NCBI GenBank assembly: GCA_964006375.1
Contig: OZ023269.1
Span: 6,016,501-6,080,500, forward strand
Reading direction: 5' to 3'
Source of the DNA: Tillus elongatus
Taxonomy: Eukaryota > Arthropoda > Insecta > Coleoptera > Cleridae
DNA: 64,000 nt
Shown: piece after piece, positions 1 to 64,000 of the stretch
How positions within the stretch are numbered: the stretch's first letter is position 1
Layout: each line of letters opens with the position of its first letter
Position numbers and translations under genes: made by a program
Notes under the pieces: generated by a model
Databases searched by the model: none
Told to the model about the DNA's origin: nothing
The model's input: the letters and a program-made list of their open reading frames with translations, nothing else

Positions 1-127
1 TCTTGACTTAGGAAAGACCTTACTACATATTAAAATTAAACTCTCTAAGTTTATAGAAAATTGAGTTATTTAAATGTGAAGCATTTAATAAAAATTAACT
101 ACCATAACGCACTTGCTGCGTCCCGAG
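1..127 (+). mobile_element. HINE family, 3' end
   Basis: This is the 3' end of a family member whose body lies outside the window. It ends with the small hairpin ACGCActtgcTGCGT at 107-121 followed by CCCGAG and T's. No coding potential is supported. Confidence 0.6.
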
Positions 128-332
128 TTTTTGTATCTCAGAAAACTGCCATCTTTGAATTGCGTCTTCTTATAAAACAATTATGTATTAATATCAAGCA
201 TTGTATGATAATTAATCTACTATGCAATTTCCATAAAACATTTGGTTGGTACTATTGCGACACGACCGAATTGCTTTTAAACCCGTTTCTTGTTGGGGAT
301 GCATGACTTTCTGTTTCTGTTTCTGAAATTTT

Positions 333-520
333 TGTGACGCAGCAAGTGCGTTATGGTAGTGAATTTTCATAGGTATTGTACACTTTTAGTACGGAACATT
401 ACCAAAATAAATGCTTTGAATTTAAACATACCTTGAAGATCGATTTTAGAGGTCCTAATACCCGCATATTTGAAGAATTTTTTCGCGGGTGTTACCATCG
501 ACATCTCTCTATTATCAAAA
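333..520 (-). mobile_element. HINE family, short 3' variant without (TA)n
   Basis: The 3' hairpin is read on the minus strand at 337-351. The body matches the copy at 30690-30884, with shared text around an AAAATCGATCTTCAAGG motif, rather than the (TA)n-bearing copies. It is therefore a diverged subfamily. Confidence 0.45.
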
Positions 521-2356
521 AAATACTTTAATCTTGTGTTATGGCCCCTTTTAAAAAATGCCCAAAACTCAATTTTCTATGAAGCTATAAAATTTATATC
601 CTGTTACGGTCGACTTTTGAGCTACCGTACCATTTTGTTTGCTCTACCAAAAATTAAATGACTCTTGAATTTTGCTTAAATTACTGAATGGTGAATAAAC
701 TATATAATTAAAAGTTATCTGAAAATTCGACATTATTTTTACTATCGTAGCACACTTCTGACATATCTGTAATAATATTTTTGGAGGAACTGTGGTTTAT
801 CAAGCATCGAAAGATTTAACCGCTGAAATATCGAATACAGTGAAGGATTGTTTGATCTATGGGTCTTTGTATTCTCCGAAATCATATTCAACGGCGTAGT
901 TAAGAGACTCTTGATATAAATAAAATACAATGTAACGTCGATTTAATATATCAAGCGCACCTCTTCAATAACGACGTTATAGTTTTTATGTATAAGCAGA
1001 AGAAAAATCAATATTTTAGCAATTGAAGGTGACCTTTAGTTCTTTGGATCTGTCTTTTTCTTTCTAGTTGGATCAGTCCCTCGAGATGTAACAAGACTGA
1101 GTAGTTGTTCCGTTAAAATACGCAAGTTAATTTGAATTATGGAAGTTTCTAGTGGCACAAGTATAAGGAACGCACCGAGTCCTTCCTAGTAGACTGGCGG
1201 GGTTGAAAGTCTATAAATATGAGTGGTAGCAAAGCAAGAGACGGGATTTCGTCTGCAAGAGCGTGAAACAACACTACCTCTTAATAAAAAAGTATTTAAA
1301 AATTCCCAACATTTGTTATGTAAATAGTCACTAATGTCGTCAAATTGAGATGAGTGGTGTTCTCTGTTGCCTACTTGGTGTGTATGGCCTCATCTCGAAA
1401 ATTTGGTAAGCAATTGTATCTCTTTAACTTACGTTACACAATTTTAAAGGGGATTTTCTCTTTTAAATAATGTAGAGGTCCTGACGCTGGGGTACAGACC
1501 ACCTCTGATCAATAATCTTCCTGGTTGCGGAATATTAGCTTGCAATGAGTGATCTCCTGGCTCCGGTGTATCAGCCGGCTTAAAGAATTTATCCGCTAAC
1601 TCCTGGGTGATGCTAATGCACTGTCTGAATACAGGGCGGCGCAAATTCTCTGACTCTTGAATACAGGGTCATTGACAAGAATTACCTGACTGGATTTAAT
1701 GGTAATTCAACTCAACGAACACAAGTGAGTTTTTCTTTTCATCTAGCCACTGATAATTATCTTCCCGTCTAGAGCATTATTATGGAAAAGAAAAGCCAGA
1801 TAAGAAACTTGATATATTTATCTTTATTACAAGTGTACCAGTTTCACCCAATTATACTTATTTTTCTCTTATCGCGACATTTAATGTGACGTTGCTATGA
1901 TTTTGTTTGTGTTAATAGAGCGATTTTAAATTGGTTCTTCTACCCCTATCCAATATCAATTAAAAATGCGTATGTGATTATTTTTTCTAATTATTTAGAC
2001 TCACTAATTTGATAACAAATCTGCTCATGCAAGTATGGAGTTCCTCAAACTTAAATCATTATCCTTGTTTTTTACAGACATTTTCTTGCAAATCTAGCCA
2101 ACAAATAACTGTATAAGTCTTTGAATAATTTTCTCAAGAAAGTTTAAAAATGTCGAGCAAAAATGGTATAAAATCATTTTTCTTACTATTTCACACTGCA
2201 TTGTCATGTAATAAACTGCAACAATCAATGTCCTGGTATATTCTGTCAGCCAAGCCAAAAATTCGGTTAAAAAGAGTTATTTACTCTGAACTAGGAGCCC
2301 TTTCAATAGATAATCTGGTGTTTTCAGTAGAATCTGCTTTATTTGAACTGAGGTGA
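521..2356. other. Unassigned AT-rich DNA
   Basis: No recognisable gene or repeat end is visible. A short open stretch on the minus strand at 1444-1644 (66 codons) is less AT-rich than its surroundings but resembles no family I know. A TATAAATA motif lies at about 1213-1220, with nothing around it to support a promoter. Confidence 0.3.

Positions 2357-2430
<74 letters not shown>
2357..2430. repeat. (TA)n array at the 5' junction of a retrotransposon fragment
   Basis: About 74 bp of uninterrupted TA. It abuts the truncated 5' edge of the CR1/Jockey-like fragment at the codon pair that reads ATACACCAGCCC in another copy and ATACCAGCCC here. This suggests that the junction or a later expansion used that ATA. 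Confidence 0.9.
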
Positions 2431-2433
<3 letters not shown>

Positions 2434-3185
2434 AGCCCTAGACCCGTCACAATAAACAACCAAGTTATTCAAAGCAATGAGTCCTTTTCACTTGTTGGCA
2501 TTTCTGTGGATCGAAATATCAATTGGCACCAACATGTCACATCAATTGCAGAAGCGGCTGCTAAGAAATTAGGTTTGGTCTTCCGGGCTCGCAAATACTT
2601 TTCACCAGCTAATCTCTATATCTTATATACTTCACAGAGAAGACCAAACCTCGAATACTGCTCCCACATCTGGGGTGCTGCTGCCACTTCTACACTCGCT
2701 ATCCTAGACTCTATTCAGAAGAGAGCTATACGTCTCATCGGCGACCCTACCCTCACCCAAAGGCTGCCATCCTTTGCCCACCGACGTGCCGTTGGCGACT
2801 TCTCTCTCTTTTATAGATATCTGCACGGGTACTGCTTAGCGGAGCTTTCTTCCATAGTTCCTCCACGGGCACTGCTTAGCGGAGCTTTCTTCCATAGTTC
2901 CTCCACCTGCTGCTACCAACAGATCTACCAGGGGAACAGAGCGAATGCACCCTTTTACTGTCCCGGTCACCAGACATAGAACATCTTGTTATGCCCGCTC
3001 TTTTGTCCCGAGGACTTCCAAGTTGTGGAATTTCTTGCCGGCACATGTTTTTCCTTCTCCCCCGAACCACCAAACCTTCAAGTCCAGAATTAACAAGTTG
3101 CCTCTTTCCTCCTTGTCGACACCCACGGTACGTTAGTATTTAGGCTGTAAGCCCTCGTGGTGTGTTGTTGAAATAAAATAAAAAA
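2431..3185 (+). mobile_element. CR1/Jockey-like non-LTR fragment, 3' end
   Basis: This encodes only the C-terminal part of a reverse transcriptase. The thumb/connection region has the SVDRNINWHQHVTSI and [12 protein letters not shown] segments typical of non-LTR RTs, followed by IQKRAIRLIG. The palm with the catalytic Asp pair is absent, so it cannot be active. The frame breaks near 2980. A 43-bp tandem duplication around CTGCTTAGCGGAGC lies at about 2825-2910. The 3' end reads GTGTGTTGTTGAAATAAAAT then A-rich sequence, as in the copies at 46068-48622 and, inverted, 31909-34210. Clade placement (CR1 or Jockey group, no RNase H) is inference from RT style. Confidence 0.8.
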
Positions 3186-3896
3186 ATTAAAAAAACGAGT
3201 TTGACCAGATTGTAATATGTTGATGTCAAGAATCTACCGTTACTCTGTATACCATTTCTTTCGGGCGATGCTGTAGTTGTAGTTTATATTAATTTACAGA
3301 CTATAGTACGTGCAAGTGACTTATGTATATATTAAAATTTAGAATTATAACTTGGAACAACTAATGATTTCTGAATATGAAATAGCCTTTCGAGCGGGAG
3401 GCGCGTAGAACAATAAGTAATTAACATCCACGAATTAAACAGTAGCTGCATGTTTGCTAGTTGATACTAGACAACAATACTCATATCATCTTTCTATTAT
3501 ACGACTTTGTTATCGAAAACTGCCACTAACAATAACCAAAACTTTATTTGTAACGTAGCCATACACCAAAACAATGCCTAGGTTTCAATCAAATTACACC
3601 TGAAAGAGCTTACAAACACAGTATGCTGGTTAATATCAATTAAACACAGATTCATTGTACAAAATGCAATTTGAAAGGCTGTATTGGGTGATCAACATTA
3701 TAGCTCCCCTAATTTTGTACCTTTTGATTAGAAAAAAATACGAAATGCGTTTGTAGGGAATGTCCAATAAAGTTTAATTTAAATTCCACAGAAACGATTT
3801 TTGAGATACAAACATACAAAGGATTTTTTTTCAATAGATCAGTCAGATGTATGCTATTAATGTCTTGGAATCCGCTATTTCTTAAACAAGCTAATG

Positions 3897-3897
<1 letters not shown>
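3186..3897. other. Unassigned AT-rich DNA
   Basis: No gene, repeat end or RNA structure is seen that I can support. Confidence 0.3.

Positions 3898-3957
<60 letters not shown>
3898..3957. repeat. (TA)n array
   Basis: About 58 bp of TA. It lies beside a ~100-bp segment (3958-4061) that recurs beside another TA array at 10314-10410, so array and flank belong to one unnamed repeat. Confidence 0.9.
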
Positions 3958-3958
<1 letters not shown>

Positions 3959-4061
3959 ATCAGCATTCCTGACTTACTATTTTTTTTGTTATTGTGGGAG
4001 AGCCGTCAGTTGCAAGTTAAAAACTCTTTATTAAATTGCCGAGTTTTCAGAATGATTTATT
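3958..4061 (+). repeat. Unnamed repeat, interrupted by a HINE
   Basis: It shares CAGTTGCAAGTTAAAAAC and GAGTTTTCAGAATGATTTATT with 10316-10406. At 10406 the sequence runs on as TCATTATC, whereas here AGTGAATTTTC starts directly after TTATT. The 10.4-kb copy therefore serves as an empty site. Confidence 0.6.
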
Positions 4062-4385
<324 letters not shown>

Positions 4386-4504
4386 TCAGTCAGTTGTTTT
4401 TAAAGGGTCAGATAGAAGACCATTTTTTATCACTAAAAGTTAGTATAAACATATATCGTTAGTCGCCTTGTTTACAAATACAGGGTGTCGAACATAAAAA
4501 AAGT

Positions 4505-5696
<1,192 letters not shown>

Positions 5697-5796
5697 GGTT
5701 TTTCACGATAGCCGTGCATTAGAAGTTTATAAAGTTCCCTGATATCCTGAATTTTGAAATTTTGGCAGCGGTCACGAATGCAAATATAATTTCATT

Positions 5797-5854
5797 CTTT
5801 GGTATATCTACTTTTGTTTACAACTTTACATCTACAAAAGTAGATATACCAAAG
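5797..5854. repeat. Perfect hairpin at the PLE 5' edge
   Basis: Arms 5797-5816 and 5835-5854 are exact reverse complements (20 bp, 21 counting the next pair) around an 18-nt loop. It lies directly upstream of PLE coding remnants, so it may be a fold-back made at insertion. Confidence 0.75.
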
Positions 5855-6430
5855 ATTTAAATTATATTAAGAACGTGGCCAAATATAACGGATACACTGC
5901 TTGCCTAGTGGAAAAATTAATCAACAAACAGAAAACAAAAAAATGTTGACGGAATTAACGACGTTCAGAACAGAAAAATCGGAAAAAAACTTTGTTTGCT
6001 TGCCATTTGAACCTAGAGTCACGAGGGGTCCAGACAGCATTTTTTAAAAAGTCAACTTACAGCTAACATTTTCAACAACAAATACCTTAAAAAACTTGCT
6101 AGGTAACCCAAAGGACAAGGATAGCGCGGACAAAATGTCGGGAATTTATGAAATAAGTTGTAAAGATTATAATCTTAAATACGCCGGACAAACAAAAAGA
6201 TCGATTGGAATTAGATTCAAAGAACACATATCCCAATTACGTTATTACGTTACGGTACTGTAGATAAGTCTGCCGTCGCCCGACATATTTGGGATAATAA
6301 TCATCACGTTGATAAAGATAATCTGAAATTAATAAAAAATGTTAGAAAACCAGGACAGCTAAATGGGTTCGAAAGTGTATATATTGCGAAATATAGTTAA
6401 AACAAAAAATGTATGAACACTTCACCAGCG
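5855..6430 (+). pseudogene. Penelope-like element fragment with GIY-YIG endonuclease remnant
   Basis: Pieces read YIKNVAKYNGYTACLVEKLI, then LPFEPRVTRG, then the GIY-YIG core MSGIYEISC, LKYAGQTKRSIGIRFKEHI. In PLEs this single-strand nicking domain follows the RT and makes the target cut. Stops interrupt the frame (near 6045 and at 6261-6263) and it is lost in the region of VARHIWDNNHH. The RT domain is absent. The family differs from the PLE at 59071-60353. A hammerhead lies about 320 bp downstream, where a PLE long terminal region would be expected. Confidence 0.75.
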
Positions 6431-6750
6431 CCAATTACGAGTCACTTGATCGATTGCTTTGCTAAATAAAATTCCCACGTTTTCGTCACGTTCTACCGAT
6501 AACATAAGTATACAGTTATTGTCGCCAAAGGAATCGTTGTTAATTTAGCTGTCGTTGAACCTTCTCAAAACTATTACAGATGGGCACTTTTTACATAAAG
6601 CAGTAGGGATAGCGCAAAGACCTTGTCCGGCGATAAAAATACAATACACTTTGGAATTTGCCTACGACTAGTGTCTCATCTCGGTTCGATCTCTTTACCT
6701 GAGATCCGGTATATAAGTTGATGTTAGTTTTTTAAGTATTTAGAATGTTT

Positions 6751-6795
6751 CATCCTCTGATGACGCTAACTTGGTTAGTGAAACGATCGTCAGGT
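6751..6795 (+). ncRNA. Hammerhead ribozyme, type I, PLE-associated
   Basis: Core CTGATGA is at 6757-6763. Stem II is GCTAAC (6765-6770) with GTTAGT (6774-6779) and loop TTG, then GAAAC at 6780-6784. A tiny stem III is ACG/CGT around AT, and the cleavage-site C is at 6791. Stem I is CCT/AGG. One extra base (C at 6764) lies between the core and stem II, and the closing pair is G-U, so activity is uncertain. Minimal hammerheads are known from PLE terminal repeats, and this one sits downstream of a PLE GIY-YIG remnant. Confidence 0.65.
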
Positions 6796-6810
6796 CTTTT
6801 AAAATGTGTT

Positions 6811-7440
6811 GTGGTGATTTGGGTTCTCCAAGTGTACTTATCAGTGCTCATCACAGGTTCCAATCTTCACTTAGTAATCACTTACTATTTTATTTGTGTA
6901 GGCACAGGTGAATCAATTAGATAATTGGACCAGAATTGGTGAACAAAGCTATCGATAGCATGTAGGTATTGTATTATATTTCTAGAATGTCATAATAGGT
7001 GGGCCGTGAGAGGGCCACCCTCTGTTTTACATTACAATTAGCTTCGTGTGATTAAATTTGAACAACACATGAATAACATATATGTTGTCTTTGTGATGTC
7101 CTTTCTAAATTGTTATTGAATTTCTCTTTATTCAATTGCTAATTAGATGACAATATGTCACAGGTGTAATTAATGCAATTTTAATATAGCAGGAACCAAT
7201 TCAAAATGCCATTTAATTGCTCGCAGCTGTATACTAATTAATCAATACGTTATATGAAAGTAATATTATTTATTTTCGTAATAAAAGCAATCGTAGCAAT
7301 TAAACTACTTGCATCGCGGGCTAGTTGTCATAGTGGCCTTTTATAAAAATTTCGTGTTTCAAATAATGTTCTGTCAATAAAAGCGTAAAATCATACTAAA
7401 CTATTATAATTAATTACCCTATCATACTTCCAGGCTAAGA
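6811..7440. other. Unassigned DNA downstream of the PLE
   Basis: It may include the rest of the PLE terminal region. Nothing else is recognisable. Confidence 0.3.
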
Positions 7441-7450
7441 TTTAAAAAAG

Positions 7451-7785
7451 CCTGGGCGCAGCAAGCGCGTTATGGTAGTGAATTTTCATAGATATGATCT
7501 GGCACAAAATATTTTATTATAACTTTTTCTTCTTGTAACATAGAAATCTAAATTTTGGTATTTAGTTTACCTTTTATATTATAAACCTATCTACCAAATT
7601 TGGTTATCATAGCGTTTTTATTTGTTGAGATAAAAATGTTTTTCGAATAAAAACTCAAAATTTTCCCAGAAAACCTCGTGCGATTTTCTGGGAAAACGAA
7701 CTTTTTCAATCCATTCACAAAAGGAAGGTACGTGCCAAATTTTATTAAAATCGGCCTATTATTTTTTAAATTATCGGTGTGATAC

Positions 7786-7873
<88 letters not shown>

Positions 7874-8001
7874 ATATAAGAATTGAAACTGACCCCGGAT
7901 ATGGATTCTAGGGGGGCTAGTTCCGCTCACTTGAATTTTTTTTTTGAAAATTCAAAAGTTGGGATTTCCCCAATAGTGAACTTTTTCTACGAAAATTCAC
8001 T
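7451..8001 (-). mobile_element. HINE family, short complete-ended copy
   Basis: The 3' hairpin variant (GCGCAGCAAGCGCG) is at the left edge, a (TA)n array is at 7789-7870, and the 5' inverted pair ends at 8001. At ~550 bp it lacks most of the body present in the 1.3-kb copies. Confidence 0.65.
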
Positions 8002-8023
8002 AATAAACAAATATTAGATGATC

Positions 8024-9729
8024 CCGATTTTGATGAAATTTGGTATGTACCTTCCTTTTGTAAGTGGCTTGGATAAGTTCGTTAGCCAGAAAAATCGGTC
8101 CAGTTATTCCGGGTAAATTTTGGGTTTTTCCTTCGGAAAATTTCTGTATCTCCGAAAATAACAGAGCTATGACAACCAAATTTGACATACGTTTCTACTA
8201 TCAAACTTGCCCTACACACCAAAATTCAGATCTCTAAGAAAAAAAGTTATAGGCATTTGAAGAAACAAAATTTGGGTGCCACTGGTGATCATAGGAAAGC
8301 ACAAGAACAAAATATTTTATGTGATTAACAAAACCAATTGAATATTACATACAACTGTTAAGTTTTCTTGGCGCTAAAAGGTCAAGAAGGTGCAGAAAAA
8401 ATATTTTACAAATTTAATAATTTTGCTTCTTAAAACTCGCGATTTGAAACGACAAAATTTGCAATTTTCAGACAACTAATTTGAAGTAAATACGGATTAT
8501 GGCGAAAAAATGTCGTAATAAATGTATTTCACAAAGCCTTGAGTATCAGCATCAACCATCACTGTCCTTCATTTTACTAAAATGTTTTCGGAAAATCCAT
8601 TTCAAAAGACCCTCTTTCTGATGCTTCGGCAGTAGTTTCCGCTATAAAGTTTATGATTTAAGTCTATATTTAAGCAAATTCTCGTAGAAAAAAATCGTTA
8701 TTACAAAGACCGCGAATTTTAAAGAGATTTCTTGAAATGAGCGCGAACTAGGGCCCTTAAAATCCATATACGGGGTCAGTTTCAATTTTTGTCTGTTTAC
8801 ACATATACAGATACGCATTTCTAGAGTAAAGCTCAATACATCTGGTATTATACAAGATATGAGTAAAAATTGTATACGTTAATTATGGGGTGTCTCTAGC
8901 CTGTATCTTATAAACCTGTTTTCACAATACAGGCTGGCCCATAAGTGGTTGGTGATACATGCTTTATTTTTTTGATAGAACACCCCTCATGTTATTGCAT
9001 TTTTGTGTTTTCCATCAAATTATAATGCATGTTTGTAAGGGAAAAAAAAAGAGTTATGTCAATTGCTTTGCAACTTTTCACGTTTTTGGCATGTATTTCA
9101 AACACATATCACAAATTGTGATATGGCGTTTTTATCAATAGATAGCGGAGCCCCATTCAGAGAGCTTTTTCTTTGTATCATTCGTCGAAAAATTCGAGCT
9201 GCCGTATACAGGCACTCTTAAATAGTGGCTGAATTTGAGATGTTTTCGCAGAAATATTTTTAATCTTTCTGTAGAAATCATTTTCTGTATAATTTTTGTG
9301 ATATATTGGTAATGAATAATAAATGTTTAGTAAGTTATTGTAAAAAAAGTTGTCGAATTTTTGTGAAGAATATAATTTAGGGTAACATTACTGAAGGCAA
9401 TTTATGTAAATGAAATTAACATAATTTTTTTCAATTTTGGTCCTAAATCTGTTTGTGAATAATTATATCTTTGCCAGGTGTGTAAATAGCTTAAAGAGGT
9501 TCGTTGAGGAAAATCGGGCCAGTTTTTCTGGAACTTTTAAAGTTAATTTTCGGAAAATGTTTTTACTTTTTGAAACAACAGCTATTTTAATGAAATTGGT
9601 ACATTGTTAGTGCTATCGGTAGAGGTTATACTGTCAACCAAATGTCCTTCTTGTAAAAACAAGACAAATTTGCCATTAAAAACATTTTTACGAAAATTCG
9701 CTACCACAACGCATTTGCTGCCTCCAGAC
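8024..9729 (+). mobile_element. HINE family, diverged copy with nested 5' piece
   Basis: The body starts at a point that normally follows the TA array. It contains a second 5'-type block at ~8685-8790 (GAGCGCGAACTAGGGCCC) and ends with a mutated hairpin (ACGCATTTGCTGCCT) at about 9709-9723. It appears to be old or composite. Confidence 0.55.
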
Positions 9730-9735
9730 TTTATT

Positions 9736-10220
9736 TTAAAATTGGTCCACAAATATGAGTGAATATAGAACAACCAAAATACATATAGACAAACATAGAA
9801 CTTCTCCTTTTACGAAGTAGGTCAAAAAGGGATGATACCAAAAAGGTTCTTAGGAAATGAGATATAATCTCTTTTAGGCCTAGGCCTAAGAACACTCATG
9901 CCTTAGAGACGATCAATGTTGCGATCTATGGACTAGGCAGTTTAAGGCTCTCAAATCGAACTACTACTTACCTAACCTGATCTAACTTTAGAACATCTTC
10001 TAGAACCTTTTGTTAAAATATCTCCAGAACAAGAGCAAAAACATTGAAATAGTAATAATGTTGGGCACGATTCAACCCTAGTACTTCTTGTTCTGTCACA
10101 TTTCAAAATTAAAGTGAGTTTCATGTCAACACATGTCAGTAGACGGCTTTTTTATATACAAAATTGATTTGTCTCGGAATTTTGAAAAAAACAACCAATA
10201 ACCGAATGATACTTTTAAGC
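9736..10220. other. Unassigned DNA
   Basis: Nothing recognised apart from a short GGCCTAGGCC palindrome near 9878. Confidence 0.3.
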
Positions 10221-10232
10221 GGAGCTTCGTCA

Positions 10233-10235
10233 GCC

Positions 10236-10313
<78 letters not shown>
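10233..10313. repeat. (TA)n array with repeat flank
   Basis: About 80 bp of TA followed by the same flank as 3958-4061. Confidence 0.9.
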
Positions 10314-10315
<2 letters not shown>

Positions 10316-10486
10316 GATCAGCAGTCCTAACTTACTGACTTGTGGGATAGCCGTCTGTTGCAAGTTAAAAACTCTTTATTAAATTGTCGAGTTTTCAGAA
10401 TGATTTATTTCATTATCAAGGATACAACATGGAAAGCAAAAAATTTTACAATTTCCATAGAATTACTACAAGAGTTTTAAATACTT

Positions 10487-10857
10487 ACATGCAAGCTAAC
10501 AGAACCTCGGTGGTTCAGGGGTAAGAACCGAAGTACTGGGTTCGATCCTAGGTTACTCCTTTCACTTTTTCAGTACAAACTGTAACATTAACATCAACCG
10601 AGGTTCTGGCATGGTATTTAAGCAAGTTGAATGTCTGCACGTTCCGCCCTTCGGAGAGGGCGTAAAGCCGTCGGTCCCGTGTCCATGCGATGTTGGGCAC
10701 GTTAAAGATCCCTACCCTTCTTACAGAATGGCAGGGGTTTGGCAAAATTTCCGGGATAGTGAGGTAAAACTGTTCCCTGGCGTCGGTGATTGGCCATAGT
10801 CGCGGAAATAGGCCGACGTTAAAGAAACAAAACACACACACACACATGCAAGCTTAC
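10487..10857 (+). mobile_element. tRNA-headed SINE with target duplication
   Basis: The body is 10501-10843. A pol III box A (TGGTTCAGGGG, 10511-10521) and box B (GGTTCGATCC, 10539-10548) mark a tRNA-derived head. A GC-richer central part includes GGGCACGTTAAAGATCCC, which resembles the conserved middle domains of invertebrate SINEs. The tail is (CA)n. Flanking 14-mers at 10487-10500 and 10844-10857 match at 13 of 14 positions, which indicates TPRT integration by a partner LINE. It sits in the 3' flank of the minus-strand PLE that follows. Calling the central domain a named class would need a library search. Confidence 0.8.
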
Positions 10858-11250
10858 TAATTTGTTTTTGTTTTATCTTTAGCAAGAAATTGTAAATAGG
10901 GATAGTATTTTTTTAATTCTTATCTTCCTTTAAGTTTGTAAAATTTTTGTTAAAAGTTATTTCGAAGTCTGCTAAATACATTATTTTATTATTTAAGGTC
11001 CAATGTAAAATAGAAACATAACTAAAATTTATATTATGGCCGGTATCAAGATTATGTTCAGACAAAGCACAAGTTATTTTTTGTGTTGTTTAAATCTATA
11101 TTTAAGGGATCTGCTTGTTTAGCCAATGTATTTTGAATTACATTTACTACATGGAATCCAATATACCACCCCAGATACTTTAAAAATTTCATCCTTACTT
11201 TTAAGTTCACTGAAAATATTATTAATTGTATTAAGTATCCAAACGTTATT
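10858..11250 (-). pseudogene. Penelope-like element, C-terminal part (first half of a split copy)
   Basis: On the minus strand this continues the PLE at 12648-13013 after removal of the HINE. It reads VSGVVYWIPC and KYIG (GIY-YIG region, with a stop after KYIG), then CALSEHNLDTGHN, then the family's end (compare LADFEITFNKNF here with LEEFEITFNDNL at 60.2 kb). The catalytic RT part is not present and stops interrupt it. The SINE at 10501-10843 lies in its trailing region. Confidence 0.75.
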
Positions 11251-12647
<1,397 letters not shown>

Positions 12648-13013
12648 TTTTTTTTTTAAATTGGTTTCATTTCTAAATATAAACTGTAATCTAGTGGTAA
12701 TATTTTTAATGTAACGAATCGATATGTAAAAAATGTTTCCGAACTTGAAATTATATGGGTGTTGTGTCAGATAAATTTGATATTGTTTGTAGTGTCTTGT
12801 ATTGTAATGGTAATTGTTTGAAGACTTGTATAATAGTTTATTAGGTAATTTAGGAGGATACGAGTTGTTTACAAAAATTTTAAACCTAGGTTTAAAAAAT
12901 ATAATATTGAAATATGCCATCGCTCTCTCCCTGAAAAAAAAAACATTATAATATTTTTGTACATTATCTACAATATAAACAGATAATCTTTGCAACATAT
13001 AACACGGTGACAA
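12648..13013 (-). pseudogene. Penelope-like element, second half of a split copy
   Basis: It encodes FVNNSYPPKLPNKLLYKSS, YNTRHYK and FYISIRYIKN, matching FVNNSYPPKLLNKLLY, YNTRQY and FYISIPYIKS of the plus-strand PLE at 59.7-59.9 kb. This is the linker between RT and GIY-YIG domains. It continues across the inserted HINE into 10858-11250. The 5' part of the element is missing. Confidence 0.75.
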
Positions 13014-14524
<1,511 letters not shown>

Positions 14525-14529
14525 CATTT

Positions 14530-15124
14530 TTGTAATAGTTAACCAAGATGTTTTGTTTAGACTTTTCATATAGTCTACTATCTTTAACTTACCGCATGGA
14601 ATAAACCGGTATTTTATTGCAATTTTAAGGCAATAATTGTACAAAATTTCTTGAGTAATTAAACCGAGAGCTTCCATTTGTTAATCTTAGCTATCAGAAG
14701 CACGCCACTATCCTTAAATAATTTTGTAAAGTAACATAAATTAGCTACACTGTGAAAGACGTTGTGTTTGTTTCATTTAGCTCTGTGTGAGGTAATTTAA
14801 ACAATACGTGGCACATTTAGAGCCTGTGTAGGGCCCTTTTCATCTCTCAGTTGTTTAGCTGTCTGTTGCATAGTTAATTTGTCTGAACCAACGGTTCTAA
14901 GCATTGTCCAACTTTCTCCTTCACTAAGATAGACAATAATTTGGTCTATCAAGCACATGTGTATCTAAATTACAAACAATTACACAAATTGTTTCCATCG
15001 CATTAAGCTGTAATCAGAGGTAGATGAAAGTGAATAAATAAAAACTTTAGGTACCTTACCAACTTAAAGCAAGTCACATAAAACGCAAATAAATATTAAT
15101 AATCTTCTATTTAGTAACCATTTT
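14530..15124. other. Unassigned DNA
   Basis: Nothing recognisable. Confidence 0.3.
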
Positions 15125-15243
15125 AGTGAACTTTCTCTTAAAAAAAATCACTAATGAGGAGATCTCGACTTTTGAATTTTTTAAAATTTCTTCAAATGAG
15201 CGCGAACTAGGTGCCCTAGAATCAAAGTCCGGGGTCAATTTCA

Positions 15244-15310
<67 letters not shown>

Positions 15311-15985
15311 TGCGCGCGCGCGCGTGTGTGTGTGTTACTCACCGATAACTCAAAAAATAATTTCTATAAAATTTGGCAAGTACCTTCCTTTTATTAGTGA
15401 CTTCGATAGGTTCGTTAGCCAGGAAAATCAAGCTAGGTTTTCCGGGAAAATTTTGAGTTTTCTTTTGGAAAAAATAACAAACCTACGGCAACCAAATTCG
15501 GTAAGCTAGTTTAAATTGTAAAAACCAAGCTGTGCACCACAATTTAGGTCTCTAAGGTGAAATAAAAAAAGCTATAGGCACTTAATGAAGCAAAATTTAG
15601 TGCGACTTAAATCCAGAGAAGACGCAATACCAAAATAATAGATGTGTTAAAACAAAATCTATTAAACATTACAGAGAACGTTTATAATTTCATGCCGCAA
15701 AAAGTTCAAGAAGTACCAAAAAAATTACTTTGAAAATTTTATAATTTTTCTCCTGTAAATGTCACACTGGAGATTTTAAACGTGAAAATTAGTATAACTA
15801 TTGTGTTTTATGAATCGTAAATATTGCATAAAATGTATATAAGCATGTTCTAGATTATGCTACGCTTCTTATTTCTTAAAGTAGTTGCAAAATATGCCTC
15901 TAAATACTTTACATCTTACAAATAAATAACTGGAAACTATTATGCGTTATCTACTGTTTATTGCTCTACATTTTCTAAGTATTAT

Positions 15986-16042
15986 TGTGGTTGAATCGTT
16001 AATGCTGATAAGCAAAGGAACCCTGGTTCAAATCTCGCCGTA
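15986..16042 (+). other. tRNA-like (SINE-head) remnant
   Basis: A box B-like TGGTTCAAATC lies at 16024-16034 with a weak box A upstream. It is duplicated in the inverse long HINE at about 53317-53385, so it travels with that element and is not a functional tRNA gene. Confidence 0.35.
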
Positions 16043-17503
16043 AACTGAATTTCTCTTTTACCTTTTTGTTACTTTTTTCGTCTTTGGTGCAATTTTTAAG
16101 TTATCTCATGCATTTCTAATATTTTTTAGCGACTTTCTGTTGAAAAAAATGACTAATGAAAGATAAGAACTTTGAAGACTTTTAATTCAAGTTAAATAGC
16201 AGCTGTTGTTGTCCTTAGTTGGTAAAACCATTCCACAGTTAACATAGACGTAGAGATTTGTGACATCAGAAGAGGTTGTTTTCTTCTCTTCAACCGGATT
16301 CAATTTTTACAGCCTCCACAGGCAAAATAATTTTCTCTGTGAAACCACAGAATAAGTATCTAGTTCTGTATTTAGATCAGATTTTGAGTGTTTTTTAATT
16401 TATTTAATTTATTTCTATTAGCTAATTTTCTTGTACAGAATGTTCTTTTAATAGCGATTTTTTTATAAATGAGTTTAATAAAATTTTCTTTGAAGAAACG
16501 AATTTTTGTGTGAACAATTATTCAATTAATGGCACATTTTTTAAACGAAATCTGTCGAAAATAAGGTTTTAATGGATTTTCGTGCGAACAGATCATTCTA
16601 TTTTCAATTTTAATTACAGATTGGGTATATAATTTTAATTTTATGTATGCTACTAACAAAATTTTGTATAAAAAAAATTTAGCCAGTTTTCTCATAAATT
16701 TTTTGTGCTTCCGTAGAAATCATTTTTTGTAAGATATTTTTGTGAAGTTTTGGTAATTAATGATAAATGGTCAATAAGTCAGTATAAAAAAATGTTTACG
16801 GATTTTCTTGAAACAATTGCTTGCAAATTTTCACGACATTTTTGTTGTCTCGTCGAAAAAGTTTTTGGGAAAGTTATATTTTGGTAGGCGGGTAAATAAC
16901 TTGAAATCTTTCGTTGGTCAGGAAAATCGGACCAGTTTTTTTTTATTTGTTTCATTAATTTTTATTAGCGAATTTTCTTGCACAAAATGGGGTTTTAATA
17001 ACGAATTTTCTTATAAATAAACTTAAGGAATTTTCTTTGAAGAAATATTTGTTGAGAGTAGAACATTTTTTAAAGGAAAATCGTCGAAAAAAATATCTTA
17101 ATGGCTTTTCATGCAAACAAATTATTTTATTTTCAATTTTAATTACAGATTAGATATGTAATTTCAAGTTTATGTGTTGTTTTAGCAAAATTTTGTATAA
17201 AAAATATTTAGCCAGTTTTCGCAGAAATTTTTTTGTGCTTCCGCAGAAATCATTTTTTATAAGATCTTTTTGTGAAATTTTTGTAATTAATAATAAATGT
17301 TTAGTAAGCTATAAGTGAGTGGTGAACGTGTCGCCACCTAGTTCGGAACCAAGTACTATGTTGTCACGCCCGCTCCAAATAACACAGAGTGTTAAAAATA
17401 GAGACAGTATACAACTAACTAACAATTTAAAAAATTGTTAGGCCTGGCCCATTTCTACCCCAATATAGGGACAAAGTATGTAAGACTAGATGCATTTTCG
17501 CGA

Positions 17504-17564
17504 CAATTAGAACCGTAGACCGGTTTCGCTCTCATTAGAGCTCTTCAGTACGGCATACTAATTG
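17504..17564 (-). ncRNA. Hammerhead ribozyme, intact core (retrozyme A, minus arm)
   Basis: On the minus strand, outer stem I is CAATTAG/CTAATTG, inner stem I CCGTA/TACGG, core CTGAAGA, stem II GCTCT/AGAGC with loop AATG, then GAAAC, a self-complementary ACCGGT stem III, and the cleavage-site C at complement of 17518. All conserved core positions are present. The loop-less palindromic stem III suggests it works best as a dimer. Confidence 0.92.
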
Positions 17565-17726
17565 TAGCAAAAATGCACCAAAAATAACACGGCTATCGTA
17601 TAGCCAGTCTCAAAACACTAAGTGAGTGGTGAACGTGTCGCCACCTAGTTCCGAACGTTCACCACTCACTTAGTGTTTTGAGACAGGCTATACGATAGCC
17701 GTGTTATTTTTGGTGCATTTTTGCTA

Positions 17727-17787
17727 CAATTAGTATGCCGTATTGAAGAGCTCTAATGAGAGCGAAACCGGTCTACGGTTCTAATTG
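17727..17787 (+). ncRNA. Hammerhead ribozyme with C3 mutated (retrozyme A, plus arm)
   Basis: Same fold as the minus-arm copy, but the core reads TTGAAGA at 17743-17749: the invariant C3 is T. C3 pairs with G8 in the active site, so this copy should be inactive. Stems II and III and both halves of stem I are kept, apart from the change. Confidence 0.9.
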
Positions 17788-18493
17788 TTGCGAAAATGCA
17801 TCTAGTCTTAGTAAGCTATTATAAAAAAAAGTTTTTGTATTTTCTTCGAAAAATTATTTGCGAATTTTCTTGAATTTTTTTTTATTTGGTCGAAAATGTT
17901 TTTGTGAATAATTATATGGTAGGCGGGTAAATAACTTGAAGACGTTAGTTAAGCCAGAAAAATCGGATCATTTTTGAAAAAAAAAAATTCACTTTTTTAA
18001 ACAATAAATGAAATACGGTACATTGTTTCTACTATATTAGTAACCAAATTTGATGGCTCCTTTCATTAAACAGACACATTTGATATTAAAAACTTTTTTT
18101 ATCGAACACACCTTATATATTATTAGATTTTTGCATTTTCCATCGAAATATAATGCATGTTTGTAAGAAAAGAAACTCAGGACGCATCAAGTGCGTTATG
18201 GTAGCGAATTTTTATTATATGTTTCAAATTTCAATAGCTCAATTTGCTGTTAGGTTAAGGTTTGTTGGCTAGTAACCAGTTTTATCGAGAACATTTTGAG
18301 TTTATTTTCGAAAAATCTTTTAGACTTTTAAACAGTAAAGTTATTGTGATGAAATATGGTACATTATTTATACTATATAGATTATACTGGCCACCAAATT
18401 TCATGCCTGCTTTCGTTAAAAGAAAAGACATATTTGCTATTAAAAACATTTTTATGAAAATTCACTACCATAACTCACTTGCTGCATCCAGAC

Positions 18494-19210
18494 TTTTTTT
18501 CATTCTCAGCGTAATTTCGTATAAAAAAATCGCTTATGAGGGGATCGCGTATTTAAGATTTTTTTTAATTCTTCAAATGACGGAGAACCCATTTACAAGG
18601 TAACTTAAAATTTTGTATATCTTTGTACAACTACACAGGGTGTTTCAAAAAACATGTGGCATCGCTAGAGGTCAGATTCCTCACGTAAAAAGAAGACTTT
18701 TTTCATGCAACATAGGTCCGGTTTTGATTCGTTTCGTGGGTTACAGGGCGGTTACAGATATTTTATTTTCTTTGATTTACTCTAAATTTCTCCAAAACGA
18801 CTGTAGCAATAAAATTTAGAGGGTGAAAGTTTTTTAACCCTCTCGCTGGTCCAGACGTATATATACGCCAACTGTTTTAATGCTACAGACGTACATATAC
18901 TATTTTCTATGAAAAATATCTAGAGCGGTTCCCTTCTATAATCGAATAGATATGTCTAACGTCTACTATTCCGTCAGCGAGTCCGAGATATTTATTGTCC
19001 AAGTATGCGATCTATTATCTGAATACTGGGAAATACCTGAACTTATTAAATGCTGAATTCTCTTTATTAGAGTTAATTCGTCTCGTATCATTACTTAGCT
19101 TGTGTGCTGTGCTTTCTGTGTTGAATTTAACAGAAAACTACTGCATTTTGCGTCTTAATTTTATCTCAATAATAACGATAGACTGCTACGGTCGTAGATA
19201 TAATAATAAA
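18494..19210. other. Unassigned DNA with a possible transposon end
   Basis: ACAGGGTGTTTCAAAAAACA at 18636 resembles the ends of Tc1/mariner-type elements, but no partner end was found. Nothing else is recognised. Confidence 0.3.
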
Positions 19211-19998
19211 AGTACAAAAACAACTTAACATTAAAATATAGCAGGAAAAAGAGGACCATTATCATAACATGATTCAAATTTCAGAAAACAAAACAAGAAC
19301 GCTTCGGTCAATTGTTAATTAAAAATCTGGGAAGAAAATGACCAAAAGTAATCAAATAGTAATTTAACATAACAATGAAATAGTCAAAGATCCAGAAATT
19401 ATAGGAAATCTGTTTGACAACTTTTTCTCAGGGGATTTATTTATTTATTGAATACATGCCCAACAGGATAATCCCATTAATAGGGCACCATACAAAAAGA
19501 ACAATATGTAATAATATGAACAAAAAATACTTCCAAAAAAAAAAAAACTAAAAACTAAACTAAACGAAATTAAACTAAACTACAAAACTAAAATACTGTG
19601 CAAAACATCACAAGGCAGAAATTCTACAAAACAGTACATATAATGGTTCTAATAACCGACAAAGTAATATATAGCCACCCTACGAATAACCGCAGCATTA
19701 TCCGAATAGAAGTCGCACAAGTTTGCAATGTTATTATGCGTAAGACTAGGTACAATTGCATTTTAATAACTCTAACAGCAATTCTTGTACAATTCACTCG
19801 GTAAATAGGGAACCGTTATTTTTGTACCCGTTTACTTCTCTGGAGATTGAAAGTGTTATAAAAAACCTGAAAAACACAAAGTCTACTGGTGTTGACGAGG
19901 TGTCCATCTCAGACATAAAGGAGTACTCGAAGATAATTGCATTCTATATCTGTGATATATTGAATTTGTCAATAACTTTCGGCAGTTTTTGCCTATAA
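19211..19998 (+). pseudogene. Decayed non-LTR reverse transcriptase fragment
   Basis: Pieces EIIGNLFDNFF (~19395-19430) and EIESVIKNLKNTKSTGVDEV followed by FYICDILNLSITFGSF (19810-19990) match the start of non-LTR RT domains, ending before the palm. A foreign stretch (19435-19800, with TTTATTTATTTATTGAATAC and A-rich sequence) splits it. There is no catalytic residue. The element's clade cannot be set. Confidence 0.6.
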
Positions 19999-20236
19999 CT
20001 TTTTTCTTTCACCTTGAAGACCCAAAATTTCGGTACACAGCTTTTTTTACAATGTAAACCAGCTTGCCAAATTTTGTTCCCATAGGTTCGTTATTTCCGG
20101 AGATATGAATTTTTTCCAAAAGAAAACTCAACATTTTCCAGAAATACCTAGCTTGATTTTCCTGGCTAACAGATTTCTCCAAGTCACTAATAAAACGAAG
20201 GTACCTGCTAAATTTTATAAAGATCGGTTCATTATT
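19999..20236 (-). mobile_element. HINE family, body fragment cut by the next copy
   Basis: Minus-strand body ending at GATCGGTTCATTATT, where uninterrupted copies read on with TTTTGAGTTATC. The next HINE begins exactly there, so one family member inserted T^T into another. Confidence 0.6.
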
Positions 20237-21239
<1,003 letters not shown>

Positions 21240-21249
21240 TTTTTTTTGA

Positions 21250-21350
21250 ATTATCGATGTCTAGTTTGCGCTCATTTGAAGAAATGTTTCCAACATTCAA
21301 AAGTCGGGATCTCCTCATTAGAGATTTTGTTTTTAAGAAAATTCACTCAA
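21250..21350 (-). mobile_element. HINE family, isolated 5' end
   Basis: GAGATCCCGAC block and the 5' inverted pair, with no array or body. Confidence 0.5.
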
Positions 21351-21351
21351 A

Positions 21352-21420
21352 TGGTCACATAGTGGGAATTGAACCCAATATCCTTGGATTCAGAGGCACA
21401 CGTTCTTGCCACCAAGGCTG
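21352..21420 (-). other. tRNA-like segment (SINE head or tRNA pseudogene)
   Basis: On the minus strand, box A-like TGGTGGCAAGA and a good box B GGGTTCAATTCCC with a TGGG/CCCA T stem. A full cloverleaf with an acceptor stem does not close, so a functional tRNA is unlikely. Confidence 0.4.
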
Positions 21421-21425
21421 ATAAA

Positions 21426-22279
21426 TATTTTTTGTAAGATGTAACTTTATAAATGTTTTCTAATGTTTGTTTCTTTTTTCACGATACTCTAGCGTTCCAG
21501 ACAACTCACTCCTGTTTAGCACAAAGTATTATAATTCTCATCACTTAAATGTTGACATCCATACCTGACGCCTAACTTAAATCGTAAATTAAGTGATGAT
21601 ATAATATTTTCAAAGTCCTAAAATCATTAATTCGGCATAAGCGAAAAATATTTTCTAAGAAAATTCACTAAAAAGATAAATATTAGTCGAACGTTTATCC
21701 AAGCCCCTTAAAGTGCATTATTTAAACTTACACAAAACTAAGTTCCCAATGATCTATTTGAGTTCAAAAACTCAAACGTCAGGACTAAAATTATGGCCTT
21801 TGTGCATACCCACTTTACAGCGCAAATGAAGCAAATTCTATATTTGACATTCAAGCGCTATTTCCAAGTGACTTTATGATTCTAATTCTAAAGAATTGTT
21901 ATACGATTCAAAATATTATTTCCATTCGTTCTAAAGTATCCACAAGTGCGACACTCGAAAGTTATGTGTTCCCTGCTACTTCTAGATAACTACACAGTGT
22001 GTTTAAATGGAATACGATTACGAATTTAATTTTCCTGCTTATTCGTGGCTCTGAATATATTACTCTCACTTTAAAATATATACTCCATGACATATAAGTT
22101 GCAATATCTAGTGATTATAAATATATTTCACCAAGACCATTGACGTATATAACAATAATTTCTATTCTGCCTTTATTATAAGATAATGTTCGACAAATTA
22201 AACTTCACGTGTCTCAGCATTTTCCACAAAAAGTCTTTTTTGCTAAATAAGGAATTTTATTCCATAAGTGTGTTTCACA

Positions 22280-22283
<4 letters not shown>
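21426..22283. other. Unassigned DNA
   Basis: Only a short HINE-like 5' remnant near 21655-21672 (AAGAAAATTCACTAAAAAG). Confidence 0.3.
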
Positions 22284-22335
<52 letters not shown>

Positions 22336-22588
22336 GTGGGTGACTGTGTGTATGTATCACACCGATAACTCAAAAAATAATGGGCCGATTTAGATAAAAT
22401 TTGGCAAATTACTCAAAAAGTAAAAAATCCATGATAACCAAATTTGGTATGTATATTTACGATATAAATAAAATTTACGATAAAACTATACACCAAAATT
22501 TTGTTTTATATGTTAGAAGAAAATAAAGTTATGAAAAATATTTGGTGCCCGATTATTGCGATGAAAATTCACTACCATAACGCACTTG
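22284..22588 (+). mobile_element. HINE family, short 3' copy
   Basis: (TA)n (22284-22333), GATAACTC block, and part of the body. It ends in the 3' hairpin, which breaks after ACGCACTTG and is followed by TTTACAGC. Confidence 0.55.
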
Positions 22589-22640
22589 TTTACAGCATGA
22601 TTACAAAATAGGGTTTTTCCTGTTTTCGGGTATAGCTTTC

Positions 22641-22736
22641 AGTGAATTTTCTTTTGAATTTTGAAAAAATTGCTTCAAATGAGCGCGAACTAGGCCCCCT
22701 AGAATCCATATCCAGAAACAGATTCAATTTTTATAT

Positions 22737-22824
<88 letters not shown>

Positions 22825-23344
22825 CACACCGATAACTCAAAAAATACTGGGCCGATTTTGATCACATTCGGTACCTACCTTCCTTTTGCAAGTGGCTTGG
22901 ATAAGTTCGTTATCCTGGAAAATCGTCCCAGCATTTCCCAGAAAATGTTGTGTGTTGTTTCGGAAAAAAAATTATATCTGCGGAAATAACAAAGTAAGTG
23001 CAACCAAATTTGGACGTGTGTTTGTGTTATAAAAAGTGAATCATGTACCAAAATTTAAGTCTGTAAGTTTAAAGGTAAAAAAGTTATAGGCATTTAATGA
23101 ACGTCAGTCGCGATTTCAAACGCAAAATTGTCAACATTTAAGCAAAGATCCTGAAACAAATACGGTTTATGTAAAGAAAATGTCGCAAGAAGAGTGTTCT
23201 ACAAACCCTTAAGTGTCAGCTTCAACCGTCATTGACCGTCGTTTTACTAAAATATTTCCAGAAAATTCATTTTACACAGACCCGTTCTCTAATGCTTTGG
23301 CGGTGGTTTTAGTTAAATTTATAGTTAACGGTCTATAATTTTTA
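22641..23344 (+). mobile_element. HINE family, 5' end and body
   Basis: 5' AGTGAATTTTC, (TA)n at 22741-22800, then four GTAT/TATG-type units and a normal body up to the point where the next 5' end begins. Confidence 0.6.
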
Positions 23345-24010
<666 letters not shown>

Positions 24011-24367
24011 TAAGGTTTATTGGCTAGGAAACGAGTTTTCACGCAAACATTTAAAGTTTATTTTCGGAAAATTTATACAGTTTCAAACATTACAGATTAT
24101 AAGTAATTGGGTACACAATATTTGCTGTCGCATAATATAGCAAAAATTTAAACAAAATCAAGCCAAGTCTCTATAAAAAAGATTCTAAAATTGTTTTTTA
24201 TCTTTAAACTTAAACATAAGACGTCATATAAGACCAAACCAGTCGTGGGATGTGTTTCAGTGGTAATTCTACTAATTCTATAATTAATTGTTACGTATAC
24301 TTTAAATATAATACCCGAGGCATGAAGCCAATCTAAAGTATCAGGCAAATAAAACCTTTGTTGGCGT

Positions 24368-24404
24368 GTCCCTAGATAGCGCAGTGGGTACCACGCTTGT
24401 CTCC
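24368..24404 (+). other. tRNA-like sequence, 5' half (split by retrotransposon)
   Basis: It carries a perfect box A (TAGCGCAGTGG, 24377-24387) and ends in the 10-bp target duplication GCTTGTCTCC. It rejoins 30251-30290, which supplies box B GATCGAATCC and a T run. Joined, it would be tRNA-sized, but the T stem pairs poorly, so tRNA pseudogene or SINE head are both possible. Confidence 0.6.
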
Positions 24405-24908
24405 TTTTTCCTGTAAAATAGTCACAAAAATGTATACGTAGTATGTAAACCTTATTTAAATAAGAAACTTACCTAATAAGAAAACCTTAGTAGTTAAGCC
24501 AAACAACATTGTAATAGGATTCGAGTTTAAGGCTTTGTCGTGTAAACATCGTTCATCTCGGATCGTAGTTTTCGCGATATTACGAGTTATTTAAGCTCAT
24601 TTCTTGGCAGTTTTTTTTAGTGCAAATTAATTCCATAGTGCCAGATAGTGACTATAGTAAATAATCTTATATTAAAAGTGCACTCTTGAACAATTAAGTG
24701 ACAGATTACAAATTAACGGTAATATAAATCAAGTAAATATTTGCATATTTTTATCACTACACGGAGATAGTATTATCGCAAATATATTCTCATACATAAA
24801 CTCCGTTCTTAAAAATAATAATTGGCAACCAGTTATACACTGATGGAGTGCGACTTGTGGCCTGCATATTAAGGCTACAAAATAAGCATACAAAACGAGG
24901 CTGCCTCT

Positions 24909-26291
24909 ATGTATAGGAGCAGCCAAACACCCAACAATGAAGAAATAGTTAACCAACCTACTGTATCCACAAATATAATGACCACTAGATCAGAAAACCC
25001 AAACGCTTCAACACTCAGATCCTATGCTCAGGCTATTGCATCACGTCCAGTTCAAGTAATACCCAAGAAAGAACAAGCTATTATCATTAATGCAGTTGAC
25101 GGCCCAAAACTTATTGAGTATGTAAAAGCAGTCAGCAAAATTACTAGTGCGAGAAATATTTTATTTGCTTCTAGAATGTCACACAATCGTGTGTGCATCT
25201 ATTTATCCACAACCACCTTAGTCGATTTAGTAATAAACGAGCATGGCACGATAAAAATAGGTGAACATGATACTAGTGTCAGACGTTTAGTTACACCAGC
25301 TAAACGAATTATAATTTCAAACGCAAGCCCATATATACCGCCCGAAATCATTGCTGACGCACTTAGAGAGTGTGGGTTAAATTTAGTTAGCCAGCCATCT
25401 TTCTTGAGAGCGGGAATGGTCGGGGACGAGTTCGCGCACATCTTAAGCTTTAGAAGACAGGTTTATATAACACCGCTTCCAGCAGATCAAACCTTACCAT
25501 CGACATTATGCATTGTTTTTGAGGGCATAGAGCACAGAATTTTTATAAATTCGGACGATATGGCCTGCTTTCTATGTAAACAGACAGACCATATTGCTGC
25601 TAATTGTAAAAACAGCGAGAAATTAAACACAAATCTGCCAACTCGTTTAGAAAACGACGGTATAGAAACTCGCGGTGCAAATGACAAAGCTATTCTTGAA
25701 AGCATATCACCTCCACTAGAAAACACAATCAGTTCCCAAGATCTTATGAGCGATGCTGATGCTCAAGAGGCACAACCTCTTGCATGTCCGGAAAATCAAA
25801 TACAATCTGTTAAAAGACCAGCACCATCTAGTAGCACTGGTTCACTTATTGATCTTGCAGCATCTGTTGACTATCAGCCAGCAACTAAAGTAGTTGATAC
25901 CGAATTTGTGATACCTAAGCAACCGGAAACTCAACCAAAGAAGAAAAAGAAGAAATCTAACATCGATCTGGACACTGCACTAAGCAACGTTAGAGAGATA
26001 ATCGCATCCAACCAACCACAATACATTTTAAACTTTGCTCAGCTGAAAAGTTTCCTGGAAAATACCTTCGGTTCTTGTGATCCCATAGAAGAGGCCCTTA
26101 GATTTGTAAGCAGATCTAATATACCTGCGCTACTACAAATGATGTACGAAATTTACCCAAACATAACAAACAAGGCGATCAAGAATCGAATATCTAGATT
26201 AAACACAAAGTTTCGTAAGCACCTTGAGCAAAACGCCGAAACAGAGAGTATCTCATCTATGGAAGTAGACGACTCTGACTCAAATAATTAA
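24909..26291 (+). CDS. Retrotransposon ORF1 (gag-like RNA-binding protein)
   Basis: A 460-residue protein expected to coat the element's RNA and help target-primed reverse transcription. One CCHC zinc knuckle, CFLCKQTDHIAANC (C-x2-C-x4-H-x4-C), lies at residues ~220-233. Residues ~50-200 look like an RRM-type fold region (KRIIISNASPYIPPEIIADA), by inference. A basic stretch with KKKKKK is at ~345. The C-terminal ~80 residues are helical-looking. Many insect gag proteins of this kind have three knuckles, and this has one. The first ATG gives MYRSSQTPNNEE; a second ATG at residue 24 (MTTRSENPN) is also plausible. The stop TAA overlaps the start of the ORF2 frame. Confidence 0.9.
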   Translation: MYRSSQTPNNEEIVNQPTVSTNIMTTRSENPNASTLRSYAQAIASRPVQVIPKKEQAIIINAVDGPKLIEYVKAVSKITSARNILFASRMSHNRVCIYLSTTTLVDLVINEHGTIKIGEHDTSVRRLVTPAKRIIISNASPYIPPEIIADALRECGLNLVSQPSFLRAGMVGDEFAHILSFRRQVYITPLPADQTLPSTLCIVFEGIEHRIFINSDDMACFLCKQTDHIAANCKNSEKLNTNLPTRLENDGIETRGANDKAILESISPPLENTISSQDLMSDADAQEAQPLACPENQIQSVKRPAPSSSTGSLIDLAASVDYQPATKVVDTEFVIPKQPETQPKKKKKKSNIDLDTALSNVREIIASNQPQYILNFAQLKSFLENTFGSCDPIEEALRFVSRSNIPALLQMMYEIYPNITNKAIKNRISRLNTKFRKHLEQNAETESISSMEVDDSDSNN

Positions 26292-29200
26292 TTTTACAGA
26301 ATTCATAGATCAAATTAATATACTTCAATGGAACTGCTCTGGGTACTTTAAACGTCTTCCATTCTTACAAACACTGATTGCATACTCAAAACCACATATC
26401 ATTTGCCTACAAGAGACCAATCTAAAAGACGAACAGTCAGTGAATTTGAAAAACTACAATTCCTTTCTATTTAATCGAAAATCGTCTCTTAGAGCCAGTG
26501 GAGGAACTGCTATATTTACCTCCACAGAGATTATGGTTAAAAGCATAGCATTGAACACCCACCTCGAAGCAGTTGCAGTAGAGGTATTGACTCCCACGAA
26601 GTTCTCTATATGCAGTATATATTGTCCAGATAGCCAACCACTAAATGAGCGTGACATTTATGAGCTTATAAAACAACTACCTTCTCCGTTTTACCTTTTA
26701 GGCGATTTTAACTCTAGAAGCAGTGCGTGGGGCAACATCAAAACGGATCAAAGAGGTAGAGAAATTGAGAAACTCCTACAATCCTCAAATCTAATACTTC
26801 TAAACACAGGCGAACCTACACATTTTTGTGCAAGATCTGGAAGTTTAACTTGCATTGACCTCAGTTTTTGCAGTCCTAGCTTGTCAATGTCCACAGAATG
26901 GAAACCCCACGATGACCTATATGACAGTGACCACTTTCCTATTTGCATTAAAAAGTCTGTTGCTGGTACCCAACCAACATTCCTCATCAGTAAATGGAAT
27001 ATTTTTTCAGCAAACTGGGTATGTTACAGAGAAGAAATAATTGAAAAGATGGAAGAATTCAACATCGATACGAATGCAGAGGCGTGTTTAAACAATTTCA
27101 ACAACATAATCATTAGATCAGCAACCAATCACATAGGAAAGCGTACTACTAACAGCAGACGACCGCAAGTACCTTGGTGGAACAACAGTTGCAAAATTGC
27201 AGCCCAAGAAGCAAAACGAGCACTCAATAAGTTTAGAAAACACAGAACGCAACACCATTTTCTGGACTTGAAGAGACTTAAGGCATTGGCTCGGAAAATA
27301 ATTAGAGAAAGCAAACAAAAATCATGGGAAGAATATGTGGGAACTCTATCTATAAACACCCCTTCCTCTGCAGTATGGAACAAAATTAATAGGATTAAAG
27401 GAAAGCAAAATTTTCACCATATACCGGGTTTATATGATAGTCAAGACAACCTGGTCACTTCAAACGTCGATATGGCAAATCTAATGGCAAAAAGTTTTTA
27501 CGACATCTCTGCCAATGAAAACTACTCTTCAGATTTTCTCAAAATAAAACAGGAAACTGAATCAAACATTCGTATAGATCCTGGTGATGATAACGCAGCT
27601 CCAATCAATTCACCCATTAGAATGGAAGAGCTTAGTGGAGTACTCGCCAACGCAAATAGCTCGGCAGCAGGTCCAGACGATATTCCTATGGTATTTTTAA
27701 AAGAATTACCTTTAATTGCGTTAAGTAAACTACTTGATATTTACAACCTGATTTGGGCGAGTCATCAATTTCCCTCCATCTGGCAAGAAGCTGATGTGCT
27801 ACCGCTTCACAAAATAGGCAAGCCAAAAGATAGAACCTCTGGATATAGATCAATATCTCTCACATGCACTTCCTGCAAGGTTTTGGAAAAAATAATTAAT
27901 AACAGATTAATTTGGACTCTCGAGAGCAAAAGTATGTTAAGCCAACATCAAAATGGATTTAGACCAAACAGGTCTACCATGGATAGCTTGATAACACTAA
28001 ACTTCGAAATAACAGAAGCATTTGCATGCAAACAAGAAGTACTTGCAGTATTCTTAGATATAAACAGAGCGTTCGATACAACGTGGAGACACAAGGTTGT
28101 TCGTGATCTACACGATAATTATATAAAGGGAAACATTCTTCACTTTATACAACACTTCCTAGAAAATAGGCGATTTAGAGTCAAATTGAACGGAGCCATC
28201 TCATCCCAGTATGAACTAGAGAATGGAGTTCCTCAAGGTTCTGTATTGAGTACCACTCTTTTCCTAATAGCCATAAACAGTGTCACTAAATACATAGCAC
28301 AACCAGTTAAGATATCCCTTTTTGCCGACGACATAGTACTTTTTTGTAGAGGAAATAATGCAGATTCAACCAGAATACTACTACAAGATTCCATACTCTC
28401 AATTCAGAAATGCTCAGAAGAACTTGGTTTTACCTTTTCCGTAGAGAAATCAGAAGTGATGCTCTTCTCTCAAAGAAGGCACGTCAGCACCATCACTCCA
28501 CTACAACTATACAACAGTGATTTAGCCATGAAAGATGAACATAGATTCCTTGGGATGATATTAGATACCAAAGTAACATGGAAATCTCATATTAATTATA
28601 TTAAAATGGAATGTCTTAAGAAAATTAATATCCTAAAAGTACTGGCAAATCAAAATTGGGGAGCTAGCGAAACTGTGCTCCTTACAATATACCGATGCCT
28701 TATTAGATCAAGACTTGACTATGGTTCTATTTTATATTCATCAGCTAGTAAGTCAACTCTTAAGCAACTAAATGTTATCCAAAATACAGCATTAAGATTA
28801 GCAACAGGAGCTTTTAGGACCAGTCCTACTTTAAGTATACTCAGGGAAACTGGAGAGATACCTTTGTGGCTAAGGAGGAAACATTTATCGCTGTCATATG
28901 CTGCGAAGATTACATCGGATACATGCAACCCTGCACACTCGATTGTTATGAACAGGGTATTTCAAAACTATTCACGCCTTGCTAACATATATTTAGATAT
29001 ACACAATAATTTAAGCTCAAGAGATATCCACTACGTCAGAAAGAATGTTGTCCAAGATCCTCCATGGTTGGAAAACCACCTCATTATCAACACAACCTTG
29101 AGTATTTACAACAAACGAACAACACCTGCCCCCTCTCTAAGAGCAGATTTCTATGGGATTCTCAGCCAGTACCCATATGATGCAATATATTACACTGATG

Positions 29201-29988
29201 CATCTAGATGCGGCTTCACCACTGGTTGCTCCGTTTTCGGAGCGGATATAAAACTGAGTCTACGACTCTCGGATGTTTGCAGTGTGTATACAGCAGAGCT
29301 CACAGCCGTACACTTGTGTCTAGAAACTTTCCTTAAATCTTCCCATACCAGATCGATTATTTGCTGCGACTCATTATCAGCTGTCAATGCCATAGGAACA
29401 CTTTACAACAAACATCCTATTGTTGCAGACATACATAAAACGGCAAGGGAAATATCCCAGTGTGGAAAATCGACAGTAATAATATGGGTGCCATCTCACT
29501 CTGGTATAGGAGGCAACATTCAGGCAGACAACTTAGCTAGGAAGGCTTGTGAAAAAATTAATCCAGATCATGAGTTTATTATACATACAGACCTTCAAAC
29601 TCACTTAAAACACACTGTTCACGAGGAATGGCAACATTTATGGTTTAGTGCTCAAACTAAACTCAGAAACATAGAATCCACCACTCAGATAACAAAAATA
29701 ACAAACCTAAACAGACGAGAACTTATCATTATCAGAAGGTTAAGGATTGGTCATACTATGCTTACACACAAACACCTACTAGAAAAAAGTGAACCTCCTT
29801 TATGCAGCCATTGTAGTACTCAACTCACAGTAAACCACATTTTGACTGAGTGCCCGGGATATAGTGAACAACGGTCGTATCTGGATCTTAAGGAAAACAT
29901 CAGTGATATCCTCAGTTTCTCCGGAACCAATGATCTATCGAGACTAATTTATTTCTTGAAAACTACTAATGTTTACAACACATTGTAA
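26269..29988 (+). CDS. Retrotransposon ORF2: endonuclease, reverse transcriptase, RNase H
   Basis: Multifunctional enzyme that nicks the target and copies element RNA. The frame is open from 26269 (1239 codons). The APE-type endonuclease starts QINILQWNC, has ICLQETN, GDFN (26701) and SDH (26926). RT shows NGFRPNRST, LDINRAFDTTW, GVPQGSVLS and catalytic FADD at 28321-28332. RNase H has D (29197), E (29296), D (29368) and D (29527), the full catalytic set. A C-terminal knuckle CSHC-x7-H-x4-C starts at 29803. There is no in-frame ATG before the endonuclease core. The first GTG, at 26440, would remove QWN and QET, so start at 26269-26291 by coupling or +1 shift from ORF1 is inferred. Confidence 0.93.
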   Translation, partial: TTLTQIINFTEFIDQINILQWNCSGYFKRLPFLQTLIAYSKPHIICLQETNLKDEQSVNLKNYNSFLFNRKSSLRASGGTAIFTSTEIMVKSIALNTHLEAVAVEVLTPTKFSICSIYCPDSQPLNERDIYELIKQLPSPFYLLGDFNSRSSAWGNIKTDQRGREIEKLLQSSNLILLNTGEPTHFCARSGSLTCIDLSFCSPSLSMSTEWKPHDDLYDSDHFPICIKKSVAGTQPTFLISKWNIFSANWVCYREEIIEKMEEFNIDTNAEACLNNFNNIIIRSATNHIGKRTTNSRRPQVPWWNNSCKIAAQEAKRALNKFRKHRTQHHFLDLKRLKALARKIIRESKQKSWEEYVGTLSINTPSSAVWNKINRIKGKQNFHHIPGLYDSQDNLVTSNVDMANLMAKSFYDISANENYSSDFLKIKQETESNIRIDPGDDNAAPINSPIRMEELSGVLANANSSAAGPDDIPMVFLKELPLIALSKLLDIYNLIWASHQFPSIWQEADVLPLHKIGKPKDRTSGYRSISLTCTSCKVLEKIINNRLIWTLESKSMLSQHQNGFRPNRSTMDSLITLNFEITEAFACKQEVLAVFLDINRAFDTTWRHKVVRDLHDNYIKGNILHFIQHFLENRRFRVKLNGAISSQYELENGVPQGSVLSTTLFLIAINSVTKYIAQPVKISLFADDIVLFCRGNNADSTRILLQDSILSIQKCSEELGFTFSVEKSEVMLFSQRRHVSTITPLQLYNSDLAMKDEHRFLGMILDTKVTWKSHINYIKMECLKKINILKVLANQNWGASETVLLTIYRCLIRSRLDYGSILYSSASKSTLKQLNVIQNTALRLATGAFRTSPTLSILRETGEIPLWLRRKHLSLSYAAKITSDTCNPAHSIVMNRVFQNYSRLANIYLDIHNNLSSRDIHYVRKNVVQDPPWLENHLIINTTLSIYNKRTTPAPSLRADFYGILSQYPYDAIYYTDASRCGFTTGCSVFGADIKLSLRLSDVCSVYTAELTAVHLCLETFLKSSHTRSIICCDSLSAVNAIGTLYNKHPIVADIHKTAREISQCGKSTVIIWVPSHSGIGGNIQADNLARKACEKINPDHEFIIHTDLQTHLKHTVHEEWQHLWFSAQTKLRNIESTTQITKITNLNRRELIIIRRLRIGHTMLTHKHLLEKSEPPLCSHCSTQLTVNHILTECPGYSEQRSYLDLKENISDILSFSGTNDLSRLIYFLKTTNVYNTL

Positions 29989-30250
29989 CTTAAGATTCCA
30001 CATTTATGTTATACTAAGTTAGAGTAGTGTTTATGTTTATAACTTCTGTTTCAGATTTATTTTTATTTTTTGTCTGTGCCAATGGCTTTTATTGTCGAGG
30101 CACCTATTATTAATAAAAAAAAAAAAAACATTGTAATAGTTTTATAGCTGGAACATTGTAAAATATTCAATTTTGATCTTTTATATATTTTTGTATTCAA
30201 ATGTTTATTAGATAATAAAGCTTGTTAGTAGTAGTAGTAGGCTTGTCTCC

Positions 30251-30300
30251 CAAGCAGAAGGTTACGCGATCGAATCCAGTTCGATGGATGTATGCTTTTT
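30251..30300 (+). other. tRNA-like sequence, 3' half
   Basis: Continues 24368-24404 after the retrotransposon. It has CAAGC (anticodon-stem partner of GCTTG), box B GATCGAATCC and a terminal T7 at ~30297, suitable for pol III termination. Confidence 0.55.
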
Positions 30301-30689
30301 TTATGTTTTAATTAGACATTTAGAGAAACAATAGTGCACAGATTTCATACATTTTGAACAAGATCTCATTTTTGTTTAAAACGCATAAATAAGTTTGCCA
30401 CCTTTGAGTCTGAAATTATAGTATTGTTATTGTTGTAATTGTTATTGAAAAAAACGGTTTGATTAGGTTGACTAAAACGAAATCATACTGGCGATTAATA
30501 AGGAAAAATAACTGCTACGTTTATAATTTGGCAGATATTTTACTTTTCTAAATATGAATTAAGTTTCCTTCTGGAAATCTTCTGTATAACTTTAATGAAA
30601 TTTGTAATACAAGTTTATTTTAAAGAGACTTACACTGTCTACAGATATAGCAAAATTTAGTTCTTTGCCTTCATAGAAAATTAGGTTTT
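30301..30689. other. Unassigned DNA
   Basis: Nothing recognised. Confidence 0.3.
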
Positions 30690-30884
30690 GGGCATTTTTT
30701 TCAAAACGAGTTAGAACGCAAGATTTTTTTTTGATAATAGAGATGTCTGCGTACTAGGACCTCTAAAATCGATCTTCAAGGTCTGTGTAAATTTAAAGTA
30801 TTAGCTTTACTAATATGCCGTATAATTATAGTGTACAATGCTTATAAAAAATTCGCTACTATAACGCACTTGCTGCGTCCCGAA
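30690..30884 (+). mobile_element. HINE family, short variant 3' end
   Basis: Same variant as 333-520, opposite orientation; the hairpin is intact at 30864-30878. Confidence 0.5.
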
Positions 30885-30885
30885 A

Positions 30886-31908
30886 TTTTTTCTAAGTTCT
30901 CCTTGAGTTTTCACTTATTTCCAAGTTGATTCTTTTGAGTTCCTTACAAGATCTCACTTCATTTCTTTCAGTTCTTTACAAGATCTCAGTCTTCCGTGCT
31001 CTTTCTGAGTTCTCACCTCTTTCCTAATTCTGCTTCAATTCAGTTTATTCTACCAGTTTAACAGTTTACGTCTAGACCTCAAAAGATTCCGTTCAAGCTT
31101 TATTTGCACTGTTCGTGCTTTTCATCTATAAAATAATAATCTTGCATATTTGCACCATATTTCCTCCCAACCTATTAATTTTTACAGATATGAGTAATAA
31201 TTTATAGTATCCAGTGGATAATTAACAGGATAGAGAACCTAGTGAGAACCTGCAGGTAGTAGAAATGGTCACAAATCATCGGCAGGCCTGTTGGTCCTTG
31301 TCCGATAGAGTGGAAACACTAGGGTTGATGATAATGAGTTACATTAAATGTGATGAAATTTCATATGCCCAGTTGGCTGTGTTTACCCTTATAAAAAATA
31401 ATTGAAGTTGACTAAAGCAATAAAAAAGAGGATTATACATGTTTCAGCATCAAGTTCTACATCGCAAACGGTTTAGTGAAACTTTTATGAAAAATTATCA
31501 TAGCTAACGGTGTTAATTAAGACCAGGTTAACAGGGTTTTAATGTCAAAATTTATATGCAACATGATTGCTGATAAAACTGATAACCTCGATTAAAAGTG
31601 ACTGCTTATGGAGTTATGTTTGTTTTAATGTTATTTATTGCTACCTGTAAAATTACGATAAACAAACAAATAAAAGTAAAATTGATGCAACGATATCAGT
31701 AGCGTACTTAATTGAGTGTTAGCTTACTTTCATGAGAATCACCAATATAATCGCGATTTAGAGGGAATGTCACTCTGTCCTTGCAACCATAACTCCCTGT
31801 CTTCAGCAGTGAGTCTTATGTCGCAGTAGCTTCTACGCTTTATCAATTAGGTCAGGTCATCTACACTGCTTTCCCTCGGTGCTCCTGTATCTTTTGTTTT
31901 TTCTTATA
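30886..31908. other. Unassigned DNA
   Basis: Slightly T-rich at first (TTCTCC/TTTCAGTTC-type words at 30895-31030), then unremarkable. No gene seen. Confidence 0.3.
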
Positions 31909-34210
<2,302 letters not shown>

Positions 34211-34508
34211 TTTAAGATGATCACAAGCCTTTTTTGTAGGTAGTTAGATATTCTGTAATGTGAGTGGAAAAAAATCTGCCATAAAATGATACATTAACTA
34301 TTTTGAAAGATAAGAAAAACAAAACATCAAAAGAAAAACTGTCGAACATAAAAGACCAAATGATTTTTATAAAGATGAATTTGAATATTTCATCAAAAAA
34401 TTTTCAACAAAAATTCAAGCTGCCATCAAAATACGTAATTAGCGAAAACGACAAAAAAAAAGAAAATCAACCCTTGTTCTATTTGATGATTGATGATAGT
34501 TGCATTTT
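34211..34508. other. Unassigned DNA
   Basis: A-rich; a chance open frame here is not supported as a gene. Confidence 0.3.
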
Positions 34509-35755
<1,247 letters not shown>

Positions 35756-36825
35756 TTTTTTTACTTCTCCTTAAGCATAGAGTTTTTTTGTAGTTTTCTT
35801 AACTTCTCTCACCTATTTCTATAATTAAAGTTTATCGAACCCTGTATGACTCGCTTATATTTGATGCAAAACAAAGAAATGATGGAGAAAAAACTTTGAC
35901 AGCTATTTTCTGGAAACCAACCTTGGGAGACATAAATCCTTTATCCATTTGTTTTTTTCAATTAAGATACTTAATTCATTACATTAGGCTGTTCCACACT
36001 GTATATCATCTACAAAGTTTAATTTCGCTTAGTAAAAAACGAGCCTTTGCCACTTAAAGGAAAATGTAACGAAAATTTGTTAACATAACGTACTTGCTGG
36101 GTCCAGGTACTTTTTAAATAAAATAGGTTGGCGTCAAAGTTACATTTTTGTTTGTGTATTTTCTTAACCAAGTGAACTTGAAACAGAAACTTTGGTTTTA
36201 ATAGATAACTATCTAATATTCACTTAGCCTTTAAGAAGTAAATTCCGTAAAAGATTTTAGTTTTTCCGTACATTTTCTTCTTCTTTGACTACTCTTTTAA
36301 AGTTTTCAAGTTCATTAGAGAAGTTATGAATTTTTAAGTCAGTTTCATTGCTCGCTTCCAAACTGAAGGTGTTTAATATTGAAGTCACTTTAAACAATAT
36401 TTCCAAAGTTTTCAGCTCACTTAGTTTAAATTACTATTAATTCCATTTGAAACATAAAGTGTTTTGAGAAGATTAATTATAAATAGAAAATTCTACGAGC
36501 AAACTCTATTAAAGTTTATTGAAAAATATGTTGAGTCTAAATTAAAATATTTGCTTAAGCGCATTCTATCGCAAAGCATTTTATTCCAACCACTGAAGGC
36601 AAGTCTGTACTTACACTCACAAGCTTGACATACAATCTATATTTACTGAATAATTATCATCGCAATCTAAGTGCGATGTCGCTTTGTCCATGATCCTCTG
36701 TATCCACCGGCTTTTTTCATTTTATTGTAGCTTCCGTCGGTAAAGTTACATTTATTTAGCTTCAGTTACAATGTACCGGTTATTAATACAGTTTAATTAA
36801 ATGTTGTGAAACTATAATATAAAAA
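35756..36825. other. Unassigned DNA with one decayed HINE 3' hairpin
   Basis: The sequence at 36071-36105 (ACGTACTTGCTGGGTCC) is a decayed 3' end. No gene seen in the rest. Confidence 0.35.
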
Positions 36826-36960
36826 ATTTTAAACGCAGCAAGTGCGTTATAATAGTTAATTTTCATAAGAATTCTACACGATTATTACGACATGTTACTA
36901 AAGATTATACTTTAAATTTAATCATTAAAATAAATTTGTAACTGATCGTACTCAAAGTTT
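36826..36960 (-). mobile_element. HINE family, short variant
   Basis: ACGCAGCAAGTGCG hairpin on the minus strand with a body like the 333-520 variant. Confidence 0.4.
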
Positions 36961-36994
36961 TTTTAGCAAATGTTCTATAAATCGCAAACCGCAA

Positions 36995-38356
36995 TCTGAA
37001 AATATGTCCGCTGTGGTCCGGGGACTAACTAAAAGAATAGGCACATGGTAACTCCTGCCTGTCGTACGAGGCGACTAATCTGAGTCAAGCAGGTAGTAGT
37101 GGAATTTTCTCTTACGTAATAGTATAAGCAAAAATGATGATGGTTACTCCTTGTACAAAAGATTCCAAGGGTAGAATACGCCTCCATTCGGATCTCCGGG
37201 AGAGGTGTGTACAGGGGGCGCCAGCATCAAGATTTAACATATCCTTATCGAATATATGTGGCCTAAATTCTAACCTGAATTCCGTCCACAATTTCCTCCA
37301 GGCTAATAGGCCCCAACTCATCTTCCTCACCGAAACCCAAATCAGTGCCAAAACCGCCACTAGTCACCTTAATTTCCCAAGGTATGAGCTCCTTACTTCC
37401 TTAAGATTGCATGGAGGCGTGTGCGCATACGTATCAATCTACCCTGCACCAGACTTTCCAATTTAGAAGCTGGAAGAAAAGACATACTATGGATAAAACT
37501 CTCTCTCAGGGCTGCAACTAAATTCATCTATTGCATTTACCGGTCACTTTTGGACAACAATTTTGTGCAGCACTTTGACTACCTTTCTGAAAAAACCGAC
37601 CATCTGATTTCTGAATATCCTTCCGCCGAGGTCACTATTCTTGGTGACTTCAATGTCTATAATAAGGAATGGCTAGGATCTTAAAAAACAGATCCACAAG
37701 GGAGAGCAGCGAACGCCTTTGCAGTCAGCAATTCTTTAGCCAATATGGTTCAGCAACCTACTTACTTTCCTCGCATCCCAACACATAGCTCAAATCCCTT
37801 GTATCTCCTTCTTACTACAAAACCTGAATGCTATAAGATATCAGTCACCGCTCCACTTGGTCGCTCAGAGCACGGCATGGTCAGTGCTTCCTGTGCAATG
37901 CAACCCGAGGTCACACAGGCATCACACCCACGTATCGTTTGGCACTACAACTCCGCAAACTGAGACGAAATGTGGAATTACTTTTCTTTGTTTCCATGGG
38001 CGTCTGTCTGCTTCTCTCATCCTGACCCCTCTGATATCTCACAAAACGTCAACGAAATGATCCAAGCTGGCATTGAATTATTTATTTCACGTACACAGAA
38101 AACCTCTTGAGCCACTCAAAAACCCTGGTTCTCTAAATCCTGTGAAAATGCCAGACTTGAAAAGGTCAAAGCGCACAAAACGCTTCTACACAAGCCCAGT
38201 CAAGAAAACCGTCAAGCATTTAACGACGCAAGAAACCGCTATGTCCGCGTTCTTTCTGCGGCAAAAAACTCGTTTAATAACCACATCAAAAACAAAGTCC
38301 TCTTAAGCTCCAACCGCGGCAAACCCTTCTGGACTCTTGCAAAATCAAGGTTATGA
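36995..38356 (+). pseudogene. CR1/Jockey-like non-LTR retrotransposon, 5' part with endonuclease
   Basis: The only copy here that keeps the 5' region. A leader with CCTGCCTGTCGTACGAGGCG (37050-37070) is followed by the APE-type endonuclease: NICGLNSNLNSVHNFL, FLTETQ, then after a frameshift near 37450 GDFNVYNKEWLGS (stop at 37682) and SEHG where SDH is expected. After the EN-RT linker it stops being recognisable at ~38356, before the RT. Loss of the 3' part points to a later deletion, as 5' loss is the usual outcome of reverse transcription. Confidence 0.8.
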
Positions 38357-38359
38357 TGT

Positions 38360-38753
38360 CTTGAAGACACGTAGACTTTTAATTTTATGAAATATATAAT
38401 AAAAAATGTTTTTGAGAAACAACGAAGTCGTTAAAAAGTAGTTTAAAGACCAAAAAAGCATTTTTAGGGGTTTACAATTGCTCTCTAAACGTTCTGCTTA
38501 ATGTGTAAGCCTCAGCGGAGATAATGCTAGATAAATAAAGTTTTGTTGAAAAAGTCATTGAATTTTCTAATGTAGGCCAAATAGGGTACAGTACAGTTGT
38601 TGGCACCCAGGCATTTTTTGGCACGCAAAGTACCAGTCTTAAATACAATTGAGTATTATGCAACTTTGTAGCACAATTAACAAAGAGGAGTACGAAATAA
38701 ACAATCCCATAAACAAACAATAGAAAGGTGAGTAATAATATAAATACAAAAGT
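38360..38753. other. Unassigned DNA
   Basis: Nothing recognised. Confidence 0.3.
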
Positions 38754-39092
38754 CTAGACGCAGCAAGTGTGTTATGGTTGTGAATTTTCATAGAAATGAT
38801 CTGGCACCAAATATTTTTATAGCTTGTTTTTCCTGTAACATAGAAACCTAAATTTTGACACATAGTTTCATTTTAATGTCATAAACTTGTATACTAAATT
38901 TGATTACCGCAGCCTTTTTATTTTTGGAGATAAAAGTTTTTTCCGATAAAAAACTGAAAATTTTCCCGGAAAACCTATTTATATTTTCGTGGCTAACGAA
39001 CTTGTCGAAGTCACTTATAAAAAGAAGGTACGTGTCAAATTTTATTAAAATCGGCCTATTATTTTTGAGTTATTGGTGTGATACATACATAC
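38754..39092 (-). mobile_element. HINE family, 3' copy without array
   Basis: Hairpin end at left (GACGCAGCAAGTGTG), body to GTGTGATACATACATACA; no TA array and no 5' end. Confidence 0.55.
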
Positions 39093-39095
39093 AGG

Positions 39096-39739
39096 TGCCC
39101 CACGTAGAATTTCCATTAGCCGTTTCTGGAGTACGGCTCACAATTAAATTCTGAAAATTCACGCACGTCGGTTTCTCAAAATTTCCAGTTCACTGAAAAT
39201 ATTAACGTTAGTATGGGACTTCCGGTCATACCGGAAATAGACGTCAACTTTTTAAATCAAATAAAAGATGGTATTGTTTTATTACGGATCTAGATTACTC
39301 GTCAATTTTCATGGTAGCTTTCACTTACATGTCATGTCATTTTTCTCAACCATTTTCGAGATATTTGACTTTTTTCAAAAATTTCTTAAAAAACATTGTC
39401 ACATTTACAAACATGTATGTCTCTTATTCTTCAACTTGAAGAGTTAAAATTTTAAAGTGCAAATTCTAATGTTAATTATGTTACTTAATGTTCAAAAAAT
39501 AGACTTTTGCAATTTTGTAGCTTTCAACGCTTTTCATTTTGCTCTGATGTTTTGGGTTGATTAATTTTTGATTGCATGTTTTTAGCTTTAACATGGTTTT
39601 TTAGCTTGTGTTACTTATCTGCTTGTGTCACTTTGTAACTCTCTTTGATTTTAGCTTGACTGTTAGTTAGCATTTTACTGTGTGACTTGTGATTTTAGCC
39701 TTTGGCGTTTTTCTGTAGAGCGTATCTTGTCATCATTGT
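39096..39739. other. Unassigned DNA
   Basis: T-rich, no recognised feature. Confidence 0.3.
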
Positions 39740-40302
39740 GCTCTAACCAGTGGCGTCTCCTGACCAAAAAGTTCGGGTGTGCGCTAACGAGTTGTGGTTA
39801 GTGGTGACGGCGAGAAATACAACTTTTTTTGCATCCAAAATGTCAATTTTAAATGACACTGAAAAAAAATCTTTAGCAAACATAGATGTGAAAATGTATT
39901 TTGTCAATCAAACAAACAGTGACAAAACGACAAACTACAGAGGACAGTGATTCTAGAATACTGTGGTCTGTGCAAGCGCAGTCGTAATGCTCGTAAATAA
40001 TGCTGTCGCAGCGTTGGTTAGACCGGCGTTCCTTTCATTTGTCTTGAGCGATATTTTTACAGCTCCCAGCAACCATGAAATCAATGGTATTTTCCTCACT
40101 ATTTTAAGCACGTGGGTGTGGGACTGCATTGTATATCAATACAGCTCCATCGACTGAAGTTGTTCGGAAATATTAACGCACACCTAACCCGAATTAATTC
40201 CCCGTTGCTATTGACCTACTCATATTCTCTGAATATGTTAGAAGACGCGGTACCTACTTCATTCCAAGTCACTATTAAGTAAGGCTAGATGCATTCTCGC
40301 AA

Positions 40303-40363
40303 CAATTAGAACCGTAGACCGGTTTCGCTCTCATTAGAGCTCTTCAGTACGGCATTATAATTG
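40303..40363 (-). ncRNA. Hammerhead ribozyme, intact (retrozyme B, minus arm)
   Basis: Core CTGAAGA, stem II GCTCT/AGAGC with AATG loop, GAAAC, palindromic ACCGGT stem III, inner stem I CCGTA/TACGG, outer stem I CAATTA/TAATTG. Predicted cleavage is between complements of 40317 and 40316. Confidence 0.93.
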
Positions 40364-40809
40364 CAACAAAAATACACCTATAAAGTAATACCGCTATAGT
40401 AGCCAACCTTTCAACACTAAGTGAGTGGTGGACGTGCCGCCACCTAGTTGCGAAACCAAGTAGTATGTTGTCACGCCAGCTCCAAATAACACAAAGTGTT
40501 AAAAAAATAGAGACTGTATACAACTAACTAACAATTTAGTAAATTGTTAACAATTTAGTAAATTGTTAGCCCTGGTCCATTTCTACCCTAATATAGGGAC
40601 AAAGTATGTAAGGCTAGATGCATTCTCGCAACAACTAAGTTGTTAGTTAGTTGTATACAGTCTCTATTTTTTAACACTTTGTGTTATTTGGAGCTGGCGT
40701 GACGACATACTACTTGGTTCCGCAACTAGGTGGCGGCACGTCCACCACTTACTTAGTGTTGAAAGGTTGGCTACTATAGCCGCATTACTTTATAGGTGTA
40801 TTTTTGCTG

Positions 40810-40870
40810 CAATTAGTATGCCGTACTGAAGAGCTCTAATGAGAGCGAAACCGGTCTACGGTTCTAATTG
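40810..40870 (+). ncRNA. Hammerhead ribozyme, intact (retrozyme B, plus arm)
   Basis: CTGAAGA at 40826-40832, stem II 40833-40837/40842-40846, GAAAC 40847-40851, stem III ACC/GGT 40850-40855, cleavage after C40856. Stem I is 40821-40825 with 40857-40861, plus outer CAATTAG/CTAATTG. Every conserved core base is present. Confidence 0.95.
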
Positions 40871-41299
40871 TTGCGAGAATGCATCTAGCCTTACATACTT
40901 TGTCCCTATATTAGGGTAGAAATGGGCCAGGGCTAACAATTTACTAAAATTCTTACTTGGTTGTATACAGTCTCTATTTTTTAACACTTTGTGTTGTTTG
41001 GAGCTGACGTGACAACATACTACTTGGTTCCGCAACTAGGTGGCGGCACGTCCACCACTCACTAAGTCACTATTAACCGATTATTCATTAAATCAAATAA
41101 GTAAATTAAATCGATTTTCACAAAATATGTAGTATATTAAGACTAAGGGAAAAACAAATAAAACATATTTAACTGTGCACATTTTGATTATATTTTCGGA
41201 TGTGCGGCGCACACCTAGCTCACTAGGAGAAACCGCCACTGGCTCTAACATGCACAATTGCCTACCAGAGAAACTAATGTTTTTCTGACAGACCTTTTT

Positions 41300-41419
41300 A
41301 TTGAATTTTTATTTAAAAAAAATCACTAATAGAGAGGTATCGATGGTGTGACTTTGCAAAAATTCTTTCAAATGAGCGCGAACTAGGACCCCTACAACCC
41401 CTATCCGAGGTCAGTTTCA

Positions 41420-41509
<90 letters not shown>

Positions 41510-41940
41510 GTGTGTGTGTGTGTGTGTATCCAACCGCTAACTCAAAAAATTATTAACCGATTTCGATGAAACTTGGAAAGTGCCTTTCTTTTATTAATGG
41601 CTTGGATGAGTTCGTTAGTCAGAAAAATCGGACGGGGTTTTCCGGGAAAATTTTGAGTTTTCTTTCTCCGAAAGTAACAAAGCTGTTTTAATGAAGTTTG
41701 GTATATATGTTGCCTCAGGAGAGATTATACTGTGTACCAAAATTCAACTGTCTAAGTTTAGAGAAAATTGAGTTATTCAAATTTTAAATTTTCTTTTGAA
41801 CCATTTTTTTTCTCCAAAAATTACAAAGTTACTTTAATAAAATTTGGTGGATATCTTGTCCTAGGAAATACCTTACTACCTACCAAAATTAAACTTTCTA
41901 AGATTATAGAAAACTGAGTTAATCAAATTTTTATAGCTCA
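41300..41940 (+). mobile_element. HINE family, copy truncated at 3'
   Basis: 5'-type block (GAGAGGTATCG, GAGCGCGAACTAGGACC), (TA)n at 41426-41507 capped by GT repeats, body to ~41940 where hAT sequence begins. The hairpin end is missing. Confidence 0.6.
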
Positions 41941-43636
<1,696 letters not shown>

Positions 43637-43701
43637 GCTTGAGAAATGTATTGTCACCGCATAATATCTTATTACAGTTCGTTTGTAAATAGGTTTCATT
43701 T

Positions 43702-44287
<586 letters not shown>

Positions 44288-44310
44288 GTTTTTTTATTAC
44301 GATCATAGAT

Positions 44311-44355
44311 TTATCCCCTGAAGATGACCTCTTAGAGTGTCGGAACGCGTCTGGA
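44311..44355 (+). ncRNA. Degenerate hammerhead-like motif
   Basis: CTGAAGA at 44318-44324, one extra T, GAC...GTC short stem, then GGAAC in place of GAAAC, AC/GT stem III and C at 44351. Stem I has a mismatch next to the core. It shares the extra base after the core with the two PLE-linked hammerheads, so it is probably a dead PLE relic. Confidence 0.4.
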
Positions 44356-44399
44356 AGTAAAGTTTCAATAAATTTGTTGTCTAGAGAGAAGCCTTTCAT

Positions 44400-45008
44400 T
44401 CAATGTTTAGTTATGTCTATCCCAAACTGTGTGACGTTCAGAAATTAGGTAAACATTTTCAAACCAATAGCTTATAATGTTTCTAATGACATAAAAAATT
44501 CCATTTTTATTAAAAAAACACACTGCTATCCAACCATAACAATAGGGCAAGTAGCATTATAAAATCATTATCAAATGAAAAGAATTTTGCTTGTTTAATT
44601 TTGATTCAAATTATAATGGTATAATAGGGATGAAGTTTAAGACTAGCGGAGGTAGATGCATTAGAATTTCTTTTCCAAATGAGAAAATAAATAAAAGTAG
44701 TAGTAATAAAAGCCTCTTACATTACACAACGCAGACAATAAATTCAACAAGAATCACCACGTTATTATTTAGATGAATTGAAGTTGAATAACGATGTCAC
44801 TAAGAAATATTTTAATGAAGATTCCGAATATAATAACATCAAAGTAGCTCAATTAAAAATGTATAATAAGTCTCGCCCGCTAACAAGCGTAATGTAATAT
44901 ACAATTATAATTTGAACTTTACGTCTACAAAACGTAAAAAGATAAACCACAACGATCAACGAATTATGAGCCAGCCACAGCAGTTACCAAACTTGAAGTT
45001 GAAAAAGT
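44400..45008. other. Unassigned DNA, possibly PLE-derived
   Basis: It follows a hammerhead-like relic, but no PLE coding is readable. A short open frame at 44591-44776 matches nothing I know. Confidence 0.25.
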
Positions 45009-45252
45009 TCTGATCGCAGCAAGTGTGTTATGGTAGAGAATTCTCATTAAGCAACATATCCACCAAATTTCATCAAAATAGATTGGTAAGTTTCGGAGAT
45101 AAAAATTTTTTTCGAAAGAAAACTCTAAATTTTCCCGGAAAACCGTCCGATTTTCCTGACTAACGAACTCATCCAAACTACTAATAAAAGAAAGATTCCT
45201 GCCGAGTTTCATCAAAATCAGTTAAAACTATTTGATTTATTGTGTGGATATA
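45009..45252 (-). mobile_element. HINE family, 3' copy
   Basis: Altered hairpin (TCGCAGCAAGTGTG), body to GTGTGGATATATA; no array. Confidence 0.5.
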
Positions 45253-46067
45253 TATACAGTGTGTCCCAAACTGGATGGGAATGTATTGCTATGTCCGTTA
45301 TTACTAGAGATAGGAAGACGGTTGAATTAGCAATGTTTTTGTAGAATTTCATGCTAGTTTCAAATATGACTTGTATTTTGCCCTGACTTTTTTCGTTTTC
45401 AAGTTATTTTGAAAAACCAAAATTTGTCTATTTCTTTTTTCTTCAATATCTAAGTAGGCGATGATTTGACATGTCTTGGACTTGCAGATTATCAGGACAC
45501 TTTTTACAGCGTAATCTTTTTGTGTTATTCTCAACGTTGGATTGTCATTTGTTTTTGAGCTACATGTATCAACGTTTTTTTTATGGCAGCCATATTGGAT
45601 TTTTTGCTCTTGTGATAGCCGATTAAAAGATCTTTCCAGGGATGTACAGCATGCTTGAGGAGTCTTGTAATTGCACTGACAATTTTGAGAAAACCGGTTT
45701 TAAATATAGTAGGCTATGAAATCCAATACCAGAAAACAAATGACAAAAAAAAAGTGTTCAAGAAGCAGTAGGCCATAGAGTCTAACAATAAATTTCTACT
45801 TTTAACATAATTTTCCGTAATTATTCACGATAAAAAAATATTGTCATTTAATTTACAATACTTAATTAGGTAATACTGCTAGGTAATATTATGTGAAACA
45901 GTTTAATAACGAAACCCGGCAATAACAAATAGAAACATAAACTCCACAAAACGACACAATTAGAAACGGAACTCAACAAATAATAAAATAGAAACTTGAA
46001 AATACACTAAATAGAAAATAGTTAAATATGGCCACCGTTTTGTTCAATGCACTTTATAGCCTTTTTG
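45253..46067. other. Unassigned DNA with a possible transposon end
   Basis: ACAGTGTGTCCCAAAC at 45256 resembles a Tc1/mariner-type terminus, but no matching opposite end was identified. Confidence 0.3.
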
Positions 46068-48622
46068 AAATATTTAGAAGCTGAAAGAAAAGACATACTG
46101 TGGATAAAACTGTCTCTCAGGGCTGCAACTAAATTCATGTGTTGCATTTACCGGTCACCTTCTGACAACAACTTTGTCCAGCTCTTTGACTACCTTTCTG
46201 AAAAAACCGACTATCTGATTTCTGAATATCCTTCCTCCGAGGTCACTATTCTTGGTGACTTCAATGTCTATAATAAGGAATGGCTAGGATCTTCAAAAAC
46301 CGAACCACAAGGAGAGCAGCGGAGGCCTTTGCAGTCAGCAATTCTTTAGCCAATATGGTTCAGCAACCTACTTACTTTCCTCGTATCCCAACACACAGCT
46401 CAAATCTCTTGGATCTCCTTCTTACTACATAACCTAAATGCTATAAGATATCAGTCACCACCCCCCCTTGGTCGCTCAGACCACGGCATGGTCACTGCTT
46501 TCTGTGCAATGCAACCCGAGGTCACACAGTCATCACACCCACGTATCGTTTGGGACTACAACTCCGCAAACTGGGACGAAATGCGGGATTACTTTTCCTC
46601 ATTTCCATGGGCGTCTGTCTGCTTTTCTCATCCTAACCCCTCTGATATCTCACAAAACGTCACCGAAATTATCCAAGTTGGCATAGAATTATTTATCCCA
46701 CGTACACAGAAAACCTCTTCAGCCACTCAAAAGCCCTAGTTTTCTAAATCTTGTGACAAGGCCAGACTTGAAAAGGTCAAAGCTCACAAAACGCTTCTAC
46801 ACAATCCCAGTCAAGAAAATCGTCAAGCATTTAACGACGCAAGAAACCACTATGTCCGCATTCTTTCTGAGGCAAAAAACTCGTTTAATACCCACATCAA
46901 AAACAAAGTCCTCTTAAGCTCCAACGGCGGCAAACCCTTCTGGACTCTTGCTAAATCTATTGAGAATAATTTCTGCAAAAGCACGTTCCCACCTCTTGTC
47001 TCAGGGGATGAAATTGTTTCTACCGCTCTGGGCAAGGCTAAACTTCTTGCTTCGTTGTTCGCCGGCAATTCTACTCTCAACCCACCTCCAAATGTTCAAC
47101 CACCAATGTCGCGCATATAATGACGGATATCATTTTCAAAACTAAAAGGTACGAAAGATGCTCTCTTCTCTTAATACCAGGAAAGCCTCTGGCCTTGACA
47201 AGATCCCAGCAATTGTTCTCAAAAAATGCGCACTAGAGCTTGCTCCTGTCCTGACTCGTCTGTTTCAGATATCTTATAATAAAGGCATATTCCCTAGTAA
47301 CTGGAAAACTGCTCGAGTACAACCCATCCCCAAGAAAGGATCCAAAGCGCTTCCTTGCAACTACAGGCCTATTTCTCTCCTTTCAGTCGTCTCTAAAGTG
47401 ATGGAAAAGTATATAAACACCGAATTACTAAAATTTATTGAAAAACACAGTCTAACCCACGACAGGCAGTATGGATTCCGTCAGCGCAGATCGACTGCCG
47501 ACCTCCTTTCCTTTGTCACCCATTCTTGGAACAAGTCCATGGAACAACACGGTGAATCCCAGATTGTTGCTCTAGACATATCCAAAGCATTCGACCAAGT
47601 CTGGCACACAGCGCTGCTTAATAAACTTCCGGCCTATGGCCTACCACCAAAACTCTGTATGTGGAGAGCAAATTTCCTCTCCAACAGGAGCATATCTGTT
47701 GTTGTGGATGGCCATTCCTCTAAACTGTATCCAATTAATGCAGGAGTTCCTCAAGGTTCAGCTTTAGCCCCCAGTTTGTTTCTTCTCCACATCAATGACC
47801 TCCTCTCTAGCACATCCAACCCAGTTCACAGCTACGCGGACGACAGCACCCTCCATTGTACAATTCAACCCCACCAAAACTAAGTCTTGCTTTCTTTCTC
47901 ACAAGAGATACACCAGCCCTAGACCCATCACAATGAACAACCAAGTTATTCAAAGTAATGAGTCCTTTTCTCTTCTTGGCATTTCTGTGGATCGAAATCT
48001 TAATTGGCACCAACATGTCACATCAATTTCAAAAGCGGCTGCTAAGAAATTAGGTTTCCTCTTCTGGGCTCGCAAATACTTTTCACCAGCTAATCTCTAT
48101 ACCTTATATGCTTCACAACTAAGGCCAAATCTCGAATACTGCTCCCACATCTGGGGTGCCGCTGCCGCTTATACACTCGCTATCCTGGACTCAATTCAAA
48201 AGAGAGCTATACGTCTCATCGGTGGCCCTACCCTCACCCAAAGGCTTTCATCCCTTGCCCACCGACGTGCCGTTGGTGACCACTTTCTCTCTTTTATAGA
48301 TATCTGCACGGGCACTGCTCAGAGGAGCTTTCCTCCATAGTTCCCCCACCTGCGGCCCCCAACAGATCTACCAGGGGAACAGAGCGAATGCACCCTTTTA
48401 CTGTCCAGGTCACTAGACTTAGAACATCTTGTTATGCCCGCTCTTTTGTCCCGAGGACTTCCAAGTTGTGGAATTCCTTGCCGGCACATGTTTTTCCTTC
48501 TCCTCCGAACCTCCAAACCTTCAAGTCCAGAATTAACAAGCTGCCTCTTTCCTCCTTGTCAACACCCATGGTACAATAGTATTTAGGCTGTAAGCCCTCG
48601 TGGTGTGTTGTTGAAAAAAAAA
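46068..48622 (+). pseudogene. CR1/Jockey-like non-LTR retrotransposon, 5'-truncated, best RT copy
   Basis: Starts in the endonuclease (ILGDFNVYNKEWLG). RT from 47158: NTRKASGLDKIPAIV, NYRPISLLS, YGFRQRRSTADLL, ALDISKAFDQVWH, AGVPQGSALAPS and an intact YADD (47838-47849). A deletion right after (near 47858) removes the segment that holds [16 protein letters not shown] in the 31.9-kb copy and shifts the frame. The thumb continues at 47884 (TSPRPITMNNQ, SVDRNLNWHQH). It ends with an A-rich tail. GAAATAT occurs at both borders (46057-46069 region, ~48625) and may be a target duplication. Confidence 0.87.
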
Positions 48623-48639
48623 AGAAATATATAAAAAAA

Positions 48640-49008
48640 TATGCCTACAAACTCTGGTGAGGGTGTTTTGGTTAATATGATTTATAGCTTCCGTGATTGT
48701 TTCGTAATTCATTGATATTTTGTGGTGGATCGAATTTATACACATCATTCTTCAGAGTACCTCAAAAATAAAAATCCATGGGTGTTATATCAGGACTTCG
48801 ACCACACCAATGAACCGGCCCATTGTTACAAATGACAAGATTATTAAAATTATATATTATACAGTGAAGAAGACGACATACGGTATGCTGGGGCAAGACG
48901 GCCGAAAGCTACGACGAAGACGTGAATGAACTAAGACGTAAGACGTGAGAGAGTGGATAAATTAACCGAGTCATATATTCTGACAGTTATCATTGTGAAG
49001 TGTATCTA

Positions 49009-49015
<7 letters not shown>
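48640..49015. other. Unassigned DNA
   Basis: Nothing recognised. Confidence 0.3.

Positions 49016-49066
<51 letters not shown>
49016..49066. repeat. (TA)n array next to a PLE end
   Basis: About 50 bp of TA. Confidence 0.9.
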
Positions 49067-49068
<2 letters not shown>

Positions 49069-49127
49069 TTTGGAATATTGCACTACACTCTAATCACTTT
49101 TAAATATACACTTTATTTGTTTGCTGT

Positions 49128-49555
49128 ACGATTGTGATTTCTTATTGGTTTGCGCGGACTGAGTTTCGAACCATCCCGGTTCATCATCAGCACGCTACTG
49201 ACTTTTATCGCTCCTGTTTGGTCTACGTATGAGATTGTACGTGGCGCATGCGCCGTGAGATTCTATTGGTAGGTTTTCTGTTCTCTGATTGGTTGTGCCT
49301 TCGCACTGTGTCGTGTGTGTCGGTCTCCTGTCTTGATCACTGTGGTTTGATAATTTGTCTATTTGTATGGCCTTTATTAAGTTTTGTTTAAATTTTTGTA
49401 CTTGGATTTGTTCTGGCATTAATTGTTTCTTATTGTTTGTTTGTTGAATGTAGTATTGTTCCCATATTTCCATTTTTTTGTGGTCTTTAACATGTTTCAT
49501 TAGTTGTAATTGGGTGGTGTCTGGTTTTTGGTGTTTTGTGTTATGGATGTGTGTA
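49128..49555 (-). pseudogene. Penelope-like element C-terminal/terminal region, minus arm
   Basis: Minus strand encodes MKHVKDHKKMEIWEQYYIQQ and [14 protein letters not shown], like the segment after GIY-YIG in PLEs, then non-coding sequence with a hammerhead (49152-49195). It forms an inverted repeat with 49560-49860. PLE assignment rests on this coding resemblance plus the hammerhead. Confidence 0.6.
49152..49195 (-). ncRNA. Hammerhead ribozyme, type I, well formed
   Basis: On the minus strand: stem I GCGTG (49191-49195) with CGCGC (49152-49156), five pairs including one G-U; core CTGATGA (49184-49190); one extra T (49183); stem II GAACC/GGTTC with loop GGGAT; GAAAC; short stem III AC/GT around TCA; cleavage-site C at 49157. 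All core residues are present. The extra base between A9 and stem II is the only deviation. Confidence 0.8.
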
Positions 49556-49559
49556 TCAA

Positions 49560-49860
49560 ATCAAACGTAGCTACACACATTTACAACACAAAACACCAAT
49601 CACCCAATTACAACTAATGAAACATGTTAAAGACCACAAAAAAATGGAAATATGGGAACAATAATACATTCAACAAACAAACAATAACAAACAATTAATT
49701 CCAGAACAAATCAAAGTACAAACATTTAAACAAAACTTAATAAAGGCCATACAAATAGACAGATTATCAAACCACAGTGATAAAGACAGGATACCGACAC
49801 ACACGACACAGTGCGAAGGCACAACCAATAAGAAATCACAAACGTACAGCAAACGGATAA
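49560..49860 (+). pseudogene. Penelope-like element terminal region, plus arm lacking the hammerhead
   Basis: Mirror copy of the minus arm (shared GTTAAAGACCACAAAAAAATG, GCGAAGGCACAACCAAT). It jumps from AACCAAT to AAGAAATCAC, exactly skipping ~150 bp with the hammerhead. The missing block in the other arm is bounded by two AACCAAT copies, so deletion between short repeats is the likely cause. Confidence 0.65.
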
Positions 49861-49861
49861 A

Positions 49862-50215
<354 letters not shown>

Positions 50216-50219
50216 GTGT

Positions 50220-51049
50220 ACTTTTATTTAAAGTTTGCAAACTTCGGCGGCAATTTTTTTAGAGATGTTAATACCTGATTTTTTTGAAAATATTATATCA
50301 ACGCTTAAGCGGTTGTTTGCCAAAAGCTCTGAAATTATTTTGCTGTCTAAGCTATGAATTATCGAAGTAAAAAAAAATCAACAAACGCAATCTGTCGCTC
50401 AACCAAACTTTCCTTCAGCATCTTTTAGTCTTATTAAGAAATAATATATGTGGCCGACATAAGTTTCATGGTAACTGGTTTCTTTTAACCGTGTGTTTTT
50501 TACGTGGAGTATATAATTTATAGGCTTCACCGGTCACTCGGGTCACCTGGCCTACTTCACTGAGTTATATTCATGGAGTTATCGAAGGGATAAAGTAACC
50601 ACAAAAGCATATGAAGTAGCCAAATGTTTATAGTAGCCTGCCTGAAATACTGCATAAAATACACCTCAAAAAGGTTACATCATGCTAACGTTAGGTTAGT
50701 TCCTCAGTAAAAGATTAAAACGATTAATCACCATGGCAATCTGAATGCAATGTTGCCTTGTCGTTACAATTATGACTATCTGGCTCCAGCAACACTTTCT
50801 GTTTCCTTGTAGCTGTGGCACTTCGTTAATTGGGTCAAGTTTTCTCTAGGTCTACTTTTTCCTGGTATGTGTTTTAGCACACATTTATTTAAAAAAAAGT
50901 TATACAAAATAATAGTTCAATAAGTAAAGTATGTTAAGTTGTAGAATTAAATCACTTTTCTAAAATTTTGCAAACCAAAAGCAGTTATTTCCAATATTAT
51001 TAACTTCAATATTAAAATTTCTAATAATACAAAAATATATGAAAAAAGT
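50220..51049. other. Unassigned DNA
   Basis: No recognised feature. Confidence 0.3.
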
Positions 51050-54000
51050 CTGGACGCAGCAAGTGCGTTATGGTAGTGAATTTTCATAAAAATGTTTTAG
51101 TAGCAAATATGTCTCTTCTTTTAACGAAAGCAGGCATGAAATTTGGTTACCAGTATAACCTATATAATAGTAGAAACAATGTACCATATTTCATCAAAAT
51201 AACTTTATTGTTTAAAAATGTAACAATTTTTGGAAAATAAACTTAAAATGTTCCCGAAAAAACTGGTTCCTAGCCAACAAACGTTAACCTAACAGCAAAT
51301 TGAGCTATTGAAATTTGAAACATATAAAAAAAATGCGCTACCATAACGCACTTGCCGTGTCCTGAGCTTCTTTTCTTAGAAACATGCAATACTTCCATGG
51401 AAAATGCAAAAATGCAATAATATAAGGTGTGTTCCACTAAAAACAGTTTTTAATAACAAATGTCTCTCTTTAATGAAAGCAGCCATCAAATTTGGTTACC
51501 AATATAGTATAAACAGTGTACCATATTTCATCAAAATAACTTTATTTGTTTGAAAAAGTGCAAAATCTTTCCGAAAATGAACTTAAAACGTTTTCGAAAA
51601 AACTGGTCCGATTTTTCTGGCTAACTAACCTCTTCAAGTTATTAACCCACCTACCTAAATATAATTGTTCACAAAAACATTTTCGACGAAACTTTAAAAA
51701 ATTTGATGAAAATTCGCAAATAATTTTTTGAAGAAAATCCGAAAACTTCGTTTTTATAATAGCAACGTTTATCAATAATTACCAAAAGTTCTCAAAAAAA
51801 AAAAATCTTACAAAAAATGATTTCTGCGGAAGTACAAAAAGATTTCTGGAAAAACTGGCTAAATATTTTTTACACATAATTTTGCTAAAAGAACACATAA
51901 AATTGAAATTACATACCTAATCTGTAATTAAAATTGAAAATAAAATAATTTGTTTGCACGAAAATCCATTAAAACATCATCTTTGACGAATTTCGTTTAA
52001 AAAATTTTCCATCGATTGAATAATTTTTCATACAAAAATTCAAAGAAAATTCATTAAATTCATTTATAAGAAAACTCACTATTGAAAGAACATTTTGTAC
52101 AAGAAAATTAGCTTATAGAAATAAATTACCAACATTTAACAGAAAACTTCCTACAAAAAAATGGTTTCTACGAAGCACAAAAAAATTTCTGCGAAAACTG
52201 GCTAAATATCTTTTACACAAAATTGTGCTAAAAGAATACATAAAATTGAAATTATATACCTAATCTGTTATTAAAATTGAAAATAAAATAATTTGTTTGC
52301 ACGAAAAGCCATTAAAACATTATTTTCGATGATTCTCCTTTAAAAAATGTTCCACTCGCAACAGATGTTGCGAAAATCCCTTAAGTTTATTTATTAGAAA
52401 ATTCGCCATTACAACAACATGTTGTACAAGAAAATTCGCTAATAAAAATGAATTAAACAAAAAAACTGGTTCGATTTTCCTGGCCAACGAACCATTTCAA
52501 GTTATTTACCCACCTACCAAAATATAATTTTTTCCAAAAACTTTTTCGACAAGACAACAAAAATCTCATGAAAATTTGCGAGCAATTGTTTCAAGAAAAT
52601 CTGTTAATATTTTTTTATAATAACTTATTAAACATCAATTACCAAAATTTCACAAAAATAGCTTACAAAAATGATTTCTACGAAAGCACAAGAAATTTCT
52701 GCGAAAACTAGCTAAATATTTGTTATAAAAAATTTTGCTAAAAGCATACATAAAAAGTAAATTATATACCCAATACGTAATTAAAATTGAAAATAAAATA
52801 ATTTGTTTGCACGAAAATCCATTAAAACCTTATTTTCGACAAATTTCGTTTAAAAAATGTTCCATCAATTAAATAATTTTTCACACAAAAATCCTCAACA
52901 AATGCTTCTTCAAAGAAAAATCATTAAATTCATTTATAAGAAAATTAGCTAATAGAAATAAATTAAATAATTCTCAAAATATAATCTAAATACAGAACTA
53001 GATACTTATTCTGTGGCTTCACAGAGAACATTATTTTGCCTCTCGATGCTGTAAAAATTGAATCCGGTTGTAGAGAAGAATACAAACCTCTTCTGATGTC
53101 ACAAATCTCTACGTCTATGTTAACTGTCGAACGGTTTTACCAACTAAGGAGAACAGCATTAAACTTGAATTAAACGTCTTCAAAGTGCTTATCTTTCATT
53201 AGTCTTTTTTTTTCAACAAGAAGTCGCTAAAAATATTGAAAATACATCAGATAACTTTAAAATTGCATCAAAGACGAAAAAAAGGTAAAAGAAACCTAAA
53301 AGAGAAATGCAGTCTACGGCGAGATTTCAACCATCGTTCCTTTGCTCATCAGCAATGCTTTCCACTATTGAACCACCCTAACACTTGAAAAATATTGTAC
53401 AATAAAAGGTAGAGTGGTCTCCAGTTATCTATTTGTAATACCTGATGTGTTTAGAGGCATATTTTGCAACTATTTTATGAAATAAAAAGAGAAGCACAAT
53501 CTAGAACCTTTTAATATACATTTTATGTAATATTTATGATTAGTAAGTACAATAAAAGCCTGGACGCAGCAAGTGCGTTATGGTAGTGAATTTTCATAGA
53601 AATGATCTGGCACAAAATATTTTATTATTACTTTTTTTTCTTGTAACATAGAAATCTAAATTTTGGTGTATAGTTTACTTTTTATATCGTAAACCTACCT
53701 ACCAAATTTGGTTATCACAGATATTATATTTTTTAAGATAAAAAAAATTTTCAAATGAAAACTCAAAATTTTCCCGGAAAACCTCGTCCGATTTTCTTGA
53801 CTAACAAACATATCAAAGCCATTTACAAAAGGAAGGTATGTGCCAAATTTTATTAAAATCGGCTTATTACTTTTTGAGATATGAATTTTTTTCAAATGAA
53901 AACTCAAAATTTTTCCGGAAAACCTCGTCCTATTTTCTTGACTAACAAACATATCAAAGCCATTTACAAAAGGAAGGTATGTGCCAAATTTTATTAAAAT

Positions 54001-54177
54001 CGGCTTATTACTTTTTGAGATATGAATTTTTTTCGAATGGAAACTCAAAATTTTCCCGGAAAACCTCGTCCGATTTTCCTGACTAACGAACTTATCCAAG
54101 CTATTAACAAAAGAAAGGTACGTGCCAAATTTTATCAAAATCGGCCCATTATTTTTTGAGTTATCGGTGTGATACAT

Positions 54178-54216
<39 letters not shown>

Positions 54217-55001
54217 AATATATATATATATAAACATATAAAAATTGAAACTGACCTCGGATATGGGTTCTAGGGGTCCTAGATCGCGCTCATTTGAAGA
54301 AATTTTTTCAAAATTCAAAAGTCGAGATCTCCTCATTAGTGAATTTTTTCTAAGAAAATTCACTAAAAGGTAGAGTGGTCTCCAGTTATTTATTTTTAAT
54401 ACCTTAGGTGTTTAGAGGCATATTTTGCAACTATTTTATCAAATAAGAAGATAAGCACAATCTAGAACCTTTTAATATACATTTTATTCAATATTTACGA
54501 TTAGTAAAACACAATAGTTATACTAATTTTCACGTTTAAAATCTCCAGTTTGACATTTACAGGAGAAAAATTATAAAATTTTCAAAGTTATTTTTCTGAT
54601 ACTTCTTAAACTTTTGCGGCATTAAAAGATAAACGTTCTCTGTAATATTTAATAGATTTTGTTTTAACACATTCAATATTTTGGTATTCCGTCTTCTCTG
54701 GCTTCTAGTGGCACTAAAATGTTGCTTCATTAAGTGCCTATAACTTTTTTCTTTCACATTAGAGACATAATTTTTGGTACCCAGCTTGGTTTTTACAATG
54801 TAAACCAGCGTACCAAATTTAGTTGCCATAGGTTTGTTCTTACCGGAGATAAGAATTTGTTTTCAAAAGAAAACTCAAAATTTTCCAGGAAAAGCTAGCT
54901 CAATTTTCCTGGCTAACGAACTTATTCAAGCCACTAATAAAAGGAAGATACCTGCCAAATTTTGAAAAAATCGGTCTATTATTTTTTGAGTTATCGGTTT
55001 G

Positions 55002-55097
<96 letters not shown>

Positions 55098-55103
55098 GTA
55101 TAT

Positions 55104-55169
<66 letters not shown>

Positions 55170-55274
55170 CCGCTGATGTGGATTCTAGGGGGCCTAGTTC
55201 GAGCTCATTTGAAGAAATTTTTTCAAAATTCAAAAATCTGGATCTCCTCATTAGTGATTTTTTTTTAATTCACT
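51050..55274 (-). mobile_element. HINE family, long form
   Basis: Inverse counterpart of 15125-18493: 3' module at 51050-51370, subrepeat-rich middle with AAATTGAAAATAAAATAATT-type words at 51920-52870, tRNA-like relic at 53317-53385, 5' array at 55025-55162 and 5' end at 55274. A second HINE (53560-54364) is nested in it. It lacks the retrozyme that interrupts the other long copy. Confidence 0.6.
53560..54364 (-). mobile_element. HINE family, nested copy with tandem repeats
   Basis: Complete ends, (TA)n at 54175-54232, about three 141-bp-type tandem units (GGAAAACCTCGTCCGATTTT core). Flanked by direct copies of ~150 bp (53404-53556 and 54365-54513). Confidence 0.7.
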
Positions 55275-55278
55275 AAAA

Positions 55279-55493
55279 GTGGCAAATCTTCCAGCCAGGC
55301 AAACGAAATCATTCCAGTATGCATCAGGAAAAACACAAATGTGGTTAAAGTCAGAGATAGAGAACGCAGGAGAAAGGACTGGGTCACAAGTGGTCTCATT
55401 ATATCAATTAATCGTAAAAACGATATATACAGACAGCTTTTTCAGCATCCTGAGAATGATACTCTAAGAGGTGTATGTGGAGCCCTCCACATG

Positions 55494-55495
<2 letters not shown>
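55279..55495 (+). pseudogene. Non-LTR retrotransposon fragment (endonuclease-RT linker)
   Basis: RRRKDWVTSGLIISINRKND then IYRQLFQHPENDTLR matches the linker between endonuclease and RT (PWIT.GL..SI..KN pattern) of many non-LTR elements. No catalytic part. It ends at a (TA)n array. Confidence 0.55.

Positions 55496-55562
<67 letters not shown>
55496..55562. repeat. (TA)n array, left part, split by a transposon
   Basis: Continues at 57489-57590 on the other side of the mariner-type element. Confidence 0.9.
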
Positions 55563-57597
<2,035 letters not shown>

Positions 57598-57599
57598 TA

Positions 57600-58081
57600 C
57601 CTGTATAATGGCAAATGGATTCATTTGGAGCCATTCCACAGCTGCTCTACACACACAAAATTGTGCTAAACTGACCTAATTATTCTGAATAATATATTAT
57701 TACGTTAAGAAATTTGTAGAGCAACATTATACCTTGCACCAGTCTACGAATGGAAAGGTTGTAAGGCTGTAGGCGCATAACAAAATATCACTTGGGTATA
57801 TTTGAGGTGACCAAACATCATTTATTTGTAAAACAATAGTTTACATATACCCATGCGGTATTTGCCCAATAACCGCAATGTTCGCATTATATGGGGGCTT
57901 TCAGACAACAGTAGACTGCCCCAGTTTTGATCTAATAATGTGTGTAAAACTACCAAACGGAAAACCAATGTTTTTAAAAAAGAGAGAATTATTATCTAAT
58001 GCCCTAATTTGTAACCAACTATTTTATATCGATGTTTTATAGCTACTTGATTTTTATTTAATATACATAAACAACGTTATT
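57600..58081. other. Unassigned DNA
   Basis: Nothing recognised. Confidence 0.3.
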
Positions 58082-58218
58082 AGTGAATTTTCGTAGAAAA
58101 AAAATCACTAATAAGGAGAACGCAAATGTGAATTTGGAAAATAAATTCTTGAAATGAGCGCGAACTAGGTCTTCGAAAACACATATCTAGGGTCGGTTTC
58201 AATGTTTATATGTTTATG
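58082..58218 (+). mobile_element. HINE family, 5' end only
   Basis: AGTGAATTTTC pair and AAGGAGAACGC block, ends at TATATGTTTATGTA where the array should start; ACAGGGTGATTCACGC follows, a possible end of another element. Confidence 0.5.
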
Positions 58219-58579
58219 TACAGGGTGATTCACGCAACACGTTGGTTATGAACTTTTAAAGTTGTAATAGGAATTTCGATATGAGATTTTCAGCATAGAC
58301 CTAGTCAATATTTATCTTTTAAATGAAAATACTTTTAAGATAGTGGCACATCTGGTTATACCGGAAACAGCAACCATCTCAATTGTTTTAAATAGAACAG
58401 CCTATATATTATAATATTATATATAGGGTAAATATGGAACTTCACGAAGAGTTGCACGTCAGTAACTTTCTAGCCAATGGGGCGCGGCTAAAACTTAAAA
58501 TTTTAAGCTCAGTTTTTTCACGCACTAAGAAGATCATAAATAAATAATTTTACCCCAGCTAAAAAATAAAATAAAAAAT

Positions 58580-58870
58580 CTGGACGCAGCAAGTGCGTTA
58601 AGGTAGTGAATTTTCGTAGAAATGGTCTGGCACAAAATAGTTTATTATAACTTTTCTTTTCTTGTAACATAGAAATCTAAGTTTTAGTGTATAGTTTAAC
58701 TTTTATATCGTAAACCTACCTACCAAATTTTGTTATCATAGGTTCATTATTTTTTGAGATAAAATTTTTTTTCAAATGAAAACTCAAAATTTTCACGGAA
58801 AACCTCGTCCGATTTTCCCGACTAACGAACTTATCCAAGCTATTAACAAAGGGAAGGTACATTCCAAATC
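58580..58870 (-). mobile_element. HINE family, 3' copy
   Basis: Hairpin end at left, body with GGAAAACCTCGTCCGATTTT. It stops where inverted PLE sequence begins. Confidence 0.6.
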
Positions 58871-58877
58871 AAATTAT

Positions 58878-59060
58878 TACATGGAATACAATATTATACC
58901 ACTCCAGACACTTTGGAAATTTCATCCTTGCTTTTGAGTTTACTGAAAATGTTATTAATTGTTTTTGAATATCGAAACGTTATTTTAAAATTGGTTTCAT
59001 CTTTAAATATAAACTTTAACCTATTGGAAATACTTTTAATGTATGGGATTGATATGTAAT
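58878..59060 (-). pseudogene. Inverted partial copy of the adjacent PLE
   Basis: Reverse complement of ~59855-60045 of the plus-strand PLE (shared ACATATCAATCCCATACATT and AAAATAACGTTTCGATATTC). It keeps the undisturbed GTTATTTTAAAATTGG that serves as empty site for the HINE at 11251. Confidence 0.85.
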
Positions 59061-59070
59061 TGTTAGTCTT

Positions 59071-60353
59071 GATATTGTTTCAGTTTTTACTAACATAGCA
59101 CTTCAACTCTTTAAAGATAGCATTGAGAAAAGATGGGTTTCTATTTCTCTAGAAACATCCATTCCAAAAAATACATTTTTTGAAATAGTTGATTTTATTT
59201 TTAACTCAAGCTATTTTGTTTTAGAAAACACATATTATAAACAAATTTTTGGAACTCCAATGGGTGCTTGTATCTCTCCAATTATTGCACAATATGTTAT
59301 AGATGATTTGCTTGAAACATGTATACCAAAATTATATTTCAATATTCCTTTTTTTTTAAATATGTTGATAACATTATTTATAGTATTCCTCTAAATTCAA
59401 CAACACACATTTTAGAGGTTTTTAATTCTTACAACCAATTTATTAAATTTACATTAGAAGAGGAAACAGATAACAGTTTGCCATTCCTAGATACAAAATT
59501 AATTAGAACAAACGATAACAACATAATTTTAGATTGGTATATAAAACCAACTAATTCTCAAAGATATATTAATTTTCATTTAAATCATTTATTTAAAACT
59601 AAAAATAACATTTTATTAAGTTTAAAAAATAGAATATTAAAGATATGCCATCCTTCTTTCAACGAAAAAAATTTAAGAAAACTTTTTAATATTTTTGTTA
59701 ACAACTCTTATCCTCCCAAACTACTTAATAAACTTTTATACAATTGTTTAAACAATCACCATTACAATACAAGACAATATCTACAAACAGTATCAAATTT
59801 ATGTGATAGACATAACACCCATATAATTTCGAGTTCGGAAATATCTAACTTTTTTTACATATCAATCCCATACATTAAAAGTATTTCCAATAGGTTAAAG
59901 TTTTTATTTAAAGATAAAACCAATTTTAAAATAACGTTTCGATATTCAAAAAAATTAACAACATTTTCAGTAAACTCAAAAGTAAGGATGAAATTTCTGT
60001 CTGGAGTGGTATATTGTATTCCATGTAATAATTATAGTTTAAGATACATTGGCCAAACAAGCAGAGTCCTTAAAAATAGGTTAACACAGCACAAAAGTGA
60101 CATACGTTTACAAAAAAGAACTTGCGCTCTGTCAGAACATAATCTCGACACTGACCATAATATAAATTTTAGTAATGTTTCTATTTTACACTGTGAAACC
60201 TTAAGTAATAAAAGAATGTGTTTAGAAGAATTTGAAATTACTTTTAACGACAATTTAATAAACTTAAAGAAAGATAATAATTTTAGAAATCATTACCCCT
60301 ATTTATATTTCCTAGACAAAAACAAAAAACAAATTCAATTAGATAATAGTTAG
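59071..60353 (+). pseudogene. Penelope-like element: RT plus GIY-YIG endonuclease, disabled
   Basis: Starts in RT at DIVSVFTNIA (motif A Asp), then YKQIFGTPMGACISPIIAQ, then a frameshift in the T9 run near 59347, then KYVDN, where active PLE RTs have YVDD: the second catalytic Asp is Asn. Downstream DWYIKPTNSQRYINFHLNH, FVNNSYPPKLLNKLLY, then GIY-YIG domain VVYCIPC-x5-LRYIGQTSRVLKNRLTQH and HNLDTDH. The 344-codon open stretch 59319-60353 is the intact C-terminal two-thirds. The N-terminus and terminal repeats are missing. No hammerhead found beside this copy. Confidence 0.9.
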
Positions 60354-60542
60354 CTTTATATGTCAGTTTGGCACTTTTCGACTTCACTCAAATTCATAAA
60401 AAGGTTTTCTTTTCATGTTTGTTATTCCATAATTAGTTTGGTAGAACTCACGTTATATGTAAGTATTTTAAACTTTTATATTTTCTCAAGTAAATTCTAC
60501 ATTTTTTTGATAAATAACACTATTACGGTCACAAAAATTTAA

Positions 60543-60801
<259 letters not shown>

Positions 60802-60809
60802 AAAATAAA

Positions 60810-62280
60810 AAATGCATTTTAACCCCCCCTGCGGCGCAGCTAAATGTTAATTAAAAAATCCCATTTTTTATATGCGTTATATGGTATGCCTAGGACACTT
60901 TTTTTCCATATCCCTAAAAAACTAAAAAAATGATCTTTTTCGCTCTTGTCGGCCCACCCTATTGGGAAGCTCGCCCATATACATTTTAATACTTTTACGT
61001 AATTTCTAACATACAGGGTATCTTAAGTCCATTTATCTTTATGTCTAAAGCTTGGAGCTTCTGTGTTATATTTTTGTCCTGTTATTCCTTATTATGTATT
61101 GCTTACTACCTTGCTTTACATTTAATGTGCTAATTGCACATAATTGCTAACATTATGTACTATTTGTACGTACTGGTACAGACACGTGTTTACAAGTTAT
61201 ATTAGTAATTTATAGTTGTGAATTGTTGATCTAACTTCCTACTGAAAATATGATGAATTTCATTAAATATTAAGCTCTCATCTAGTTACAGTTGAATTAC
61301 TACAACTTTAAACTGACAGGAAGTGTCTAATGTATTATCTTGAGACCGGCAATGGCAAAATTATGTTATGAAATTATATAATATGTGATATTTGAGTTAT
61401 AATTATGCTAACTTTGCTGCATTTGCAGAATAATCGTAAGCTTGACTGAACTTTCATCAATCCTATTTTAGGAACGCTTTTAAACACCATTTTAATTGGA
61501 GCAACATGAACATTAAAACCAGGAAAGCTCGACTTAAACATTTTCTCTTATGATTGTTGTGTAAAGAGATTGTTGCCAGTTAATTCGCTCGTTTATCAAC
61601 AAAAAAAAGTATCGTCATATCTGAAGTGACCTTATCGAAATGCCTCAGATATTACCTAGTGGCATACAGAATATTAAAGTCTGTATTATGACGCACAAAA
61701 GGATAAAAAATCATATACATTCTTCTTGAATCTTAATTAGACAAGTGATAAAAACAAAACAAAAACATTTGGCCAAATTCTACAAATTAAATAGAAATTT
61801 CTACCACAGTAAGTATCATTTTATGTAGAAAATAATTTATTTTAAAGAAACGTTGATATTTTGCAGTGAAAACAATTACTTTGGTTTAAAATACGAAGTA
61901 ACTAACTGGTCATATAAATTGCCCTTCTTAGATTCATTAATTTTTGTTGCCCTTACTTGATTTAACCGTTCTATGCTAAATACAGATGTAGAGTTTTTTG
62001 TTCTGGCTCCACAAGTGCTTGTTTTCTTCTCTACAACCGGTTTTGCCTTTTACTGTATCGGTTGGATAAAATTATTTGCACAGGGATTTTAACTCGTGAA
62101 AATAAAAAGAAATGCAAAATCCTACTCATATTCTAAGCTGCATTTTTTTAATTTACCAATTAGTTATTTAGATATATGTTTTCAAAGCTTCAAAATAAAA
62201 AACTATAATAGTAGTATTAATTTTGTGTTTAAGCTATTGTTTAGTTTTTGAAAAATTATAAAACCTTTGGTGGTCATGTA
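60810..62280. other. Unassigned AT-rich DNA
   Basis: ACAGGGTATCTTAAG at 61013 may be another transposon terminus. No gene seen. Confidence 0.3.
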
Positions 62281-62284
62281 CGTG

Positions 62285-62642
62285 AAGTCATGAGTGAAAC
62301 ATGTACGTTTTCATTAAACGGAGCTTCTGCAGACTGGACTGCCGCTATTGAACTGACACAAATGGTCACTTGTACAGGGAATCCTATGCCCAAAATTTTG
62401 AATCAATAAACATTTGTGCAATAATTACAGAAAATCGAATTTTTAGTCCACTTTTCATTTCTGGTAATCGTACCGAAGAAATGTATCTTATTTTCTGGAG
62501 AATGAAGTATATACTTTAATAACCGACATATTGGAAAACGACTAGAATCATAACACCAATTAACTACATTTTCAGCGCGATGGTGCTCCTCCTCATTATG
62601 CAGCTATTGTTATGAGATTTTTGAATAATCGTTATAAGCTAG
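62285..62642 (+). pseudogene. Heavily decayed mariner/Tc1-type transposase
   Basis: Recognisable pieces: CTFSLNGAS (after the first Asp), EEMYL, and FQRDGAPPHYAAIVMRFLNN with the second catalytic Asp kept. Many stops and indels. It resembles the transposase at 56.0 kb in motif style but is clearly a different, older copy. It is cut at its right side by the next element. Confidence 0.65.
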
Positions 62643-64000
62643 TTTTTTTTTGTTCCCTCAGGGCTCGTCCGCGGCCTTGCCGCCCCGATAGCACTGCAAC
62701 CTTTGGTTGATTGTGCATATCCTTAGTCTTACTCTCGCATTCCAAAATCACCGTGCCTTGAACTAGTCTGCACAGCGATTGGTAGGGTGAAGTTTTATAT
62801 TGCTCTGTCTCCGGTCTAGACTTACTGTAGATCAGTTGTCTTTTGCGGTCCAGAGCTTTACACTCGCACAAGATGTGCTGGGCTGATTCCTCTCCTCGCC
62901 GCAGAGTCTGCATGCGAGGTCCCCTTCAAACCGCCCCATTTTATGCAGGTGTTTCTTGACGGCCATGTGTCCCGTCAAGAGACCTGTTATGTTTCTGAGC
63001 TGTCCTCTGCTAAGATTTAGCAGCTCCACAGCTCTCTTTGAACTGGGTCCGTCAATTATTGACTTCCCATGTCTGAGCCCTGGACAGTCCGCCCAGTACA
63101 CCTTGTGTTGGCTTCTGACCCAGGACTAAAGGCTCCCCTGGCAGTGCTCTTTGACACGCCCAGAGCCGGTTCTGGTCCCATAAATGGTTCTGCTGATCTT
63201 TTCTTCGTGAGACTGTCAGCTTCTTCATTGCCTTTGACCCCCGAGTGACCCGGCACCCAGATGATGGTCACCTCATTCTGCCCAGCCAGGTCGCTCGTCT
63301 CGTCTCGGCACTCACTCACCAGCCAGGAATTTACCCGTGGGATACTTAGTGCCTTAAGGGCTGCCTAGCTGTCTGTGGCTATGAGGATCCGCTTGTTGGT
63401 GTAGCCCCTCCTCTTGTTCTCCCGCACACAGTGCAGGATGGCATACATCTCGGCCTGAAACACTGTTGCATGGGCTCCGAGGGAAATATTATGACTTACC
63501 CTCGGTCCTTCCGAGTAAACACCTGCCCCCGTCCCACGTTCCCCGACCGATCCGTCCGTGAACCAGACGAGCGCGTCCCGTGGTATGCCCGGCGTCTCCT
63601 CCCGCCATGCCTCGCGGTCAGGGATTTCCACCGTAAAGTTGTTTTCCCTGCACATTCGCGGGCTCGCGAAGTAGTATGACTTCATTTCAAGCATGGGCTC
63701 CTTCACGATCTCCTGAATTTTGCAGTGGCCCCTCAAGCCTGGGTTGATCTTCAGTCTACCATTGCAGGCTAGTCTGTATAGTCCTAGCCTGACCTCCCCC
63801 ATAATAACTAAGTGTAGGGGGGCAGATCCAGCAACACCTCCATGTTGGGGTTGAAGACATGGCCCCTGTGATACCTAGGCAAGCCATCCTTTGGATCTTG
63901 CCTAGTTTTTGTTTGGCACTGGATTGTCTCACCTTAGGCCACCAGACCAGTTCCGCATATGTTAAAGATGGTCTGACCACCCTTGTGTACAGCCAGTGGG
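62643..64000 (-). pseudogene. Non-LTR retrotransposon with RNase H, 3' part, running off the window
   Basis: Minus strand. RT C-terminal region (RPSLTYAELVWWPKV, IQRMACLGITGAM), RNase H with FTDGS (D), AEMYAI (E), ATDS (D) followed by an in-frame TAG at 63365-63367, VTIIWVPGHSGVKGNEEAD (last D), and a C-terminal CRLCGEE...HILCEC knuckle after frameshifts. It ends in a poly(A)-like run at 62643-62655. Style is R1/Jockey-group with RNase H; GC content is much higher than surroundings. The RT palm lies beyond the window edge. Confidence 0.85.

What the first reader, a model, noticed from the sequence alone, without database searches (positions are those of the whole stretch)
40266..41076. A retrozyme: hammerhead-bearing ~310-bp monomers in a head-to-head multimer with 13-bp target duplication
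Two full type I hammerheads on opposite strands, each with CTGAAGA, a perfect GCTCT/AGAGC stem II, GAAAC and a palindromic ACCGGT stem III, lie in repeated ~310-bp units. That is the structure of animal retrozymes, small non-autonomous retroelements that make circular RNAs. The units are normally tandem; here they are inverted, so transcription from either side would give a self-cleaving RNA.
Basis: partly seen in the sequence, partly recalled or inferred. Interest (0 to 1): 0.92.

Follow-up and report, generated by a model that had tools for sequence, protein, structure and literature searches.

The report
Head-to-head hammerhead retrozyme insertions
Two small elements in this DNA, which is likely from an animal, each carry mirror-image copies of a predicted self-cutting RNA motif between duplicated target sites, and their shared end points suggest that a Penelope-type retrotransposon enzyme likely inserted them by copying ribozyme RNA from both sides of a DNA cut.

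Summary
E1 (40279-41063) is 785 bp between exact 13-bp duplications. It has two head-to-head arms of a ~310-bp unit, each with one type I hammerhead motif (Rfam HH9, E 2-4e-5, below gathering score). An uninterrupted paralogue of its target lies at 42002-42168.

A second element not in the finding, E2 (17313-17807), has the same architecture, a 9-12-bp duplication and four uninterrupted paralogues.

Both elements stop at the same two points of the unit (within 1-4 and 1-2 positions), but their inner joints differ. Arms resemble their own partner (3 and 6 differences in 148) more than the other element (16-19 in 145-149). All four arms cross the predicted cut site.

Best reading: retrozyme RNA, circular or uncut, was likely reverse-transcribed from both target strands by a Penelope-like (PLE) enzyme. 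A purified PLE extends both strands in vitro (in print), and a head-to-head PLE remnant lies in this window. The helper is inferred.

Each strand has one hammerhead, always transcribed after its own complement, with a one-pair helix III. Genome-wide copies and circular RNA could not be tested.

The parts
40266..40278 (.). left target-site duplication of E1, AAGTCACTATTAA
   Evidence: exact match to 41064-41076
40279..40637 (-). E1 minus arm; outer end S1 at 40279, 5' end at the centre
   Evidence: the inner boundary is approximate
40295..40365 (-). type I hammerhead motif of the minus arm; predicted cut between 40317 and 40316
   Evidence: Rfam HH9, E 2.4e-5; intact core
40630..40644 (.). E1 centre joint, AACAACT-A-AGTTGTT
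   Evidence: 7-bp arms with a 1-nt spacer; arms of 7 or more in 1.3% of simulated joints
40637..41063 (+). E1 plus arm, 1.4 units long; outer end S2 at 41063
40808..40878 (+). type I hammerhead motif of the plus arm; predicted cut after 40856
   Evidence: Rfam HH9, E 3.6e-5; intact core; cut position
41064..41076 (.). right target-site duplication of E1
42002..42168 (+). uninterrupted paralogue of the E1 target
   Evidence: 90.5% over 168 columns through the joint
17301..17312 (.). left target-site duplication of E2, TTAGTAAGCTAT (TTA may belong to the element end on the other side)
17313..17655 (-). E2 minus arm with an intact hammerhead core at 17518-17548; outer end S2
17655..17807 (+). E2 plus arm; hammerhead core at 17743-17773 with C3 changed to T; outer end S1
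17808..17819 (.). right target-site duplication of E2
58872..60509 (+). 5'-truncated Penelope-like remnant with a head-to-head inverted arm (58872-59059)
   Evidence: GIY-YIG E 1.8e-5; weak RVT_1 E 0.0021, below cut-off; inverted arm 93% over 188 columns

Best explanation
E1 and its sister E2 are head-to-head insertions of a hammerhead-bearing unit of about 310 bp between target-site duplications, and they were likely made by a Penelope-like (PLE) reverse transcriptase that primed on both cut target strands and copied retrozyme RNA, probably circular or uncut, from two preferred internal start sites. Shown: the motifs, the arms, the duplications, uninterrupted paralogues of both targets, the same two outer end points in both elements, different inner joints, and arms that cross the predicted cut site. 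Inferred: (1) tandem source loci elsewhere give RNA that self-cleaves, probably as dimers because helix III is weak, and that is ligated into circles; (2) a PLE protein nicks both target strands 9-13 bp apart; (3) each 3' end primes cDNA at S1 or S2 of the RNA; (4) the two antisense cDNAs meet and are joined at short inverted microhomology, which puts the 5' ends at the centre. The resulting locus is predicted to be a poor or dead source, with one hammerhead per strand that is always preceded by its own complement.
For: Exact duplications and uninterrupted paralogues for both elements. Same outer ends: S1 differs by 1-4 positions, S2 by 1-2; two random ends agree this closely with probability 9e-4. 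Of 22 variable columns in the shared stretch, 13 group arms by element, 0 by position and 9 are private to one arm. 4 of 4 arms cross the predicted cut site; 3 of 4 are longer than one unit. PMC11167929 (parts 1-2 of 4 read): purified anole PLE protein cuts and extends both target strands and starts at two internal RNA sites not homologous to the target. PMC3846280 (passages and Discussion read): rotifer Penelope copies are most often head-to-head, with 8-10-bp duplications, a tail on one of the inverted repeats and palindromes at the joint. A PLE remnant in this window is itself head-to-head with overlapping arms. The E1 and E2 ends show no A-run or simple-repeat tail.
Against: S1 and S2 are about 170 nt apart, not 30-40 nt as in PLE tails; closeness in the fold holds for 1 of 3 units only. 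S1 and S2 share no tested homology with a PLE start site; no full-length PLE is in the window. The PLE remnant's inverted arm ends inside its ORF and no duplication of 8 bp or more was found for it, so it does not show fixed ends. Only two copies were seen. The E1 minus arm has a 19-bp doubling that the plus arm lacks, against a strictly identical template. Joint palindromes are weak in E2 (4 bp; 8.7% of simulated joints).
Confidence: 0.58

Rival explanations
1. LINE twin priming: a LINE enzyme began target-primed synthesis on retrozyme RNA, and the other target strand primed internally on the RNA, giving the inversion.
For: A LINE with RT, endonuclease and RNase H domains lies at 24873-29988; twin priming also gives head-to-head arms and such duplications (recalled).
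Against: No A-run or repeat tail at the four outer ends, whereas this LINE has a 14-base A-run 130 bp after its stop. Both outer ends are fixed, while the second priming point in twin priming is expected to vary (recalled). Arms overlap each other by more than a unit in E1, unlike the split of one linear RNA.
Confidence: 0.22
2. A head-to-head master element is transcribed and moved as a whole; E1 and E2 are its copies, and E2 lost its centre by deletion.
For: Same outer ends in the same relative order; one central deletion would turn an E1-like layout into E2 (reasoned).
Against: Arms group by element (13 columns) and never by position (0 columns). Arm-to-arm gene conversion could hide the signal.
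Confidence: 0.12
3. An ordinary tandem retrozyme insertion was later rearranged by inversion.
For: Animal retrozymes are usually tandem (PMC7229834).
Against: Two of two elements show the same order with intact duplications and the same outer ends; separate inversions would have to agree.
Confidence: 0.05
4. Assembly or fold-back read artefact.
For: Fold-back reads give mirror-image sequence (recalled).
Against: Flanks are not mirrored, arms are offset and differ by 6 and 3 of 148 columns, duplications are exact, and two loci agree.
Confidence: 0.03

Closest known systems
Metazoan non-LTR retrozymes (Cervera and de la Pena 2020, PMC7229834; parts 1-4 of 6 read)
   Same: Type I hammerhead in a non-coding unit of ~310 bp, low GC, duplications longer than 4 bp.
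   Different: Printed ones are tandem arrays with several hammerheads per strand; these are head-to-head with one per strand.
Axolotl and newt hammerhead repeats (same paper)
   Same: Helix III of one pair with a palindromic tetraloop; those act mainly as dimers.
   Different: Those are tandem repeats; here dispersed head-to-head insertions. Dimer activity here is predicted only.
Penelope-like elements (PMC11167929 parts 1-2 of 4; PMC3846280 passages and Discussion)
   Same: Head-to-head copies, duplications of similar length, internal start sites, hammerheads in the repeats.
   Different: E1 and E2 have no RT or endonuclease ORF, and their start sites are about 170 nt apart.

Membership tests
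Metazoan retrozyme | Type I hammerhead with conserved core | tested here: met
   HH9 at E 2.4e-5 and 3.6e-5, below gathering score; intact core in 3 of 4 arms
Metazoan retrozyme | Non-coding unit of roughly 150-450 bp with low GC | tested here: met
   Units of 310, 329 and 307 bp, GC 0.38-0.42; no stop-to-stop frame of 130 aa or more in E1 or E2
Metazoan retrozyme | Direct tandem units with two or more hammerheads on one strand | tested here: not met
   At most 1 intact hammerhead per strand; only a 121-nt direct repeat spaced 310 bp inside the E1 plus arm. Hence called retrozyme-derived, not a standard retrozyme locus.
Metazoan retrozyme | Target-site duplication longer than 4 bp | tested here: met
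   13 bp for E1, 9-12 bp for E2, with uninterrupted paralogues
Metazoan retrozyme | Expressed as linear and circular RNA of unit length | not testable with these tools
   No RNA data
Penelope-like element | ORF with telomerase-like RT and GIY-YIG endonuclease | tested here: not met
   No frame of 130 aa or more in E1 or E2; so not PLEs themselves
Insertion made by a PLE-type enzyme | Head-to-head arms between short duplications | tested here: met
   E1 and E2, 2 of 2
Insertion made by a PLE-type enzyme | Outer ends at fixed internal RNA start sites | tested here: met
   S1 and S2 shared by 2 of 2 elements, chance 9e-4; n is small
Insertion made by a PLE-type enzyme | The two start sites lie 30-40 nt apart (the tail) | tested here: not met
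   About 170 nt apart; closeness in the fold in 1 of 3 units. This lowers 'is a PLE footprint', not 'works like one'.

The most novel reading that the evidence does not exclude
Animal retrozymes are hitch-hikers of Penelope-like elements: a PLE dimer takes hammerhead-made RNA circles and copies them from both cut target ends at two fixed start sites, so such insertions are mirror-image, non-releasing dead copies whose fixed ends are a readable footprint of the helper.
Probability: 0.45. Interest if true: 0.78.

Novelty: new variant of a known kind. Interest (0 to 1): 0.6.

Why it matters
Which enzyme moves animal retrozymes is open: PMC7229834 names PLEs as a strong candidate only. Mirror-image insertions with two fixed ends are a footprint that a genome-wide count could test, and the sequences at S1 and S2 define an RNA template for a PLE insertion assay. 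Head-to-head copies could also give hairpin RNA and so feed small-RNA silencing (inference).

Tried and rejected
S1 and S2 close in space: this looked good in minimum-energy circular folds, but in ensembles the share of equally spaced pairs that are as close or closer is 2% (E2 - arm), 18% (E1 - arm) and 31% (E1 + arm); not used. Snap-back of one cDNA: in E1 neither arm can be wholly copied from the other, because start points and outer ends differ (reasoned). Joint palindromes: 7-bp arms in E1 (1.3% of simulated joints), 4-bp in E2 (8.7%); suggestive only. Duplication around the PLE remnant: only one 7-bp candidate, taken as chance. A third copy in the window: none; all 16 nhmmer rows up to E 10 fall in E1 or E2. 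Relatives in IMG/VR: exact-core pattern 0 hits; looser pattern 6 contigs, with no inverted repeat of 40 nt or more in the parts scanned around the matches and no hammerhead at gathering score. Host: not named; 451 LINE relatives, 120 listed, the few named ones include Nymphon, Coccinella, Anthophora and Gryllus, best identity 44%. Print: no paper in the held library has both 'retrozyme' and 'head-to-head' (0); other listings; most subscription papers are not held, nor are two papers on PLE hammerheads that I asked for, so absence from print is not shown. PMC7761336 and PMC8490949 were seen as passages only.

Full report
What is there. E1 lies at 40279-41063 between exact copies of AAGTCACTATTAA. 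It has a minus-strand arm (40279 to about 40637) and a plus-strand arm (about 40637 to 41063) in head-to-head order, 96% complementary over 231 nt. Each arm holds one type I hammerhead motif. Rfam gives HH9 at E 2.4e-5 and 3.6e-5 when 1.7 kb is searched, 30.9 and 30.4 bits against a gathering score of 52, and nothing at gathering threshold over the whole window.

It is a true insertion. Joining the flanks across one copy of the 13-mer gives a sequence that matches 42002-42168 through the joint (90.5% over 168 columns). That nearby repeat copy is an uninterrupted target.

There is a second element. The 21-mer beside the hammerhead occurs five times in the window: three in E1 and two at 17481 and 17790. 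E2 (17313-17807) has a minus arm of 343 bp and a plus arm of 153 bp, and duplications TTAGTAAGCTAT (12 bp, of which TTA may belong to the element end). Four paralogues run through its site at 79-83% identity; one of them has a 6-nt gap inside the duplication and another a 7-nt gap a little upstream. A profile of three units finds no third copy in the window. E2's plus-strand hammerhead has C3 changed to T and is predicted dead.

Same ends, different joints. In both elements one arm ends at S1 (CATCTAGYCTTA, 34-38 nt after the predicted cut) and the other at S2 (CCACTCACT, about 205 nt after it). The differences are 1-4 and 1-2 alignment columns; two random ends would agree this well with probability 9e-4. 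The inner joints differ. Of 22 variable columns in the stretch shared by all four arms, 13 group the arms by element, 0 by position and 9 are private to one arm. So the two arms of one insertion were most likely copied from the same or nearly identical RNA, in separate events for E1 and E2. Arm-to-arm gene conversion is a caveat.

The template was not cut. 4 of 4 arms cross the predicted cleavage site and 3 of 4 are longer than one unit. This fits a ligated circle or an uncleaved multimer; the data do not choose between them.

Mechanism. Purified anole PLE protein cuts and extends both target strands and starts reverse transcription at two internal RNA sites not homologous to the target (PMC11167929, parts 1-2 of 4). 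Rotifer Penelope copies are most often head-to-head, with 8-10-bp duplications, a tail on one of the inverted repeats and palindromes at the joint (PMC3846280, passages and Discussion). E1 and E2 fit that pattern, except that S1 and S2 are about 170 nt apart and not 30-40. A PLE-like remnant in this window is itself head-to-head with overlapping arms (GIY-YIG E 1.8e-5; a weak RT match, E 0.0021 and below Pfam's cut-off; inverted arm 93% over 188 columns). Its inverted arm ends within the ORF and no convincing duplication was found, so it does not show fixed ends. LINE twin priming is the main rival; the lack of any tail at the four outer ends and the two fixed ends speak against it.

Function of the locus. 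Helix III is one A-U pair with a CCGG loop. The one-motif catalytic fold is worth -10.7 kcal/mol against -27.1 for the minimum; a two-strand form with a six-pair helix III and one core formed in trans reaches -32.0, but the two-strand minimum is -58.2 and is not that form. These energies ignore tertiary contacts. PMC7229834 reports that axolotl hammerheads with this kind of helix III act much better as dimers. With at most one intact hammerhead per strand, E1 cannot release a unit-length RNA, and in both directions the antisense arm is transcribed before the sense arm, so the motif would tend to be trapped in a hairpin (inference).

Limits. Two copies, one window, no host name, no RNA data, no whole-genome search (nine unanswered requests). 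The helper is inferred.

Noticed in passing
58872-60509 and, on the - strand, pieces in 10437-12960: Two Penelope-like remnants; the first is 5'-truncated with a head-to-head inverted arm, the second is in pieces.
   Followed up: partly
24873-29988: Two long open frames of a LINE: 472 aa and 1239 aa with endonuclease, RT and RNase H domains, followed by a 14-base A-run.
   Followed up: partly
window-wide, e.g. 4183-4383, 20507-21070, 53748-54164: Many (TA)n arrays, several beside a repeat with a period of about 141 bp.
   Followed up: no
40529-40568: A palindromic 19-bp unit is doubled in the E1 minus arm only, which explains its 329-bp unit.
   Followed up: partly
L006:2050-2423: An IMG/VR contig holds two hammerhead-like stretches 315 bp apart whose stems II and III differ by paired changes, read by eye; no Rfam match at gathering score.
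   Followed up: no
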